Assembly: GCF_010501075.1 (NCBI RefSeq)
Contig: NZ_QVMN01000007.1
Coordinates: 1 to 64,000, forward strand
Length of the DNA: 64,000 nt
Reading direction: 5' to 3'
Origin: Dysgonomonas sp. 25
Lineage (GTDB): Bacteria; Bacteroidota; Bacteroidia; Bacteroidales; Dysgonomonadaceae
Made by a program: the position numbers and the translations under genes. Below the pieces are notes generated by a model. That model was given only the letters and a program-made list of their open reading frames with translations, did not search any database and was not told the DNA's origin. Shown in pieces: positions 1-64,000 of the stretch. Numbering within the stretch: the stretch's first letter is position 1; the number at the start of each line of letters is the position of its first letter.

Positions 1-2
1 GA

Positions 3-29
3 AAAGAGATAGATTTAAGCGTGTAGTAC
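3..29 (+). other. 16S leader arm of the rRNA processing stem
   Basis: Bases 3-12, 13-20 and 21-29 are complementary, in order, to 1713-1722, 1702-1709 and 1689-1697 downstream of the 16S gene (9 Watson-Crick pairs plus one G-U, then 8, then 9). Only a 3-nt and a 4-nt bulge on the downstream side interrupt the stem. Stems that loop out 16S are the usual substrate of RNase III in bacteria. The window begins inside this arm, so the promoter is probably outside. Confidence 0.75.
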
Positions 30-128
30 AGATTGTTTGTATTTCGGTATAAATAATCGACAAGTATCAATTCTTAAAAGGATAAAAGAACCAGAGCCAA
101 TCAAAGGATTAAGAAAAAAGTAAAATAT

Positions 129-1659
<1,531 letters not shown>

Positions 1660-1688
1660 CTGGAGATGACTCTGGTCGAGATACTTGA

Positions 1689-1722
1689 GTACTACACACT
1701 TGCTTAAATCAACTATTTCTTT
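1689..1722 (+). other. 16S trailer arm of the rRNA processing stem
   Basis: This is the downstream arm pairing with bases 3-29: 1689-1697 with 21-29, 1702-1709 with 13-20, and 1713-1722 with 3-12. It shows that the 16S transcript has both flanks needed for precursor processing even though no 23S gene follows. Confidence 0.75.
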
Positions 1723-1744
1723 AACTAATATGACGATATAAAAG

Positions 1745-1780
1745 AAAGTCTGTAATTCTAACGAGTTACAGACTTTTTTT
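1745..1780 (+). terminator. Intrinsic terminator after 16S, probably bidirectional
   Basis: Stem AAAGTCTGTAA (1745-1755) pairs perfectly with TTACAGACTTT (1766-1776) over a 10-nt loop, followed on the plus strand by a T run to 1780. On the minus strand the same hairpin is followed by TTTCTTTT-like sequence, so it may also end the minus-strand gene that stops at 1793. Confidence 0.85.
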
Positions 1781-1792
1781 GTTTCTGATTTC

Positions 1793-4108
1793 TTAAAACG
1801 GATAACCTATCCCGAAGTGCCATGCCATGCGCGACCATGCCGGACGGTGTATCACAAGGCGGTCGCCTATTTCGCGCGAAGGGTCGTAAGCCCTGACACC
1901 CGTATCTAAGCGGAGCAGGAGGAAGCCTAAATCGAAGCGTATCCCCAAGCCGTAGGCAACGGCTATCTCTTTGTAGAAGTTGCTGAATTTGAAATGTCCG
2001 TTTGGCTGTTCCTCGTAATCCTTTACAGTCCAGATGTTACCGGCATCCACAAAGCCTGCCAGTTCGAACATACTGCCTAACTTGTGGCGGGATTCGATGC
2101 TCGTTAAAAATAGGATATCCCCCGTTTGATTGACAAAATCGTTCGTTACCCCGTTCCTTTTGCGGTACGAACCCGGTCCGAGTGAGCGAGTGTTCCACCC
2201 CCGGATGCTGTTTGCTCCCCCTGCAAAGAACCTGCGTTCGTATGGCAGGATATTCGAATTGCCGTAAGGATAGGCAAAGCCGATTCCGATATGGTAGGCG
2301 ACTGTATGGCTGCGCGAAACTGGCAGCGTTTGCGAGAAGTCGGCTGTTCCCTTTACATACTCGGCATAGGAGACGCCGAATAATTTTTTGCTTCCGTCGT
2401 CATCCCTTTTCGCACCATTTATATCTGTTATCAGTCGCGGAAAAGCTCCGGCCACTTCTATCGATGCTCTTGCTCCCGTCGAACGAGGACTTTTTCTGAA
2501 GCGTTGCCTGCCAAAGTAGGAAATAGTATACGTCGTTCCGGCAATCAACTGGTCTTTATAGCTTTCGCGCAATAATTGGTTCGGGTAATTCCCTGTAGAA
2601 TCCGGCTCTATGTACATCTCCTTGAATTTGTCCGACATCCACGGCATACGTACATAATTGACATTTATCAGGTCGAGGTTGTGATGGAAAATCCTTCCTT
2701 TAGTGTCCCATCCATAGCCGACTGCCCCGCTAAAGAACTGCCGGGTATACTCCGGGCGGTGCTGGTTGTTTAGCCCGAGCGAAAATTTAGTCGAAGCGCC
2801 GGTTTGTTCCCTCCATCTCTTTTTCAACCAAGGGAAAAGGAATTGAGGAAATGTCAGGCTTGTTTCTGTACCATATTCGTAATAGTTCTGGTTGAGCAGG
2901 TCGGTACTCTTGCTTCCGGTGATGAATTCGTAAGCTCCTTTGAGCGTTACGGAGAATATCTCGCCTCCATTGAATAAATTCTGATGTTGGTAGGAGACCG
3001 ACGGAGCAATACCTATATCCCCCGCCGAATTTGTCCCTTCGAGGCTCGCTTTGAACCAATGCGCATTGGCAGGCGACAGGATGATGGTGACATTTAATAG
3101 GTTGGCACTATCCTTTTTTATCGGGACGATTTGGATATTTGTTTGCTGTATAGCTCCCAGATTATTGAAATTCTCGTAGGTACGGGAATAAAGGTAGTCG
3201 GAATAATTCATCCCTTTCCACAAATAATTATTTCGCTTCAATGTGCTGTTGCGCAGGAAAGGACGATTCTTATTCTTTATAATACGCATCCCGCTGATAT
3301 AAGTTGTGTCGGGATGCCTGAAATATTGTCCGGCAGGTATTGTATCCCTCACCCTGAATCCTGAAACCACTGTCACATCATTTATCTTGTAACGGGCATG
3401 GGGGAGGCTGTCCGGCGCAGGATAAACATTCAGGTACAAATCAGCCTGATGCGAATTGAGGGTGGTGTCGACTTTGAAATAAACAAAATCCTTCGAAAAG
3501 TTATAATATCCCACATTACGCAAGATATTATTGATGTTTACCCGTTCATTTTCGAGCATCTCCTGATTATAGAGGTCACCTTCGTGCAATAGGGAGATAG
3601 ACGATGCTATACGCTTTGTTATACGGTTCAGTGTGGTATCTTCCACCGTATTGGCGTAGTTGCGTATACGATAAGGTATCCCCGTGGTGATGTTGTAAGT
3701 GACTATCGCTTTCTTTTTTTTGAATTGCTGGGTAGTATCTACTTTTGCCTCCAGATAACCGATATTTTGCATGGCAATCCGTATCTGTTCGGCAGACTTC
3801 GCTGCCTGCTTGGGATTGTAAATAACGGGCTCGCTCCCAATCTTGCGGATAGTGCGGTTTATCCATTTGGTCGTATCTTTCCCTGCCAGGCTGTGCACTT
3901 TCAGCCCTACCTTACCGATGAGTGGCAGGCTTCCGTTCGGTTGCTGTCGAACGTAATCCTCCAACTCGGGAGAAGTTTCTATCTTATTATCACTTTTTAT
4001 TTTTATCTCGTCGAGCAGGTATTTGCCATCAGGGACGTTCTTGGTTGTACTACATGCGCCCAAGATAAAAATCAGAAAAATGAATATAAAATATTTAATG
4101 CTTCTCAT
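1793..4108 (-). CDS. tamL: TamL-type BamA/TamA-family outer-membrane lipoprotein
   Basis: A 771-residue Omp85-superfamily protein. The N terminus is a lipoprotein signal (hydrophobic residues 4-18, lipobox LGAC with Cys19), which separates Bacteroidota TamL from proteobacterial TamA. A POTRA-like region rich in YNPKQAAKS/AEQI-type segments follows. The C-terminal half is a 16-strand-type barrel with the family's substrate-loop motif seen as FFAGGANSIRGW near residue 650. The last residue is Phe, as expected of a BAM-inserted barrel. Known role of the family: assembling proteins or moving lipids at the outer membrane with TamB; no tamB lies in the window. A promoter TTG-N19-TTATTTTG is visible just upstream on the minus strand. 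Confidence 0.9.
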   Translation of the reverse strand: MRSIKYFIFIFLIFILGACSTTKNVPDGKYLLDEIKIKSDNKIETSPELEDYVRQQPNGSLPLIGKVGLKVHSLAGKDTTKWINRTIRKIGSEPVIYNPKQAAKSAEQIRIAMQNIGYLEAKVDTTQQFKKKKAIVTYNITTGIPYRIRNYANTVEDTTLNRITKRIASSISLLHEGDLYNQEMLENERVNINNILRNVGYYNFSKDFVYFKVDTTLNSHQADLYLNVYPAPDSLPHARYKINDVTVVSGFRVRDTIPAGQYFRHPDTTYISGMRIIKNKNRPFLRNSTLKRNNYLWKGMNYSDYLYSRTYENFNNLGAIQQTNIQIVPIKKDSANLLNVTIILSPANAHWFKASLEGTNSAGDIGIAPSVSYQHQNLFNGGEIFSVTLKGAYEFITGSKSTDLLNQNYYEYGTETSLTFPQFLFPWLKKRWREQTGASTKFSLGLNNQHRPEYTRQFFSGAVGYGWDTKGRIFHHNLDLINVNYVRMPWMSDKFKEMYIEPDSTGNYPNQLLRESYKDQLIAGTTYTISYFGRQRFRKSPRSTGARASIEVAGAFPRLITDINGAKRDDDGSKKLFGVSYAEYVKGTADFSQTLPVSRSHTVAYHIGIGFAYPYGNSNILPYERRFFAGGANSIRGWNTRSLGPGSYRKRNGVTNDFVNQTGDILFLTSIESRHKLGSMFELAGFVDAGNIWTVKDYEEQPNGHFKFSNFYKEIAVAYGLGIRFDLGFLLLRLDTGVRAYDPSREIGDRLVIHRPAWSRMAWHFGIGYPF

Positions 4109-4125
4109 ACTTAATTAATGAAACG

Positions 4126-4155
4126 CAAAATAACAATAAAAAGTTTGAGAGTCAA
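4126..4155 (-). promoter_or_regulatory. Promoter for the TamL gene
   Basis: Read on the minus strand: TTG (4155-4153), 19 nt, then TTATTTTG (4133-4126), one mismatch to the Bacteroidota -7 box TAnnTTTG. Predicted transcription start near 4122, giving a leader of about 14 nt before the ATG at 4108. Confidence 0.5.
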
Positions 4156-4635
4156 CTTAAATTTGCGCTAAAATTTTCAGTCAGACTCTGGCAAAAGGTT
4201 TGGCCGCGACAATAAATTTTTTCTGGTGATTCTGCTGCCTATGGCTTTTTCTTATTGTCTACCTTTTGCCGGTCGATCCCCAGTGCATTCGGGACATAGA
4301 TAACCGCATGGTTCGTGCCGTGCGTTTTTTTAACATTTAATTTTATTTTCTTTCCTCAGGCGGTTCAAGGCTGACGCTCGTCCCCCAAGAAAGAGCGGAA
4401 AGGCTTGAATGCGCCGTTGTCTGAAATCCTGCTCTTTTTCTCTTTCTTTTTTCTTTTATTTATTTTCTTTTTTCTTTCTCTTTTTTGGAAACGAAAGAAC
4501 AAGAAAATATTTCTTTCTTTTGCTACTTTTCTTTCTTTACCGGGTGGCGCATGAAAAATATTTTTGTTAAAAAATTAATTATTCCCAACCAAAATTATCT
4601 ATGCTTCGGAAGCGGGATATATCCGCGTAATTATG
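4156..4635. other. Gene-free stretch with terminator-like hairpins and a pyrimidine-rich tract
   Basis: No convincing gene is visible. The segment contains a plus-strand hairpin plus T run at 4305-4331 (listed separately) and a second imperfect hairpin (4388-4396 with 4431-4439) running into a nearly pure C/T tract at 4432-4486. On the minus strand a frame of about 37 codons ends near 4240; it lacks a supported start and has nothing recognisable. Confidence 0.5.
4305..4331 (+). terminator. Intrinsic terminator with no plus-strand gene in front of it
   Basis: CGCATGG (4305-4311) pairs with CCGTGCG (4318-4324) over a 6-nt loop (one U-G pair), followed directly by seven T. Everything upstream on the plus strand back to the 16S terminator is antisense to the TamL gene, so this hairpin ends either an unseen small RNA or antisense transcription. 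Confidence 0.6.
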
Positions 4636-4660
4636 TATCTTCGCAATGATTTTGGATGAT

Positions 4661-5437
4661 ATGACAAAGACGATTTCGATCAACGGCGTAAATGTCCGCT
4701 ACAAAGAAACTGGCGAGGGACAACCCATTGTGTTGCTGCATGGATGGGGCTGTTCGCTGGATATTTTTGCCCGGATGCAGAAAATGCTCGAGCACGATTT
4801 CAAAGTCTATTCGTTGGATTTTCCGGGATTCGGACAAAGCGACGAGCCGCCTGTGGCATGGGGCATGGAGGAATATACGCAACTGTTCGAATCGTTTGTC
4901 AGGGAGTTGAAAATCGAAAATCCTATCTTGCTGGGACACTCGTTTGGCGGGCGCGTATCGATTATTTATGCTTCGCGGAACAAGGTACACAAGGTGGTTT
5001 TGGTGGATGCGGCAGGCGTAAAACCGTCGCGCAGCCTGAAATATTACCTGAAAGTTTATTCGTTTAAGCTCTATAAAAAATTGTTGCCACTATTGGTTGG
5101 TAAGCGAAAAGCAAATCAAAAAATTGAGGCGTACCGCAACAAAGCCGGTTCGTCCGACTACAACTCCGCATCGCCGATGATGAAAAAGGTGCTGATAAAG
5201 GTTGTGAATGAAGATTTGAGGCATTTTATGCCGAAGATAGAAGCGCCTACGCTTTTGCTTTGGGGCGAAAACGATACGGCAACCCCCGTAAAAGATGCGC
5301 AGAAGATGGAAAAGCTGATTAAAGGTTCGGGCTTGGTTGTTTTCAAAGGAGCAGGACATTATAGTTTTCTGGATGCAGCTTTCCAGTTCGATGCGGTGCT
5401 GAATAGTTTTTTAGAAAAAGATAAACAAAAGAAATAA
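4661..5437 (+). CDS. Alpha/beta-hydrolase fold protein
   Basis: A cytosolic alpha/beta hydrolase of about 258 residues. Counting from an alternative upstream ATG at 4646, the oxyanion motif HGWG is at 32-35, the nucleophile elbow GHSFGG has Ser99, and the acid and base of the triad are likely Asp210 (WGEND) and His238 (GAGH). I prefer the ATG at 4661 because a -7-like box TATCTTCG at 4636-4643 would start transcription at about 4647, after the upstream ATG. The substrate cannot be told from sequence. The membrane MurF-like gene starts 8 nt after the stop, so the two are probably co-transcribed and this hydrolase may act in cell-envelope metabolism (inference from position only). Confidence 0.85.
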   Translation: MTKTISINGVNVRYKETGEGQPIVLLHGWGCSLDIFARMQKMLEHDFKVYSLDFPGFGQSDEPPVAWGMEEYTQLFESFVRELKIENPILLGHSFGGRVSIIYASRNKVHKVVLVDAAGVKPSRSLKYYLKVYSFKLYKKLLPLLVGKRKANQKIEAYRNKAGSSDYNSASPMMKKVLIKVVNEDLRHFMPKIEAPTLLLWGENDTATPVKDAQKMEKLIKGSGLVVFKGAGHYSFLDAAFQFDAVLNSFLEKDKQKK

Positions 5438-5445
5438 AGAAAAAA

Positions 5446-7041
5446 ATGTCTCTTCTGTATTTTTTATATCCCTTCTTATTGATTATTGTATTTGTATTTT
5501 ACTCGCTTGTTGCGCTAAAATATGAATTGCACATGATGCAGCAGAACTCATACCGTAACGAACGCTACTTGAAGTGGTTGAAGCGGGATTTTTTCAGTTT
5601 TAGCCGTATAATGGATTTTGTTTGCTTGATTCTATTATTTTCCGCTGAATTTTTCCTTTCCTCATCCATCTATATGATAATGGCAGGGACGATAGGCGCA
5701 ATCTTATTGGTGAAAGCAATTATTATATTGAAGCGTAAGTCGAAGAAGCCTTTAGTTTTCACTGCCCGTGCAAAACGTTTGTATATTGCCGCCTGCGTAT
5801 TGCTTTTAGTTATAGATTATATTTTATCTATTCCTTTCCGCTCGAATGTTTTTTTTGCATTAATGTTGATGGCTTGGCTTTCGTTTGCCGTCATCATGCT
5901 GGCAGTCATTGTGATGCAGCCGATAGAATCGTCTATCAACAGAGGCTACTACAACGATGCCAAACGCATCCTTGCCGGAATGCCCGACCTGAAAATAATC
6001 GGCATCACAGGCAGTTATGGCAAGACAAGCACGAAACACTATCTGTATCGCATGCTTTCGGAGAAATACAATGTACTGATGACGCCGGGTAATTTCAATA
6101 CTACGTTAGGCGTAATCCGCACGGTGCGCGAACATATGAAGCCCTATCACAATGTTTTCATCTGTGAGATGGGGGCGAAGCAGTTGAACGATATCAAAGA
6201 GATTTGCGACTTGGTGAATCCGCATATCGGTATCATCACGGCAGTAGGCGAGCAACATTTGGAGTCGTTCAAGACGATAGAAAATATCCAAAAAACGAAA
6301 TTCGAATTGGTTGACGCCTTGCCGAAAGACGGCTTAGCTGTTTTGAATGCCGATTTCCCATATGTAGCCAATCGCCCCGTATCGAATGTAGACAAGGTTG
6401 CTTACTATTCGATGGAAGAAAATAATCCGAAAGCTGAATATTGGATAGCCAATGTTTCGTACAGCGCCGAAGCTACCCGCTTCGACATCAAAAACAAATC
6501 GGGCGATTCCGAGACATTCGAGACGAAACTGATAGGCAGCTACAACCTTTCCAACTTGCTGGCGGGCTATATCGTTTCCAAAGAGCTGGGACTAACCACG
6601 CAGGAGATAAAGTACGCCATGGCTCAGATAGAGCAGGTAGAACACCGCCTCAGCCTGAAATATACGGCCGCCGGATTTACTATCCTCGACGATGCTTATA
6701 ATTCTAACCCATATGGCGCGCGCATGGCGATGGAAGTTATCAAAAGCTTCACGACAGGTAAGCGGATTGTGGTTACACCCGGTTTTATCGAATTGGGTGA
6801 TAAGCAGTACGAACTCAACTACGAGCTGGGCAAACAGATGGCTTCGTCGTGCGATTTTGCTATCGTGGTGGGTGAGTATAATCGCGCAGCACTGACCAAC
6901 GGTTTGAAAGATGCCGGATTTGCAATCGAAAATCTTTACGAAGCTCCGACATTCAATGATGCAACATTGAAATTGCAGACAATAATTACACGCGGCGATG
7001 TGGTCTTGTACGAGAACGATTTGCCGGATGTGTTTAAATAA
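5446..7041 (+). CDS. murF: MurF-like Mur ligase with N-terminal membrane domain
   Basis: This 531-residue protein has about 160 residues of membrane domain: hydrophobic segments near 3-23, 55-72, 76-96, 112-130 and 135-157. A Mur-ligase domain follows. The ATP P-loop GITGSYGKTST is at 186-196, the VGEQHLESF / TKFEL region corresponds to the Mur carbamylated-Lys segment, and LDDAYNSNPYGAR is typical of MurF. MurF joins D-Ala-D-Ala to UDP-MurNAc-tripeptide. Typical MurF is about 450 residues and soluble, so the membrane part is an add-on. A D-Ala-D-Ala ligase gene lies 1.1 kb downstream, which fits the pathway. Whether it is the only MurF or a paralogue cannot be seen here. Confidence 0.85.
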   Translation: MSLLYFLYPFLLIIVFVFYSLVALKYELHMMQQNSYRNERYLKWLKRDFFSFSRIMDFVCLILLFSAEFFLSSSIYMIMAGTIGAILLVKAIIILKRKSKKPLVFTARAKRLYIAACVLLLVIDYILSIPFRSNVFFALMLMAWLSFAVIMLAVIVMQPIESSINRGYYNDAKRILAGMPDLKIIGITGSYGKTSTKHYLYRMLSEKYNVLMTPGNFNTTLGVIRTVREHMKPYHNVFICEMGAKQLNDIKEICDLVNPHIGIITAVGEQHLESFKTIENIQKTKFELVDALPKDGLAVLNADFPYVANRPVSNVDKVAYYSMEENNPKAEYWIANVSYSAEATRFDIKNKSGDSETFETKLIGSYNLSNLLAGYIVSKELGLTTQEIKYAMAQIEQVEHRLSLKYTAAGFTILDDAYNSNPYGARMAMEVIKSFTTGKRIVVTPGFIELGDKQYELNYELGKQMASSCDFAIVVGEYNRAALTNGLKDAGFAIENLYEAPTFNDATLKLQTIITRGDVVLYENDLPDVFK

Positions 7042-7045
7042 TATT

Positions 7046-7087
7046 AGGGTAGTCTGCTATCTAATAAACTACCCAATAAACTACCCT
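7046..7087. repeat. Tandem 12-bp repeats plus inverted half-site upstream of the Fic gene
   Basis: AATAAACTACCC occurs twice in perfect tandem (7063-7074 and 7075-7086). An inverted copy of the core, AGGGTAGT at 7046-7053, mirrors ACTACCCT at 7080-7087. The array sits 17-58 bp upstream of the -7 box of the Fic gene, a usual operator position. Confidence 0.7.
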
Positions 7088-7103
7088 GATTGGAAATAAT
7101 TGC

Positions 7104-7111
7104 TATCTTTG
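7104..7111 (+). promoter_or_regulatory. -7 box of the Fic gene promoter
   Basis: TATCTTTG matches the Bacteroidota TAnnTTTG box exactly, 7 nt before the ATG at 7119. No good TTTG is found at the expected distance, so expression may depend on a protein at the 7046-7087 repeats. The very short distance to the ATG implies a very short leader. Confidence 0.5.
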
Positions 7112-7118
7112 TAAAGCT

Positions 7119-8063
7119 ATGGCATATATTCCTCCTTATCAAATAACACCCAGAATAATCGACCTCGTTTCGCAGATAAGTGAGGCTATCGGCAGTTTCT
7201 ACGGGCAGGAAGATTTACGCTTACATCGGGTAAACAGGATAAAAACCATTCAAGGCTCTCTTGCTATTGAAGGGAATACCTTGACTACCGACCAAATCAC
7301 TGCTATTCTGGAAGGAAAGCCGGTTATCGCTCCGATAAATGAGGTGCAGGAAGTAAGAAATGCTATTAAAGCCTATCAATTACTCGACGAGCTGAATCCG
7401 TATTGTGTAGACGACTTGCTAAAAGTTCATCTGGCTATGGAAGCCGGATTGATTGATGATGCAGGGCACTTCCGTGCGAAAGGCGTCGGTGTGGCGTCGG
7501 GCGACGATATTATCCATTATGCTCCACCGGCAGAACGGGTGCCGCAACTGATACAAGATTTGTTCGATTGGTTGAGCAGAACGGATGAGCATCCGCTGAT
7601 AAAAAGCTGTGTATTTCATTATGAGTTCGAATTTATCCATCCTTTTTCGGATGGTAACGGGCGAACGGGGCGGCTTTGGCAAACGCTTATTCTTAGCCGG
7701 TGGCGTGCTATTTTCAAGGATCTACCTATCGAAAATATTGTTTATAAATACCGTAAAGAGTATTATGAAGCAATTGCTATCAGTGGCGGAGAAAGTGGTT
7801 GTACACCGTTTATTGAATTTATTCTGGAAGTCATTAACGAGACGTTAGCCATGGAAAAAGCGATTCCTCACACCACTCGCGATAGGATATTGGCGCAAAT
7901 GCGTAATAATCCTAAAATCACCCGCAACGAGTTGGCCGCTATATTGAATTTAACAGCAGACGGTATTAAGTATCATTTGCAAAAAATGACCAAAGAAGGC
8001 CTTATTATCCATCGCGGATCGCCCCGAAATGGATATTGGGAGGTCGTAAATGATTTGCCGTAA
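7119..8063 (+). CDS. Fic-domain protein with C-terminal winged helix
   Basis: A 314-residue Fic-family protein. The catalytic motif is intact: HPFSDGNGRTGR at 174-185 with His174. An inhibitory-helix motif of the (S/T)xxxE(G/N) type, SLAIEG at 47-52, lies N-terminal, which marks a class II Fic enzyme with built-in autoinhibition. Residues about 252-312 form a winged helix-turn-helix (RNELAAILNLTADGIKYHL), so the protein can probably bind DNA. Family role: transfer of AMP or another nucleotide part onto target proteins; the target is unknown. It sits between the MurF-like and Ddl genes with its own promoter. The tandem repeats just upstream are a natural candidate for autoregulation through its winged helix. 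Confidence 0.92.
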   Translation: MAYIPPYQITPRIIDLVSQISEAIGSFYGQEDLRLHRVNRIKTIQGSLAIEGNTLTTDQITAILEGKPVIAPINEVQEVRNAIKAYQLLDELNPYCVDDLLKVHLAMEAGLIDDAGHFRAKGVGVASGDDIIHYAPPAERVPQLIQDLFDWLSRTDEHPLIKSCVFHYEFEFIHPFSDGNGRTGRLWQTLILSRWRAIFKDLPIENIVYKYRKEYYEAIAISGGESGCTPFIEFILEVINETLAMEKAIPHTTRDRILAQMRNNPKITRNELAAILNLTADGIKYHLQKMTKEGLIIHRGSPRNGYWEVVNDLP

Positions 8064-8107
8064 TGATATTTCTATCTTTTTAGGGCTGCTTTCATCTCTT
8101 TAAATAT

Positions 8108-8115
8108 TACTTTTG
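8108..8115 (+). promoter_or_regulatory. -7 box of the ddl promoter
   Basis: TACTTTTG matches TAnnTTTG exactly, 56 nt before the ddl start; no clear TTTG 19-20 nt upstream. Confidence 0.4.
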
Positions 8116-8171
8116 CAAAAGCGTTTAAGAAACGAACAATTATTAAAAGGAATATATAAACAAACAATTAT

Positions 8172-9365
8172 ATGAAAACGAATGTAGGCGTATTTTTCGG
8201 TGGATGTTCGGTCGAACACGAAATATCGATAATCTCTGCTTTGCAGGCAATCAATGCTTTCGATACGGCAAAATATACGGTGACACCTGTATATATGACC
8301 AAAAAGGGTACATGGTACACCGGCCCGGCATTGCTCGAAGTGGATAATTACCGCGATACCGAGGCTTTGCTCAAGAAATGTACGCAAGTCTACCTCCGCC
8401 CCGAACTGGGGAACGGAACACTCTACACCGCTAAAAAGAAACTGTTCGGTTCGGACGAATATGCCCGATTGGATATAATCTTCCCGGTATTGCATGGTAC
8501 AAATGGCGAGGACGGTTCTTTCCAGGGATTGTTGGAACTGATTGGCCTGCCGTATGTCGGTTGCCCGCCGTTGGCTTCGGTGAACGGGATGGATAAAATC
8601 ACGATGAAAATGATTCTGCGCGAATGTAATATTCCCGTTGTCGATTTTCAGTGGTTTACCGATAAACAGTGGTTTACACACAAAGACGAACTGATAGCGA
8701 AGATAGAAGATACATTAGGCTATCCCGTTATTGTGAAGCCTGCCAATTTGGGTTCGAGTGTCGGCATTTCGCGGGCACAAGACCGCACGGCGCTGATCAA
8801 AGCGGTGGATATGGCCGTTAAATTTTCGGCGCGTATCATTGTAGAGCATATGGTTGTCGATTTGAAGGAGATTAACTGTTCAGTATTGGGCAACAACTTC
8901 GAATGCATCACTTCGGTATGCGAAGAGCCGGTGAAGACGGACGAAATATTGAGCTATACGGATAAGTATATGGGTGGCAGCAAAAACTCCGGCCCATCCA
9001 AAGGGATGCAAAGTACACAGCGTAAGATTCCTGCCGATCTTTCATCCGAAATGTCGGAAACCATTCGCAGCTATGCCGCCGAAACTTTCCGCGTATTGTC
9101 GTGCGACGGCGTTTCGCGTATCGACTTCATCGTGGACGAAAAGACCAACGATATCTATGTGAACGAAATCAATACAATACCCGGTTCGCTTTCTTTCTAT
9201 CTGTGGGAGGCTACCGGATTGAGCTTCGATAAACTGATGGATAAGCTGATAGATTTAGCGCTCAAGCGCAATCGCGATGCTTCGCTGAAAACGACAAGCT
9301 ACGATGCCAATATCTTCAACCTGAAAGGGGGCGCCAAAGGCGGCAAGTTCGGAGCGAAGAGATAA
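8172..9365 (+). CDS. ddl: D-alanine--D-alanine ligase
   Basis: A 397-residue ATP-grasp ligase making the D-Ala-D-Ala dipeptide for peptidoglycan. Motifs in order: GGCSVEHEISIISA at 10-23 (substrate-binding Glu), HGTNGEDGSFQGLLELIG near 116-133, the ATP-grasp segment YPVIVKPANLGSSVGIS, and the metal-binding NEINTIPGS near the C terminus. The omega loop has SYTDKY; its last Tyr aligns with the Tyr that goes with D-Ala rather than D-lactate specificity. The protein is longer than most Ddl (320-370), from an extended loop after SYTDKY and a Lys/Gly-rich tail. It likely supplies the MurF-like ligase encoded upstream. Confidence 0.95.
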   Translation: MKTNVGVFFGGCSVEHEISIISALQAINAFDTAKYTVTPVYMTKKGTWYTGPALLEVDNYRDTEALLKKCTQVYLRPELGNGTLYTAKKKLFGSDEYARLDIIFPVLHGTNGEDGSFQGLLELIGLPYVGCPPLASVNGMDKITMKMILRECNIPVVDFQWFTDKQWFTHKDELIAKIEDTLGYPVIVKPANLGSSVGISRAQDRTALIKAVDMAVKFSARIIVEHMVVDLKEINCSVLGNNFECITSVCEEPVKTDEILSYTDKYMGGSKNSGPSKGMQSTQRKIPADLSSEMSETIRSYAAETFRVLSCDGVSRIDFIVDEKTNDIYVNEINTIPGSLSFYLWEATGLSFDKLMDKLIDLALKRNRDASLKTTSYDANIFNLKGGAKGGKFGAKR

Positions 9366-9372
9366 TAAAAAA

Positions 9373-9399
9373 AATCCGGCCTTTCGAGCCGGATTCTTT
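9373..9399 (+). terminator. Intrinsic terminator of ddl
   Basis: AATCCGGC (9373-9380) pairs with GCCGGATT (9388-9395) over a 7-nt loop, followed by CTTTGTTT. On the minus strand the stem is followed by a T run, so it can also end the convergent lipoprotein gene stopping at 9415. Confidence 0.8.
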
Positions 9400-9414
9400 G
9401 TTTATCGTCATTTG

Positions 9415-10041
9415 TCAATCGTTTTCATGTTCTGTATCGGTGACATTACCTTTCATATCGAAATATACTGTCGCTTTCTTTTTGCGGTCGTCTTTGTCCT
9501 GCACAACCATGAATAACGTATTTTCGGCATCTTCGTCCTTCTCCATTTTAAAGCTTTGCACATAGCATTTATCTTCGGCATAGCCCGATGCTTCAATGGC
9601 TTTCTTATACATATTTTCGAATTCCGAGAACGGAGGCATTTCGCTTTGCTTGAAGAGGTACTCTTTGTACTCGTCGTATGCCAGGTCTTTGCGTCCGCCT
9701 CTGCCTGTATGCTCGTAGATAGTGATTTCGCTCGGGCTACCCCAACCCGTTTCGAAATTGTAGTAGTACTCAGCCATCTTATCTACACTTTTCGATGTGC
9801 GCAAGGTGATCTCGAAAGTGGAAGTACCTGTGTAGCCTTCGTAGCTTCCCGGCTTGAAAGTACCCGACATTTCGTATATTTCGGGATCTTCTACGCCGCA
9901 AGTCTTAGATATTTGCTCGAAAAGTAGCTGGTAATCTTTGCCCGGAGGGATGCTGTAGTGTTCTTTTGTTACTCCATTACACGATTGAAGTGCTAAAATG
10001 CTCAGGGTAATAATTGCTAATTTAAATAGTGTCTTTTTCAT
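9415..10041 (-). CDS. Lipoprotein of unknown function
   Basis: A 208-residue predicted lipoprotein: signal segment KLAIITLSILAL with lipobox LQSC (Cys21). The mature part is hydrophilic, with repeated charged stretches and a C-terminal strand-rich segment (KATVYFDMKGNVTD). I do not recognise a family. It is monocistronic, with its own promoter at 10085-10115 on the minus strand, and it shares a terminator with ddl. No conserved catalytic pattern is visible. Confidence 0.85.
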   Translation of the reverse strand: MKKTLFKLAIITLSILALQSCNGVTKEHYSIPPGKDYQLLFEQISKTCGVEDPEIYEMSGTFKPGSYEGYTGTSTFEITLRTSKSVDKMAEYYYNFETGWGSPSEITIYEHTGRGGRKDLAYDEYKEYLFKQSEMPPFSEFENMYKKAIEASGYAEDKCYVQSFKMEKDEDAENTLFMVVQDKDDRKKKATVYFDMKGNVTDTEHEND

Positions 10042-10084
10042 ACAACGTTAATGTTTAATAATTTGTAAATGAATTTTAATTTAA

Positions 10085-10115
10085 CAAAGATAAAAAAACT
10101 CTTTGACAGGTACAA
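10085..10115 (-). promoter_or_regulatory. Promoter of the lipoprotein gene
   Basis: Minus strand TTG (10115-10113), 20 nt, TATCTTTG (10092-10085): an exact -7 box at the expected spacing, 43 nt before the ATG. Confidence 0.6.
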
Positions 10116-10316
10116 TGATAAATCGAAATTAACAGAGAAAAAAGTAGTATCGGCAGTGTGTCGTTTGGTCTTGCAAATAATAGGGATCTTTACCCTATCG
10201 AAAGGTTAAAAATTATAAATGCCTTTTCCCCTTTTATCACCCCCGGATCGTTTATTTTACCAAGAATTAATACTTGAAAAAAGGCATCAAAAAAAATGTT
10301 AATAATTAGAGCAAAG
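10116..10316. other. Intergenic region between lipoprotein and marR promoters
   Basis: No gene is visible. Two inverted repeats occur: ATAGGG (10180-10185) with CCCTAT (10193-10198), and ATGCCTTTT (10219-10227) with AAAAGGCAT (10279-10287) enclosing about 50 nt. Neither is followed by a long T run; their role is unclear. Confidence 0.4.
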
Positions 10317-10349
10317 TTGTACTTATTATAAGTATGCTTATTATATTTG
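10317..10349 (+). promoter_or_regulatory. Promoter and MarR operator of the efflux operon
   Basis: TTG (10317-10319), 22 nt, TATATTTG (10342-10349). A perfect 15-bp palindrome TACTTATTATAAGTA fills 10320-10334, between the two promoter boxes. This is the size and position expected of a MarR-dimer operator that blocks RNA polymerase. Confidence 0.65.
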
Positions 10350-10379
10350 CAGTCAATTTTAGATAAACGTATAGAAACG

Positions 10380-10844
10380 ATGACAGACGAATTACGGAAG
10401 ATATGCGAACTGGCAAAAGAAGATGAGGTTTCGAACCTTGCGCGGAAGGTATTGAAACTATGGCAGCGGGTAATTCATCGTTGTATCGACGACTTGAATG
10501 TGACTGTTCCCCAGCTCGAGTTGATGGGGGCGATTATTCAACTGAAAACAGACAACATCGAAACAACGCAGATTGCTCTATCTCAAGAAACCGGAATCGA
10601 TCCGATGACAACTTCGACTATCATCCGGAATTTGCAGAAAAAAAAGCTGATAACCCGCAAGGAAAGCAAAACGGATACGCGTGCGCGCATCGTGGAGCTG
10701 ACCAAAGAAGGCAGCGATATTATGCTGAAAGCTGCTACCCGTATACGCACACTGCATGACGAAATGATACAAAACGGAGTAGACCGTGAGGTCATGCGCG
10801 AACAGTTAAGCATATTATACAATAATATGAAAAATATAAAATAA
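10380..10844 (+). CDS. MarR-family transcriptional regulator
   Basis: A 154-residue winged-helix regulator: dimerisation helices at both ends and a central HTH (TTQIALSQETGIDPMTTSTI) followed by the wing (KKLITRKESKTDTRARIVELT), where DxR is the family signature. I start it at the ATG at 10380. A longer frame begins at TTG 10347, but that TTG is part of the -7 box TATATTTG and cannot be translated from this promoter. It is first in the operon with the RND genes (27-nt gap to the adaptor), and the palindrome in its promoter is its likely binding site. Predicted role: local repressor of the pump, released by a substrate. Confidence 0.92.
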   Translation: MTDELRKICELAKEDEVSNLARKVLKLWQRVIHRCIDDLNVTVPQLELMGAIIQLKTDNIETTQIALSQETGIDPMTTSTIIRNLQKKKLITRKESKTDTRARIVELTKEGSDIMLKAATRIRTLHDEMIQNGVDREVMREQLSILYNNMKNIK

Positions 10845-10871
10845 TCACTTAAACAACAATTAATAAAAGGT

Positions 10872-11975
10872 ATGAAGTTAAAAAGGTTAAGTATTGGTTT
10901 TCTCTCGTTATTATTATTAGCCTCCTGCAGTGGTGACCAGGGGCCAAAAGAGACTGTGATACCCGAGTATGAAACGCTGGCTGTCACAAAACAAAGTGTA
11001 GAATTATTATCTACCTATCCGGTTACCATAAAAGGGCGGGAAGATGTTGAAATCCGTCCGCGTATCGATGGCTTTATCGATAAAATATATATCGACGAAG
11101 GATCGGTCGTAAGAGCAGGGCAAACACTCTTCAAAATCAATTCTCCGTCGAGTGAACAAGCTCTGACTACCGCCAAAGCCGCAGTAGAAAGCGCGAAAGC
11201 AACTGTTAATACCGCTAAACTGAATGTAGATCGTTTCCGCCCGTTGGCAGAAAAGGGTATCGTCAGTAAGGTACAACTCGATACATACGAAAACTCATAC
11301 CAGTCTGCTCTGGCATCTTTGGCTCAGGCTGAAGCTCAATTGAAAAATGCTCAGGCAACAATGAGTTGGACAGAAGTGTCGAGCCCTGTGAATGGTGTGG
11401 TAGGACAAGTATCGTTCCGTTTGGGTAGCTTGGTGAGCAAAGAAAATGTGCTGACAACTGTTGCCAATACAGGGAATGTTTTTGCCTATTTCTCGCTGAA
11501 TGAGAGAGATGTGATGTCTTTCCTTTCGAATGTAGAAGGAAAAACACAGGCCGAAAAAATCAAAAATATGCCTCCTGTACGATTGACGCTCTCTAATGGA
11601 GAACAATACGCTGAAGAAGGAAAGATAGAAACGATCAGTGGAACGATTAATGTCGTTACCGGTACAGCCAACTTCCGTGCAGAGTTCCCGAACAAAAACG
11701 GTATACTGCGCAGCGGAACAAGCGGACGCATTTCTATCCCTAAACAAATGGATGATGTTGTTGTTATCCCTCAAAAAACAACCCGTTCGTTGCAGGATAA
11801 AATAATAGCCTTCAAAGTACAAGGTGATACAGTGGCAGTGCAAACAATTATTTCGGTTATCCCTACACCTGACGGACAAAGTTATGTAGTGACCGACGGA
11901 TTGTCTCAGGGAGATAAGATTGTCTCTAACGGATTGTTGACAATCCAGGATAAGATGAGAATCCAGCCTAAATAA
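10872..11975 (+). CDS. RND efflux periplasmic adaptor (membrane-fusion lipoprotein)
   Basis: A 367-residue HlyD/AcrA-type adaptor. The N terminus is a lipoprotein signal with lipobox LASC (Cys19), which anchors it in the inner membrane. The barrel-sandwich (lipoyl) half-motif RPRIDGFIDKIYIDEGSVVRAGQ is near residues 58-80, an alpha hairpin rich in Ala/Gln occupies about 95-165, and the second lipoyl half is near SSPVNGVVGQVSF. It links the pump at 12020 to the outer-membrane channel at 15210. Gene order adaptor, pump, channel is the usual one. Confidence 0.93.
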   Translation: MKLKRLSIGFLSLLLLASCSGDQGPKETVIPEYETLAVTKQSVELLSTYPVTIKGREDVEIRPRIDGFIDKIYIDEGSVVRAGQTLFKINSPSSEQALTTAKAAVESAKATVNTAKLNVDRFRPLAEKGIVSKVQLDTYENSYQSALASLAQAEAQLKNAQATMSWTEVSSPVNGVVGQVSFRLGSLVSKENVLTTVANTGNVFAYFSLNERDVMSFLSNVEGKTQAEKIKNMPPVRLTLSNGEQYAEEGKIETISGTINVVTGTANFRAEFPNKNGILRSGTSGRISIPKQMDDVVVIPQKTTRSLQDKIIAFKVQGDTVAVQTIISVIPTPDGQSYVVTDGLSQGDKIVSNGLLTIQDKMRIQPK

Positions 11976-12019
11976 TAGAAATCGTTTGCACATAAGGAAA
12001 AATATAAAATAAGACAAAA

Positions 12020-15000
12020 ATGTTAAAAACATTCATAGAAAGACCGGTATTATCTACCGTTATATCCGTATTCATTGTCGTGCTGGGGATAATAGGGATG
12101 TTTTCGTTACCTATCGAACAATATCCTGATATTGCTCCGCCTACCGTGCAGGTGAGTGCCAATTACCCGGGTGCGAATGCTGATGTGGTAATGAATAGTG
12201 TAATTATCCCACTCGAAGAACAAATAAACGGGGTGGAAGGGATGACTTACATGACCTCCAAAGCCATGAGTAATGGTTCGGCTCAGATACAAGTATTCTT
12301 CCAGCAAGGTATCAATCCCGATATTGCTGCCGTGAACGTGCAGAACCTTGCAGCAAGAGCCAACCCTTTATTGCCGAGCGAGGTTACCCAGACAGGGGTT
12401 ACCGTTCAGAAACAGCAAACCAGTACCATTCTGGGTTTGACGCTCTCTACGACCAACCCCGATTATGACGGACAGTTCTTGCAGAACTACGCCAACATCA
12501 ATATCATACCTCAAATCAAACGTGTATATGGGGTAGGGGATGCAGCCGTATATGGAGCGAAAGACTACTCGATGCGTATCTGGTTGAAACCGCAGGTATT
12601 AGCAACCTATAAAATATCAGTAGGAGAAGTTATTGCTGCCCTGCGAGATCAGAATATTGAAGCTGCTCCCGGTGAGCTGGGACAAAACTCGGGTCAGACT
12701 TTCCAGTATATCCTGAAATATACAGGACGTCTCAAAACAGACGAGCAGTTCGGTAACATCATTGTACGTTCCAACAATGGACAAATCGTACGTGTAAAAG
12801 ATATTGCCGATGTCGAACTCGGTTCGTTGAACTATAGTGTAGGTTCCAGATATACAGATGAAAAAGGAAAAGCCGAGTCGGTCTTTATGGGTATCAGCCA
12901 GACGGCAGGTTCCAATGCGACACAGGTTATCGATGATGTGAAGAAAGTGCTGGACGATGCTGAGAGATCTTTACCTGATGGCGTATCCATTAACTATGTG
13001 ATGGACTCCAGTGAGTTCTTGGGTGCATCTATTAACAAGGTGATTTCTACGCTGTTGGAAGCGTTCCTGTTGGTGTTTATTGTAGTGTTTGTCTTCCTGC
13101 AAGACTTCCGTTCGACACTGATTCCGGCTATTGCCGTTCCGGTGGCGATTGTCGGTACATTCTTTTTCTTGCTGGTGTTCGGATTCTCTATTAACATCCT
13201 GACACTCTTTGCCCTCGTGTTGGCAATCGGTATTGTGGTGGATGACGCCATCGTCGTCGTCGAGGCCGTCCATGCCCAATTGGATGCCGGAGAGAAAGAC
13301 CCGAAAACGGCCACCATCAATGCGATGAAGGAAATTGCGCCTGCTATCGTTTCCATCACACTCGTTATGGCATCGGTATTTATTCCGGTCAGCTTTATCG
13401 GGGGAACATCAGGTATCTTCTTCAAACAGTTCGGTCTTACGCTGGCTGTATCCATCCTCATTTCGGCTGTCAATGCCTTGACGTTGAGTCCCGCACTTTG
13501 TGCCCTCTTCCTCAAAGGCCATAGCGACGAACACGGAAAGAAGAAAAACTTCCTGCAACGCTTCTATTATGGATTCAACGTGCTGTTTAACTCGGCAACA
13601 CAAAAATATAAAAAGAGCCTGCACTTCCTTGGGAAGAAAGGTCACCGCTGGATAACAGCAGCAATCATTATTTTTGCTTCAATCGTATTGTATGCTATTA
13701 CATCCTTTATACCAAAAGGTTTTGTGCCGAATGAAGATAGTGGTGCCGTGATGGGATTCGTTACCATGCCTCCGGGAACTTCGTTGGAAAGAACAGAAGA
13801 AATCATGTCCGAAGTTGTTGCCATAGCAGAAGGAATCGAAGGAGTATATAGTGTAACCAACCTTTCCGGTTACAGCTTCATGGCGGGAGCCGGTAGCTCG
13901 TACGGTACGGTTATCATCAAGATGATTCCGTGGAAAGACCGTAAGATAAAAACAGATGAGGTTTCGACACAAATGACGCAGAAAACAGCCAAAATGCAAG
14001 ATGCAAAATTCATGTTTATGGCTACTCCGACCTTGCAAGGATTCGGTCTGGGTACAGGGGTGTCGCTTCAGATTCAGGACCGTATGGGTGGCGATATTCA
14101 CGAGTTTTATGCTATAACAACCAACCTGATTAAGAAATTGCAGGAGCGTGATGAGGTGATGGTGGCGATGACTACATTCGACCCTAACTTTACGCAATAT
14201 CAGGTCGAAGCGGATATGCCGAAAATAAAAGATGCAGGCCTCACGCTGACGGATATAATGACTAATTTGCAGGTATATATCGGTAGTTACTATGCATCCA
14301 ACTTTAACCTGTTTGGTAAACAATTCAGGGTAATGATTCAGGCATCTCCCGAATATCGTGCCCAATTGGACGACCTCAATGGCATATATGTGAAAACGGG
14401 CAGTGGCGAAATGGCTCCTATAACAGAGTTTATCAAGCTCGAAAAAGTGATGGGACCTCAGACATTGACGCGTTTCAATATGTATCAGGCAATGGACTTG
14501 ACTGTTATTCAGAATTTCCAGGGAGGATATTCTACCGGGGATATTATGAAAGTGATCGACGAAGAGTTTGCGCATGACAAATCTATCTTCCCTGACGGAT
14601 ACAGCTACGAATATTCGGGTATGAGCCGCGAGGAATCGGGTAGTGCCGACCAGACAACTATTATCTTTGGTATCTGTTTGATCTTCGTTTACCTTTTGCT
14701 TTCAGCTCTTTACGAAAGTTACTTGCTGCCATTGGCCGTGTTACTTTCATTACCTGTCGGTTTGGCCGGAGTGTATATCTTCCTCTTACTGTTCGGTGTT
14801 AGCCAAGGTATTGTAAACAACATCTATGTGCAGATATCAATGGTGATGCTCATCGGGTTGCTTGCGAAGAATGCCATTCTGATTGTGGAATATGCCGTGC
14901 AGCGGCGCGAACAGGGTATGAGTATCGTGGAAGCTGCTGTCAACGGAGCCGTAGCGCGTCTACGTCCTATCCTCATGACATCTTTCGCCTTCATTGCAGG

Positions 15001-15196
15001 TCTGTTCCCACTGGCTATTGCTACAGGTGCAGGTGCCGTAGGTAACCGCTCCATCGGTCTGAGTGCCGTAGGAGGTATGTTCATCGGTACGATGATTGGG
15101 GTACTTGTGATACCGACCTTGTATATCATTTTCCAAAGTTTGCAAGAGCGTTTCAGCGGAAAAGATCCGAGAGCTAAAAAAGAAGTAACAGAATAG
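12020..15196 (+). CDS. RND multidrug efflux permease (HAE1/AcrB type)
   Basis: A 1058-residue inner-membrane pump of the hydrophobic/amphiphilic efflux family, of AcrB length. Twelve membrane helices in two six-helix halves are separated by large periplasmic loops. Proton-relay residues are present: Asp408-Asp409 in GIVVDDAIVVVEA, and a Lys in the second half within GLLAKNAILIVEY. The first helix starts at residue about 9 with FIERPVLSTVISVFIVVLG. It works as a trimer, taking drugs or other amphiphiles from the periplasm and passing them to the TolC-like channel. No substrate can be assigned from sequence. Co-transcribed with marR. Confidence 0.96.
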   Translation: MLKTFIERPVLSTVISVFIVVLGIIGMFSLPIEQYPDIAPPTVQVSANYPGANADVVMNSVIIPLEEQINGVEGMTYMTSKAMSNGSAQIQVFFQQGINPDIAAVNVQNLAARANPLLPSEVTQTGVTVQKQQTSTILGLTLSTTNPDYDGQFLQNYANINIIPQIKRVYGVGDAAVYGAKDYSMRIWLKPQVLATYKISVGEVIAALRDQNIEAAPGELGQNSGQTFQYILKYTGRLKTDEQFGNIIVRSNNGQIVRVKDIADVELGSLNYSVGSRYTDEKGKAESVFMGISQTAGSNATQVIDDVKKVLDDAERSLPDGVSINYVMDSSEFLGASINKVISTLLEAFLLVFIVVFVFLQDFRSTLIPAIAVPVAIVGTFFFLLVFGFSINILTLFALVLAIGIVVDDAIVVVEAVHAQLDAGEKDPKTATINAMKEIAPAIVSITLVMASVFIPVSFIGGTSGIFFKQFGLTLAVSILISAVNALTLSPALCALFLKGHSDEHGKKKNFLQRFYYGFNVLFNSATQKYKKSLHFLGKKGHRWITAAIIIFASIVLYAITSFIPKGFVPNEDSGAVMGFVTMPPGTSLERTEEIMSEVVAIAEGIEGVYSVTNLSGYSFMAGAGSSYGTVIIKMIPWKDRKIKTDEVSTQMTQKTAKMQDAKFMFMATPTLQGFGLGTGVSLQIQDRMGGDIHEFYAITTNLIKKLQERDEVMVAMTTFDPNFTQYQVEADMPKIKDAGLTLTDIMTNLQVYIGSYYASNFNLFGKQFRVMIQASPEYRAQLDDLNGIYVKTGSGEMAPITEFIKLEKVMGPQTLTRFNMYQAMDLTVIQNFQGGYSTGDIMKVIDEEFAHDKSIFPDGYSYEYSGMSREESGSADQTTIIFGICLIFVYLLLSALYESYLLPLAVLLSLPVGLAGVYIFLLLFGVSQGIVNNIYVQISMVMLIGLLAKNAILIVEYAVQRREQGMSIVEAAVNGAVARLRPILMTSFAFIAGLFPLAIATGAGAVGNRSIGLSAVGGMFIGTMIGVLVIPTLYIIFQSLQERFSGKDPRAKKEVTE

Positions 15197-15209
15197 TATT
15201 TAAATAATT

Positions 15210-16640
15210 ATGAATAAAATATATACAAAAGGAATCGTATTATTGGGGCTTATAGCCTCAATGATACTCCCGTCCTGCCAATTGGTGAATGGCTATAAAA
15301 CGCCGGAAGTAGATACCGAAGGGCTGTTTCGCGACGAGAATCCGACAGATACAACTACTATAGCATCTATTCCGTGGCGTCAATACTTCAGCGATCCGAT
15401 ATTGCAAGGATTAATAGAAGAAGGACTGACAAACAACTTCGACCTGTTGATGGCCGAATCGCGCATCAAACAAGCCGAAGCCAGCCTGACAATGGCACGT
15501 GCTTCTTATTTCCCGAGCGTGGCGCTGGTCGGACAGGTAGATCAAACCCGTTTGAGTGCCGCTGATCCGCTTACAGGAGCTTCGCGTCCACGCAACAGCT
15601 TGGCCTATCATAAAGAAACTTATACATTAGGTGTTTCTGCCAGCTGGGAATTGGATGTATGGGGAAAATTGAACCGTGAGCATCGTGCTTCTTACGCACA
15701 AATGCTGAACAGCAAAGCCGGCAGAAATCTGATACAGACTTCGCTCGTTTCCAATATTGCAACTTCGTACTACTCGCTTCTGGCATTGGACGAGCAATTG
15801 CGCATATCTCTCGAAACCATTGAATTGTTGAAGGAAACGACCGTTACGATGCAATATCTGATGGACGCCGGTATGCCGAATGTCAATGCTGCTGCCGTAG
15901 AGCAAAGCAAATCGCTCCTTTACAATACCGAAGTCAGCATTCCTGGCTTGAAAAGTAATATTCAGAGCATGGAAAATTCACTGAGCTTATTATTAGGACG
16001 TAAGCCGGGACCGATTTTCCGTTCTTCTATGAAGAATCAGCGGATTGTACCTCAATTGGCGCACGGTGTGCCTGCCCAGATGCTGGCTCGCCGCCCGGAT
16101 GTACAACAAGCCGAATTGAGTTTTCGTAGTGCTTTCGAATTGAAAGTGGCTGCACAAGCCAGTTTCTATCCTTCTATTACACTTTCGTCCGGTCTGCTCG
16201 GATATTCGACAGTCAACGGGTTATCTAATTTCTTCAAACCGGAGAATCTGTTTGCCAGCATCGTTGGTGGATTTACACAGCCATTGTTTGCTAAAACGCA
16301 ATTGATAAGCCAGTTGAATATACGGAAAGCGCAGGAAGAAGAAGCTTACTTAGGATTCCAGAAAGCTGTATTGAGTGCCAGCCAAGAGGTTTCGACTATC
16401 CTTTATGGTTACGAGCAATCTCTTTCCAAAAACAATATGCGTGACAAACAAGTGGGCTCGTTGGTGAAAGCTGTCGATTACACACACGAATTGTTGAAGG
16501 CAGGCGAGGCTAACTATACGGAAGTATTGACAGCCGAACAAAACCTGTTGCAGGCTCAATTGGGACAAGTATCTGATAAATTGGAGCAATTGCAATACAG
16601 CGTGAATTTGTATCGCGCTTTAGGTGGTGGATTAGAATAA
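15210..16640 (+). CDS. TolC/OprM-type outer-membrane efflux lipoprotein
   Basis: A 476-residue NodT/OprM-family channel. A lipoprotein signal with lipobox LPSC (Cys23) is followed by two homologous outer-membrane-efflux repeats, with long amphipathic helices (DLLMAESRIKQAEASLTMAR; LRISLETIELLKET) and the second-repeat segment ARRPDVQQAELSFRSA. It forms the outer-membrane exit duct of the pump. The gene starts 13 nt after the pump stop and is followed by a strong terminator, so it ends the operon. Confidence 0.94.
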   Translation: MNKIYTKGIVLLGLIASMILPSCQLVNGYKTPEVDTEGLFRDENPTDTTTIASIPWRQYFSDPILQGLIEEGLTNNFDLLMAESRIKQAEASLTMARASYFPSVALVGQVDQTRLSAADPLTGASRPRNSLAYHKETYTLGVSASWELDVWGKLNREHRASYAQMLNSKAGRNLIQTSLVSNIATSYYSLLALDEQLRISLETIELLKETTVTMQYLMDAGMPNVNAAAVEQSKSLLYNTEVSIPGLKSNIQSMENSLSLLLGRKPGPIFRSSMKNQRIVPQLAHGVPAQMLARRPDVQQAELSFRSAFELKVAAQASFYPSITLSSGLLGYSTVNGLSNFFKPENLFASIVGGFTQPLFAKTQLISQLNIRKAQEEEAYLGFQKAVLSASQEVSTILYGYEQSLSKNNMRDKQVGSLVKAVDYTHELLKAGEANYTEVLTAEQNLLQAQLGQVSDKLEQLQYSVNLYRALGGGLE

Positions 16641-16677
16641 GCTGGGCTTATTATTAATTGATATGAAATGTAGAAGG

Positions 16678-16708
16678 GCTACATCCGTAACAGGATGTAG
16701 CTTTTTTT
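16678..16708 (+). terminator. Intrinsic terminator of the efflux operon
   Basis: GCTACATCC (16678-16686) pairs with GGATGTAGC (16693-16701) over a 6-nt loop, followed by seven T. Confidence 0.9.
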
Positions 16709-16710
16709 CT

Positions 16711-16718
16711 TATATTTG
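16711..16718 (+). promoter_or_regulatory. -7 box of the acetyltransferase promoter
   Basis: TATATTTG matches TAnnTTTG, 29 nt before the ATG and directly after the terminator of the efflux operon. Confidence 0.45.
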
Positions 16719-16747
16719 ATTGGTTTACGATTAATAAATATAGAGAA

Positions 16748-17344
16748 ATGACAGAGAAAGAAAAAATGTTGGCAGGCGAAATATACGATGCCGGAGATGA
16801 GGAATTATTGACCCGATGGCATTTGGCCAAAAGTTATGTAAAGCAATATAATGACGCAGATACGACGAATAGAGAGTTGTTAAATGGCATTCTGGATAAA
16901 CTTTTGGGGACAAGGGGTGAGAATGTTTGGATAACTGCGCCGTTTTTTGTCGATTACGGAGAGAATATACATATCGGGAATAATTGCGAAATCAATATGA
17001 ATTGCGTTTTTCTTGATTGTAATAAGATAGTCATTGGTGAAAACTCCGGTATAGGGCCCAATGTTCAGATTTATACTGTTACTCACCCCGTTAATCCTGA
17101 AGAACGGCTATCTTCGTCTCCTGATGCCGATTTCCCTTTTTGGAAGTCTTACACGGCACCTGTTTATATAGGCAGGAATGTTTGGATAGGTGGTGGTTCT
17201 GTTATATTACCCGGAGTGACTATTGGAGATAATTCGGTGATAGGTGCGGGAAGCGTTGTTACTAAATCCATTCCGGCAAACAGTCTTGCGTTGGGAAATC
17301 CGGCAAGAGTTGTAAGGGACTTATCTGTCCGTCCGGAAAATTAA
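16748..17344 (+). CDS. Sugar O-acetyltransferase (LacA/Maa type)
   Basis: A 198-residue left-handed beta-helix acetyltransferase. The N-terminal Maa domain (about 5-55, MLAGEIYDAGDEELLTRW) is followed by hexapeptide repeats (VIGENSGIGPNVQI; VWIGGGSVILPGVTIGDNSVI). The catalytic His is in TVTHPVNPEER near residue 115. Family reaction: acetyl transfer from acetyl-CoA to the 6-OH of maltose, galactosides or related sugars; it is thought to act as a trimer in the cytosol. The stop overlaps the convergent antiporter gene by 4 bp. The exact sugar is unknown. Confidence 0.92.
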   Translation: MTEKEKMLAGEIYDAGDEELLTRWHLAKSYVKQYNDADTTNRELLNGILDKLLGTRGENVWITAPFFVDYGENIHIGNNCEINMNCVFLDCNKIVIGENSGIGPNVQIYTVTHPVNPEERLSSSPDADFPFWKSYTAPVYIGRNVWIGGGSVILPGVTIGDNSVIGAGSVVTKSIPANSLALGNPARVVRDLSVRPEN

Positions 17345-19641
17345 ATGGGGAACTCCATCGTAGGAGTATTTTCCGTAGCCGCTTCTATATTGTCTCCGAA
17401 TGCATTCAGCATCTCTTTTTCGCCTGCCAGCCAGAGTATATCGCCTTCCTGAAAGATGAAACGCGCATCAAAATTGGTTATCGATTCGTCATTCCGGTCG
17501 ATGCCGATTATCATACATTCGGTTTTGTCCCTGATATTCAATTTTATGATTGACTTGCCAATCATGGCAGAACCTTTTTCTACAATATATTGCGAGAGGC
17601 TGATGTGGTATGTTGCCGATTCCTCTTCCTTCTCTTCCAAAGCTTTGTTGCGTTCTTCGAGCGATGTGGTGAAGCTTTGTATTTCCTCGTCCGAACCGGC
17701 AATTACTATCCTATCGTACGGATAAAGTATTTCTTTGCCGTCGGGGATATTTATTTTCCGTTCGCCACGGATAACGCAGATAATATTGACACCTGTGCGT
17801 TGTTTGAAGTTCAATTCGCGCAACGATTTTCCAATTACGTTGGACAAAGGCGATATTTCGACCTCTTCGATGTGAATATCTTTCGAAAGCAAATCGTTTG
17901 CAACCTGCGAAGGGATAGCCGCCAGACTTTCGTCGTATTGCTGCTTGCTGTTCAGGTTTTGGATGAAACGGTTTTCAATCATGCGCGATTGCTTCTTGAA
18001 TGCCTGCGAGAAGGTAATAATGGTGAGGAAAACCAAGGCAATAATGCCTAAAATCGGCGTAGCCGTAGGGAAGAGCGGTATAAGCACCATCAACGTGAGC
18101 GCCACACAAATGGCTACCCGTAGTACGATGAGCGAAACGAGCGCTCCCCGGTTGAAGTAGTTATCGCTCCACAAGTTCTTGAAATCCTGCGATTTGTTGC
18201 GCTTCATTATAATAGCCCGCATCATCGGAGCCATCAGTAGCAGGGTGAGCGTTGCCGCCAGCACTTTGCCCCATATATTGGGGATGAAGTCTATGATGAA
18301 CGGTGTTATAAATCGCTGGAAGAGTAGCATGATAGCAATGGATATGGTGAAATAAACAGCCACATTCAGCAGGATGCTTTTCAACAATTTCTTCCATGTA
18401 TTTTGTTTATTCACACTCTTATAGGAGTTTGCATACCCTGACCGTAGCCTGTTCCATTTATTCGGCAGTTTTTTGTCTACCCAACTCGCAATGGGGTCGG
18501 AGACTTTGATGAAATAGGGAGTTGTAAAGGTGGTTATGACCGATACGGCAACAATAATCGGGTACATATCTTCCCTGATAACTTTCAGGCTCATACCCAA
18601 GGTGGCAATGATGAACGAGAACTCGCCAATCTGTGCAAGGCTGAATCCTGACTGAACTGCGACTTTGGTTCCCTGTCCTGACGCCACTACCCCCAAGGCG
18701 GCAAATATCGGGCGTCCTATGAGGATGACGACGGTGAGCAGGATGATGAGGCCTGCATATTTGACAATAATATCCGGATCGATCATCATGCCGACTGATA
18801 CGAAAAAGACTGCTCCAAACAGGTTCTTAAGCGGCTCTACCAGATGTTCGATATGCTTGGCCTCTATTGTTTCGGCAAGGATAGAACCCATGATAAATGC
18901 GCCTAAGGCTGCCGAAAATCCAACGGCCGATGCAAATAGAACCATTCCCAGACAAAGGCCTACAGCAACTATGAGCAGGGTTTCGTCGTTGAGGTGTTTC
19001 TTTAGCTTTTTCAACAAGGTCGGTATCAGATAAATACCTACCACAAACCAGATGAGGATGAAGAATACGAGTTTCAGCATTTCTTCGACTAATTCGCTAC
19101 CTTCGAATTTCTGGCTGACAGCAAGCGTAGAGAGCAACACCATCATGAGGATGGCGGCTAAATCCTCGACGATGAGCATCCCGAAAACAATTCCCGCAAA
19201 CTTCTTCTTTTGCAGGTTCATATCGGTAAATGCCTTTATGATGATGGTCGTAGACGACATGGATAGCATGCCGCCGAGGAAAATACTGTCCATAAATCCC
19301 CAGCCCAGCAGTTTCCCGATAATATAGCCGATGACAATCATCGAACCCATATTGATGACCGTGGCGATGGACGCCGTTCCGCCGACACTTACCAGCTTCT
19401 TAAAGCTAAATTCGAGCCCGAGTGCAAAGAGGAGGAAAATGATACCGATTTCCGACCACACATGAATGTTCGCTGTATCAGTAACAGTTGGAAGGAACGA
19501 TATATGAGGACTTGCCAATAATCCGGCTACAATGTAACCTAAAACTACCGGCTGTTTGAGCCATTTGAACAGAATAGTGACGATGCCGGCCGATATAAGA
19601 ATGACAGCCAGATCTATAATAAAATTTGGTAAATGAGCCAT
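17341..19641 (-). CDS. CPA2 cation/proton antiporter with C-terminal RCK_C domains
   Basis: A 766-residue inner-membrane antiporter of the KefB/monovalent-cation:proton antiporter-2 type. Residues about 5-380 hold the exchanger fold with many helices (LKQPVVLGYIVAGLLASP; GLEFSFKKL). About 415-560 adds extra membrane helices. About 590-760 holds two TrkA_C-type domains (SPLSNVIGKSLRELNF; KGSAMIGKSIIKLNI) that usually bind nucleotide or ligand to gate transport. No TrkA_N Rossmann domain is visible between them. Probable role: K+ or Na+ exchange against protons for pH or osmotic balance. Confidence 0.9.
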   Translation of the reverse strand: MAHLPNFIIDLAVILISAGIVTILFKWLKQPVVLGYIVAGLLASPHISFLPTVTDTANIHVWSEIGIIFLLFALGLEFSFKKLVSVGGTASIATVINMGSMIVIGYIIGKLLGWGFMDSIFLGGMLSMSSTTIIIKAFTDMNLQKKKFAGIVFGMLIVEDLAAILMMVLLSTLAVSQKFEGSELVEEMLKLVFFILIWFVVGIYLIPTLLKKLKKHLNDETLLIVAVGLCLGMVLFASAVGFSAALGAFIMGSILAETIEAKHIEHLVEPLKNLFGAVFFVSVGMMIDPDIIVKYAGLIILLTVVILIGRPIFAALGVVASGQGTKVAVQSGFSLAQIGEFSFIIATLGMSLKVIREDMYPIIVAVSVITTFTTPYFIKVSDPIASWVDKKLPNKWNRLRSGYANSYKSVNKQNTWKKLLKSILLNVAVYFTISIAIMLLFQRFITPFIIDFIPNIWGKVLAATLTLLLMAPMMRAIIMKRNKSQDFKNLWSDNYFNRGALVSLIVLRVAICVALTLMVLIPLFPTATPILGIIALVFLTIITFSQAFKKQSRMIENRFIQNLNSKQQYDESLAAIPSQVANDLLSKDIHIEEVEISPLSNVIGKSLRELNFKQRTGVNIICVIRGERKINIPDGKEILYPYDRIVIAGSDEEIQSFTTSLEERNKALEEKEEESATYHISLSQYIVEKGSAMIGKSIIKLNIRDKTECMIIGIDRNDESITNFDARFIFQEGDILWLAGEKEMLNAFGDNIEAATENTPTMEFPI

Positions 19642-19710
19642 TGGCTATTTTGTCTTATTAGGTTCTAATTCGAATCAGATTTTTGATACAGTAAATTTAC
19701 GAAAAAAAAC

Positions 19711-20556
19711 TCATTTTTCCGTTGTTTTTTCCTGTTCAATTATCTCGCTGTTCTTCAATTTTACGGGTTTGGTCTTTTTTCGCAGCTTCATATTCAAAAC
19801 TTCGACCATCAGCGAGAAGAATATAGCGAAATAGATATACCCTTTCGGTATTTCGCCTACAGTGGAGCCGAATATGTTGAGGTGTGATAAATGAGCCGAT
19901 TCGGCGAGAAGCATTACTCCGATCAGGATGAGGAATGCTAAACCTAACATCTGGATAGTCGGGTGTTCGTTCACAAATTTGCTGACAGGGCCGGCAAAAA
20001 GCAGCATGACGGAAACAGCAATAATTACTGCCGTAACCATAATCGTCATAGCCTGTATGTAGCCATGCTCGTTGAAGCTGACCATCCCCACGGCAGTGAG
20101 TACGCTATCGAAAGAGAATACGATGTCGAGCGCTACGATTTGCAGGATTACACCCCAGAATTTGCTGTGTTTGGCTTTCACCTCTCCGGCTTCGTTCACG
20201 CCTTCCAGCTTGTGGTGTATTTCGCTTACGCTTTTGTATAAGAGAAACAACCCTCCGACAAGTATAATCAAACTCTGCCCCGTAATAGAGCCGTCGAGCC
20301 ATGTCGTATCAAATGTGAAGATTGGCTTTGTCAACTGCATGAGCCACGAAATGCAGAACAGCAGCAATATGCGCATCAGCATGGCAAGGATAAGCCCTGT
20401 CCGTCGCGCTTTGGGCTGTTCGTGCGCAGGCAGTTTGGATGATACGATGGAGAGGAATACAATGTTGTCGATACCCAATACAATTTCGAGGAATGTAAGC
20501 GTCAGTATAGCTATCCATGCACCGGGCGAAAGGAATGTTTCTAATATTTCGATCAT
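19711..20556 (-). CDS. TerC-family integral membrane protein
   Basis: A 281-residue membrane protein with about seven to nine helices. The family signature FLEIVLGIDNIVFLSIVSSKLP is near residues 23-44 and a second acidic helix motif LDIVFSFDSVLTAVGM is in the middle; both carry membrane-embedded Asp. TerC proteins are linked with tellurite resistance and with metal (Mn, Ca) homeostasis or metalation of exported proteins. No other ter genes are nearby, so the general metal-homeostasis role is more likely. Confidence 0.93.
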   Translation of the reverse strand: MIEILETFLSPGAWIAILTLTFLEIVLGIDNIVFLSIVSSKLPAHEQPKARRTGLILAMLMRILLLFCISWLMQLTKPIFTFDTTWLDGSITGQSLIILVGGLFLLYKSVSEIHHKLEGVNEAGEVKAKHSKFWGVILQIVALDIVFSFDSVLTAVGMVSFNEHGYIQAMTIMVTAVIIAVSVMLLFAGPVSKFVNEHPTIQMLGLAFLILIGVMLLAESAHLSHLNIFGSTVGEIPKGYIYFAIFFSLMVEVLNMKLRKKTKPVKLKNSEIIEQEKTTEK

Positions 20557-20703
20557 AACTCAGTTTAAACTTTGGACAAAGATAATTGATTTGTACAATT
20601 TAAATAACATGTTTTGGGGCGAGATGTTTAAGAAATTATGAGTTAAATAATCTATACGGGCAATATAAGCGATATCGATAAATGTCCTGTTTCGTTTTAT
20701 TCT

Positions 20704-20711
20704 TATATTTG
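20704..20711 (+). promoter_or_regulatory. -7 box of the EEP hydrolase promoter
   Basis: TATATTTG, 39 nt before the chosen ATG at 20751; it lies inside the longer upstream frame, which supports the shorter protein. Confidence 0.45.
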
Positions 20712-20750
20712 CAACGCACACATACTAATTCAAAAACATTGTTTTATACC

Positions 20751-21668
20751 ATGAAAAAAATACTGATAACATTCCTTTTAGTCGCTTCCTGCATATGTTT
20801 CCTTCATGCGCAGGATATTGTTGTGGGATCGTATAATATCCGCTACGATAATCAAGGGGATGCGCAGAAAGGAAATGCCTGGCAAAGCCGTTTGCCTGTG
20901 ATATCGCAGCTGATACTATTCAACGACTTTGATATTCTCGGGACGCAGGAAGTCCTGCATAATCAGTTAGAAGACCTTTCCGCTTCGTTGCCCGGTTATG
21001 CTTTCGTAGGAGTCGGACGGGACGATGGCGATACTAAAGGCGAGTATGCCCCGATATTTTATAAGAAAGATCGCTTCGAGTTGCTGAAATCCGGCCACTT
21101 CTGGCTATCCGAGCAGACCGGTTTCCCAAATAAGGGCTGGGATGCTGCTCTGCCGCGTATCTGCACCTGGGGCTATTTCAAGGATAAAAAGACAAAGAAA
21201 AAGCTTTGGTTCTTCAATCTTCACATGGATCATGTCGGTGTCGAAGCCCGCAGGCATAGCGCCATGCTCGTCCTCGAAAAAATAAAGGAGATGTGCGGAA
21301 AAGATTATGTCATCCTTACGGGAGACTTCAACGTAGATCAGACGCACAAAAGTTATGAGTTGCTGGCCGAATCGGGTGTACTATACGATTCGTACGAAAA
21401 AGCCCGTATACGCTATGTGCTTAATGGGACATTCAATGCTTTCAAAGGGGACAGGATGACCAATAGCCGGATAGATCATGTTTTTGTGTCGGGCAAATTC
21501 CGCGTAGACCGTTACGGTGTCCTGACGGATAGTTACAGAACGCCCAAGGCCGATAGTGAAGAAATGCATGTCGGCGACTTCCCGAAGGAAGTGTTTTCCA
21601 CAGAAGCCGAAGTGCGCATGCCATCTGACCATTTTCCGCTGAAGGTACTGCTGTTTTACGGGAAATAG
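20751..21668 (+). CDS. Secreted endonuclease/exonuclease/phosphatase-family protein
   Basis: A 305-residue member of the EEP (DNase I-like) superfamily. The chosen ATG gives a clean signal peptide (KKILITFLLVASCICFLHA) before QDIVVGSYNIRYDN. An in-frame extension to 20682 would contain the -7 box and is rejected. Family residues seen: SYNIRYDN, GTQEV (metal Glu), LHMDHVGVEARR, GDFNVDQ (catalytic Asp/Asn), SRIDHVF and SDHFPL (catalytic His). It probably acts in the periplasm or outside the cell; substrate (nucleic acid, phosphoester or sphingolipid) not decided by sequence. Confidence 0.9.
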   Translation: MKKILITFLLVASCICFLHAQDIVVGSYNIRYDNQGDAQKGNAWQSRLPVISQLILFNDFDILGTQEVLHNQLEDLSASLPGYAFVGVGRDDGDTKGEYAPIFYKKDRFELLKSGHFWLSEQTGFPNKGWDAALPRICTWGYFKDKKTKKKLWFFNLHMDHVGVEARRHSAMLVLEKIKEMCGKDYVILTGDFNVDQTHKSYELLAESGVLYDSYEKARIRYVLNGTFNAFKGDRMTNSRIDHVFVSGKFRVDRYGVLTDSYRTPKADSEEMHVGDFPKEVFSTEAEVRMPSDHFPLKVLLFYGK

Positions 21669-21697
21669 CGGGATGTCGAATTTTCGTATTGATAGAT

Positions 21698-21728
21698 TTT
21701 GTCAACTTGATAAAAACTGCTATCTTTG
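21698..21728 (+). promoter_or_regulatory. Promoter of the rplY gene cluster
   Basis: TTTG (21698-21701), 19 nt, TATCTTTG (21721-21728): a perfect Bacteroidota primary-sigma promoter. The leader of about 90 nt contains a small hairpin, TAAGGA (21766-21771) with TCCTTA (21782-21787), of unknown role. Confidence 0.75.
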
Positions 21729-21820
21729 CACCGCTTAATTATAAAGCCCGTAGTGTGATGGGAAATAAGGAAGCAAATTAATCCTTAATTTTGAGTAACA
21801 CATTTATTTAAAAACAAAGA

Positions 21821-22402
21821 ATGAAAACATTTGAACTAACAGGAACCAAACGTTCTGAAATTGGAAAGAAAGCAACAAAAGCGTTGCGTAATGCAGAAGA
21901 AATACCTGCTGTAATCTATGGCGGAGATGCTAAAGAAGCAACAGCTTTCTTCGTGAAAGCAAACGAAGTGCGTAAACTGATTTATACACCGGAAATTTTC
22001 TTGGTAAACCTTACGCTTGACGGAAAAGTAACAAAAGCTATCCTGAAAGATATCCAGTTTCACCCTGTAACTGACAATGTACTTCACCTCGATTTTCTTC
22101 ATGTATTGGAGAAAAAGCCTATCGTTATCGACGTACCTGTTGTACTCGACGGCTTGGCAGAAGGTGTACGTGCAGGGGGTAAACTTTCACTCGACCTTCG
22201 TAAGTTGAAAGTGAAAGCGATGTATGACAAAGTTCCTGAAAAATTACATATCAATGTGGAAAAACTGGCATTGGGTAAATCTGTTCAGGTTGGCGAACTA
22301 AGCTTCGAAGGACTTGAATTGCTTAACGCTAAAAATGCCGTTGTTTGCCGCGTTCAATTGACACGTGCAGCAAGAGGTCTTGCAGCTAAAAATGCTGAAT
22401 AA
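21821..22402 (+). CDS. rplY: 50S ribosomal protein L25/general stress protein Ctc
   Basis: A 193-residue bL25 of the long CTC type: the N-terminal 5S-rRNA-binding domain (GTKRSEIGKKATKALRNAEEIPAVIYGG) and the C-terminal TL5-like beta domain (LDFLHVLEKKPIVIDVPVVL). It binds 5S rRNA in the large subunit. It starts a group of translation genes (pth, S4 protein, smpB) in the same direction with short gaps. The upstream promoter is excellent. Confidence 0.96.
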   Translation: MKTFELTGTKRSEIGKKATKALRNAEEIPAVIYGGDAKEATAFFVKANEVRKLIYTPEIFLVNLTLDGKVTKAILKDIQFHPVTDNVLHLDFLHVLEKKPIVIDVPVVLDGLAEGVRAGGKLSLDLRKLKVKAMYDKVPEKLHINVEKLALGKSVQVGELSFEGLELLNAKNAVVCRVQLTRAARGLAAKNAE

Positions 22403-22415
22403 GATTGATTGACAA

Positions 22416-22979
22416 ATGAAATACTTGATTGCCGGCTTGGGCAATATTGGTAGCGAATACCACTATACCCGCCACAATATAGGATTCAGAGTATTGGACG
22501 CTTTAGCAGAGGCGTCCAATGCTGTTTTTAAAGACAGGCGTTACGGCTTTGTCACCGAGATTCGTGTGAAAAATAAGACACTGGTGTTGTTGAAACCTTC
22601 CACTTATATGAATCTTAGCGGCAATGCTATCCGTTACTGGCTGAAAGAGGAGAAAATTCCGGTAGAAAACCTGCTGGTCGTTGTCGACGATTTGGCTTTG
22701 CCGTTCGGCACCCTCCGCCTCAAAGGCAAGGGCAGCGATGCAGGGCACAACGGCTTGAAGCATATACAGGATATTCTGAGTACGCAGAACTATGCCCGCC
22801 TTCGTTTTGGTGTTGGCAATGATTTCCCGAAAGGCGCGCAGGTGCATTATGTATTAAGCCCTTTCTCGGAAGAAGAAGAAAAGGAATTGCCTGCCAAATT
22901 GGAGACTTGCGGCGAGATAATCAAAACATTTTGTCTGGCCGGAATCCAAACAGCAATGAACCAGTATAATAATAAGTAG
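22416..22979 (+). CDS. pth: Peptidyl-tRNA hydrolase
   Basis: A 187-residue Pth that frees tRNA from peptidyl-tRNA dropped by ribosomes. Motifs: [18 protein letters not shown] at 7-24, where His20 is the catalytic His, [11 protein letters not shown], and [18 protein letters not shown] followed by AGHNGLKHI. Length and motifs are standard. It lies 13 nt after rplY, a frequent pairing in bacteria. Confidence 0.97.
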
Positions 22980-23035
22980 AAAACGAGTTACAAGTTACTT
23001 CGCCCGCCGGGCAGTCACAAGTAAAAGCCGAGAAT

Positions 23036-23455
23036 ATGAGCGAAAAGAAAGAAGTCCGCATCGACAAATGGCTTTGGGCAGTACGCTTATTCAAAACGCG
23101 TACCATTGCCATCGAAGCATGCAAAAAGGGGCGTATCACCATCAAAGGCGTTACCATAAAGCCTTCGCGTATGATTAAAGTAGGCGAGGTGATAGAAATC
23201 CGCAAGCCGCCGATAACCTATTCTTTCGAGGTGTTAGACCTGACCGAGAGGCGTATGGGTGCGAAGCTTGTTCCCGGATTTATAAAAGATGTCACGCCGG
23301 CTTCCGAATTGCAGATTCTGGAAATGACCAAGATAAGTGGCTTTGTAGACCGTGCGAGGGGTACGGGGCGTCCGACCAAAAAAGACCGCCGCGAGTTGGA
23401 CGAATTCTTCGACGATGGATTCGATTTCGATTTTGACTTCGACGGAGAAGATTAA
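23036..23455 (+). CDS. S4-domain RNA-binding protein, Hsp15-like
   Basis: A 139-residue protein with an S4 RNA-binding domain at about 7-70 ([27 protein letters not shown]). An acidic tail rich in Asp/Phe ends the protein ([14 protein letters not shown]). It matches the Hsp15 group, which binds stalled 50S subunits carrying peptidyl-tRNA. The context with pth and smpB, two other ribosome-rescue functions, supports that role. Confidence 0.9.
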
Positions 23456-23468
23456 AGCTATTTATTTG

Positions 23469-23476
23469 TATCTTTG
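23469..23476 (+). promoter_or_regulatory. -7 box upstream of smpB
   Basis: TATCTTTG, 20 nt before the smpB ATG. No TTTG at the right distance, so smpB may also be read from upstream. Confidence 0.4.
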
Positions 23477-23496
23477 ACTCTCACAGAACAAAAAAA

Positions 23497-23949
23497 ATGT
23501 CACAACAGACAATAAATATAAAAAACAAACGGGCGACATTCGACTACGAGTTGCTCGAAACCTTTACTGCCGGAATCGTGCTGACCGGGACGGAGATAAA
23601 ATCTATCCGTCTGGGAAAAGCCAGTCTGGTAGATACTTTCTGTATGCTCGAGAAAGGCGAGATGTGGGTACGCAACATGAATATTTCCGAATATTTCTAT
23701 GGCTCGTACAACAATCACGCTGCTCGTCGCGACCGCAAACTATTGCTGAACAAGAAGGAGCTGAAAAAGATTGAGCGCATGGTGAAAGAGACTGGCTATA
23801 CGATTGTTCCTACACGCCTCTTCCTCAACGACAGAGGATTGGCGAAGCTCAATATCGCCGTAGCGCGGGGTAAGAAGCAATACGATAAGCGGCAATCTCT
23901 GCGGGAGAAAGACGACAAGCGCCAGATGGACAGGGCAATGAAGCACTAA
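23497..23949 (+). CDS. smpB: SsrA-binding protein SmpB
   Basis: A 150-residue tmRNA partner in trans-translation. Conserved segments: [55 protein letters not shown] and the C-terminal basic tail [18 protein letters not shown] that enters the decoding centre. The length is normal. No tmRNA gene is seen near it in the window. Confidence 0.97.
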
Positions 23950-23997
23950 GGGCTATATAATCAGAACAATAAATATAAGTTGTAAAAAATATTCAGG

Positions 23998-25377
23998 ATG
24001 CAAAACATTCGGACAAAAAATAATCTTGCGATAGACAAGCCGAAGCTACTATTATTGGCAGTGATATTAGTAGCTTTTGCGCTTATTTATATATTGAATA
24101 AGCTATATCCTCTCTTCGGCGAGGATTGGGATTACGCTTTCTTTTGGATTCCGACCAATGACCATCCCGACAGAATAGGCGGGATAATAGATGTCATAAG
24201 ATCGCAGTATAATCATTATCTCTACTGGGGCGGACGGAATGTTGCACATGGAATCATTCAATACCTGATGTATCTGGGCGAGGGCTGGAGCGATTTCCTG
24301 AATACACTTGTCTTTATAGGCTTGTGCTATACAATATATCGCATTGCCAATATAGGAAAGCAAGCCAATGCGCGGCTTTTCGTCATTGTATTTCTGGCAT
24401 TGTGGTTTCTGCAAATAATGTTCGTGGTTGATGTTCTGTGGCTGACGCTCAGTTGCAATTATATGTGGACTACCTTTATCATTCTTGCTTTCAGCTATCG
24501 GTACTATGCTTATTATAAAACCGGGAAGACAAAAAGCAATATCCTTCTGGCTGTCTTTTACTTCCTTTTCGGGATTGCTGCCGGATGGACGAACGAACAT
24601 ATGGGCGTAGCACTCCTTTTCTTCCTGGTTGTTATACTCTATCTGATCCGGTTTGTGAATAAGGATAAGCTGCCGGCCTGGGCTATCGCCGGCCTTATAG
24701 GGACATTCGTCGGCTATCTCATTTTGTTCACGGCGCCAGGCAATTATGTGCGGATGGGTGGTGAGTCCAATCTGTGGAATTTTTTTACGGTTGCAGGCTT
24801 TAAGATTGCTATCATATCATTAGGGAAAAATATACTCTGGGGGCTTTCCGTGCCTACTCTCCTGTATATCATATTTCTTTACCTTTTCAAAAAGAAGAAT
24901 GTTGCAAAAGACAAGCGGAAAGTATTGTATACTTCTCATCTTTTTTTGCTGACGAGTTATGTCAGTATAGCTGCTTTGCTTTTTGCTCCGGGGGCAGCGC
25001 GCCATGTGCTGTTTGGGAGTACGGTCTTTGCCATTATAGGAGTTGTTATTTTATATGCTAATATAGATTTCGGGACGCAGATAAGGAAGCGGGTAAACAT
25101 TGCAGTCTTAGCTGTTTTGCTGGTTGCTTTCGGCTTCGATTATTACCGGAAATATGCATATCTCGATTATGTACACGACTTCTGGGCGAACCGCCTGGAA
25201 ATTGTGGAACAAGAGAAAGCCAAAGGAAACAAGGACGTTATATTCTACGATTTCCTCGAACGGGATTATTATTACGGCACGACGGATATGTACTATTGCG
25301 CCGATTGTTGGATGAATAGAGTATATGCCCGCTATTACGGCTTAAACTCGGTGTTGGTGATGCCACCAAGCAGATGA
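23998..25377 (+). CDS. Polytopic membrane protein, DUF6056-like
   Basis: A 459-residue protein with about ten membrane helices. The first periplasmic loop after helix 1 carries GEDWDYAFFWIP and later RSQYNHYLYWGGRNVAH. This arrangement (acidic residues after helix 1, then a GGR...H motif) resembles the DUF6056 family, thought to be GT-C-like. A C-terminal soluble part of about 60 residues has YYYGTTDMYYCADCW. Function unknown; a role in envelope glycan assembly is a guess. It sits between smpB (48-nt gap) and metH (13-nt gap). Confidence 0.75.
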   Translation: MQNIRTKNNLAIDKPKLLLLAVILVAFALIYILNKLYPLFGEDWDYAFFWIPTNDHPDRIGGIIDVIRSQYNHYLYWGGRNVAHGIIQYLMYLGEGWSDFLNTLVFIGLCYTIYRIANIGKQANARLFVIVFLALWFLQIMFVVDVLWLTLSCNYMWTTFIILAFSYRYYAYYKTGKTKSNILLAVFYFLFGIAAGWTNEHMGVALLFFLVVILYLIRFVNKDKLPAWAIAGLIGTFVGYLILFTAPGNYVRMGGESNLWNFFTVAGFKIAIISLGKNILWGLSVPTLLYIIFLYLFKKKNVAKDKRKVLYTSHLFLLTSYVSIAALLFAPGAARHVLFGSTVFAIIGVVILYANIDFGTQIRKRVNIAVLAVLLVAFGFDYYRKYAYLDYVHDFWANRLEIVEQEKAKGNKDVIFYDFLERDYYYGTTDMYYCADCWMNRVYARYYGLNSVLVMPPSR

Positions 25378-25390
25378 TGATAAAGAATAG

Positions 25391-28300
25391 ATGCAGAAGA
25401 TACAGGATATATTAAAAGACAGAATACTCATCCTCGATGGGGCGATGGGTTCGTTGATACAGCGTTATAAGCTGACTGAAGAGGATTTTCGCGGCGAGCG
25501 TTTTAAGGATTCCGTTATTCTGCAAAAAGGAAATAACGACCTTTTATGCCTTACTCGCCCCGAAGTGATAGAAGCTATCCATCGCGAATATCTGGAAGTC
25601 GGTGCCGATATAATCGAAACCAACACCTTCAATGCGCAGGCTATCTCACTCGAAGACTACGATATGGCGCATCTGACGAAAGAAATCAATATCGCTGCCG
25701 CCCGCATTGCCCGCAAGATAGCAGATGAATATACGAAGCAGAACCCTGCGAAGCCGCGCTTTGTAGCCGGTTCGATAGGACCGACCAACAAGACGGCGTC
25801 GATGAGCCCGCAGGTGGAGAATCCTATCTTCCGTGCAGTGACGTTCGACGACTTGCATGCTGCATACAAAGAGCAAATCGAAGGGTTGATAGACGGAGGC
25901 GTCGACCTTTTATTGGTTGAAACGATTTTCGATACCTTGAATGCTAAAGCGGCCTTGTTTGCTGCCGAAGAAGTGCGTAAAGAGCGCAATATCGACCTGC
26001 CGATAATGGTTTCCGTTACGCTTTCGGACAAAGGCGGACGAACACTATCGGGGCAGACTATCGGGGCTTTTCTGGCATCTGTCGACCATATCGACTACCT
26101 CTCCATCGGGCTGAACTGTTCGTTTGGCGCGTCGGATATGAAGCCTTTCCTCAAAGAACTGGGAAGGTTAGCACCAACCTATATTTCATCGCATCCGAAT
26201 GCCGGATTGCCGAATCAGTTCGGCGAATATGACGAGACGCCCGAAATAATGGCGAAGCAGTTGAAAGAATTTATCGACGAAGGTCTGGTTAATATTCTCG
26301 GAGGATGCTGCGGGACTACCCCTGCCCATATCGCGCAATACGCCAAACTGGTAGAAGGTGCCAAACCGCATGTTCCGGCTAAAAAGACGGATAATATGTG
26401 GCTCTCGGGCTTGGAACTGTTAGATGTTTCGCCCGAAATCAATTTTGTCAATATCGGCGAGCGTTGCAATGTTGCCGGTTCGCGCAAATTCTTACGTTTA
26501 ATCAAAGAAGAAAAATACGAGGAAGCCCTCACCATCGCCCAACAACAGGTCGAGAACGGAGCACAGGTAATCGACATCAACATGGATGACGGATTGCTGG
26601 ATGCCGTGAAAGAGATGACCACATTCTTGCATTTGCTGGCATCCGATCCCGATGTGTCGCGCGTTCCGTTTATGATTGACTCGTCTAAATGGGAAGTATT
26701 GGAAGCCGGATTGAAATGCGTACAGGGCAAACCCATTATCAACTCCATATCCCTCAAAAACGGCGAGAAGGAATTTATCCGTCAGGCGCGATTGATAAAG
26801 GCTTACGGAGCAGCCGTTATCGTGATGGCTTTTGACGAAGCCGGTCAGGCCGATACTTTCGACCGTCGCATCGAGATTTGCGGACGGGCATATAAACTGT
26901 TAGTCAACGACGGCTTCGAGCCGAAAGATATTATATTCGATCCCAACATCCTCGCCATTGCCACAGGTATCGAGGAGCATCGCAATTATGCAGCCGATTT
27001 CTTAGATACTATTACATGGATTAAGAAGAACCTGCCGCATGCCAAAATCAGCGGCGGGGTGAGCAACCTTTCGTTCTCTTTCCGTGGTAACGATTATGTA
27101 CGCGAGGTGATGCATTCGGTCTTTCTCTACCATGCTATTCAGCGTGGTATGGATATGGGCATTGTCAATCCCGGGCAATCGGTCGTGTATGACGATATAT
27201 TGCAGGATTTGCGGAACTTGGTCGAAGATGTGATTTTCAACCGCAGGGCTGAAGCCACCGATGAGTTGATCGAATATGCCGAGCGGCTCAAAAACGAGCA
27301 GACAGGGCAAAAAGAACAGAAACAGGATGAATGGCGCAAAGGTTCGCTGGAAGAGCGCATCGAATATGCCCTGATAAAGGGAATCAGCGACTATCTCGAA
27401 GAAGATTTGACAGAAGCTTTGCAGGTCTATCCCAAGGCGGTGGATATTATCGATAAGCCGCTGATGGGCGGGATGAATAAAGTCGGCGATTTGTTCGGAG
27501 CAGGAAAGATGTTCCTGCCGCAAGTGGTGAAAACTGCCCGTACCATGAAGCGTGCGGTAGCTATCCTGCAACCGACACTGGAAGCGCAAAAGGCTTCATC
27601 TTCAGGAAGTAATAAGGCAGGAAAGCTGATTATTGCTACCGTGAAAGGCGATGTACACGACATCGGCAAAAATATCGTTTCCATCATTCTGGCTTGTAAC
27701 AACTACGAAGTCATCGATTTAGGTGTGATGACGCCGCCCGAAGTCATTATTCAGCGGGTGAAAGAGGAGCAGCCTGATATCTTATGTCTTAGCGGGTTGA
27801 TTACTCCATCGTTAGAGGAAATGACGATTGTAGCCCACGAAATGGAAAAGGCGGGCTTCAACATTCCGCTGATGATTGGCGGAGCGACGACCTCCAAGCT
27901 GCATACGGCATTGAAGATAGACCCGAAATATAATAACGGTATGGTTGTGTATGTCAAAGACGCTTCGCAAGCGCCTGTGGCTGCTAATAAGTTGTTGAAT
28001 CCTACGACGAAAGACGATTATATAAATGAGATAAAAGACGAATATTCCATCCTTAGAGCAAATGCAGGAGATAAAAAGCCCGACTTACTGCCTTATAACG
28101 AGGTGCTGACAAAAGGACTGAAAATAGATTGGGCTGCTTACCAAGCCCCTGAACCTAAGGTTAAAGGGAAGCAAATCCTGCGTCATATACCTGTCAATGA
28201 GATTGTTCCGTATATCGACTGGAAGTTCTTTTTCCATTCGTGGAACCTCTCGGCTCGTTATGCCACTATCCATACGACGGACGATTGTCCTTCATGTAGG

Positions 28301-29086
28301 GCGTCGTGGCTGAATGCTTTTGACGAGAGCGAACGCGAAAAGGCTTCGGAAGCCATGAAACTCTATAAAGATGCTAACACGATGCTCGATCGCATGGTGT
28401 ATGATAAGGTCGATTACATCGGGGCTGTGTTCGGTATCTACGAGGCAAACAGCGAAAACGAATGCATCTATATCGACGGAATACCTTTCCCGATGCTGCG
28501 TCAACAGAAGAAGAACGAGCAGGATATTTACCTGTCTTTGTGCGACTTTGTTGCGCCAAAATCGACGGGTAAAAAAGATTATGTCGGCGGCTTCACAGTG
28601 AGTGCCGGACTGGGCAAAGCCCATGAGGTGATGATGCGCTATCAGACACAAGGTGAAGAATATCAGGCGCTTTTGATGAAATCGGTATTAGACCGTCTGG
28701 CCGAAGCGGCAACCGAATGGCTGCACGCCCGTATCCGCCGCAACTATTGGGGATTTGCTGAAGATGAGCATATCTCTGTGAATGATATGTTTACGCTCAA
28801 ATACCGGGGTATCCGCCCGGCTGTTGGTTATCCGTCTATTCCCGATCAGTCGATTAACTTCTTATTGAATGATAACCTGTTGCAATCGAATGAGATAGGT
28901 GTAGAACTGACCGAGAACGGGGTGATGTTGCCGAATGCCTCGGTGAGCGGCATTATTATCGCACATCCGCAATCGAAGTATTTTGTAATCGGTCATATAT
29001 CAGACGAACAGGCAGTTGCCTATACCAAAAATAGGGGAGAGGATGCCGAAAAAATCCGTAAATTCTTAGCAGCTAATTTGGGGTAA
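25391..29086 (+). CDS. metH: Cobalamin-dependent methionine synthase
   Basis: A full-length 1231-residue MetH. Domains: homocysteine-binding (1 to about 330) with the zinc ligands Cys306-Cys307 in GGCCGTTP; pterin/methyl-THF domain (about 345-625, NIGERCNVAGSRKF); cobalamin cap and Rossmann domain (about 650-890) with the B12-ligand His756 in DVHDIGKN; S-adenosylmethionine reactivation domain (about 920-1231, with RPAVGYPSIPDQS). It transfers a methyl group from methyl-THF to homocysteine through cob(I)alamin. No cobalamin or SAM riboswitch is seen in the 13 nt before it. It may be co-transcribed with the membrane gene upstream. Confidence 0.98.
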   Translation: MQKIQDILKDRILILDGAMGSLIQRYKLTEEDFRGERFKDSVILQKGNNDLLCLTRPEVIEAIHREYLEVGADIIETNTFNAQAISLEDYDMAHLTKEINIAAARIARKIADEYTKQNPAKPRFVAGSIGPTNKTASMSPQVENPIFRAVTFDDLHAAYKEQIEGLIDGGVDLLLVETIFDTLNAKAALFAAEEVRKERNIDLPIMVSVTLSDKGGRTLSGQTIGAFLASVDHIDYLSIGLNCSFGASDMKPFLKELGRLAPTYISSHPNAGLPNQFGEYDETPEIMAKQLKEFIDEGLVNILGGCCGTTPAHIAQYAKLVEGAKPHVPAKKTDNMWLSGLELLDVSPEINFVNIGERCNVAGSRKFLRLIKEEKYEEALTIAQQQVENGAQVIDINMDDGLLDAVKEMTTFLHLLASDPDVSRVPFMIDSSKWEVLEAGLKCVQGKPIINSISLKNGEKEFIRQARLIKAYGAAVIVMAFDEAGQADTFDRRIEICGRAYKLLVNDGFEPKDIIFDPNILAIATGIEEHRNYAADFLDTITWIKKNLPHAKISGGVSNLSFSFRGNDYVREVMHSVFLYHAIQRGMDMGIVNPGQSVVYDDILQDLRNLVEDVIFNRRAEATDELIEYAERLKNEQTGQKEQKQDEWRKGSLEERIEYALIKGISDYLEEDLTEALQVYPKAVDIIDKPLMGGMNKVGDLFGAGKMFLPQVVKTARTMKRAVAILQPTLEAQKASSSGSNKAGKLIIATVKGDVHDIGKNIVSIILACNNYEVIDLGVMTPPEVIIQRVKEEQPDILCLSGLITPSLEEMTIVAHEMEKAGFNIPLMIGGATTSKLHTALKIDPKYNNGMVVYVKDASQAPVAANKLLNPTTKDDYINEIKDEYSILRANAGDKKPDLLPYNEVLTKGLKIDWAAYQAPEPKVKGKQILRHIPVNEIVPYIDWKFFFHSWNLSARYATIHTTDDCPSCRASWLNAFDESEREKASEAMKLYKDANTMLDRMVYDKVDYIGAVFGIYEANSENECIYIDGIPFPMLRQQKKNEQDIYLSLCDFVAPKSTGKKDYVGGFTVSAGLGKAHEVMMRYQTQGEEYQALLMKSVLDRLAEAATEWLHARIRRNYWGFAEDEHISVNDMFTLKYRGIRPAVGYPSIPDQSINFLLNDNLLQSNEIGVELTENGVMLPNASVSGIIIAHPQSKYFVIGHISDEQAVAYTKNRGEDAEKIRKFLAANLG

Positions 29087-29089
29087 AAA

Positions 29090-29112
29090 AAGTGCCTTAC
29101 AATAAGGCACTT
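29090..29112 (-). terminator. Terminator of the HD gene, overlapping its stop codon
   Basis: AAGTGCCTTA (29090-29099) pairs with TAAGGCACTT (29103-29112) over a 3-nt loop. On the minus strand it is followed by a run of seven T, so it ends the HD-domain gene. The first arm is still coding sequence and the stop codon opens the second arm. It starts 4 nt after the metH stop and may help insulate the convergent pair. Confidence 0.85.
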
Positions 29113-29765
29113 CCGTTTATATTCAATTTAAATTCCAACCCGAAGAACTTGGCAGCTTTGCGGCACAATTTCATACGCGACATAAATATCTCGAAATAAT
29201 CCATAACAGCCGATATCGTGGTATCGATTGTCAGGTGGAGTGTTATGCTTTTCTTCTCCTTATCTATCTTTAAATCAGTTTCTTCTACGGCATAATTTAC
29301 GCGGTCGTGTATGTCCGAATCTATCGTCTCACGGTTGCGGACGCGGCTGCGGCGTACATCCGTTTTGTCGGCAATGATAAGGGCTGCTGCAACGGCATTA
29401 ACAGGGAAGGCCGTTGCCTCGTCGTGATTGCCGATGGCTGTGATGACGGCAGCAATGTCTTCGTAAGGCATACCCATTTTGTCCAATATGCGGAAAGCCA
29501 TCACAGCACCGCTTTGAGCATGGTCGGCGCGGTTGATAACATTGCCGATGTCGTGCATATAAGCGGCTATCCGGGCTAATTCCACTTCGTTTTCGCTATA
29601 CCCGAGGTCGCGGAGAAGATCGCCCGCCACTATTGCGCATTTGCTACAATGTGCAAAGCTATGTTCGGTAAAGCCCAGCACTTTGAGCGAAGCGTCGGCT
29701 TGCTTGATATATGTTTTTACTTCCTCGGAATTTTTGATGTCTGCAAAGGTTATTTTGTTGCTCAT
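29097..29765 (-). CDS. HD-domain phosphohydrolase
   Basis: A 222-residue HD-superfamily protein. Metal ligands are visible as H55..H59 (FTEHSFAHCSKC), the doublet HD in AAYMHDIGNVIN, and a following ADHAQSG, as in HDc phosphohydrolases. The C-terminal 80 residues (KKSITLHLTIDTTISAVMDYFEIF) form a family-specific tail. The substrate is probably a nucleotide or similar phosphate ester; not determined. It has its own -7 box at 29794-29801 and an overlapping terminator. Confidence 0.85.
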   Translation of the reverse strand: MSNKITFADIKNSEEVKTYIKQADASLKVLGFTEHSFAHCSKCAIVAGDLLRDLGYSENEVELARIAAYMHDIGNVINRADHAQSGAVMAFRILDKMGMPYEDIAAVITAIGNHDEATAFPVNAVAAALIIADKTDVRRSRVRNRETIDSDIHDRVNYAVEETDLKIDKEKKSITLHLTIDTTISAVMDYFEIFMSRMKLCRKAAKFFGLEFKLNINGSALL

Positions 29766-29793
29766 CCCTTATATTGTTGTTTTATGATCTGTA

Positions 29794-29801
29794 CAAAGAT
29801 A
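29794..29801 (-). promoter_or_regulatory. -7 box of the HD gene
   Basis: TATCTTTG on the minus strand, 28 nt before the ATG at 29765; no clear TTTG partner. Confidence 0.45.
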
Positions 29802-29816
29802 GCTCTTTTCGGAAAC

Positions 29817-29851
29817 AAAAAACATACGCAACCGGACGATTACGTATGTTT
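29817..29851 (-). terminator. Terminator of the nucleobase permease unit
   Basis: AAACATACG (29820-29828) pairs with CGTATGTTT (29843-29851) over a 14-nt loop. On the minus strand it is followed by TTTTTTG, placing it 28 nt after the permease stop at 29879. Confidence 0.75.
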
Positions 29852-29878
29852 CTATATGTATAATTTTTCTATCGGAGA

Positions 29879-31201
29879 TTAGCCTATCACATGCATGGCA
29901 TCCATTACGATTTTCAGCAGGAAGAGCGCTGCAATAATATATACTGCCACCGATACGTCCTTGAATCGTCCTGCACATACCTTGATAAAGGTGAAGCTAA
30001 GCATACCGAATACGATACCTTCGGCAATGCTGTAGGTGAAAGGCATGAACGCAATGGTGATGAATGCCGGCAGGCCTTCTGTGATGTCGCTGAAATCAAT
30101 CTTGGAAACAGACGAAATCATAAATAATCCCACGATAACCAATGCCGGAGCGGTGGCCGCCGGAGGAACCATGAGGAAGAGAGGCGCGAAGAACAGCGCC
30201 AGCGCAAACATCAAGGCTGTCCCTACTGCCGTGAGGCCTGTGCGTCCGCCCGAAGCGACGCCGGATGTACTTTCCACGAAAGAGGTTATCGTACTTGTTC
30301 CCAAGATAGCACCCACAGTAGTACCCGCTGCGTCGGCAAACAAGGCTCTCTTCATCTGCGGGAAGTTGCCGTCTTTGTCGGTGATGCCCATTTTGGAAGT
30401 AACGCCGATAAGCGTCCCGACCGTATCGAACAGGTTGACGAAGAGGAAAGTAAATACGACTATCAGCATGTCGAACGAAAAGATGTGTTCCCACTCGAAT
30501 TTGGCGAATATAGGTGCCAGAGACGGAGGCAGGGAAACGACAGCTCCTTTCGGCAACGATACATCGCCTAATATCAACCCGAATATGGTAGATATAATAA
30601 TACCTATCAGTATAGCCCCATTTACATTTTTAGCGAGCAACACGGCTGTGATGAGTAACCCGAGCATGGCAATCCATACCCCGTGGTCGGAGAAATCGCC
30701 GAGTGTCAATAATGTATGTGGATGGTCGACAATAATATTGGCATTCTTCAATCCGATAAGTGTGATAAACAGCCCGATTCCGACGGGTATCGCTTCTTTC
30801 AGTACACGGGGGATGCTTCTCACTATCAATTCGCGTACGTTGAAGAAAGTAAGGATAAGGAAAATTATTCCTTCTATGAATACGGCTGTCAAAGCGAATT
30901 GCCAGCTATAGCCCATCGTAATGACGACCGAATAGGCAAAGAAGCTGTTCAATCCCATTCCCGGAGCTTGGGCAACCGGCAGATTGGCAAAAAATGCCAT
31001 AAAGAGCGTGCCGAATACGGCTGCGAGCGCTGTTGCCGTGAACAACGCCTGACGGTCCATTCCTGCATCGGCAAGGATATTCGGGTTCACGGTGAGGATA
31101 TAAGACATCGTGAGGAAAGTGATAAGCCCTGCTATCAACTCTTTTTTGATGGATGTCCCGTTTTTGCTCAGTCCGAAGAATTTATCTATTGCTTTTTTCA
31201 T
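29879..31201 (-). CDS. NCS2-family purine nucleobase permease (AzgA/PbuG type)
   Basis: A 440-residue inner-membrane transporter with about 13 helices. Family motifs: GLITFLTMSYILTVNPNIL, APGMGLNSFFAYSVV and the half-helix pair around TSTITSFVESTSGVASGGRTG. AzgA/PbuG members carry adenine, guanine and hypoxanthine with protons; xanthine/uracil carriers form a different branch. It is the second gene of a unit with the DUF5020 outer-membrane protein (13-nt gap). Confidence 0.93.
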   Translation of the reverse strand: MKKAIDKFFGLSKNGTSIKKELIAGLITFLTMSYILTVNPNILADAGMDRQALFTATALAAVFGTLFMAFFANLPVAQAPGMGLNSFFAYSVVITMGYSWQFALTAVFIEGIIFLILTFFNVRELIVRSIPRVLKEAIPVGIGLFITLIGLKNANIIVDHPHTLLTLGDFSDHGVWIAMLGLLITAVLLAKNVNGAILIGIIISTIFGLILGDVSLPKGAVVSLPPSLAPIFAKFEWEHIFSFDMLIVVFTFLFVNLFDTVGTLIGVTSKMGITDKDGNFPQMKRALFADAAGTTVGAILGTSTITSFVESTSGVASGGRTGLTAVGTALMFALALFFAPLFLMVPPAATAPALVIVGLFMISSVSKIDFSDITEGLPAFITIAFMPFTYSIAEGIVFGMLSFTFIKVCAGRFKDVSVAVYIIAALFLLKIVMDAMHVIG

Positions 31202-31214
31202 CGAATACTAAAAA

Positions 31215-31913
31215 TCAAAAGTTCCACTTCGCAGCGATTGTCGGGTTGACATACGCTTTGTTGCCATAGAAATTGCTGCTGATTTCGATTTCCGAGCCGA
31301 AAGACAGGTTTTTGTCTACATTGTACCAGAACTGCGGTTCGGTGAGTACAATCCATTTTTTTCCACCTTTTCCGGTAGTTCTGTTTTTGTTTTCGGTCCA
31401 AAGGTCGAAGAATCCCGATAAAGTTACTTTATCGTTGCATAGGTTCACGCCATAGGTGAATGTCCATTGGAAGTCGTTACTTACTTTTTTGAAAGCGTTG
31501 TACTTATATACCAGATATGTCCCGAAGTTTACTTTTCCGAACAGGGTTGTGCTATAAGATGGTCCTACGAGATAGGCATTCGGGATGCTGTAATCGGCAT
31601 CATTAGCCGGAACAATCCCCCCATTAAACTCGACATGCGCACGGATAGGCAGGTTTCCGAGATTCTGGTCGCGGGAAATCTCCAGATAGGCAAGGCCTAT
31701 ATTTCCTTTGCTGCGGTTGAAGTCTACATCGACAAATCCGAAAGTCGAACCCCATTTGTCGGCTTTGAACATCTCGAATGTGGCAGTGAAATAGTTGCGG
31801 TCAAAATCCTTGTGCAATCCACCTCTCGGATCGAAGTGTAATTGCAGGTTTTGTGCAAAAACAGAACCAACTGATACCAATAAACAAAAAATGATAAGTA
31901 ACTTTTTAGTCAT
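31215..31913 (-). CDS. DUF5020 outer-membrane protein, Tsx-like channel
   Basis: A 232-residue secreted beta-barrel protein: signal peptide KKLLIIFCLLVSVGSVFA, then alternating strands rich in aromatic residues and a C-terminal Phe (AAKWNF), as in outer-membrane barrels. It fits DUF5020, related to the nucleoside channel Tsx. The permease gene right after it suggests that the two move nucleobases or nucleosides across both membranes. A -7 box is at 31958-31965; I find no purine riboswitch in its leader. Confidence 0.85.
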   Translation of the reverse strand: MTKKLLIIFCLLVSVGSVFAQNLQLHFDPRGGLHKDFDRNYFTATFEMFKADKWGSTFGFVDVDFNRSKGNIGLAYLEISRDQNLGNLPIRAHVEFNGGIVPANDADYSIPNAYLVGPSYSTTLFGKVNFGTYLVYKYNAFKKVSNDFQWTFTYGVNLCNDKVTLSGFFDLWTENKNRTTGKGGKKWIVLTEPQFWYNVDKNLSFGSEIEISSNFYGNKAYVNPTIAAKWNF

Positions 31914-31957
31914 AAGGCAATTGTTTTTTATTAAGATTAATTGTTTTTTGACGGGAG

Positions 31958-31965
31958 CAAAAATA
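31958..31965 (-). promoter_or_regulatory. -7 box of the DUF5020-permease unit
   Basis: TATTTTTG on the minus strand, 44 nt before the ATG at 31913; no TTTG at the usual spacing. Confidence 0.4.
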
Positions 31966-32045
31966 CAATATTATGCTTACATATTTTATAAATTGACAAC
32001 ATAATTTAAAGGTTTGTTCAAAACTAAAAAAGGGATTGCGCCGGG

Positions 32046-32075
32046 TTGTTTTGTCGCCAAGAAAGCTTACTTTTG
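32046..32075 (+). promoter_or_regulatory. Promoter of the metal ABC permease gene
   Basis: TTG (32046-32048), 19 nt, TACTTTTG (32068-32075). It lies downstream of an in-frame start at 32036, so translation must begin later; the ATG at 32102 fits. Confidence 0.6.
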
Positions 32076-32101
32076 TGGTGCATATTTTAAACAATCATCT
32101 G

Positions 32102-32935
32102 ATGGATTTTATAGACCTTCTGTCCTACGAATTTTTTCGCAATGCCTTGCTGGGCAGCCTGTTTGCCTCTGTTGCCTGTGGGATAATCGGCACGTATATC
32201 GTTATCAGGCGATTGGTTTTTGTGAGTGGCGGCATCACACATGCTTCGATGGGAGGGATAGGCATCGGTTTGTATGCCGGAATCAACCCGATATTAGCCG
32301 CTTTATTGTTCTCGGTTTTTTCGGCTTTCGGTATCGAATGGCTGTCGTCTAAACAGGGGATTCGCGAGGATTCGGCTATCGCTACGCTCTGGTCGCTGGG
32401 GATGGCTATCGGGATTATCTTTATCTACCTGACGCCCGGTTTTGCGCCGAATATATCCGATTATCTGTTTGGTAATATATTGACAGTGACGAAGATGGAT
32501 ATTCTCTTGCTGGCTATTCTGTCTTTTGTCCTTATCGTTGTTTTTGTCCTCTTTCGCAGGGAAATCCTCTATACCGCTTTCGACCCCGATTTTGCACGCA
32601 CGCGTAATTTGCCGGTGACATTTATCAAATATGTGATGATGTTTTTTATCGCTGTCACCATTGTGCTGTCTATCCGGTTGGTAGGGATTGTTCTGTTGCT
32701 GTCGATACTTACCGTTCCGCAGATGACAGCCAATCTGTTCACTTCCAACTTCAACAAAATGATAGGGTGGTCTGTTTTGATAGGCTTTGCGGGGTGTATC
32801 GCAGGGCTACTTCTCTCGGTCGAGCTGGATGTGCCGTCGGGGGTATTTATTATTTTCACCCAGATATTAATCTTCCTCGTAGCACGTATAATCGTCCGCC
32901 TTCGCCAGAAAGGCAGGCAGATGAAATCGCTTTAG
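32102..32935 (+). CDS. Metal ABC transporter permease (ZnuB/MntB type)
   Basis: A 277-residue permease of the zinc/manganese/iron ABC-3 family with about eight to nine membrane helices. Family segments: ALLGSLFASVACGIIGTYIVIRR near residue 15, GGITHASMGGIGIG, and SIRLVGIVLLLSILTVPQMTA. The start at 32102 is preferred over 32036 because the promoter lies between them. Neither the ATPase nor the metal-binding lipoprotein is adjacent, so its partners must be elsewhere. The stop overlaps the convergent ThrE gene by 4 bp. Confidence 0.9.
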   Translation: MDFIDLLSYEFFRNALLGSLFASVACGIIGTYIVIRRLVFVSGGITHASMGGIGIGLYAGINPILAALLFSVFSAFGIEWLSSKQGIREDSAIATLWSLGMAIGIIFIYLTPGFAPNISDYLFGNILTVTKMDILLLAILSFVLIVVFVLFRREILYTAFDPDFARTRNLPVTFIKYVMMFFIAVTIVLSIRLVGIVLLLSILTVPQMTANLFTSNFNKMIGWSVLIGFAGCIAGLLLSVELDVPSGVFIIFTQILIFLVARIIVRLRQKGRQMKSL

Positions 32936-33453
32936 CAGTCTTTCTTTTTCGATAATATATTCCGAAGTGAGATTTCCCGTACACTTGTTTTGCGGAAAAG
33001 CAACGCGCCGATACAGATGCCTATAGCCAGCGTGAACAGCAGCGATGCGGTCAACGTCAGATAGTGTGCCGCATTGATGAGTATAGTAGGATCTTGTTTG
33101 GCCTGCTCGAGATCGGTGAGCTTTATTCCCGCCAGCATGGTGCGGTAGGCAAACAATCCCGGTATCATGGTGATGCAGGCAGGCATGGTGAATACAACAG
33201 GCGGACTGTCTACCTTGTGGGCGGCAAATATGCCGATGAGCCCGATAGCTACCGACCCGGCAAGGGTTGCCGTGATGAGCCCCATATCACACGCCACCAG
33301 AACGAAGCGGATGCAATGTCCCATCCCTCCGAGCAGTCCGGCTACGACCAGAAGGCGTTTGGATGTCCCGAAAAGGATTCCCCAGCCGACAGCCACAATA
33401 AAGGCTACGGCAAAGTCGCGAAGGACAGTGAAGACGGTAAAATCCATTTCCAT
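32932..33453 (-). CDS. Threonine/serine exporter family, small ThrE_2 subunit
   Basis: A 173-residue membrane protein with about five helices (SKRLLVVAGLLGGMGHCIRF; PPVVFTMPACITMIPGLFAYR), matching the ThrE_2 (DUF3815) half. It follows the larger ThrE half by 1 nt. In actinobacterial ThrE the two parts are fused; here they are split. Predicted inner-membrane exporter of threonine or serine (or, in related proteins, other small acids). Confidence 0.88.
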   Translation of the reverse strand: MEMDFTVFTVLRDFAVAFIVAVGWGILFGTSKRLLVVAGLLGGMGHCIRFVLVACDMGLITATLAGSVAIGLIGIFAAHKVDSPPVVFTMPACITMIPGLFAYRTMLAGIKLTDLEQAKQDPTILINAAHYLTLTASLLFTLAIGICIGALLFRKTSVREISLRNILSKKKDC

Positions 33454-33454
33454 A

Positions 33455-34240
33455 TCAATTGAAATTATTGATTCCTAAAAGCGTGATACATAGGGTCATG
33501 CCTGCGGCAATACACAGCAATACAAATCCGGCGAACAATGCCCTGTTGAGTGCCGAAAGCAAATAGCCTTCTATCAGGTCTATCACTGTATTGATGAGCG
33601 GAACGCCCGGGATGAGGTAGAGCACGGCGGTTGCCATAGCTGCCTCGGGGTGTATGCCTACGCCGAGCCTGTAGCCGGCACCCGAAATAAGGGTGGTGAC
33701 GAATGCGGCGGCAGCTATCCCCAGCATCGAGTTGAAGCGGAGATTGTCTATCTTTCTGCGGATAAGAAAGCCTATCGACGCCCCTGCAAAGGCTATGAGT
33801 GCATTGTACAGGTCGCCCATCGAAAAAAGGCATAATCCTGCGCAGGACAGGCCGACGGCCAAAGCGATGATAAAGCTGTTGTAGCCTTTTTCTCCTTTGA
33901 TTTTGGTAAAACGTTTTTCGACCGTCTCTATGGAGAGCTTGTTATCCCATACTTCCCACGAAAGGTGCGATATTTCGGTGATTCCGGCAAAGTGTACGTT
34001 GTGCGAAGGGGCATTCCGGTAGCTGGTGACCGAATTAGCGGGGTTGTTCTGGTCTTTGACGGTTATCAATAACCCTTTGAACGACGGATTCATATCTACA
34101 TCGAAGCCCCACGTAGCAGCCAGACGTCCCAGATTACTGGTTATCCGCCCGCAATGCGCTCCCGAAGCCATCAGGTATGTTCCCATATCCAACAACAAAT
34201 CGGCAAATCGTTGAGCCGGTATTTTCTCCTCTGGTGTCAT
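33455..34240 (-). CDS. Threonine/serine exporter family, large ThrE subunit
   Basis: A 261-residue ThrE (DUF1212) protein. A soluble N-terminal domain (about 1-125, MGTYLMASGAHCGRITSNL) is followed by five helices (YNSFIIALAVGLSCAGLCLF; AMATAVLYLIPGVPLINTVIDLIEG). It forms a two-gene unit with the small subunit. A -7 box TACTTTTG on the minus strand at 34268-34275 lies 28 nt before the ATG. Confidence 0.9.
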   Translation of the reverse strand: MTPEEKIPAQRFADLLLDMGTYLMASGAHCGRITSNLGRLAATWGFDVDMNPSFKGLLITVKDQNNPANSVTSYRNAPSHNVHFAGITEISHLSWEVWDNKLSIETVEKRFTKIKGEKGYNSFIIALAVGLSCAGLCLFSMGDLYNALIAFAGASIGFLIRRKIDNLRFNSMLGIAAAAFVTTLISGAGYRLGVGIHPEAAMATAVLYLIPGVPLINTVIDLIEGYLLSALNRALFAGFVLLCIAAGMTLCITLLGINNFN

Positions 34241-34267
34241 TGTTCAGCCTATTATTGAAAATCGTTT

Positions 34268-34275
34268 CAAAAGTA
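34268..34275 (-). promoter_or_regulatory. -7 box of the ThrE unit, within a repeat
   Basis: TACTTTTG on the minus strand. It is also the left arm of the first of the three AAAAGTAA...TTACTTTT hairpin units. Confidence 0.4.
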
Positions 34276-34316
34276 ATGCTTTTATTTATGATAGCATTTT
34301 AATTCTTTTTACTTTT
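34269..34316. repeat. AAAAGTAA hairpin unit 1
   Basis: AAAAGTAA (34269-34276) is complementary to TTACTTTT (34309-34316), with an inner pair ATGC (34276-34279) and GCAT (34294-34297). Same ends and size as the units at 34414 and 34570. TACTTTTG at 34310-34317 is also a plus-strand -7 box. Confidence 0.6.
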
Positions 34317-34317
34317 G

Positions 34318-34347
34318 TATGGATATAGATATTTTATCTATACCATA
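34318..34347 (+). other. Strong hairpin, possible start of a non-coding RNA
   Basis: TATGG (34318-34322) and TATAGATA (34324-34331) pair with TATCTATA (34335-34342) and CCATA (34343-34347): 13 bp with one bulged base and a 3-nt loop. The plus-strand -7 box at 34310-34317 would start transcription inside its first bases. Confidence 0.5.
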
Positions 34348-34413
34348 GAAAATACTTAACAAATGAGCTGCCGGATATGTTGGTTTATCATTTGAAAAAG
34401 TATTGTGACTAAC

Positions 34414-34465
34414 AAAAGTAACTTTGCGAAGAATGTTCGAAACAAGTAGAGGAATGTTACTTTTT
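34414..34465. repeat. AAAAGTAA hairpin unit 2
   Basis: AAAAGTAAC (34414-34422) pairs with GTTACTTTT (34456-34464), with an inner CGAA and TTCG. Exactly 52 nt, like the unit at 34570, with shared TAGAGG and TGTTACTTTTT in the right half. Confidence 0.65.
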
Positions 34466-34477
34466 GGGAGTTTTGTC

Positions 34478-34572
34478 ATGCCGAAGTTTGTCTGAGGCAT
34501 CTCTTTCCGATAGTGTGAGGAAAAAAGATGACACTGAGTTTCACAGAGGTGACAATGAGATACACTGAGAAA
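34478..34572. repeat. Remnants resembling dispersed Bacteroidota intergenic repeats
   Basis: ATGCC and GGCAT bracket 34478-34500 (a TCATGC...GCATC-type element), and 34531-34572 repeats CACTGAG / CACAGAG / CACTGAG. Both look like intergenic repeats I remember from other Bacteroidota genomes; this was not checked. Confidence 0.35.
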
Positions 34573-34621
34573 AGTAACTCGATAAAAAATACCGAAAATC
34601 GATAGAGGTTTGTTACTTTTT
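34570..34621. repeat. AAAAGTAA hairpin unit 3
   Basis: AAAAGTAAC (34570-34578) pairs with GTTACTTTT (34612-34620), with an inner TCGAT (34579-34583) and ATCGA (34598-34602). The ends match unit 2 while the inner stem differs but still pairs. Confidence 0.65.
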
Positions 34622-34667
34622 TATGACGAAATTTATTAAAGTAGAATAAATATAAATATAATTTATA

Positions 34668-34997
34668 ATGGCATCTACAGGAGGAAAAAACGATAAGCTA
34701 TCATTCGGTATTACGTTGGTAATATTCGGATTGTTATTTTTGCTGGATAAGGTAGGATTTCTGGCTCAGATTCCTATCCGTTATGACTTTATCAGCGTAT
34801 CCTGTTTCTTTTTGGTGGCAGGGATTGTGTTTGTCTGCACGCAACCGAAGAGTACGATGAGTTGGGTATTTTTAGCCGTGGGGATATTCCTCAATTTCAA
34901 CCACCTGTTCGGCTGGCTGAACCAATATTCCAAGTTTTTTATCCCTGTTGCGGTCATCATTGCCGGAATAGCGCTTATCTTTTCTTATAAGAGATGA
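34668..34997 (+). CDS. Small four-helix membrane protein
   Basis: A 109-residue protein with four hydrophobic segments (about 13-27, 40-57, 65-80, 88-105) and short polar turns, ending in KR. It resembles the LiaI/LiaF-like membrane domain (DUF5668 type) found in many envelope proteins. Its last 4 bp overlap the DUF2520 gene (ATGA), so translation is coupled. Function unknown. Confidence 0.8.
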   Translation: MASTGGKNDKLSFGITLVIFGLLFLLDKVGFLAQIPIRYDFISVSCFFLVAGIVFVCTQPKSTMSWVFLAVGIFLNFNHLFGWLNQYSKFFIPVAVIIAGIALIFSYKR

Positions 34998-35758
34998 AAA
35001 TAATATTCGTCGGGGCTGGAAATGTAGCCACTCATCTGGCGCGCGGACTATCTGATAATCATCAGGTTGTGCAAGTGTATAGCCGCACGGTGGAATCGGC
35101 CGAGGCACTGGCATCGTTGGTCGGCGCGGAAGCTACTACCGATATAAAGGCTTTGAGGGCGGATGCGGATATATACATCTTTTCGGTGAAAGATGCTGTA
35201 TTGCAAGAGCTTATAGCTTCTCTCCCGAAGAATGGCGGTATCTGGCTGCATACAGCGGGAAGCATGCCGATGGCTTTGTTCGAGGGCTATGCCGAGAGAT
35301 ATGGCGTCCTTTATCCGTTTCAGACATTCACCAAAGGGCGCAGTATGGAGTGGAAGGATATACCCTTCTTTATTGAAGCATCGGATAGGGATACATATAA
35401 TAAAATCAATGAATTAGCTTCTTCTCTGTCCGAAAAGGTAATTGAATTATCTTCGGATAAGCGGAAATATCTTCATCTGACAGGCGTATTTGCTTGTAAC
35501 TTTGTTAATTACATGTACACCCTTTCGGAAGAAACCCTGCAAGAAGCCGGATTGCCGTTCGATGTGGTGCTGCCACTGATAGACGAGACGTGTGCGAAAG
35601 TACATGCCTTGTCGCCCGCCGATGCTCAGACAGGGCCGGCTGTCCGTTTCGACGAGAATGTGATAGATAAGCATCTGTCGCTGATAAGTGATGCTAAGAC
35701 GAAAGAGCTGTATCGGCTGATAAGCGACAAGATTTACGAAACCCATAAAAACAAATAA
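34994..35758 (+). CDS. Rossmann-fold DUF2520 oxidoreductase-like protein
   Basis: A 254-residue protein with an N-terminal NADP-type Rossmann domain ([17 protein letters not shown] at 3-19; [12 protein letters not shown]) and a C-terminal helical DUF2520 domain (about 130-250, [19 protein letters not shown]). The family resembles ProC-like or F420-dependent reductases, but its reaction is not established. It is coupled to the small membrane protein and followed 5 nt later by kdsC, a common Bacteroidota arrangement. Confidence 0.88.
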
Positions 35759-35763
35759 CATCC

Positions 35764-36285
35764 ATGAGTACAATAAATTACGACCTGACCAAGATAAAAG
35801 CATTTATTTTCGACGTAGATGGTGTATTGTCTACCGATTGCATCCCCCTCTCCACAGAAGGCGAACCGTTGCGGATGGTGAATATCAAAGACGGGTATGC
35901 TATCAATCTCGCCATAAAACATGGCTATGGGGTGGCTATTATCACGGGTGGCGATACCAATGCGGTGCGTATACGTTTCGAGCGTCTCGGTGTGAAGCAT
36001 ATCTATATGAAATCGAGCATCAAGATACACGACTTGAAGGATTATCTGGAAAAAACAGGGTATAAACCCGAGGAGGTTATTTATGTCGGCGACGATATTC
36101 CCGATTATCAAGTGATGCAGATGGTTGGCTTGCCTGTAGCCCCTGCCGATGCCGCTCCCGAAGTGAAAAGTATTGCCAAATATATCTCGCACAAAGAAGG
36201 CGGAAAAGGCGTTGCCCGCGATGTTATCGAGCAAGTGCTCAAAGCACAAGGTAACTGGATGGGTGATGAGGCCTTTGGCTGGTAG
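35764..36285 (+). CDS. kdsC: 3-deoxy-manno-octulosonate-8-phosphatase (KdsC type)
   Basis: A 173-residue HAD-IIIA phosphatase. The nucleophile motif [10 protein letters not shown] is at 14-23 (Asp17, Asp19), ITGGD in the middle, a Lys in [10 protein letters not shown], and the acidic motif [12 protein letters not shown] near 103. It lacks a cap domain, as KdsC does, and works as a tetramer. Family reaction: Kdo-8-phosphate to Kdo for lipopolysaccharide; the 9-carbon sugar phosphatase of sialic/KDN pathways is the nearest alternative. Confidence 0.88.
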
Positions 36286-36295
36286 TTTTCTCTGT

Positions 36296-37042
36296 CTACT
36301 TGTCTACTCGTTTACTTGTCAACTCTTTATAATAACTTTCCCAATTATTATAAAGTGCTTCCATAGACGGAAGGACGATATTGGCTCCGGCATCGCGCAA
36401 CGATTGTTCGGTCAGCGGGCCTGTGTTGATGGCAATGGTGAAGATGCCTGCTGCAACAGCTGCTTCTATGCCGCGCGGAGCATTTTCTACGACTATCGCC
36501 TGATTAGGCTGCAAGTCGCCGGCCTTCTTCAATCCCATTAAGTATGGTTCGGGGTGTGGCTTGCCGTATTTGACGTCCCATGCGGTGACCATCTCGTCGC
36601 GCTTGAATAAGCCAGGGAAGTTCGATTCTATCTTTTCCAGCAAAGAGGCTTGTCCCGAGCCGGTTACGACTACACATTCCATGCCTTCGTCGTGAACCAT
36701 CTTGACAAAATCGTAAGCAAAGGGAATCAGGCTGTTATCGTTGTATTTGAAGAACAGGTCGCTCTTTCGCTTATACATTTCTTTCTTTTCCTCTTCCGTA
36801 GCTTCGCGTCCGCGTTCGCGCTTGATAATATGGTTGATGGTATTGAAGCCGACCATGCCTTCGTATTGGTAGAACTCGTCATAAGTACTGTTCAGTCCGT
36901 ATTCGGTCATGGTTTCGTGCCACGATTTGGCGTGCCACTTCATCGAGTCGTACAATACGCCGTCCATGTCGAATAGCAAGGCTTTCAAGTCGAAGCGCTC
37001 GTAATTATGCTTAGCAAGGTAGTCGTTAAATGCTTTTTCCAT
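36296..37042 (-). CDS. HAD-superfamily phosphatase, beta-phosphoglucomutase-like
   Basis: A 248-residue HAD hydrolase with cap. Nucleophile motif LLFDMDGVLYDS, motif II VVVTGSG, Lys in KYGKPHPEPYL and the acidic motif VVENAPRGIEAA. The start is ATG at 37042; an in-frame TTG at 37057 is too close to the -7 box. Members dephosphorylate small sugar phosphates or isomerise them; the missing RxxK-type specificity residues cannot be judged here. It converges on kdsC with 10 nt between stops. A GC-rich palindrome overlaps its promoter. Confidence 0.88.
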   Translation of the reverse strand: MEKAFNDYLAKHNYERFDLKALLFDMDGVLYDSMKWHAKSWHETMTEYGLNSTYDEFYQYEGMVGFNTINHIIKRERGREATEEEKKEMYKRKSDLFFKYNDNSLIPFAYDFVKMVHDEGMECVVVTGSGQASLLEKIESNFPGLFKRDEMVTAWDVKYGKPHPEPYLMGLKKAGDLQPNQAIVVENAPRGIEAAVAAGIFTIAINTGPLTEQSLRDAGANIVLPSMEALYNNWESYYKELTSKRVDK

Positions 37043-37062
37043 ATCCAATTTTATCAATGTTG

Positions 37063-37092
37063 CAAAGATAATAAGTATTTGCCCCGGGGCAA
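37063..37092 (-). promoter_or_regulatory. HAD-gene promoter overlapped by a GC-rich palindrome
   Basis: Minus strand TTG (37092-37090), 19 nt, TATCTTTG (37070-37063). The perfect 14-bp palindrome TTGCCCCGGGGCAA (37079-37092) covers the TTG, so a protein bound there would block the promoter. Confidence 0.65.
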
Positions 37093-37107
37093 GTGATATT
37101 TAAATTA

Positions 37108-37115
37108 TATCTTTG
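37108..37115 (+). promoter_or_regulatory. -7 box of the secreted-protein gene
   Basis: TATCTTTG, 16-25 nt before the two possible starts at 37132 and 37141. The palindrome at 37079-37092 lies 15 nt upstream, so it may control both divergent genes. Confidence 0.5.
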
Positions 37116-37131
37116 TGTATAACCCATGTAA

Positions 37132-37704
37132 ATGAATATTATGAAGCATTCAGGACGACTCTGTTTACTACTGCTCTTGTTTATAATTGCTATTCAGATA
37201 AAAGCGCAGGAAAGCAATCCCGCAATAACTTTTATCCTTGAAGAGGTGAGAAATATCGACGAATACGAAAAGAGTGATATGGCAAGGCTTTCCCGTACTT
37301 TTGCAGATGGGGTTATATATAATAAAAAGAGATTGTCTAATTTTTTCTTGAAACGAAAGGCAATAGGCAGATTCTTTGAGAATTACCTTGTAAAAGATTC
37401 TTCCGTTATAAAATATATTAGGGGAGAGAGAATCTATCAAAAGGACGATGAGACGATAAGCGAGAATCGTATAAAAGCTTTTTACTTCAAAAGCGGAAAA
37501 TTACTATACTATCAAGAGTCTTTCTATAAAGAAGAAGATGGTTTATCTAAAGAAGCAACCTATGATATTAAGTATTATATCAGTGATGACACCTTATTAT
37601 GGCATGCAGTTGAAGGCAGTTTCGATAATGACATCTCGAAACATTTTAATAAAATACTTAAAGAAAAAGAAAAATTGATTGGAGATATTGAATCGGTAGA
37701 ATAA
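37132..37704 (+). CDS. Secreted protein of unknown function
   Basis: A 190-residue protein (or 187 from ATG 37141) with a signal peptide (LCLLLLLFIIAIQIKAQ). The mature part is rich in Lys, Glu, Tyr and Ile, with segments such as IRGERIYQKDDETISENRIKA... No family is recognised. The region is more AT-rich than its neighbours, which may mean recent acquisition or weak selection. It stands alone, divergent from the HAD gene and before the leu promoter. Confidence 0.75.
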   Translation: MNIMKHSGRLCLLLLLFIIAIQIKAQESNPAITFILEEVRNIDEYEKSDMARLSRTFADGVIYNKKRLSNFFLKRKAIGRFFENYLVKDSSVIKYIRGERIYQKDDETISENRIKAFYFKSGKLLYYQESFYKEEDGLSKEATYDIKYYISDDTLLWHAVEGSFDNDISKHFNKILKEKEKLIGDIESVE

Positions 37705-37743
37705 GTGCAGAGGATATAAAAAACTTAAATATTTGTCTTTTTA

Positions 37744-37774
37744 TTTGCTTTTTAGTAAAAAAGGAATAACTTTG
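37744..37774 (+). promoter_or_regulatory. Promoter of the leucine operon
   Basis: TTTG (37744-37747), 19 nt, TAACTTTG (37767-37774): exact fit to the Bacteroidota primary-sigma promoter. Predicted start near 37778, 25 nt before the leader peptide ATG. Confidence 0.8.
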
Positions 37775-37802
37775 TAAGCAATCTGAGCAAAAATAGATTT
37801 AT

Positions 37803-37877
37803 ATGCAACTATACACGAACCTCATTAGCCTCATTATTCTACTCTGGAGAAATTCGGGAGTGAGACTTGCTGTGTAG
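37803..37877 (+). CDS. Leucine-operon leader peptide
   Basis: A 24-codon frame, ATG to TAG, too short for normal gene finding. Eleven of 24 codons are branched-chain: Leu at 3, 7, 10, 13, 14 and 22; Ile at 8, 11, 12; Val at 20, 24. Seven of the eight codons 7-14 are Leu or Ile. The ORF sits between an excellent promoter and a terminator that precedes leuA. A ribosome stalled at codons 7-14 would leave 37858-37865 free to form the antiterminator; one reaching the stop at 37875 would cover it. This is the design of classical leu/ilv leader peptides. The frame itself is seen; its translation is inferred. Confidence 0.85.
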   Translation: MQLYTNLISLIILLWRNSGVRLAV

Positions 37878-37880
37878 TTG
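37806..37880 (+). other. Leader long-range pairing around the leader peptide
   Basis: CAACTA (37806-37811) and CAC (37814-37816) are complementary to TAGTTG (37875-37880) and GTG (37872-37874), with a 2-nt bulge. The pairing closes the start of the leader ORF against its stop codon; translation would open it. Confidence 0.5.
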
Positions 37881-37912
37881 CCAAGACAATATAATAAGAG
37901 CCTTTCTCACTC
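37858..37912 (+). other. Antiterminator pairing of the leucine attenuator
   Basis: GAGTGAGA (37858-37865, leader codons 19-21) is perfectly complementary to TCTCACTC (37905-37912). The second segment shares 37905-37908 with the 5' arm of the terminator, so the two structures exclude each other. Confidence 0.75.
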
Positions 37913-37937
37913 ATGGACAGAGAAAGGCTTTTTTTTT
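37899..37937 (+). terminator. Attenuator terminator before leuA
   Basis: AGCCTTTCTC (37899-37908) pairs perfectly with GAGAAAGGCT (37920-37929) over an 11-nt loop and is followed by a run of T to 37937. It lies between the leader peptide and leuA, in the direction of the operon. Confidence 0.9.
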
Positions 37938-37976
37938 AACAACCAATATAACAATACAAAAAAGGAGAATAGAAGC

Positions 37977-39467
37977 ATGGAAAAGTTATTCATTTTCGAC
38001 ACGACATTGAGAGACGGTGAACAGGTGCCCGGCTGCCAGTTGAATACAATAGAGAAAATAGAAGTAGCCAAAGCCCTCGAATCGCTCGGCGTGGATGTGA
38101 TCGAAGCCGGATTCCCTGCTTCCAGTCCGGGAGACTTCAACTCGGTAGTGGAAATATCCAAAGCCGTTACATGGCCTACCATCTGTGCGTTGACACGTGC
38201 CGTAGAGAAAGACATCGACACGGCTGCCGAAGCCTTGAAGTATGCCAAGAAAGGGCGTATCCATACAGGAATCGGGACTTCGGAATATCATATCAAATAT
38301 AAGTTCAATTCTAATCAGGATGAGATAATCGAGCGTGCCATAAAAGCCGTGAAATACGCTAAACGGTACGTCGAGGATGTCGAGTTTTATGCCGAAGATG
38401 CGGGACGTACCGATAATGAATATTTGGCTCGGGTAGTACAAGCAGTTGTCAATGCCGGAGCCACTGTTGTAAATATACCCGACACTACGGGCTATTGCCT
38501 TCCGACCGAATATGGAGCAAAAATCAAGTACCTGATTGATAACGTAGATATGAAGAATGCTATCTTGTCTACCCATTGTCACCAGGATTTAGGCATGGCT
38601 ACTGCCAATTCTATTATGGGTGTGTTGAATGGTGCCCGTCAGGTGGAAGTGACGATTAACGGAATCGGCGAACGTGCCGGAAATACTTCGCTCGAAGAAG
38701 TGGTAATGGCAATCAGAAGCCACAAGGAGCTGAACATCGAAACCAATATCAATACACAAAAGATATATCCTGTCAGTCGCATGATTTCGAGCCTGATGAA
38801 TATGCCTGTTCAGCCGAACAAGGCAATCGTAGGGCGCAATGCTTTCGCGCATTCATCGGGTATTCATCAGGACGGGGTACTGAAAAACCTCTCTACTTAT
38901 GAGATTATCGATCCGAAGGATGTCGGTATCGACGACAATGCTATTGTATTGACAGCCCGCAGCGGCCGTGCGGCATTGAAGAACAGGCTAAACTTGTTGA
39001 GTATCGAAGTAGATGATGACCAATTGTCGGAAATCTATCAGCGTTTCCTCGAATTGGCTGACCGCAAGAAAGATATTACCGATGAGGATGTCTTGATATT
39101 GGCAGGAAAGCAAACAGATAAGATGCACCGTATCAAGCTCGATTATCTGCAAGTGACGTCGGGCATCGGCATTCGTAATATAGCCAATGTGGGACTGGAC
39201 ATCGCCGGCGAGAAATTCGAATCATCGGCAACGGGCAACGGTCCTGTAGATGCAGCTATCAAGGCCGTGAAAAATATTGTTCGCCGTCAAACGACTATAC
39301 AGGAGTTTCTTATTCAGGCTATTAACAAAGGTAGCGATGATGTAGGTAAAGTCCACATGCAACTGGAGTACGAGGGGCAAACCTATTATGGATTCTCGGC
39401 CAATACGGATATTGTAGCGGCTTCGGTAGAAGCGTTTGTGAATGCCATCAATAAATTTGTGAAGTAA
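37977..39467 (+). CDS. leuA: 2-isopropylmalate synthase
   Basis: A 496-residue LeuA, first enzyme of leucine synthesis (acetyl-CoA plus 2-oxoisovalerate). The N terminus [16 protein letters not shown] carries the metal/substrate residues, [14 protein letters not shown] the metal His pair, and [19 protein letters not shown] follows. The C-terminal regulatory domain (from about residue 385) binds leucine in the family. The start is ATG 37977, with AAAGGAG 9 nt before it; a longer in-frame start at TTG 37878 would run through the attenuator terminator and is rejected. Regulated by the attenuator upstream and probably by leucine feedback. Confidence 0.97.
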
Positions 39468-39496
39468 AATCAACTAAAAGAACAAAAATAGAAAGA

Positions 39497-40894
39497 ATGA
39501 AGACATTATTCGACAAAATCTGGGACGCACACGTAGTTTCGACGGTGGAAGACGGTCCTACGCAATTGTATATCGACAGGCATTTCTGTCACGAGGTAAC
39601 CAGTCCGCAAGCCTTCAACGGGTTACGCGCCAGAGGGCTGAAAGTTTTCCGTCCGGAAAAAACAACTATCACAGCCGACCACAATACGCCGACCATTAAT
39701 CAGGATCAGCCTGTGCAAGATCCCGTGTCTAAAAATCAATTAGATACGTTAGATAAGAATGCAAAAGAATTCAACTTACCATATTATTACCCGCTCGGGA
39801 ATATCAAGAATGGCGTGGTGCATATCATTGGGCCTGAAAATGGCTTTACCCAGCCGGGCATGACGATCGTCTGCGGCGACAGCCATACCTCTACACATGG
39901 GGCGTTCGGTTCGATTGCTTTCGGAATTGGTACAAGCGAAGTTGAAATGGTATTGGCTACCCAATGCGTATTCCAATCGAAGCCGAAAACAATGCGCATC
40001 ACTTTCAATGGCGAATTGGCGAAAGGCGTGACGGCGAAGGATGTTGCCCTTTACATGATTGCCAAGATGACAACAGGCGGTGCGACAGGCTATTTCGTTG
40101 AATATGCTGGCGAAGTTGTCCGCAATATGTCGATGGAAGAACGGATGACGCTTTGCAACCTGAGCATCGAAATGGGTGCTCGTGGCGGTATGATTGCGCC
40201 GGATGAAAAGACATTCGAGTACGTCAAAGGGCGTGAATTCGCTCCTAAAGGTGAGGCTTGGGATAAAGCATTGGCATATTGGAAAACACTTTTCACGGAT
40301 GAGGGGGCTAAATTCGACAAAGAATTGACTTTCGATGCTGCCGACATCAAACCGATGATTACATACGGTACCAATCCGGGTATGGGAATGGCTATCGACG
40401 ACACAATACCGACATTGGATGAAGTAGATGCTGCCGGAAGGATTTCGTTTGAGAAATCGCTGGATTATATGGGCTTTAAGCCGGGCGAGAAGGTCGAAGG
40501 CAAAACAATCGATTATGTTTTCTTGGGCAGTTGTACCAACGGACGCATCGAGGATTTTCGCGCGTTTACTAACTTTGTGAAAGGCAAGAAAAAAGCGGAT
40601 AACGTAGTTGCATGGCTCGTTCCGGGTAGCTGGATGGTAGAGAAGCAAATCCGCGAAGAAGGGCTATACGACATCCTCGTAGAAGCGGGATTCGAATTGC
40701 GCCAACCGGGATGTTCGGCTTGTCTGGCGATGAATGACGATAAAGTTCCTGCAGGAAAGTATGCTGTTTCCACTTCAAATCGTAACTTTGAAGGCCGTCA
40801 AGGTCCGGGCGCACGTACGATATTGGCGGGACCATTGGTGGCAGCGGCCGCAGCGGTTACTGGTAAGATTACAGATCCGCGCAAATTCAATTAG
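39497..40894 (+). CDS. leuC: 3-isopropylmalate dehydratase, large subunit
   Basis: A 465-residue aconitase-family subunit that, with LeuD, turns 2- into 3-isopropylmalate. The three [4Fe-4S] ligands are present: Cys346 in FLGSCTNGR, and Cys406 and Cys409 in [10 protein letters not shown]. The substrate segment [13 protein letters not shown] is at 126-138. It starts 29 nt after leuA. Its stop codon lies within the first copy of an 11-bp direct repeat that begins the inserted cassette before leuD. Confidence 0.97.
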
Positions 40895-41300
40895 CAAATT
40901 CGGAAATTAGCAAATGTGTAAATGAAAGAAACCGGGAATGTTATTGTTGATTTGTCTTTTAAGTTTGCTTTGGATATAATATCCTTTGCCGAAGTGCTTG
41001 AAGAAAGCCGAAAATTTATTGTAGCGAATCAATTGTTGAAATCCGGGACTTCGATTGGGGCTAATGTGAGAGAAGCTCAAAACGGAGAAAGCAAATCCGA
41101 CTTTATTCATAAGATGAAGATTGCAGCAAAAGAGGCAGACGAAACAGAATATTGGTTGTTGATTTGCGAAAGTTCGGAAAATTACCCTTTTCATCCACAA
41201 TTGCTTGAAGATATAAAAGTTATACAAAAGATTATAAACAAAATAATTGGAACATCAAAGTCCAAATAACAGAATTGGCTAATATGCTAATTAGCTAATT
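40889..41300. mobile_element. Cassette-like insertion between leuC and leuD
   Basis: On the left, AATTAGCAAAT is repeated at 40889-40899 and 40905-40915. On the right, GCTAAT, the complement of ATTAGC, occurs three times at 8-nt steps (41278, 41286, 41294). These inverted, AT-rich ends bracket one gene for a four-helix-bundle protein. There is no transposase, so the call of a small mobile or repeat-borne cassette is an inference from the flanks and from the known scattered spread of this protein family. Confidence 0.45.
40922..41269 (+). CDS. Four-helix-bundle protein (S23/23S-IVP family)
   Basis: A 115-residue all-helical protein. Family segments: FKFALDIISFAEVLEES, NQLLKSGTSIGANVREAQNGESKSDFIHKMKIAAKEADETEYWL (conserved SIGAN and EA motifs) and a C-terminal helix. 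The same family is found inside intervening sequences of 23S rRNA genes and scattered in Bacteroidota genomes; its activity is unknown. Here it splits leuC from leuD, yet points the same way, so it is probably co-transcribed. Confidence 0.92.
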   Translation: MKETGNVIVDLSFKFALDIISFAEVLEESRKFIVANQLLKSGTSIGANVREAQNGESKSDFIHKMKIAAKEADETEYWLLICESSENYPFHPQLLEDIKVIQKIINKIIGTSKSK

Positions 41301-41316
41301 TTCAAATTGATTAATT

Positions 41317-41907
41317 ATGGAAAAATTCGAAACATTGACCTCGACATACGTTCCGCTTCCTATCGAGAATGTGGACACAGACCAGATAATCCCTGCTCGC
41401 TTCCTGAAAGCGACTACCAAAGTAGGATTCGGTGATAACCTCTTTGCCGACTGGCGATACAATAAAGACGGCAGCCCGAAGAAAGATTTCGTATTGAACA
41501 ATCCCGTTTACAGCGGGCAAATCCTCGTGGCAGGTAAAAACTTCGGTAGCGGTTCGAGCCGCGAGCATGCTGCGTGGGCAGTAGCCGGATATGGCTTCCG
41601 TGCTGTCGTATCGAGCTTCTTTGCCGACATATTCCGCAACAATGCGCTGAACAACGGCCTGTTGCCTGTGGTAGTAACGCCGGTATTCCTTGCCGGAATC
41701 TTCGATAGCGTGAGCAAGAATCCGAAAGCGACGCTGACTATCGACCTCGAGAAACAACGCATAACCAACAACGAAACGGGCGAAGCCGAATCGTTCGAAA
41801 TTAATGCCTACAAAAAAGAATGCCTGCTGAAAGGCCTCGACGATATCGACTATCTCTTGTCTAAAAAAGATGTAATCGAAGAATACGAGAAAGAACATAC
41901 CCTTTAA
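41317..41907 (+). CDS. leuD: 3-isopropylmalate dehydratase, small subunit
   Basis: A 196-residue LeuD with the family motifs NVDTDQIIPARFL at 18-30 and NFGSGSSREHAAWA near 74-87, which completes the active site of LeuC. Standard length. It is parted from leuC by the four-helix-bundle cassette and followed after only 9 nt by the GH127 gene. Confidence 0.97.
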   Translation: MEKFETLTSTYVPLPIENVDTDQIIPARFLKATTKVGFGDNLFADWRYNKDGSPKKDFVLNNPVYSGQILVAGKNFGSGSSREHAAWAVAGYGFRAVVSSFFADIFRNNALNNGLLPVVVTPVFLAGIFDSVSKNPKATLTIDLEKQRITNNETGEAESFEINAYKKECLLKGLDDIDYLLSKKDVIEEYEKEHTL

Positions 41908-41916
41908 CCTAAAACC

Positions 41917-44406
41917 ATGAAAACCAAGAATCTCTTAACCCTATTAATAATCCTGTGCTGCACAATCACTTTGTCGGCACAAAAGAAAAACAGTAATGCG
42001 GAGAAAGGGCTGACGCCTGTGACCTTCGATAAAGTGACGTTGCAAGACCAATTCTGGAGTAACCGTATAAAGTTGCAGAAAGAAGTGCTTGTACCCGTTG
42101 CTTTGGAACGGACACACGGAGCCGTGGAAGATTTGCAGAAAACGGCAAATTACCTCAACGGTATCGAAGGACCACTTCCCGCTCCTCACCGTTTCAATAT
42201 TTCCGATTTGTTCAAGGTGCTCGAAGGAGCTGCCTATCTACTCAAAATGGAGCGCGATCCGGCATTGGAAAAACAGATAGACGATATTGCCGTTATCTTG
42301 GCGCAAGCGCAGGAAAAGGATGGGTATATCTATCCTGCACATACAACCGGAACGGCTAAAGACCACGAACATTGGGGCGGAGCCGGTATGGGCGACAAAA
42401 AATATTCGTGGGTGGTGCATAGCCACGAGCTATATAACATCGGACACTTATACGAAGCGGCAGCAGCTTATTATCAGGCTACCGGCAAACGCAATTTGTT
42501 GGATATTGCCGAGAAAAGCGCCCGTCACGTAAATAAAGTATTCTTTCACGGAGATCCGGAATATAATGACGGAAAGCCTGTCAATCAAGCACCGGGACAT
42601 CAGGAGATAGAGATGGCGCTCGTCAAAATGTACCGCGTGACGAACGATACATTGTATCTGAATATGGCAAAACGCTTCGTCGATATACGTGGAATCACCT
42701 ATGTGCCCGACGGCGAAGGAACTATGTCGCCCGAATATGCCCAGCAACATGCCCCTGTGAGAGACCAGAAAGAGGCTGTAGGACACTCGGTGCGCGCTAC
42801 ATACCTCTATTCGGGCATGGCAGATGTGGGCGCTTTGACCAATGACCCGACGCTGACGCCTGCCTTGCATCGGATTTGGGGCAATATTGTCGATACCCGC
42901 ATGCATATCACCGGAGGATTGGGTGCCATTCACGGAATCGAAGGTTTCGGACCTGAATACGAGTTGCCGAACAAAGATGCTTATGACGAGACATGTGCTG
43001 CCGTAGGCAATGTATTCTTCAACCATCGTATGTTCCTGCTCGAAAAGGACGGAAAATATATGGACGTAGCCGAAGTGGCTTTATTGAACAATGTGTTGGC
43101 GGGGGTAAATCTCGGAGGGGATAAGTTCTTCTACGTCAATCCGCTCGAATCGGATGGTATGATCGACCGTTCTTATTGGTTCGGAACGGCGTGCTGCCCG
43201 ACGAATCTGGCTCGTCTGATACCACAAATTTCGGGGCTCATGTATTCGTATACCGATAAGGATATTTATTGCGCTTTCTATACCAGCAGCGCTGTAGATA
43301 TACCGTTGAAAGGAGGAGTGGTCAAGCTGAATCAGCAAACAAACTACCCGTTCGACGAAAATATAAAACTGACCGTTAATCCGGCTAAAAAGAACCAGCA
43401 GTTTGCCGTTAAGATGCGTATCCCGACCTGGACGGGTTCGCAATTCGTTCCGGGCAAACTGTATCACTATGTCAACGATACCAATCGTCAATGGGAAGTG
43501 TATGTGAACGGCAAAAAAGTCGATAATGCTAAAGTCGAAAAAGGCTTTGTATCTATCGACCGTAAATGGAACAGCGGCGATGAAGTAGAACTTCGCTTGC
43601 CGATGCCTGTACGTTATACGCATGCTATCGAGCAGGTTAAGGCTGATAACGGACGCGTAGCAATCACACGCGGGCCATTGGTTTATTGTGCCGAAGGCGT
43701 TGATAACGAAGGTGAAGCAAACCGCTACTACATAGAGGATTTGTCGGCTAATCCGACGATAAGCGCTGAAACGCAAGGCTTATTAAAAGGCATAGATATT
43801 ATCAAAAACGTTCCGGCTAAATACTTGGATATAAAAGGACAATCGCATGCTTCTATGCTGACGCTTGTGCCTTATTATGCCTGGAACAACAGAGATGTGT
43901 CGACGATGAATATCTGGTTTGCAGAGAGCGAAAGTGTAGCGAAAGAAGGAATTACTATTCTTCCGGTGTTTTGTAAAGACATTCAGGCATCGCACACGCA
44001 TTCGGGAGATAATCTGCTTGCCATCATCAATGGCAAATATCCTAAACATTCATTCGATACCAGCATCGAGCGATGGACATCTTTCCCGCAAAGAGGAAAG
44101 GCACAATACATCGACTTCACTTTTGAGAAGCCGACCGATATCAGTGCGTTCTCGGTTTACTGGTACGACGATAAGGGCGGCGTGCAACTTCCCGTTTCGT
44201 GGAACTTGCAATACAAGGACAGCGAAAATGGCGAGTGGAAAGATTTCCCGCTATACACAACCGATTCGTATAGCATATTGAAAGACCAGTTCAATCTGGT
44301 ACATTCCGACGGGAAATCATTTGTGAAACAATATATACGCTTGAATATGCAGGCTAAGGACGACAGTGCGGTCGGCATATTACAAGTAAAATTCGACACT
44401 AAATAA
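41917..44406 (+). CDS. Secreted glycoside hydrolase family 127 protein
   Basis: An 829-residue exported protein: signal peptide (LLTLLIILCCTITLSA), a GH127 (DUF1680) alpha-toroid from about 40, and a C-terminal beta region (about 690-829) like a galactose-binding or F5/8-type domain. The zinc/catalytic set of GH127 beta-L-arabinofuranosidases is intact: Glu358 and Cys360 in DETCAA, and Cys426-Cys427 in GTACCPTN. It probably cuts L-arabinofuranose or related sugars from plant glycans in the periplasm. It lies 9 nt after leuD and 18 nt before the next synthase, inside the leucine operon, with no polysaccharide-utilisation genes near, which is odd. Confidence 0.9.
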   Translation: MKTKNLLTLLIILCCTITLSAQKKNSNAEKGLTPVTFDKVTLQDQFWSNRIKLQKEVLVPVALERTHGAVEDLQKTANYLNGIEGPLPAPHRFNISDLFKVLEGAAYLLKMERDPALEKQIDDIAVILAQAQEKDGYIYPAHTTGTAKDHEHWGGAGMGDKKYSWVVHSHELYNIGHLYEAAAAYYQATGKRNLLDIAEKSARHVNKVFFHGDPEYNDGKPVNQAPGHQEIEMALVKMYRVTNDTLYLNMAKRFVDIRGITYVPDGEGTMSPEYAQQHAPVRDQKEAVGHSVRATYLYSGMADVGALTNDPTLTPALHRIWGNIVDTRMHITGGLGAIHGIEGFGPEYELPNKDAYDETCAAVGNVFFNHRMFLLEKDGKYMDVAEVALLNNVLAGVNLGGDKFFYVNPLESDGMIDRSYWFGTACCPTNLARLIPQISGLMYSYTDKDIYCAFYTSSAVDIPLKGGVVKLNQQTNYPFDENIKLTVNPAKKNQQFAVKMRIPTWTGSQFVPGKLYHYVNDTNRQWEVYVNGKKVDNAKVEKGFVSIDRKWNSGDEVELRLPMPVRYTHAIEQVKADNGRVAITRGPLVYCAEGVDNEGEANRYYIEDLSANPTISAETQGLLKGIDIIKNVPAKYLDIKGQSHASMLTLVPYYAWNNRDVSTMNIWFAESESVAKEGITILPVFCKDIQASHTHSGDNLLAIINGKYPKHSFDTSIERWTSFPQRGKAQYIDFTFEKPTDISAFSVYWYDDKGGVQLPVSWNLQYKDSENGEWKDFPLYTTDSYSILKDQFNLVHSDGKSFVKQYIRLNMQAKDDSAVGILQVKFDTK

Positions 44407-44424
44407 GACGATTAAAATCAGCCT

Positions 44425-45942
44425 ATGATAGAGATAATGGATACCACCCTGCGCGATGGGGAACAGACAGCCGGTGTTTCCTTTTCGGGACAGGAGAAGT
44501 TGAATATCGGCCGCCTTTTATTGAATAATCTCGGCGTAAACCGCATCGAGATTGCATCGGCACGTGTATCCGAAGGAGAATTCGAAACCGTCAAGCGGAT
44601 AACTGCTTCTGCTGTGGATTCGGGCAATATCGACAAATTAGAGATTCTCGGGTTTATTGATAACGGTGCTTCGCTGAAATGGATACAGGATGCGGGCTGC
44701 CGCAATATAAACCTGTTGAGTAAAGGCTCGTATCGCCATGTTACGGAGCAGTTGAGGAAAACCCCCGAGCAACATCTCGAAGATATAAAGCGGGAAGTCA
44801 TACTGGCCGAGAAGATGGGCATTCATGTCAATCTTTACCTCGAAGACTGGTCGAACGGAATTAAAGATTCCGAAGACTATGTTTTCTACCTGATGGATAA
44901 CCTGAAAGACTTACCTATCAAACGGTTTATGATTCCCGATACGTTGGGCATTCTCAATCCGCATACCACATGGCGCTATTGCCGTAAGATGATAGCCCGT
45001 TACCCGAAGTTGCATTTCGATTTTCATGCGCACAACGATTACGACCTTGCCGTGGCCAATACCATGGTTGCCGTGGAAGTCGGCGTGAAAGGAATACACG
45101 TGACAGTGAACGGTTTAGGCGAGCGTGCCGGAAATGCTTCTCTGGCCAGTGTTGTGGCTGTATTGCACGACCAGTTGAAAATCAAAACATCTATCAGGGA
45201 GAAATATATCAATAAGGTAAGCCGTATCGTAGAAGGATGTTCGGGGCGGTTTGTTGCCGAAAACCAGCCGGTTATCGGCGAAAATGTCTTTACGCAGACA
45301 GCCGGAATCCATGCTGATGGCGATAAGAAGAATAACCTGTACCATAATGATTTGCATCCCGAGCGTTTCGGACGTATTCGTTCGTATGCGCTTGGAAAGC
45401 TTTCGGGGAAAGCGAATATACATAAGAATATCGAAGCCTTAGGAATCGAACTGACAGAGGCGGAAATGCAGATTATCACGGATAAGGTAATCGAACTGGG
45501 CGACAAGAAAGAAATGATTACCCAGAGCGATTTGCCGTTCATCATCAACGATATACTGCATAACTCGAAAGATATTAAAATCAAGATACTCAACTTTGCT
45601 TTCAGCCTGACCAAAGGGCTTCGTCCGACAGCTACCGTCAAGGTGCGTGTGAATGGCGAGGAATACGAAGAAACGGCGGCAGGTAAGGGGCAGTATCATG
45701 CTTTTTCGAAAGCGATGTGGAAAATCTATTCCAAATTGGGGAAACCGAAGCCCGAACTTGTCAACTATGTGGTGTTTATTCCTCCGGGCGGGCGTACCGA
45801 CGCTTTGGTGCAGACAACGATTACCTGGAAGTTTAACAATAAAGAGTTCAAAACGATAGGCTTGGATGTCGATCAGACCGAAGCGGCTGTAAAGTCTACC
45901 GAAAAGATGTTGAATATAATTGAGGAAATGCAATGCGAATAA
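44425..45942 (+). CDS. Second LeuA-like synthase, possible (R)-citramalate synthase
   Basis: A 505-residue DRE-TIM synthase with regulatory domain: [16 protein letters not shown] at the start, HFDFHAHNDYDLAVANTM (metal His pair), NGLGERAGNASLASVV, and a LeuA-type dimerisation/regulatory domain from about 385. It differs clearly from LeuA upstream. In Bacteroidales a second such gene accompanies leuBCD. Candidate reactions are isopropylmalate synthesis or citramalate synthesis (pyruvate plus acetyl-CoA) feeding isoleucine; the second would reuse LeuBCD. Sequence alone does not decide. The last 10 bp overlap the DUF4419 gene. Confidence 0.88.
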   Translation: MIEIMDTTLRDGEQTAGVSFSGQEKLNIGRLLLNNLGVNRIEIASARVSEGEFETVKRITASAVDSGNIDKLEILGFIDNGASLKWIQDAGCRNINLLSKGSYRHVTEQLRKTPEQHLEDIKREVILAEKMGIHVNLYLEDWSNGIKDSEDYVFYLMDNLKDLPIKRFMIPDTLGILNPHTTWRYCRKMIARYPKLHFDFHAHNDYDLAVANTMVAVEVGVKGIHVTVNGLGERAGNASLASVVAVLHDQLKIKTSIREKYINKVSRIVEGCSGRFVAENQPVIGENVFTQTAGIHADGDKKNNLYHNDLHPERFGRIRSYALGKLSGKANIHKNIEALGIELTEAEMQIITDKVIELGDKKEMITQSDLPFIINDILHNSKDIKIKILNFAFSLTKGLRPTATVKVRVNGEEYEETAAGKGQYHAFSKAMWKIYSKLGKPKPELVNYVVFIPPGGRTDALVQTTITWKFNNKEFKTIGLDVDQTEAAVKSTEKMLNIIEEMQCE

Positions 45943-47579
45943 CTGGCTTATTTTTAGGGCTTTTCATTAGCCTATGTGCTTATGCAGGTGTGAATGATAC
46001 CATTCAACCGCCACCGCAAGGGGTGACCTTTGCTGTGGATACCGTTGTACCGGCGGAAAGTTATTTGCCCGAAATGCCTATCGACATAGCATTGTACCGT
46101 CATACTGAAATGCCTGTACTGACCTTTCCCGACGAACATCGGGATATGGCGGTGGTGGGTACTTATAAGAATTCGCTGATGACGGCTATCAACAGGGCAT
46201 ACAGTGACCATCGCCCGCTGATATTGTCGCCCGATGTTATCTGGTTGGCTATTTGTCAGGGAGTTTCGATACATATAACCGAAAATATAAATACTTTGGA
46301 AGACAAACTCTTTGTGAAAGATAAGCCCAAAGTACTGAATGTTTACAGGCCTATATTGAGGGATAACAGCGCCGATTGGCAATTTATTATCGACCGTTTG
46401 TCTGCCGAAACCCGCAAATACACGAAGAAAGATTTCCATTCGTATGTTGTGGGCGATTTCTCTACAACTACGCCTGCGAGCCAGATGGCCTACAAAATAA
46501 CGTTATTGGAGGCATATAAGAAAGTCTTTGCTTATCAGGTGACAACACTTTGTGGCATTCCTTCGGTTACTTTGACCGGGACACGCGAAGATTGGGAAGT
46601 AATCTATAACAAGCTCGACTATCTGTCCGAAATCGGTCTCGAAGAATGGGCCGATTGTCTGCGTCCTGTTATACAGGAGTTTATCGATGCTTATGATGGA
46701 AAAGTGAATACACAATTCTGGCAAAGTATCTATAAAGACCGTTTCGAGTATGATTCGAATTATTTATCGGGGTGGTGTATTAAGTTCTTTCCCTATTTGA
46801 AAAAATGCCGTGATTGTAATGGATATATTCCGAACAGGTTTCTGGAGGGAGATGCTTATTTAATATCGAGAATAAGGACTGAAAATATCCCTGACGGCAA
46901 TGCCCGTATCGATGTTACAATCTGCGATTACACTGGAACCCGTTTAGGAATGCGCTATGTCTTTGGTGGATTTATGGGCTTGAAGCAATATAACAACAAG
47001 GCGATAGAGCCGTTTATCTCGTGGGTTATATGCAGAGAGGAGAAAAAAGGAAAAGGCAAAAAGGAAGAAGATATGACTTCGAATGGAGATGAAGCCCGCC
47101 CGGTACGGATGACGCGTGCAAGTATGTTTAGTCCTAATCCGAGGGATAGTTCTTCTAATTGGGACGATTGGATGTCTTGGAGTCCGTCTGTCGAACAGCC
47201 TGTTTATGATAAAGGACGCTTCGAAACGCAAGAGGAAAGCTTGAATTATATCAAAGATTACCTCGAAACAGCTATCAGGAAAAATACGGCATTCAAGGAA
47301 GAATTGCAAAAGGAAATAGAGGTAGAATTTGTGATTCGCACTACCGGAAAGATGGACGCCATAGGCATAAGGCATAACAATGTATCGAAGGCGCTTCGTG
47401 ACTTTATCAAAAAGAAACTGAAAGAGCTCCCCGGCGAATGGACGGTTGGGGTAGAGAGTTATAAGAGATACCTGAATCGCGGTTCCCACATCGTAACAAT
47501 AGAAGGGATGAAAGACTATAATATTCAGGTGAATACCGCTATAAACATCACGATATTCGAACAGAAGAAAACAGATTAA
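45933..47579 (+). CDS. Secreted DUF4419 protein
   Basis: A 548-residue protein with a signal peptide (MRITGLFLGLFISLCAYA). The DUF4419 core follows: LILSPDVIWLAICQGVSIHI near 95-114, GIPSVTLTGTREDWEVIYNKLDYL near 208-231 and SGWCIKFFPYL near 277. The C-terminal 150 residues add a Lys/Glu-rich stretch and a segment with TGKMDAIGIRHNNVSKALRDF. The activity of DUF4419 is unknown. It overlaps the upstream synthase by 10 bp and lies 20 nt before leuB, so it is part of the operon transcript although a link with leucine synthesis is not obvious. Confidence 0.9.
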   Translation: MRITGLFLGLFISLCAYAGVNDTIQPPPQGVTFAVDTVVPAESYLPEMPIDIALYRHTEMPVLTFPDEHRDMAVVGTYKNSLMTAINRAYSDHRPLILSPDVIWLAICQGVSIHITENINTLEDKLFVKDKPKVLNVYRPILRDNSADWQFIIDRLSAETRKYTKKDFHSYVVGDFSTTTPASQMAYKITLLEAYKKVFAYQVTTLCGIPSVTLTGTREDWEVIYNKLDYLSEIGLEEWADCLRPVIQEFIDAYDGKVNTQFWQSIYKDRFEYDSNYLSGWCIKFFPYLKKCRDCNGYIPNRFLEGDAYLISRIRTENIPDGNARIDVTICDYTGTRLGMRYVFGGFMGLKQYNNKAIEPFISWVICREEKKGKGKKEEDMTSNGDEARPVRMTRASMFSPNPRDSSSNWDDWMSWSPSVEQPVYDKGRFETQEESLNYIKDYLETAIRKNTAFKEELQKEIEVEFVIRTTGKMDAIGIRHNNVSKALRDFIKKKLKELPGEWTVGVESYKRYLNRGSHIVTIEGMKDYNIQVNTAINITIFEQKKTD

Positions 47580-47599
47580 TATACTAAATTGCAAAAACA

Positions 47600-48667
47600 A
47601 TGAAACTGAACATTGCCGTACTTCCGGGTGACGGAATAGGACCCGAAATCGTAGCACAGGCGCTACGCGTAACAGAAGCTGTATGTGAGAAATTCGGACA
47701 CGCGCTCGAATACAAATATGGAATTGTCGGTGCATCGGCCATCGACAAGGTAGGGAATCCTTATCCCGACGAAACGCACGAACTTTGTATGGCTTCGGAT
47801 GCCGTTTTGTTCGGCGCGATAGGCGATCCTAAGTTCGATAATAATCCGGCTGCCAAAGTCCGCCCCGAGCAGGGTTTGCTGGCTATGCGCAAGAAACTGG
47901 GACTGTATGCCAATCTGCGTCCGGTAGCTACTTTTCCGTCGTTGATACACAAATCACCTCTCCGTGCCGATTTGGTCGAAGGAGCAGACTTTATGTGTGT
48001 GCGCGAGCTGACGGGAGGATTGTATTTCGGTCGTCCGCAAGGTCGTAGCGAAGATGGCGATACGGCATACGATACGTGCGTCTATACGCGCGAGGAAGTG
48101 GAGCGTATCCTGCACCTTTCGTACAAATATGCCCGCATGCGCCGCAAAAAACTGACGGTAGTAGACAAAGCCAATGTGCTGTGCACATCGCGCTTGTGGC
48201 GCCAGGTAGCGCAGGAGATAGAAACACAGTATCCCGATGTGGAAACCGAATATATGTTTGTTGATAATGCGGCGATGCAGATTATTCAGTGGCCTAAGCG
48301 TTTCGATGTATTGGTGACCGAAAACCTGTTCGGTGACATCCTGACGGACGAAGCTTCTGTTATTACAGGTTCGCTGGGGATGCTTCCATCCGCTTCCATC
48401 GGTATTCATACATCGGTATTCGAGCCGATTCACGGTTCGTATCCACAGGCGGCAGGCAAAAATATAGCCAATCCGCTGGCTACTATCCTTTCGGCAGCTA
48501 TGATGTTCGAATATGCTTTCGAATTGAAGGAAGAAGGCGCGCTTATCCGCCGGGCAGTCGATGCATCGATGGATGCCAAGATTGTAACCGAAGACATTGC
48601 ATCGGGTGGCAAAGCTTATTCGACAAGCGATGTGGGCGACTGGATTGTAAATTATATAAAAGGCTAA
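47600..48667 (+). CDS. leuB: 3-isopropylmalate dehydrogenase
   Basis: A 355-residue LeuB, NAD-dependent oxidative decarboxylase, third step of leucine synthesis. Motifs: [17 protein letters not shown] at 6-22, [16 protein letters not shown] (substrate Arg), [25 protein letters not shown] (Mg Asp pair) and [19 protein letters not shown]. Normal length. It is the last gene of the operon; only a weak 4-bp hairpin with ATTTT follows the stop. Confidence 0.97.
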
Positions 48668-48828
48668 TAGCCATTTTGATACATAGTATTCATTAAGGGG
48701 CTGATTTCTAATTAGTCCCTTGTTTCTTTGCTAAAATCTGGGATTTAGCCAATCGAAATCCGTCGGGAAGTACTATCTTTACATGACTTAAAAAAATAAT
48801 TATCATTTAATAAAAAAAGAGCAACAAT
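48668..48828. other. Spacer after leuB
   Basis: Holds a weak GGCT/AGCC hairpin directly at the leuB stop and a near-consensus -7 box TATCTTTA about 50 nt before the DUF4494 gene. Nothing else is seen. Confidence 0.4.
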
Positions 48829-49284
48829 ATGCACAATTGGTTTGAATGCAAGGTGTCTTACGAAAAGACATTGGAGAATGGTATGCAGAAAAAAGTTACC
48901 GAACCTTATCTGGTAGATGCCTTATCTTTTACCGAGGCCGAAGCCCGTATTATAGAGGAATTGAAGCCTTATATCTCGGGTGAATTTTCAATAGCGGATA
49001 TCAAGAGGGCTAAATATAACGAATTGTTTTTCAATGATGCAGGCGATCGCTATTACAAGGCGAAAGTACAATTCATTTCGCTGGATGAGAAAAGCGGAAC
49101 GGAAAAGAAAACGGCTGTGAATATGCTTGCACAGGCTTCGACGCTGAAAGAGGCTTTGGAAGTAGTTGAAAAAGGAATGGCGGGAACGCTTGCCGATTAT
49201 ATTATTGCATCGCTTGCCGAAACAACGATTATGGATATTTTCCCTTATTCGGAGGAAGATAAAAATAAGGTTGTTGTAGCATAA
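48829..49284 (+). CDS. DUF4494 protein
   Basis: A 151-residue protein matching DUF4494: WFECKVSYEKTLENGMQKKV at the start, EPYLVDALSFTEAEARIIEEL, and a C-terminal part with DYIIASLAETTIMDIFPY. The N-terminal domain looks like an OB- or beta-rich nucleic-acid-type fold, but this is not established. It lies 12 nt before the YggS gene, an arrangement I remember from other Bacteroidales, so a shared transcript is likely. Function unknown. Confidence 0.88.
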   Translation: MHNWFECKVSYEKTLENGMQKKVTEPYLVDALSFTEAEARIIEELKPYISGEFSIADIKRAKYNELFFNDAGDRYYKAKVQFISLDEKSGTEKKTAVNMLAQASTLKEALEVVEKGMAGTLADYIIASLAETTIMDIFPYSEEDKNKVVVA

Positions 49285-49296
49285 TCAGCTTGCGTT

Positions 49297-49965
49297 ATGT
49301 CTGTCGCCGATAACTTAATCGCTATAAAGGAAACAATTCCCGAAGGAGTAAAATTGGTTGCCGTGTCGAAGTTCCACCCGGCCGAAGCCATCATGGAGGC
49401 TTACGATGCGGGACAACGGGTTTTCGGCGAGAGCCGTATGCAAGAGATCAAGCCTAAGCACGAGCAATTGCCTGCCGATATCGAATGGCATTTTATCGGG
49501 CATCTGCAAAGCAAAAAGGCGAAAGATATAGTCTCCTATGTGCATACGATACATAGTGTAGATAGCTGGAAACTTTTGCAAGAGATCGAAAAACGGGCAT
49601 CCGATGCTCAACGGACGGTAAATTGCCTGCTGGAAATACATATAGCACAAGAAAATAGCAAATTTGGCTTTACTTTCGAAAATTGTCGGCAATTTCTTAT
49701 GCAGGATGATTGGAAAAAATGTAAATTTGCGCGTATCGTGGGATTAATGGGTATGGCAACCGACACCGAAGATGCTGATATTGTTCGCAAAGAATTCAGA
49801 AAACTCAGGCTGTTTTTCGAGGAATTGAAGTCTACTGTTTTTTCGGGTGACAAGCAATTCGACCAGTTATCCATGGGTATGTCACATGATTATAAAATTG
49901 CAATTGAAGAAGGGGCGACAATTGTAAGAATAGGTTCATCAATCTTCGGCTCCCGTCAGTATTAG
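49297..49965 (+). CDS. YggS-family pyridoxal-phosphate homeostasis protein
   Basis: A 222-residue single-domain PLP-binding barrel protein. The PLP lysine is in LVAVSKFHPAE (residue about 24), followed by QRVFGESRMQEIKPKHEQL, WHFIGHLQSKKAKDIV, SMGMSHDYKIAIEEGATIVRIGSSIFG. Members bind PLP and keep vitamin B6 and amino-acid pools balanced, with no known catalytic turnover. Confidence 0.95.
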   Translation: MSVADNLIAIKETIPEGVKLVAVSKFHPAEAIMEAYDAGQRVFGESRMQEIKPKHEQLPADIEWHFIGHLQSKKAKDIVSYVHTIHSVDSWKLLQEIEKRASDAQRTVNCLLEIHIAQENSKFGFTFENCRQFLMQDDWKKCKFARIVGLMGMATDTEDADIVRKEFRKLRLFFEELKSTVFSGDKQFDQLSMGMSHDYKIAIEEGATIVRIGSSIFGSRQY

Positions 49966-49989
49966 TAGTAACACAAAATTGACTGTATT

Positions 49990-50931
49990 ATGAATATTCA
50001 GCAGCTTGAATATATTATCGCAGTAGATAATCATCGCCATTTTGCTAAAGCAGCAGAAGCATCGTTCGTTACCCAACCTACCTTGAGTATGATGATTCAG
50101 AAGTTGGAAGATGAAATCGGAGTTAAGATATTCGACCGTAGCCAGTTGCCTGTGCAGCCGACGCCTATCGGGGTGCAAGTGATTAATCAGGCGCGGATTA
50201 TCGTTTCGCAGGTCAAGCAGATAAAAGAGATAATACAGGAAGAAAAAGGTATTGTACAGGGAGTCTTCAAGCTGGGTATTATCCCTACCATAGCTCCGTA
50301 TTTGTTGCCTAAGCTGATGAAGCGGCACAACGACAACGGCTATGATATTACGCTCGTGATAGAGGAAATGACCACCGCCCAGATTTGTGAGCGCCTCCTT
50401 GACGGAACGCTGGATGGAGCCATTCTGGCAACCCCTCTTAAGAATGAGAAAATCATGGAATATCCTATCTATTATGAGAAATTCTATGCCTATGTTTCGC
50501 CGCAGGAAACGTCTTTGTACGCCAAGAAGGAATTGGATGAGGACGACCTGAATGTCAATCGTTTGTGGCTTCTGGAAGAGGTGCATTGCTTCCGTAACCA
50601 GATACTGAAATTGTGCAGCACACGCCGCCGCAAGAGCGCACATTCGCTGTTCACGTATGAGGCGGGAAGTATAGATACGCTTATCAATATTGTAGATAAT
50701 AATAGCGGGTTGACCGTTATCCCTGAAATGACGTTGGACGTACTCAACGAAAAACAAATGAAGCATGTACGCCCGCTGAAAGATATGAACCCGGTGCGGG
50801 AAATCAGCCTCGTTACACGGAAAGATTTCTTGCGGGAGAAGATTATCAATATCATCATTTCGGAAGTCAAAGACGTCGTTCCGAAAGAATATTTAGACCC
50901 TGAAAGAAAAAAATCGATAGTCGATTTGTAA
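49990..50931 (+). CDS. oxyR: OxyR-type peroxide-sensing LysR regulator
   Basis: A 313-residue LysR protein. N-terminal winged HTH (NIQQLEYIIAVDNHRHFAKAAEASFVTQPTLSMMIQKLE). The regulatory domain holds two cysteines nine residues apart, Cys200 and Cys209 (HCFRNQILKLC), equal to the Cys199/Cys208 redox switch of E. coli OxyR. It should activate catalase and peroxiredoxin genes on peroxide stress; none is adjacent. The gene converges on the lipid kinase with 3 nt between stops. Confidence 0.93.
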   Translation: MNIQQLEYIIAVDNHRHFAKAAEASFVTQPTLSMMIQKLEDEIGVKIFDRSQLPVQPTPIGVQVINQARIIVSQVKQIKEIIQEEKGIVQGVFKLGIIPTIAPYLLPKLMKRHNDNGYDITLVIEEMTTAQICERLLDGTLDGAILATPLKNEKIMEYPIYYEKFYAYVSPQETSLYAKKELDEDDLNVNRLWLLEEVHCFRNQILKLCSTRRRKSAHSLFTYEAGSIDTLINIVDNNSGLTVIPEMTLDVLNEKQMKHVRPLKDMNPVREISLVTRKDFLREKIINIIISEVKDVVPKEYLDPERKKSIVDL

Positions 50932-50934
50932 GCT

Positions 50935-51828
50935 TTATCTTTTCTTAGGGACAAGGACTTTTAGGCCTTTGGGTATAATCCGCACGTGGATTTCCTTGTC
51001 TTCCATGTATGAATCTCCATCGAGGTGCATAGGGCCTTCCTCTTCGCGTTTGATAACGACTTCGGGGGTAAGGATTTCCGTCAGCTTTTTATTCTTGTCC
51101 AATGTGCGGTTGAACATCTGGATGGCAATTTTAGGCACATTCAACAGGTTGATGGGTGCAAGCATCGATACGGCCAAAAGCCCGTCCTGTACATCGGCAT
51201 GGGGCGCGATGTAAGCTCCGTATCCGTATTGTCCGGTATTGGCGCATGTGATGAGGAACTTCCTGTCGTTGAAGCAGCCGTCGGGCGATTCTACCTCGTA
51301 TTTTTCGGGTTTGTTGCCGAAGAAAGCTTTGGTCATTTCCTTCAGGTACATGATGAATCCGCGCTTCTTTTTTCCAGCTACTTTGTGTGCCACATTAGCG
51401 TCGAATCCTACTCCGCAGGTGCAGAAGAAAACGCGATCGTTCGCCATGCCGTAATCCATCGTTATCACATGTTCTTCGTTTATTATTTGCAGGGCTTTCT
51501 CTACATTGAGGGAAATATGCAGGTCTCTGGCAAGCCCGTTCCCCGAGCCGAGCGGGATGATGCCCATTGTGGCATTGCTGTTTAGCAGTCCCCGTCCTAT
51601 ATCGTTTACCGTTCCGTCTCCCCCTACGGCAATGACATAATCGGCTCCATTGGCAGCAGCTTGCCGGGCTAATTCGTAGCCATGTCCGGCATATTCGGTT
51701 TTCAGAATCTCAATATCGAACTTGTTTTTGTCCAATACCGCTTCGGCCTTGCCCGGAATGTTCTTTTTGTTGGACACTCCCGACACCGGATTTATAATGA
51801 AAGCAACTTTCTTCTTGCCTACTGCCAT
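50935..51828 (-). CDS. Diacylglycerol-kinase-family lipid kinase
   Basis: A 297-residue DAGK/sphingosine-kinase-fold protein. ATP-site motifs: AFIINPVSGVSNKK at 9-22, VIAVGGDGTVNDIGRGLL near 65-82, IIPLGSGNGLARDLHI near 90-105, and the acidic GPMHLDGDSYMED near the C terminus. Substrates in the family are diacylglycerol, other glycerolipids or sphingoid bases. Because Bacteroidota make sphingolipids, a sphingoid-base kinase is a reasonable alternative to lipid recycling. It is alone on the minus strand. Confidence 0.9.
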   Translation of the reverse strand: MAVGKKKVAFIINPVSGVSNKKNIPGKAEAVLDKNKFDIEILKTEYAGHGYELARQAAANGADYVIAVGGDGTVNDIGRGLLNSNATMGIIPLGSGNGLARDLHISLNVEKALQIINEEHVITMDYGMANDRVFFCTCGVGFDANVAHKVAGKKKRGFIMYLKEMTKAFFGNKPEKYEVESPDGCFNDRKFLITCANTGQYGYGAYIAPHADVQDGLLAVSMLAPINLLNVPKIAIQMFNRTLDKNKKLTEILTPEVVIKREEEGPMHLDGDSYMEDKEIHVRIIPKGLKVLVPKKR

Positions 51829-51978
51829 ATTTCGTGGTTTTATTTAATAACGAATAAACGCTTTAGATGGTATATAATACTCTTTCGATTAAAATTCTGT
51901 GAATATATAAAATTTGCCTCAAAGGAGAGGTGTCAAACAAAAGTATTTCGCTATTATTTCTATATTCGAAAAAAGAAT

Positions 51979-51986
51979 TATCTTTA
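51979..51986 (+). promoter_or_regulatory. -7-like box of the DUF3784-type gene
   Basis: TATCTTTA, one mismatch to TAnnTTTG, 40 nt before the ATG at 52026 and inside the longer upstream frame. Confidence 0.35.
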
Positions 51987-52025
51987 TGGACAAAGTTTAC
52001 ACAAGGAAATCAAAACTATAATAAA

Positions 52026-52754
52026 ATGGATTCGTTCATCACTGTTGTTATTTTCGGTATAATCTATGTCCTTATCGGTTACTTGATCAGAAGTAACCCG
52101 AATGTTATCCCCTCCGATATTTCGCGCCACAAGAAAGATGTCGTCTCGATAGAAATTGCCGGCAGGGTAGGGAGTATAATGATTTTCGGAGGATTAACCC
52201 TTGCCGTACTGGGCATAGTCTTATTTGCGGCTGGGTTATATAGGGGATATCTATTAGTCGCAGCAATGGCTACATTGTTGTTGTTCATATGCATATCGTT
52301 GGCGGTATATTCATCCAAACGTAAATACCAGATACGGTCGAGCGGGCGGATTGTCGCTTCCGTGCTTATTTTCTTCTTCATAGCTATCCCTGTTTCCCTG
52401 TTCTTCCTGCTTCGAGCGCCTCAGATTACGATGACAGAAGACGGGATTTCTATCGAGGCTGTCTACGGGCAGCATATAGAGCGGGATGCGATAGAAGATG
52501 TACAGCTCATACCTACAATGCCTCCCTGTTTAGCTGTAGATGAAGGTTTCGAATTGCTTGGCGTGAGTAGGGGCGAATTTGTATATGAGGAATGGCAGAA
52601 TGTATATCTATATTTGCAAACACCGCGTTCCCCATATATCCTGATCAAGACAGCAGAAGGGCGGCGTTATGTCCTCAACTTTTCGCGGCAGGAACAGACA
52701 ACGGAATGTCATAAAGAGATTTCCCGGTATATGAAAGAATACCGTAACAGTTAG
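52026..52754 (+). CDS. Membrane protein with DUF3784-like and PH-like domains
   Basis: A 242-residue protein. Residues about 5-20, 50-72, 77-95 and 105-125 are membrane helices; the first 80 residues with DVVSIEIAGRVGSIMIFGGL resemble DUF3784. The C-terminal cytosolic part (about 130-242) is beta-rich and bacterial-PH-like (MTEDGISIEAVYGQHIERDA; PYILIKTAEGRRYVLNF). The start at 52026 is preferred to 51930 because of the -7-like box between them. Function unknown. Confidence 0.8.
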   Translation: MDSFITVVIFGIIYVLIGYLIRSNPNVIPSDISRHKKDVVSIEIAGRVGSIMIFGGLTLAVLGIVLFAAGLYRGYLLVAAMATLLLFICISLAVYSSKRKYQIRSSGRIVASVLIFFFIAIPVSLFFLLRAPQITMTEDGISIEAVYGQHIERDAIEDVQLIPTMPPCLAVDEGFELLGVSRGEFVYEEWQNVYLYLQTPRSPYILIKTAEGRRYVLNFSRQEQTTECHKEISRYMKEYRNS

Positions 52755-52755
52755 T

Positions 52756-53859
52756 TTATCGTAGTTGCTCTATCTTTTCCGAAGCCGTTTTGCTTATAGC
52801 TTCGTCTTTGTCATTATTTACCTCTATCGCTTTCTTATATAGTTCTTTGGCCTTTTCTTTCTTGCCCCATCGGACATGTATATCGCCCGATTCGATATAG
52901 GCAGGTGCATAGGTCGAGTCGGTCTGGATTGCTTTCTCGAAATACTTGTTAGCCTTGTCGAAATCTTCTTTGTTCTTGTATATCAACCCTATATTGTGGT
53001 AGACAAAAGTCAGCGAAGAATCGATTGCTATTATCTTGTTGAAGTTTTCGAGCGCAAGGTCGTAATCGCCTTTCCGGGTGTAGAGAATACCCAACGCATT
53101 ATAAGCATCGATATAATTGGGCGCAATGTTCAACGCTTTGTTGTAATCCTCTATCGCCTGTTTTGAGTTGTCTTTCTCGTTATAGGCATAGCCCCTGTTG
53201 TAGTAGGCATATACGTTCAGGGGATTGATTTTGAGCGCCTTGTCCGCATACTTAATTGCCTCGTTATACTTCTCCGTTTTGATATATGCAGTAGATAGGT
53301 TGATGTAGTTCTTTTCGTCCTCGGGTAATAGCTTTTCTATAGCGGCATAGTCGGATATGGCATCATTATATTCTTCGTTCTGTATATGCATAAACGCTCT
53401 GCTCTCGAATGCAGGAACGAATGTGCGGTCTTTCTGTATTGTCGCCGTATAATTAGCCAAAGCTTGTTTATTATCTCCTTTCAATTGATAGGCATATCCC
53501 CGCAGGAAGTAGGCGCGGGCAATGTCTTTGTCGGCTTCCAATATCAGATTGCTCATTTCGATAGACTTATCTATCTCGTTCATATTCAGGTATGCTTCGC
53601 TGATATATAAACTGCAGGCATTGAGTGGGGTTGTTTTGAATTTTTTGCTGGGAATGGTCGCTTCTATCTGCGCGATGATATCCTCGAGGTTTTTGATTTT
53701 TTCCTGTGGCGTATGGGCAGACTTTATTTCTTCCAGAATTTGTTTGTTATATTCTTCGGCTTGTGCCTTTTCCTGCCTCACTTCTTCGAACAGGCTGCAC
53801 GAAGGCAGCAACAGCAATGCTGCAACAAGTGATAGATATGCTATTTTTTTGCGAATCAT
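52756..53859 (-). CDS. TPR-repeat lipoprotein
   Basis: A 367-residue lipoprotein (lipobox LPSC, Cys21). About eight tetratricopeptide repeats fill residues 85-360 (for example ARAYFLRGYAYQLKGDNKQAL; VYAYYNRGYAYNEKDNSKQAI; IDAYNALGILYTRKGDYDLAL). TPR arrays bind partner proteins; the site is probably the inner leaflet of the outer membrane. It is third in a minus-strand unit after the amidinotransferase-like and small lipoprotein genes (7-nt gap). Its N-terminal TPQEKIKNLEDIIAQIE resembles a segment of the TPR protein at 56990. Confidence 0.9.
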   Translation of the reverse strand: MIRKKIAYLSLVAALLLLPSCSLFEEVRQEKAQAEEYNKQILEEIKSAHTPQEKIKNLEDIIAQIEATIPSKKFKTTPLNACSLYISEAYLNMNEIDKSIEMSNLILEADKDIARAYFLRGYAYQLKGDNKQALANYTATIQKDRTFVPAFESRAFMHIQNEEYNDAISDYAAIEKLLPEDEKNYINLSTAYIKTEKYNEAIKYADKALKINPLNVYAYYNRGYAYNEKDNSKQAIEDYNKALNIAPNYIDAYNALGILYTRKGDYDLALENFNKIIAIDSSLTFVYHNIGLIYKNKEDFDKANKYFEKAIQTDSTYAPAYIESGDIHVRWGKKEKAKELYKKAIEVNNDKDEAISKTASEKIEQLR

Positions 53860-53866
53860 GTTTATG

Positions 53867-54292
53867 TTAGTTTTCTTTTTCTAAAGTGATATTGATGGTG
53901 CTTTTGCTCGGCTTCCACATAGCCCCGCTGGCCGGATCTATAATAGTCATGCCTATAAACCATCCGAAAATAGGAAATGCGAGGTTGACGTAATACACGC
54001 CATCCACTTTGTAGTGGATATAGGTAGTCGTGTTTTTATATCCGGGCATGGAAGCAGTGACGTTGTAAAAGGCTTTGCCTAAATCGTCTCCCGCCGGCAG
54101 AACCGGTCTGGCAGGCGTAGTGCCTTGGAAGAGAATAGCTCCATTTTGTTTTTTTACGACAATATCGGCACCCTGAGGCTCTGAATTGATTTCGATTGGA
54201 TATCTGTTCTTGCTGAACATTGTCGCGCAGCTTGACATGGACAGGACGGCAAAAACGAGCAGCACGAGTATTCCTATTGATTTATGATTCAT
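53867..54292 (-). CDS. Small lipoprotein with PEGA-like domain
   Basis: A 141-residue lipoprotein: signal NHKSIGILVLLVFAVLSMSSC, then a PEGA-like strand pair (PIEINSEPQGADIVVKKQ) and a short hydrophobic hairpin (VNLAFPIFGWFIGMTI). An upstream in-frame start at 54406 would overlap the enzyme gene and hide the signal peptide, so ATG 54292 is chosen. It lies 20 nt after the amidinotransferase-like gene and 7 nt before the TPR lipoprotein. Function unknown. Confidence 0.85.
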   Translation of the reverse strand: MNHKSIGILVLLVFAVLSMSSCATMFSKNRYPIEINSEPQGADIVVKKQNGAILFQGTTPARPVLPAGDDLGKAFYNVTASMPGYKNTTTYIHYKVDGVYYVNLAFPIFGWFIGMTIIDPASGAMWKPSKSTINITLEKEN

Positions 54293-54312
54293 CTTTGATA
54301 CGATATTAATGG

Positions 54313-55227
54313 TTATTCCCTGATTAGCGGTAGGGTAGAGCAACGCAACAAGCCTCCCATTTTCGATATTTCGCGATAAGGGATCGTTTCCACGGTCAAT
54401 CCCCATGCATCTTGCAGATGCTTGTTGAGGCGGGTGAAATGTTCCTCGCTGACAACTACTTCGGGCGAGATGGAAAAGATGTTTGTATTCATCCAGTACA
54501 TTTCTTCCTGCGTGATTTCGAATATATTGTCCTTGCCAAAAATATCGACAACTGTCTGTATACCTTCCGGTTCAAGGAATCCGTCCGGGTAAAGGATCGC
54601 TTTTCCGTTGCCGACAGGCATAAACGTACAATCCAGATGAAGGATGCCTTCTCGTGGATTTGTATCGTTCTTTTTCAGTTCCAGTGGAATAATGGTTTTG
54701 TCTGGGAACAACTCTTTGATAAACGAGATAGCATACGAGTTTGTCCGTGCAGTCTTTTTGTTCGGATAATCCTCGCGTGTATATGTCCCGATGAAGATAA
54801 TATCGTCGTGTAAAACGACGTCTCCCCCTTCTACATGCGCTTTTTCGGGGAGGTTGTATATCTTGTTGAAGGCAATACGGCTATAGATGGGCGCATAGGC
54901 CTCTTGCTCGTCGGCGCGGTCGGGTATGATGTTGGATGTGATAATCTTGTCGTCGATGACAAAAGCAACATCTCTCGCAAAGACCTGATTGCTGTTGGGC
55001 AAAATCAATGGTCGAAGTACTTCTACATGGTATTTTCTCAACACTTTCTCGAAAGCGTCCATCTCGTTTGCAATATCCTCCTCGGTAGGGTAATTACCGT
55101 TGCTTACCGTTTCGTACGATTTGGCATCGTATGTCTCTTCCAATAGCGGGTCTTTGCCCATCGAGTGGGGCTGTCCGAGTACAACAGCTTTCAGTCTGGC
55201 CGTCTCATTCTTGATATTTAACTGCAT
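54313..55227 (-). CDS. Amidinotransferase/arginine deiminase-family enzyme
   Basis: A 304-residue guanidino-group-modifying enzyme. Visible catalytic set: the acidic EGGDVVLHDDIIFIG (Glu), HLDCTFMPVG (His) and, nine residues from the end, the nucleophile Cys296 in GGLLRCSTLPL. Candidate substrates are arginine, citrulline, or methylated arginines. The start is ATG 55227; the frame extends to 55284, but the promoter TTTG-N20-TATCTTTG lies between. It heads a unit with two lipoproteins. Confidence 0.88.
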   Translation of the reverse strand: MQLNIKNETARLKAVVLGQPHSMGKDPLLEETYDAKSYETVSNGNYPTEEDIANEMDAFEKVLRKYHVEVLRPLILPNSNQVFARDVAFVIDDKIITSNIIPDRADEQEAYAPIYSRIAFNKIYNLPEKAHVEGGDVVLHDDIIFIGTYTREDYPNKKTARTNSYAISFIKELFPDKTIIPLELKKNDTNPREGILHLDCTFMPVGNGKAILYPDGFLEPEGIQTVVDIFGKDNIFEITQEEMYWMNTNIFSISPEVVVSEEHFTRLNKHLQDAWGLTVETIPYREISKMGGLLRCSTLPLIRE

Positions 55228-55243
55228 ATAGAAAACTTTTGCC

Positions 55244-55275
55244 CAAAGATACAACCTTTTAAATACATCGCCAAA
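55244..55275 (-). promoter_or_regulatory. Promoter of the amidinotransferase-like unit
   Basis: Minus strand TTTG (55275-55272), 20 nt, TATCTTTG (55251-55244). Predicted start near 55240, 13 nt before the ATG at 55227. Confidence 0.7.
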
Positions 55276-55320
55276 ATGAAGCATATTTATCTCCTTAGCC
55301 GATTATTCTTTTGCAACTAC

Positions 55321-55358
55321 AAAAAAAACGAGAAGGCTTACTTTCACAAGTTAGCCTT
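55321..55358 (-). terminator. Terminator of the sigma-factor gene
   Basis: AAGGCT (55333-55338) pairs with AGCCTT (55353-55358) and, after an A-A mismatch on the minus strand, four more inner pairs form. On the minus strand it runs into eight T. It lies 60 nt after the sigma-factor stop at 55419. Confidence 0.75.
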
Positions 55359-55418
55359 CCCTGAGTAAATTGCTTTTATATTTGACGGTTACTTAATATA
55401 GTGTAATAGTATGAAAAC

Positions 55419-56009
55419 TTAAAGAGTCAGTATAATCTGGTTTTCTTCTGCCATTTTGCGGATATTGAGTATCGCATAACGCATACGGCCCAACGCCGTA
55501 TTGATGCTCACACCTGTGATGTCAGATATTTCTTTGAAGCTGAGATCCTTGTAATAACGCATCTCCAGCACTTCGCGTTGAGCGTCCGGGAGGTACGAAA
55601 TCAGCTTGCGGACGTCTGCTGTTATCTGCGACTTAATCAACTGGTCTTCGATGGTTGTATCGCACAAAGAAGGATTGTTGAGCAAATCGATAGAAGTCTC
55701 GTCGTTCGAAACGGTATTTTCGTTTTTGAGTTGGCGGAAATGGTCGATAATGAGGTTGTGTGCTATGCGCGAAATCCATGCCTTGAATTTCCCGTTCTCG
55801 GTGTAGCGTCCCTGTTTTATATTGATAACGGCTTTGATAAAGGTTTCCTGAAATATATCTTCAGCCAATTCCTTTTTGCGCACAATGAAGTAGATGTAAT
55901 TATACACCGCCTGTTTGTGACGCTCGAGTAAAATATCAAAAGCTTGATTGTTGCCATCAGAATAACTATACACCAACTGCTCGTCGGTCATTGTTTTCAA
56001 TGTTCCCAT
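55419..56009 (-). CDS. RNA polymerase sigma factor, ECF type
   Basis: A 196-residue two-domain sigma factor. Sigma-2 region at about 10-85 (NQAFDILLERHKQAVYNYIYFIVRKKELAEDIFQETFIKAV, GKFKAWISRIAHNLIIDHFR). Sigma-4 region at about 130-185 (LPDAQREVLEMRYYKDLSFKEISDITGVSINTALGRMRYA). No anti-sigma gene is next to it, unlike the FecI/FecR pairs of polysaccharide loci, so it may be a constitutive or stress member. A start at codon 7 is possible. It is monocistronic with a terminator. Confidence 0.93.
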   Translation of the reverse strand: MGTLKTMTDEQLVYSYSDGNNQAFDILLERHKQAVYNYIYFIVRKKELAEDIFQETFIKAVINIKQGRYTENGKFKAWISRIAHNLIIDHFRQLKNENTVSNDETSIDLLNNPSLCDTTIEDQLIKSQITADVRKLISYLPDAQREVLEMRYYKDLSFKEISDITGVSINTALGRMRYAILNIRKMAEENQIILTL

Positions 56010-56236
56010 TATCTCTTATATATTTAAAATTCAAAGAGTAATGTTTATTCTATAGGCGTTTATTTTGGAGTTAATTTGAAATAATCTGTTATTTGTAGTT
56101 ACAAAAAAAGCATATATTTTTGGAATACACAAGCATTCAGCCTTGTTTTAACAATATTAAATATTTTCGCATAACGTTTTTGTTTTATATGCCGATTAAA
56201 TTTGTCGCTAAAGTGAAAATTTATACTTTAGCAACT

Positions 56237-56977
56237 ATGAAAAGATATCTGTTTATTATATTCTTCTTATCAATAGCATTCAACAGCTATTCTCAGATAA
56301 TCAATTGCTTCGAATGTGATGTTCGCCTGCTAACAGAAGCAGACCTCGCCGGGAAAAGCTTGGAGGAAATAGCTCTTCTCCGCAATGAGATCTTTGCGCG
56401 CAAAGGCTATGTGTTCAATAACGAGCGTTATCAACGTTATTTCGAACGCCAATCATGGTATAAATCGGCCTCATCGAATAATGTGGTTGAGTTATCATCT
56501 ACCGAGACACAAAATGTTGAGTTCATGAAATCAATCGAGGCTCGCCTGCAAAGAAAAAGGGATGCAGCAATTAGAGACCTCATTCTCTTGAAGAAAGCTT
56601 TGAACAATAAAGATAATGTAACTATCGATCGTTTTATGTCTGAATTGAAAGAGCATCAATGGGTAACATATGGTGACTGCTTGGAGGAATTGAGGATGGT
56701 ACTCAACAACCTCCTTCTCGAAGATATCCACTGGAACAAGGGACGGGCTTATTATAGCAGGAAAATAGATAACGGTTACAATATTTCGGGTGAAAGCATC
56801 TATATTCAGGGAAATACCATAACGATTAGTCGCGGCGACTATTCCCATTCCGAGATATTCGGTGATTTTGATGATGGCTATTCCGACTACATGTCCGAAG
56901 GCGAATGGTCTGAATTCTGGATTTTCACCATGGGAGAAGATGGCATTAAATTTGATTCGTATCAGGTAGTAGGATAA
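56237..56977 (+). CDS. Secreted YARHG-domain protein
   Basis: A 246-residue protein with a signal peptide (KRYLFIIFFLSIAFNSYSQ). A YARHG domain lies at about 30-75 (LAGKSLEEIALLRNEIFARKG, then FNNERYQRYFERQSWYKS). The C-terminal part is helical, then rich in strands with ISGESIYIQGNTITIS. The upstream in-frame start at 56120 would bury the signal peptide. YARHG domains are thought to act outside the cell, perhaps on peptidoglycan. It is 12 nt before a TPR gene, so the two may be a unit. Confidence 0.85.
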   Translation: MKRYLFIIFFLSIAFNSYSQIINCFECDVRLLTEADLAGKSLEEIALLRNEIFARKGYVFNNERYQRYFERQSWYKSASSNNVVELSSTETQNVEFMKSIEARLQRKRDAAIRDLILLKKALNNKDNVTIDRFMSELKEHQWVTYGDCLEELRMVLNNLLLEDIHWNKGRAYYSRKIDNGYNISGESIYIQGNTITISRGDYSHSEIFGDFDDGYSDYMSEGEWSEFWIFTMGEDGIKFDSYQVVG

Positions 56978-56989
56978 ATAACAAAGATT

Positions 56990-57511
56990 ATGGATAACAA
57001 TATACTAAACATCGCCATATACGTTTTACTGATAGCCTTGCTTTTAGGAACTTTCTGGTTTATTCAGAAGAAACGCAGGCAGGTAAAGAACGAAGCGTCG
57101 AGTGTCGCTACCTTCAACAAGAAGATTCAGGATATTCTCAATAAATTAGAAACGCCCGAGGAAAAGATAGCTGCCCTTGGCTATGCTCTCGAAAAGATAG
57201 AGAATAACGAGGAATACAACCGCAATCAGGCATGGAAAAACAGTTTGAAGGTGACTATCTATCTCTATATGACCATCGCATACAATGAGATGGGCGATGA
57301 TGCTAAGTTATTGGAGACGTATAATACCATTCTGGGGCTGAATACCAAACATGCGATAACCTACTACAATCGCGGATGTATGTACTACCGTAAGCACCAA
57401 TACGAAGAAGCCCTGTCGGATTTGCAGCAAGTCCTCGATTTAGACAAGAAAGATAAATGGGGGCTGCATGACGAAATAAAAGAAGTTATCGCGGAAATCA
57501 AACAGGCTTAA
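56990..57511 (+). CDS. Membrane-anchored TPR protein
   Basis: A 173-residue protein: a helix at about 7-24 (IAIYVLLIALLLGTFWFI) anchors a cytosolic or periplasmic TPR region with at least two repeats (about 92-160, HAITYYNRGCMYYRKHQYEEA). The segment ETPEEKIAALGYALEKIE is similar to one in the TPR lipoprotein at 52756-53859, hinting at paralogy. It overlaps the convergent hydrolase gene by 4 bp. Function unknown. Confidence 0.85.
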   Translation: MDNNILNIAIYVLLIALLLGTFWFIQKKRRQVKNEASSVATFNKKIQDILNKLETPEEKIAALGYALEKIENNEEYNRNQAWKNSLKVTIYLYMTIAYNEMGDDAKLLETYNTILGLNTKHAITYYNRGCMYYRKHQYEEALSDLQQVLDLDKKDKWGLHDEIKEVIAEIKQA

Positions 57512-58428
57512 TGGCTGTGTTCCGTCAGGAAGTCGGAGGTGATTTTAGTCCACTCTTTCCTGTATGAATTCATATATGTATGATGCCGTGCGTGGGGGAA
57601 GATATGTATCTGCTTTGTCGAGCTACCCGAATTGTCGTAGATTCTTTGTGCCTCCTCCGGCGAGATATATTGGTCTTTTCCGCCGAAAAGCAGTAAAGTC
57701 GGGACTGTAATAGTTTGTATATCCTCCTCCGGATTGAAGGCGAAAGCATTAAACCCGTTCACTGCACCAAACCAGAAAGTGACAAACTGCGAAGCCGGTG
57801 TAGCCGGTATTCCTACTATATCGGCGCGTGCAGCGATGGTTTCTTCTAACCGCCCGAAAGGGGCTTCGATGATGATGCCCGATACATCCATTTCGTAGTC
57901 ATGTTGCGCTTTTATTATCGCCACCGCCCCCATCGAAAAGCCTCCTAAAAAGATGTTGTCATCCGCATTCCGGTTTTTCAGGTAATCATATACCGACTTC
58001 ACGTTTTCGGCCTCGTAGTAACCTATCGTACATTGGTTTCCCGAAGAGCCACCCGAACCGATGAAGTCGACAAGCAGCACATCATACCCCATACGTTTGT
58101 ATGCAAAGGCCTCACGAAGCATCATCGATTTTTCATTCATAAAGCCATGAAAGAGCGCAACGATGCCCTTTCGCCCGGTAGTGGTTTTGACTAGCCATGC
58201 TTCCAGATAATCCTTCTCGCCGACGGGTATTTGCCATACTTCGTCCGTTTTGGTCTGGCGCGCCGTTTTGGGTTTGGGTACATCTATTCCGAGAAATAAG
58301 GCTTTGATTCTGTTGCTATTGATGGTATCTAATGCCGTAGGAGTAATGACAGCCTGCATTTCGGTGTTGAAGTGCGAAATGCTATAACATTGCAGGGCGA
58401 TAATTGCATTGCACAAGATGAAGAGCAC
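57508..58428 (-). CDS. Exported alpha/beta hydrolase with disputed start (A8 run)
   Basis: A 306-residue serine hydrolase from GTG 58428. Active-site elements: FHGFMNEK oxyanion loop, nucleophile Ser165 in GGFSMGA, Asp252 in GGKDQYISP, and His282 or His283 near the end. Upstream on the minus strand an ATG at 58468 follows a good -7 box (58514-58521), but a run of eight A (58463-58456) puts it out of frame. With seven A the protein would begin MRKKLKKAGIILLVLF, an ideal signal anchor. So the tract is a sequencing or assembly error, a phase-variable switch, or a slippage site. The call here is only the in-frame part. Confidence 0.8.
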   Translation of the reverse strand: MLFILCNAIIALQCYSISHFNTEMQAVITPTALDTINSNRIKALFLGIDVPKPKTARQTKTDEVWQIPVGEKDYLEAWLVKTTTGRKGIVALFHGFMNEKSMMLREAFAYKRMGYDVLLVDFIGSGGSSGNQCTIGYYEAENVKSVYDYLKNRNADDNIFLGGFSMGAVAIIKAQHDYEMDVSGIIIEAPFGRLEETIAARADIVGIPATPASQFVTFWFGAVNGFNAFAFNPEEDIQTITVPTLLLFGGKDQYISPEEAQRIYDNSGSSTKQIHIFPHARHHTYMNSYRKEWTKITSDFLTEHSH

Positions 58429-58513
58429 AAGCAGAATGATACCAGCCTTTTTCAGTTTTTTTTCTCATAGGCTTTACGGGTAATATAGCTTAGGTATGTT
58501 GTAATGATTTATA

Positions 58514-58521
58514 CAAATATA
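58514..58521 (-). promoter_or_regulatory. -7 box of the exported hydrolase gene
   Basis: TATATTTG on the minus strand, predicted start near 58510, 42 nt before the ATG at 58468. It supports that ATG as the ancestral start. Confidence 0.5.
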
Positions 58522-58585
58522 ACAAAAATATGTAATCAGGCATATTACTTTTATGCAGCTTAGCCGAATAGTATAGATAAAAAAG

Positions 58586-58617
58586 TTTGTACTATGTTGC
58601 GAATTAAGCTAACTTTG
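58586..58617 (+). promoter_or_regulatory. Promoter of prfC
   Basis: TTTG (58586-58589), 20 nt, TAACTTTG (58610-58617); predicted start near 58621, 23 nt before the prfC ATG. Confidence 0.75.
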
Positions 58618-58643
58618 CAACCCTGAAAAAGAGACAACGATAA

Positions 58644-60224
58644 ATGAGCGAATTAGATAAAGAAATACATCGCCGGCGGACGTTTGCCATCATCAGCCAT
58701 CCCGATGCCGGTAAAACGACATTGACCGAGAAACTACTGCTTTTCGGGGGAGCGATACACGTTGCGGGAGCCGTTAAATCGAACAAGATAAAAAAGACGG
58801 CTACTTCCGACTGGATGGAAATAGAAAAGCAGCGCGGTATATCGGTTGCCACCTCCGTAATGGGATTCGAATATGACGGTTACAAAGTCAATATTCTCGA
58901 TACGCCCGGTCACCAGGATTTTGCCGAAGATACTTACCGCACGCTGACAGCTGTGGATAGCGTGATTATCGTTGTCGATTCGGCCAAAGGGGTGGAAGCC
59001 CAGACGCGTAAGCTGATGGAGGTCTGCCGTATGCGCAAAACGCCTGTTATGGTGTTTATCAATAAAATGGATCGCGACGGGAAAGATCCGTTCGATTTGC
59101 TGGATGAACTGGAAGAAGAACTGAAAATAAACGTATTGCCGCTTAGCTGGCCTATCGATAGCGGTCAGACTTTCAAAGGGGTGTACAATATCTTTCAGGA
59201 GAAATTGGATTTATATACACCGAGCAAGCAGACCGTTACCGAGTCTGTCGGATTTAAAGATATATCCAGCCCTGAACTGGAAAACTATATCGGCGATAAA
59301 CTGGCTGCAAAGCTGCGTGAAGACATAGAACTGATAAGTGGTGTCTATCCCGCTCTGGATGTCGATACCTATCTCAAAGGGGATATTGCTCCCGTTTTCT
59401 TTGGGTCGGCATTAAATAACTTTGGGGTGAAAGAGTTGCTCGATTGTTTTGTCCGTATAGCGCCGTCGCCACGTCCTGTGGAAGCGATAGAGCGTATCGT
59501 GAAACCCGAAGAGCCTGCCTTTACAGGATTTATATTCAAGATACATGCCAATATGGACCCGAATCATCGTTCGTGTATTGCTTTCGTCAAGATATGTTCG
59601 GGCAAATTCGAGCGTAATGCCTATTACAAGCATGTACGGCACAACCGCGAGATGCGTTTTTCTTCTCCGACGGCTTTCATGGCGCAGAAGAAAGAAACAG
59701 TAGATGAGGCCTTTGCAGGCGATATTATCGGTTTGCCTGATACGGGAACATTCAAAATCGGTGATACACTGACTTCGGGCGAAAATCTGCACTTCAAAGG
59801 TTTGCCGAGCTTCTCGCCGGAGATGTTCAAATATATCGAGAATGATGATCCGATGAAAGCCAAGCAGTTGCAGAAAGGAATCGACCAGCTGATGGACGAG
59901 GGCGTTGCGCAATTGTTTGTCAATCAGTTTAATAATCGTAAGATAATCGGTACGGTAGGACAGTTGCAATTCGAAGTAATACAATACCGCTTGCTGCACG
60001 AATATGGTGCCAAGTGTCGTTGGGAACCTATCAACCTGTACAAAGCTTGTTGGATCGAAAGCGACAATGCCGACCAATTAGCCGACTTCAAGAGGCGCAA
60101 AGCGCAATATATGGCCAAAGATAAAGAGGGTAGGGATGTTTTCCTTGCCGATTCGGGCTATGTGCTGACGATGGCGCAGCAGGATTTCGGTGATATTAAG
60201 TTCCACTTTACATCCGAATTCTGA
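58644..60224 (+). CDS. prfC: Peptide chain release factor 3
   Basis: A 526-residue translational GTPase that removes RF1/RF2 from ribosomes after release. G1 [14 protein letters not shown] at 18-31, G2 [15 protein letters not shown]3 [13 protein letters not shown]4 NKMDRDG; then beta domains with the RF3-type C terminus ([20 protein letters not shown]). Length is typical. The stop codon overlaps the ATG of the kinase gene by 1 nt. Confidence 0.97.
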
Positions 60225-60970
60225 TGAAAAAAATGGTAATCAATTCTGAGTATGAGTCATTGAGAAGTTTCGTTGAGGAGCTTCCGGTTTCTTTCGATAA
60301 TAGGGGGGAGATTATCTATTCGGGCAGAAATGTTGTACGCGACATACCTGTACAGAATATTCATATCAATGTAAAACGTTTCAAAGTTCCTAATTTTATC
60401 AATCAGTTGGTATACGGCAACTTTCGCAAATCGAAGGCGAGGCGTTCGTTCGAATATGCCAATATATTGATTCAAAACGGGATAGGAACACCTGATCCAA
60501 TAGCCTATATCGAACAAAAATCGGGAATATTATTCCGGGATAGTTATTATGTCTCTGTGCATGAGCAATTTGACGGTTTGATGCGTGAGTTTAAATGGGG
60601 ACAATTAGCCGGACGGGAGAATCTGCTCGATCAGTTTGCCCGCTTCACCGCCTCCATGCACGACAAAGAAATTATGCATATTGATTATTCTCCGGGGAAT
60701 ATCTTGTATAAGGAAGATGCCGGCAACTACACGTTCTACTTAGTCGACCTCAACAGGATGTATTTCGGGCCGGTTTCGATGGAAAAGGGCTGCGAAAACC
60801 TTCGCCGCTTATGGGGAAACGAGGAGATGTTGACTTATATTGCTACTAAATATGCCCAATACCGCCAATTTGATGCGGATGAATGCGTAGCGTTGGTTTT
60901 GAAATACCATCGCGAGTTCTGGGACGCATTTACGAAGAAACATAAAGACAGAACACCTTATATCGGTTAA
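60224..60970 (+). CDS. Lipopolysaccharide kinase, InaA/RfaP type
   Basis: A 248-residue small eukaryotic-like kinase. Visible catalytic parts: Lys51 in INVKRFK, the catalytic loop HIDYSPGN at 152-159 with Asp154 and Asn159, and the metal motif DLNR at 175-178 in place of DFG. In the family these enzymes phosphorylate lipid A core sugars such as Kdo or heptose. It is translationally coupled to prfC (TGATG-type overlap), an unexpected pairing. Confidence 0.88.
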   Translation: MKKMVINSEYESLRSFVEELPVSFDNRGEIIYSGRNVVRDIPVQNIHINVKRFKVPNFINQLVYGNFRKSKARRSFEYANILIQNGIGTPDPIAYIEQKSGILFRDSYYVSVHEQFDGLMREFKWGQLAGRENLLDQFARFTASMHDKEIMHIDYSPGNILYKEDAGNYTFYLVDLNRMYFGPVSMEKGCENLRRLWGNEEMLTYIATKYAQYRQFDADECVALVLKYHREFWDAFTKKHKDRTPYIG

Positions 60971-61070
60971 AGAAGATATAAGGAAACTTTTTTGAGATAT
61001 AATCTATTATCGAATACTCCGCATCGGCTGTGTATTACCGGCTGTGACGAGACCAAATCTGTAGCCTAAA

Positions 61071-63020
61071 ATGAATGCAAAATGGAATTCTTTCACCAAA
61101 GAGCTTGGTAACCTGTTCTTTTTCTGGATTTTTGGAGTCATATTTTTTACCATATTCAGGATTATTTTCATCCTGATATTCCACGACGAAATAACGACTG
61201 ATGTGGGCGTCGGAGGTTACTTGTCGGTACTTGGGATGGGATTCAAATTTGATTGTACGGCTGTTTCTTACTTCATCGCTCTGCCCTTGCTGGTTTTGCT
61301 TATCAGCTCTATGTTCAATGCATTCAGTCTGAGCCGTACTGTACGGAGGGTGTTTCAATGCCTGTTTGTCATTCTGTCGGTTATCATTTGCGATGTCACT
61401 ATCAACTACTATATCGAATATAACAGCCAGTTCAATAATTTCGTCTTTTTAGGAGTGGACGATGACAAGGCGGCAGTATGGAAAACGATAGTCGAGTATT
61501 ACCATCCATATCTCAATATTGCCATTATGCTCATCAGCATCGTAGCCGGAATACTGATATTCAAGCTATTCGAAAAGCGAAATGTTATCGGCCAATTTCT
61601 GGGGCGGATCAATCCCCGTGGGGTGAGAATTGTGCTGGTTGTAGTGCTGTTAGGACTTTTTGTTTCAAGTACGAGAGGTACTATTTGGGGTACTATTGCT
61701 ATACGCAAATGGGCATCGGTGAGTCAAGACCCTTTTCTCAATAAGACAATAATAAATCCTTTCCGCTCATTGAAATATGCCTACGATGATTATAAAGCGC
61801 TGAACTTTCTTGAAGGTGAGAATCCTTTCGGAAAGGACGATTTATCGGCTAAATACGGAAAGATGGCTGTAAGCGAAGTTATCAGAAAAGAAGCGCACGG
61901 AAATTCTATAGACAAACCGAAGCAAATCTTTTTGGTTATCATGGAAAGCTACGATTCGTGGCCGTTGATGGATAAGTACAGACCGTTCAATCTTTCCACA
62001 AATTTGAGCCGGATTGCTGATAACGGGACGCATTATGAGAACTTCCTCCCATCCTATAATGCAACATTTTATGCTTATGGAACGATAACTTCGGGTATTC
62101 CTTACTGCGGCATCAATGTCAGCCGCATTGGTACGATGAATGATCCGTATATTACGTCTATATTCAACCAGTTCAAGAAGTTAGGTTATAAGACCTGCCT
62201 CTATTACGGCGGATTTCTTTCGTGGGAGAATATCGGCGGATTTTCGTCCTATCACGGCTGCGACGTTATCTATTCGGGTGTGGATATGGGTGGTAAATCC
62301 GATTCGGGCGATTGGGGTGTCGAAGATGAGAAGCTGTTCGATCTGGTCTTAGAGAAAACCAATCCCGAAGAATATACCCTGAATGTTATTCTGACTTCGT
62401 CTTATCACTCGCCTTACTCGATAGACGTTTGCAGTAAAGGTTTTCCTTATAAGTCAGAGGATGATTTGCCCGCAGAGGTGAAAGAGTATTACAAATCGGG
62501 TATGACAATAAACGAACTCGGACATTTGTGGTATGGCGACTGGGCTATCGGGCGGTTTATGAAAAAGGCCGAAGCTGACTATCCGCAGGCTTTGTATGCC
62601 TTCACGGGAGACCATTACGGGCGTCGCTTCCTCAACAGAATTCCTAATCTGTACGAATCGTCATCGGTTCCTTTCATCTTGTACGGAAATCAGATAGAGA
62701 AACAGAAGTCTTCCGTTCCCGGAAGCCATGTCGATATAATACCTACGCTGATAGAGATGGTTGCCCCTGAAGGATTTACATATTACAGTTTCGGTCAGTC
62801 GATGACATCTCCCGGAAAGAACTATGGTATAGGCTTTGAAAAAGCTATCGATTGCGATTCGCTGTATTTTTTCCCTGTTCCTAAAGATGCTCCTGTTGTT
62901 TCCATCAATTTGCAGGATATGAAAGAGAACAAACAGGCTGTCAATAAATATCAGCAGCAATATAAAGATATGATGCAGTTGGCATGGTATTATACGGCAA
63001 AAGGCGATACAATCAAATGA
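61071..63020 (+). CDS. LtaS-like sulfatase-fold membrane transferase
   Basis: A 649-residue protein: five membrane helices in the first 215 residues, then a periplasmic alkaline-phosphatase/sulfatase-fold domain (about 275-620). Metal and catalytic residues: Glu in IMESYDSWP, likely nucleophile Thr332 in NATFYAYG, His in SSYHSPYSI and TGDHYGRRF. The family moves phosphoglycerol or phosphoethanolamine from lipids to glycans. In a Gram-negative envelope the acceptor could be lipid A, a periplasmic glucan or a capsule. The preceding LPS-kinase gene agrees with an envelope role. Confidence 0.9.
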   Translation: MNAKWNSFTKELGNLFFFWIFGVIFFTIFRIIFILIFHDEITTDVGVGGYLSVLGMGFKFDCTAVSYFIALPLLVLLISSMFNAFSLSRTVRRVFQCLFVILSVIICDVTINYYIEYNSQFNNFVFLGVDDDKAAVWKTIVEYYHPYLNIAIMLISIVAGILIFKLFEKRNVIGQFLGRINPRGVRIVLVVVLLGLFVSSTRGTIWGTIAIRKWASVSQDPFLNKTIINPFRSLKYAYDDYKALNFLEGENPFGKDDLSAKYGKMAVSEVIRKEAHGNSIDKPKQIFLVIMESYDSWPLMDKYRPFNLSTNLSRIADNGTHYENFLPSYNATFYAYGTITSGIPYCGINVSRIGTMNDPYITSIFNQFKKLGYKTCLYYGGFLSWENIGGFSSYHGCDVIYSGVDMGGKSDSGDWGVEDEKLFDLVLEKTNPEEYTLNVILTSSYHSPYSIDVCSKGFPYKSEDDLPAEVKEYYKSGMTINELGHLWYGDWAIGRFMKKAEADYPQALYAFTGDHYGRRFLNRIPNLYESSSVPFILYGNQIEKQKSSVPGSHVDIIPTLIEMVAPEGFTYYSFGQSMTSPGKNYGIGFEKAIDCDSLYFFPVPKDAPVVSINLQDMKENKQAVNKYQQQYKDMMQLAWYYTAKGDTIK

Positions 63021-63300
63021 TTCTCGTCTTGTCCTCGTTATATACCGAATAGGATTGGGTGGAGGAATATTCGATAGCTGTTGCTTCTTGATATTGAGTA
63101 GACGGTGCGCTTTGTGGAATGGAAAAGCCTTTTCCCCCGGGTATGAAATACAACCAGCCCGAATGAAATTCGGTGTTTTCTATCTCTTTCTCAAAAGGGA
63201 ATATGCGCTGAATCTTATTTTCAGCATCTAATTCAACAACAACATTTTTCAGGTAAATATCGGGCCAAATAAACGTGTAGTGTGAGTAGAAGCGCAACAT
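63013..63300 (-). CDS. Small conserved-looking protein of unknown function
   Basis: A 95-residue protein without signal peptide. It starts MLRFYSHYTFIWPDIYLKN and has VVVELDAENKIQRIFPFEKEI and SGWLYFIPGG; the strand pattern is like the N-terminal beta sandwich of amidohydrolases, without the metal-binding barrel. Its ATG shares a base with the stop of the DUF4296 gene (TAATG), so it is translationally coupled to it. No function is proposed. Confidence 0.75.
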   Translation of the reverse strand: MLRFYSHYTFIWPDIYLKNVVVELDAENKIQRIFPFEKEIENTEFHSGWLYFIPGGKGFSIPQSAPSTQYQEATAIEYSSTQSYSVYNEDKTRII

Positions 63301-64000
63301 TACTTAGCTATTTCTCTTTCGCGTGTACGCAGGCTGTTTTCCGCATCGGTAGACGTAGAGTCTTGATAGCGAATGTGGTATATGAAAACCGGAGACTTTT
63401 CAACTGATTTCTTCGATTGTTTGAGGCGAATATAACCGTTAACACCGGTGAGTAACGAATCGGGTAGATTCGGCTTCGTAAAGGCATAATGTGCATCCCG
63501 CCCGATGTGTTTCGTCTGGCGGACAGTTGTATCTTTGTAGGTATAGTATATGCCCGCTTCCAGTCTGCTCAACGAATCGGCGCCCAATACATCGAACTGG
63601 AACGAGAAAAATTCCCTTCCTACTTTGTCTAAGGTGTGTGTCGGCAATTTGAAGGAATAAGTCGGCGTATTGTCGTTCAGAAAGATACGTTTAGTCATCA
63701 TATCATTCGACGCATTGCGATAACCATCCAATGCTAATTGCTCGTCTCTTAAAGTGGAAAGTAAAATATTGATTCGTTTCAGGTTGCTGTCGTTCACCTT
63801 CCTGTATTCGTCCATATTATCCGAATACCAGGCAATAGACGAATCCAATTGGGCTTGGGTAATACTATGTTTTTGCAACACTCCCGCTAAAATGCGGTTT
63901 TTGTATTCCTCTGTCCGTTGCTCGGCCGGTAGATTATGGTTCTCAACAATTGCGTTTGCCATTTGCAGGTCATACATCACATCTGTCATCTTGTCGCGCG
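63300..64000 (-). CDS. DUF4296 lipoprotein, 5' end outside the window
   Basis: At least 233 residues; the frame is still open at the right edge (RDK before the first in-window Met). The N-terminal DUF4296 domain is seen as MTDVMYDLQMANAIVENHNLPAEQR with the typical pattern of helices up to about residue 95. The C-terminal part is a beta domain specific to longer members. Homologues start with a lipoprotein signal, which should lie beyond base 64000. Function unknown. Confidence 0.8.
   Translation of the reverse strand, partial: RDKMTDVMYDLQMANAIVENHNLPAEQRTEEYKNRILAGVLQKHSITQAQLDSSIAWYSDNMDEYRKVNDSNLKRINILLSTLRDEQLALDGYRNASNDMMTKRIFLNDNTPTYSFKLPTHTLDKVGREFFSFQFDVLGADSLSRLEAGIYYTYKDTTVRQTKHIGRDAHYAFTKPNLPDSLLTGVNGYIRLKQSKKSVEKSPVFIYHIRYQDSTSTDAENSLRTREREIAK

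What the first reader, a model, noticed from the sequence alone, without database searches (positions are those of the whole stretch)
37744..37976. Complete ribosome-mediated attenuator for leucine synthesis in a Bacteroidota operon
Every part of a classical attenuator is visible. There is a perfect promoter, then a 24-codon leader peptide with 11 branched-chain codons (seven of eight at codons 7-14). An antiterminator (37858-37865 with 37905-37912, 8 perfect bp) shares bases with a 10-bp terminator stem with T run just before leuA. The geometry fits: a ribosome stalled at codon 14 ends about 2 nt before the antiterminator arm, while one at the stop codon covers it. Such leaders are well known in Proteobacteria, and the Bacteroid-trp motif shows attenuation exists in Bacteroidales. 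I do not know of a described leucine leader peptide of this form in this group.
Basis: partly seen in the sequence, partly recalled or inferred. Interest (0 to 1): 0.75.

Follow-up and report, generated by a model that had tools for sequence, protein, structure and literature searches.

The report
Leucine-isoleucine attenuator before leuA
In front of its leucine genes this bacterium carries an RNA switch in which a tiny leucine- and isoleucine-rich test peptide would decide whether the genes are read; many relatives carry the same switch, so it looks real, of a well-known type, and part of a wider habit in this group of bacteria.

Summary
Upstream of leuA in a Dysgonomonas lie a Bacteroidota-type promoter, a 24-codon leader ORF with seven Leu/Ile in codons 7-14, a protector hairpin, an 8-bp antiterminator and a 13-bp terminator with nine T. 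In 54 aligned sequences both mutually exclusive helices covary. A model of the element hits just upstream of leuA in 65 of 80 Bacteroidota loci (53 of these built it). 65 of 66 leaders have five or more Leu/Ile in eight codons (3.5% of shuffles). The run ends a median 3 nt before a stalled ribosome would cover the antiterminator arm; at the stop codon the arm is covered in 54 of 54. A citramalate-synthase-like gene in the operon may explain the Ile codons. The same genome has fitting leaders before ilvD, trpB, hisG and a prephenate dehydratase gene. No Rfam family matches. Corrections: early codons of the run, not codon 14, are the better stall sites in folding; the full leader always favours the terminator, so the switch must be kinetic. 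There are no expression data. A new member of a known kind; the breadth is more interesting.

The parts
37744..37774 (+). promoter: TTTG (37744-37747), 19 nt, TAACTTTG (37767-37774)
   Evidence: the consensus TTTG-N19-TAnnTTTG is recalled; TAnnTTTG lies within 100 nt upstream of the leader ATG in 52 of 65 leaders (one of the 66 had too little upstream DNA) against 188 of 3300 control windows; TTTG at spacing 19 in 29
37803..37877 (+). leader peptide ORF, MQLYTNLISLIILLWRNSGVRLAV*, control codons 7-14
   Evidence: 65 of 66 leaders with five or more Leu/Ile in 8 codons
37805..37881 (+). protector (1:2) hairpin, arms 37805-37826 and 37859-37881
   Evidence: window z -3.5; 49 of 54 sequences z below -1; covariation in 17 Bacteroides-type sequences
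37858..37865 (+). antiterminator arm 2 (GAGTGAGA)
37905..37912 (+). antiterminator arm 3 (TCTCACTC), shared with the terminator
37896..37937 (+). intrinsic terminator (3:4), stem 37896-37908 with 37920-37932, T run 37929-37937
37977..39467 (+). leuA, 2-isopropylmalate synthase
   Evidence: NCBIfam TIGR00973, 653.7 bits, over its cut-off
39497..40894 (+). leuC
   Evidence: TIGR00170 over its cut-off
41317..41907 (+). leuD
   Evidence: TIGR00171 over its cut-off
44425..45942 (+). citramalate-synthase-like gene (best match the Leptospira CimA model, below its cut-off)
   Evidence: NF042433 638.3 bits against a cut-off of 950; neighbour of leuA in 10 of 10 relatives searched
47600..48667 (+). leuB
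   Evidence: TIGR00169 over its cut-off

Best explanation
A ribosome-mediated transcription attenuator sets expression of the operon leuA-leuC-leuD-(cimA-like)-leuB by the supply of charged Leu- and Ile-tRNA. RNA polymerase starts near 37781 and a ribosome starts at 37803. With enough Leu and Ile the ribosome runs to the stop codon, covers arm 2, and arm 3 pairs with arm 4: transcription ends before leuA. If Leu or Ile is short the ribosome halts in the Leu/Ile run (its early codons being the most effective sites in folding), breaks the protector hairpin, leaves arm 2 free, and arm 2 pairs with arm 3 as it emerges: no terminator, so leuA is read. Without translation the protector and terminator form together and transcription stops. 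Shown: the parts, their conservation, covariation and geometry. Inferred: transcription start, translation, stalling, termination, the extent of the operon and the amino acids sensed.
For: Parts. Covariation on 54 sequences: terminator 91.2% of cells paired, 9 of 14 pairs with both sides changed; antiterminator 85.1%, 6 of 10 pairs, 41 cells with both sides changed against 17.6 in shuffles; the percentage paired falls to 34-67% when either is slid by 1-3 columns. Protector: mean z -2.35, 49 of 54 below -1. Leader codons. Geometry in 54: run ends a median 3 nt from arm 2 (50 of 54 at 0 or more), arm 2 fully covered at the stop in 54 of 54. Distribution: 65 of 80 leuA loci; a hit in 59 of 61 family genomes, place relative to leuA not checked. 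The same model finds leaders whose codons fit the next gene: 54 of the 55 best-scoring hits that came with loci (ten genes checked). Same genome: ilvD, trpB, hisG and PDT leaders.
Against: No RNA or reporter data. In equilibrium folding the full leader forms the terminator in all five states tried (P 1.0; 3:4 -16.8, 2:3 -7.9 kcal/mol), and a stall at codon 14 leaves the protector intact, so the switch relies on order and speed of folding. Whole-peptide pN/pS is 0.5 to 1.1 in five groups: little sign of protein-level selection (expected for a leader peptide, but no support either). For the antiterminator, pairs with both sides changed were reached by 59 of 500 shuffles and equalled by a slide of +1, and 'further pair types' by 426 of 500. 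15 of 80 leuA loci gave no hit, though two of them have too little upstream DNA.
Confidence: 0.93

Rival explanations
1. The hairpin is only the terminator of the upstream gene (ORF 37132-37704) and the small ORF is accidental; leuA has another promoter.
For: The upstream ORF is on the same strand and ends about 190 nt before the terminator stem.
Against: A promoter motif sits between the two and is conserved; the leader ORF, its codons and the antiterminator are conserved with leuA; the same architecture sits before other amino-acid genes with other codons.
Confidence: 0.02
2. The leader RNA senses amino acids directly or through a protein or tRNA (riboswitch, T-box, RNA-binding protein), and the ORF is secondary.
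For: The leader RNA is strongly structured.
Against: No Rfam match at gathering score in this region of the window, in 20 relatives, in the other own-genome leader regions or in 15 further loci; the codons change with the operon: Trp before trpE, His before hisG, Thr/Ile before thrA.
Confidence: 0.03
3. The leader peptide is a small protein with its own function, or the terminated leader RNA acts in trans as an sRNA.
For: The terminated leader would be a structured RNA of about 155 nt (inference).
Against: Whole-peptide pN/pS is 0.81 to 1.12 in four of five groups and 0.53 in the fifth; composition more than sequence is kept.
Confidence: 0.02

Closest known systems
Escherichia coli leu operon attenuator (leuL; Rfam RF00512 Leu_leader)
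   Same: Leader ORF with control codons, 1:2, 2:3 and 3:4 helices, next to leuA (recalled).
   Different: No Rfam match in the window; one relative scores 17.2 against a gathering score of 50. Ile codons as frequent as Leu (composition), whereas the E. coli leader has a run of Leu (recalled).
Candidate attenuators of Vitreschak et al. 2004 (FEMS Microbiol Lett 234:357)
   Same: Comparative prediction of leader-peptide attenuators of amino-acid operons; as I recall, its abstract names Bacteroidetes/Chlorobi among the groups.
   Different: Paper not held, so neither that nor a leuA leader of this group could be checked. [quoted passage not shown]
Bacteroid-trp motif (RF01692) and Termite-leu motif (RF01730), Weinberg et al. 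2010, PMC2864571
   Same: Structured RNA motifs listed for Bacteroidetes (cis-regulatory 'y') and for termite hind gut DNA (cis-regulatory '?'); by name linked to trp and leu (table passages).
   Different: Neither appears among matches in the window, in 20 leuA relatives, in one relative scanned permissively or in the trp leaders scanned.
Leucine-rich attenuator peptide of Staphylococcus aureus (PMC5794164; search listing with title and start of abstract only)
   Same: Leucine-rich attenuator peptide in branched-chain synthesis.
   Different: Firmicutes; no sequence comparison made.
Leader-peptide clues in Flavobacterium psychrophilum (PMC9723704) and Bacteroides thetaiotaomicron (PMC7366714) transcriptomes; passages read
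   Same: Both mention leader-peptide attenuation-like 5' regions, the first upstream of amino-acid operons.
   Different: The passages found name no leucine leader; supplements could not be read.

Membership tests
ribosome-mediated (leader-peptide) transcription attenuator | promoter upstream of a short ORF in the leader | tested here: met
   (motif only; start site not mapped)
ribosome-mediated (leader-peptide) transcription attenuator | run of control codons matching the operon's product | tested here: met
   65 of 66 leaders; both Ile and Leu in 65 of 66 runs, only Leu in one; operon content
ribosome-mediated (leader-peptide) transcription attenuator | intrinsic terminator just before the first gene | tested here: met
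   (by structure; termination itself not measured)
ribosome-mediated (leader-peptide) transcription attenuator | mutually exclusive antiterminator sharing the terminator arm, with covariation | tested here: met
   (41 cells with both sides changed against 17.6; two of five measures not beyond shuffles)
ribosome-mediated (leader-peptide) transcription attenuator | protector hairpin (1:2) | tested here: met
ribosome-mediated (leader-peptide) transcription attenuator | ribosome position decides which helix can form | tested here: inconclusive
   geometry fits 50 and 54 of 54; folding supports stalls at codons 7 and 10 but not 14, and is equilibrium only; the footprint of A-site +12 is recalled from E. 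coli
ribosome-mediated (leader-peptide) transcription attenuator | read-through rises when the amino acid is short | not testable with these tools
   needs RNA measurements
Rfam RF00512 Leu_leader | match at gathering score | tested here: not met
   17.2 against 50 in L014
Rfam RF01730 Termite-leu | match at gathering score | tested here: not met
   not listed even at E 10
Rfam RF01692 Bacteroid-trp | match at gathering score | tested here: not met
T-box or riboswitch | match to any Rfam family of that kind | tested here: not met

The most novel reading that the evidence does not exclude
Ribosome-mediated attenuation is a standing control of amino-acid synthesis across Bacteroidota: one genome has at least five leaders (leu, ilv, trp, his, phe); the leu leader senses Leu and Ile together because LeuCDB would also serve a citramalate route to Ile; some genomes place two complete leader-peptide attenuators in series before ilv genes; and all this implies that transcription and translation are closely coupled in the phylum.
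Probability: 0.55. Interest if true: 0.65.

Novelty: new member of a known kind. Interest (0 to 1): 0.5.

Why it matters
As far as I know, control of amino-acid synthesis in Bacteroidota is thinly mapped, and no Rfam family matched the leaders scanned here. A leader that needs a ribosome close behind RNA polymerase makes transcription-translation coupling in this phylum directly testable. Joint Leu/Ile sensing fits an operon that holds both leuA and a citramalate-synthase-like gene and predicts how Ile is made and controlled there. The model R1 gives a way to annotate such leaders.

Tried and rejected
Rfam: in the window only the 16S rRNA reached a gathering score; nothing did in 20 relatives, the own-genome ilv/trp/his/phe regions or 15 further loci; permissive scans of the window leader and of L014 gave only matches far below their gathering scores. 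Termite-leu was seriously considered as the same thing in relatives whose MAG names I take from recall to be from termite guts (no call shows their source); it was set aside because it is absent, but its alignment was not seen. Codon-level purifying selection was tried and was weak. thrA of the own genome has no such leader in the stretch read. Papers: ten searches showed no described leucine leader of this group; the library is open-licence only and lacks Vitreschak 2004, so this is no proof of absence. Passages of PMC4833913, PMC2965389 and PMC6429828 were seen and added little beyond the PMC2965389 remark quoted under closest known.

Full report
The sequence. The window belongs to a Dysgonomonas: LeuA is 90-91% identical to four named Dysgonomonas loci, and a genome listed as same genus (G264) has a contig of the same length, 179349, as the Dysgonomonas sp. 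PF1-14 contig of L005. Folding of 37780-37940 gives -46.1 kcal/mol, z -4.5, with two main domains: a protector hairpin (arms 37805-37826 and 37859-37881) that takes up most of arm 2, and the terminator. The antiterminator stretch folded alone is not beyond shuffles (z -1.29, 18 of 200 as good).

The operon. NCBIfam names leuA, leuC, leuD and leuB above their cut-offs; the 505-residue ORF at 44425 matches best the Leptospira citramalate synthase CimA model (638.3 bits) but below its cut-off of 950, so 'citramalate-synthase-like' is the right strength. In 10 of 10 named relatives searched the same protein lies on the leuA strand within about 5 kb downstream. LeuC, LeuD and LeuB can act on both the isopropylmalate and the citramalate series (recalled), so one operon could serve Leu and Ile. 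That these genes are one transcript is inferred.

Relatives. Both exclusive helices covary. Terminator: 14 pairs, 91.2% of cells paired (shuffles 87.5), 9 pairs changed on both sides (shuffles 4.0), 35 such cells (11.0). Antiterminator: 10 pairs, 85.1% (78.0), 41 cells changed on both sides (17.6), covariation score 0.271 (0.172), each beyond all 500 shuffles; but 6 pairs with both sides changed (4.7) were reached by 59 of 500 shuffles and equalled by a slide of +1, and further pair types were not above shuffles (426 of 500). Sliding either helix by 1-3 columns drops pairing to 34-67%. The protector region has mean z -2.35 and is below -1 in 49 of 54 (60 shuffles each); in 17 Bacteroides-type sequences its 33 pairs include 16 with changes on both sides (shuffles 9.2, 0 of 500), although the structure came from one of those sequences.

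The model R1 hits just upstream of leuA in 65 of 80 loci, of which 53 built the model and 12 did not. The 15 without a hit are L016 and L033 (67 and 148 nt of upstream DNA only; L016 still shows what looks like the end of such a terminator), and L027, L037, L040, L043, L049, L051, L052, L053, L059, L064, L067, L071 and L074. In L037 and L053 leuA follows closely on an ORF that I read as ilvC from its letters, not searched. In whole genomes at E 0.01 or better R1 hits 59 of 61 in the family, 115 of 295 in the order and 68 of 392 in the phylum. These counts include other operons and some opposite-strand or partial matches, and I did not check which genomes have leuA.

The peptide. With the same ORF-picking rule applied to real and shuffled sequence, 65 of 66 leaders (65 loci and the window) have five or more Leu/Ile in eight codons and 57 of 66 six or more; of 6600 shuffles 3.5% and 0.5% do. 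65 of 66 runs hold both Leu and Ile, one only Leu. Leu is written with all six codons. Over the whole peptide pN/pS is 0.53, 1.12, 0.95, 1.11 and 0.81 in five groups, so the kind of codon is kept rather than the peptide.

Geometry. Taking the ribosome's front edge as 12 nt past the first base of the A-site codon (recalled from E. coli), the last Leu/Ile codon of the run leaves a median of 3 nt (quartiles 2 to 4.25) before arm 2; 50 of 54 leave 0 or more, and 4 overlap it. At the stop codon the edge is past arm 2 in 54 of 54. So the run reaches about as close as it can without hiding arm 2. The promoter motif TAnnTTTG precedes 52 of 65 leaders against 188 of 3300 control windows.

Energetics. 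With RNA polymerase just past arm 3, masking a ribosome at codon 7 gives the antiterminator P 0.98, at codon 10 P 0.83, at codon 14 P 0.0, because the outer protector helix (codons 2-6 with the region after arm 2) can still form around the ribosome in this calculation; without a ribosome P 0.0; at the stop 0.0. With the full leader the terminator has P 1.0 in each of the five states (one of the eleven protector pairs listed there is not part of the predicted helix, so 0.91 is the ceiling of that column). The switch must therefore be kinetic, and stalls early in the run are the effective ones in this model, which does not treat the bulk of a ribosome.

Breadth. R1 searches gave loci for their best-scoring hits only. 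Of the 55 such hits at E 0.01 or better (L081, L082, L085-L137), 54 have a leader ORF whose codons suit the next gene: 26 leuA, 7 ilvD, 6 ilvE, 3 ilvH-like, 3 ilvA (Ile), 6 thrA-like (Thr and Ile) and 3 trpE (Trp); one, L136, has none. Weaker hits were not read. Ten of the non-leuA genes were scanned: nine were named as stated (the two thrA-like ones as aspartate kinase, the fuller bifunctional model staying below its cut-off on these cut-short proteins), and the ilvH-like L121 had no match at 1e-50. The rest, leuA included, were named by reading the first residues. In these lists the ORF was picked by eye or by its target residues, so the counts are illustrative. In the own genome R1 finds a second place, ilvD with MTNCILHVLVLDILVLWQNK, followed by ilvB-like, ilvH-like and ilvC-like genes. 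Reading upstream of other pathways gave MQFQLVNIYWWWRLRNKKS before trpB, MNKRLHNHHKLITTPR before hisG and MLGNSYTYFGFYFYFFRK before a prephenate dehydratase gene; their terminators were read by eye. thrA has none in the stretch read.

What is known. Leader-peptide attenuation is classical, and hints of it in Bacteroidota are in print: from recall, Vitreschak 2004 lists Bacteroidetes/Chlorobi (not held), while a passage of PMC2965389 says none had been shown outside Proteobacteria and Actinobacteria; the F. psychrophilum transcriptome paper speaks of strong clues upstream of amino-acid operons (passage); the B. thetaiotaomicron paper of sORFs reminiscent of leader peptides (passage). Bacteroid-trp and Termite-leu are listed in Weinberg 2010 (table passages), and their Rfam models do not match here. 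Ten searches of an open-licence library showed no description of this leucine leader (listed under tried and rejected).

Verdict. A real, conserved, very probably ribosome-mediated attenuator of the leu operon; a new member of a known kind. The surprise lies in the breadth, the joint Leu/Ile reading and the tandem arrangements elsewhere.

Noticed in passing
L121 (G516), L132 (G496), L116 (G549), L167 (G190), L168 (G052), L169 (G096), L170 (G144): Two complete leader-peptide attenuators in series, each with its own Ile/Val/Leu leader and terminator (read by eye), before ilvH-like, ilvE-like or ilvD-like genes; 7 of 7 adjacent same-strand pairs read showed this; an eighth pair in the listed rows (G255) was not read.
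   Followed up: partly
own genome: L082/L146 (ilvD), L143 (trpB), L144 (hisG), L145 (prephenate dehydratase): Four further leaders with fitting codons (Leu/Val/Ile, Trp, His, Phe/Tyr) and terminators in the same genome.
   Followed up: partly
window 41917-44406: A GH127 beta-L-arabinofuranosidase-like gene sits between leuD and the citramalate-synthase-like gene.
   Followed up: no
window 40922-41269: A four-helix-bundle (23S rRNA intervening sequence) protein gene lies between leuC and leuD.
   Followed up: no
window 45933-47579: A DUF4419 protein gene lies between the citramalate-synthase-like gene and leuB.
   Followed up: no
L037 and L053: leuA follows closely on an ORF that reads like ilvC and has no leader, as if it had moved into an ilv operon (not searched).
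   Followed up: no
L014, L019, L029, L050, L054 against L079, L026, L062 and others: The leader stop codon ends 7 nt before the end of arm 2 in some relatives, 2 nt before it in many, and 11 nt past it in Bacteroides-type leaders: different solutions of the same geometry.
   Followed up: partly
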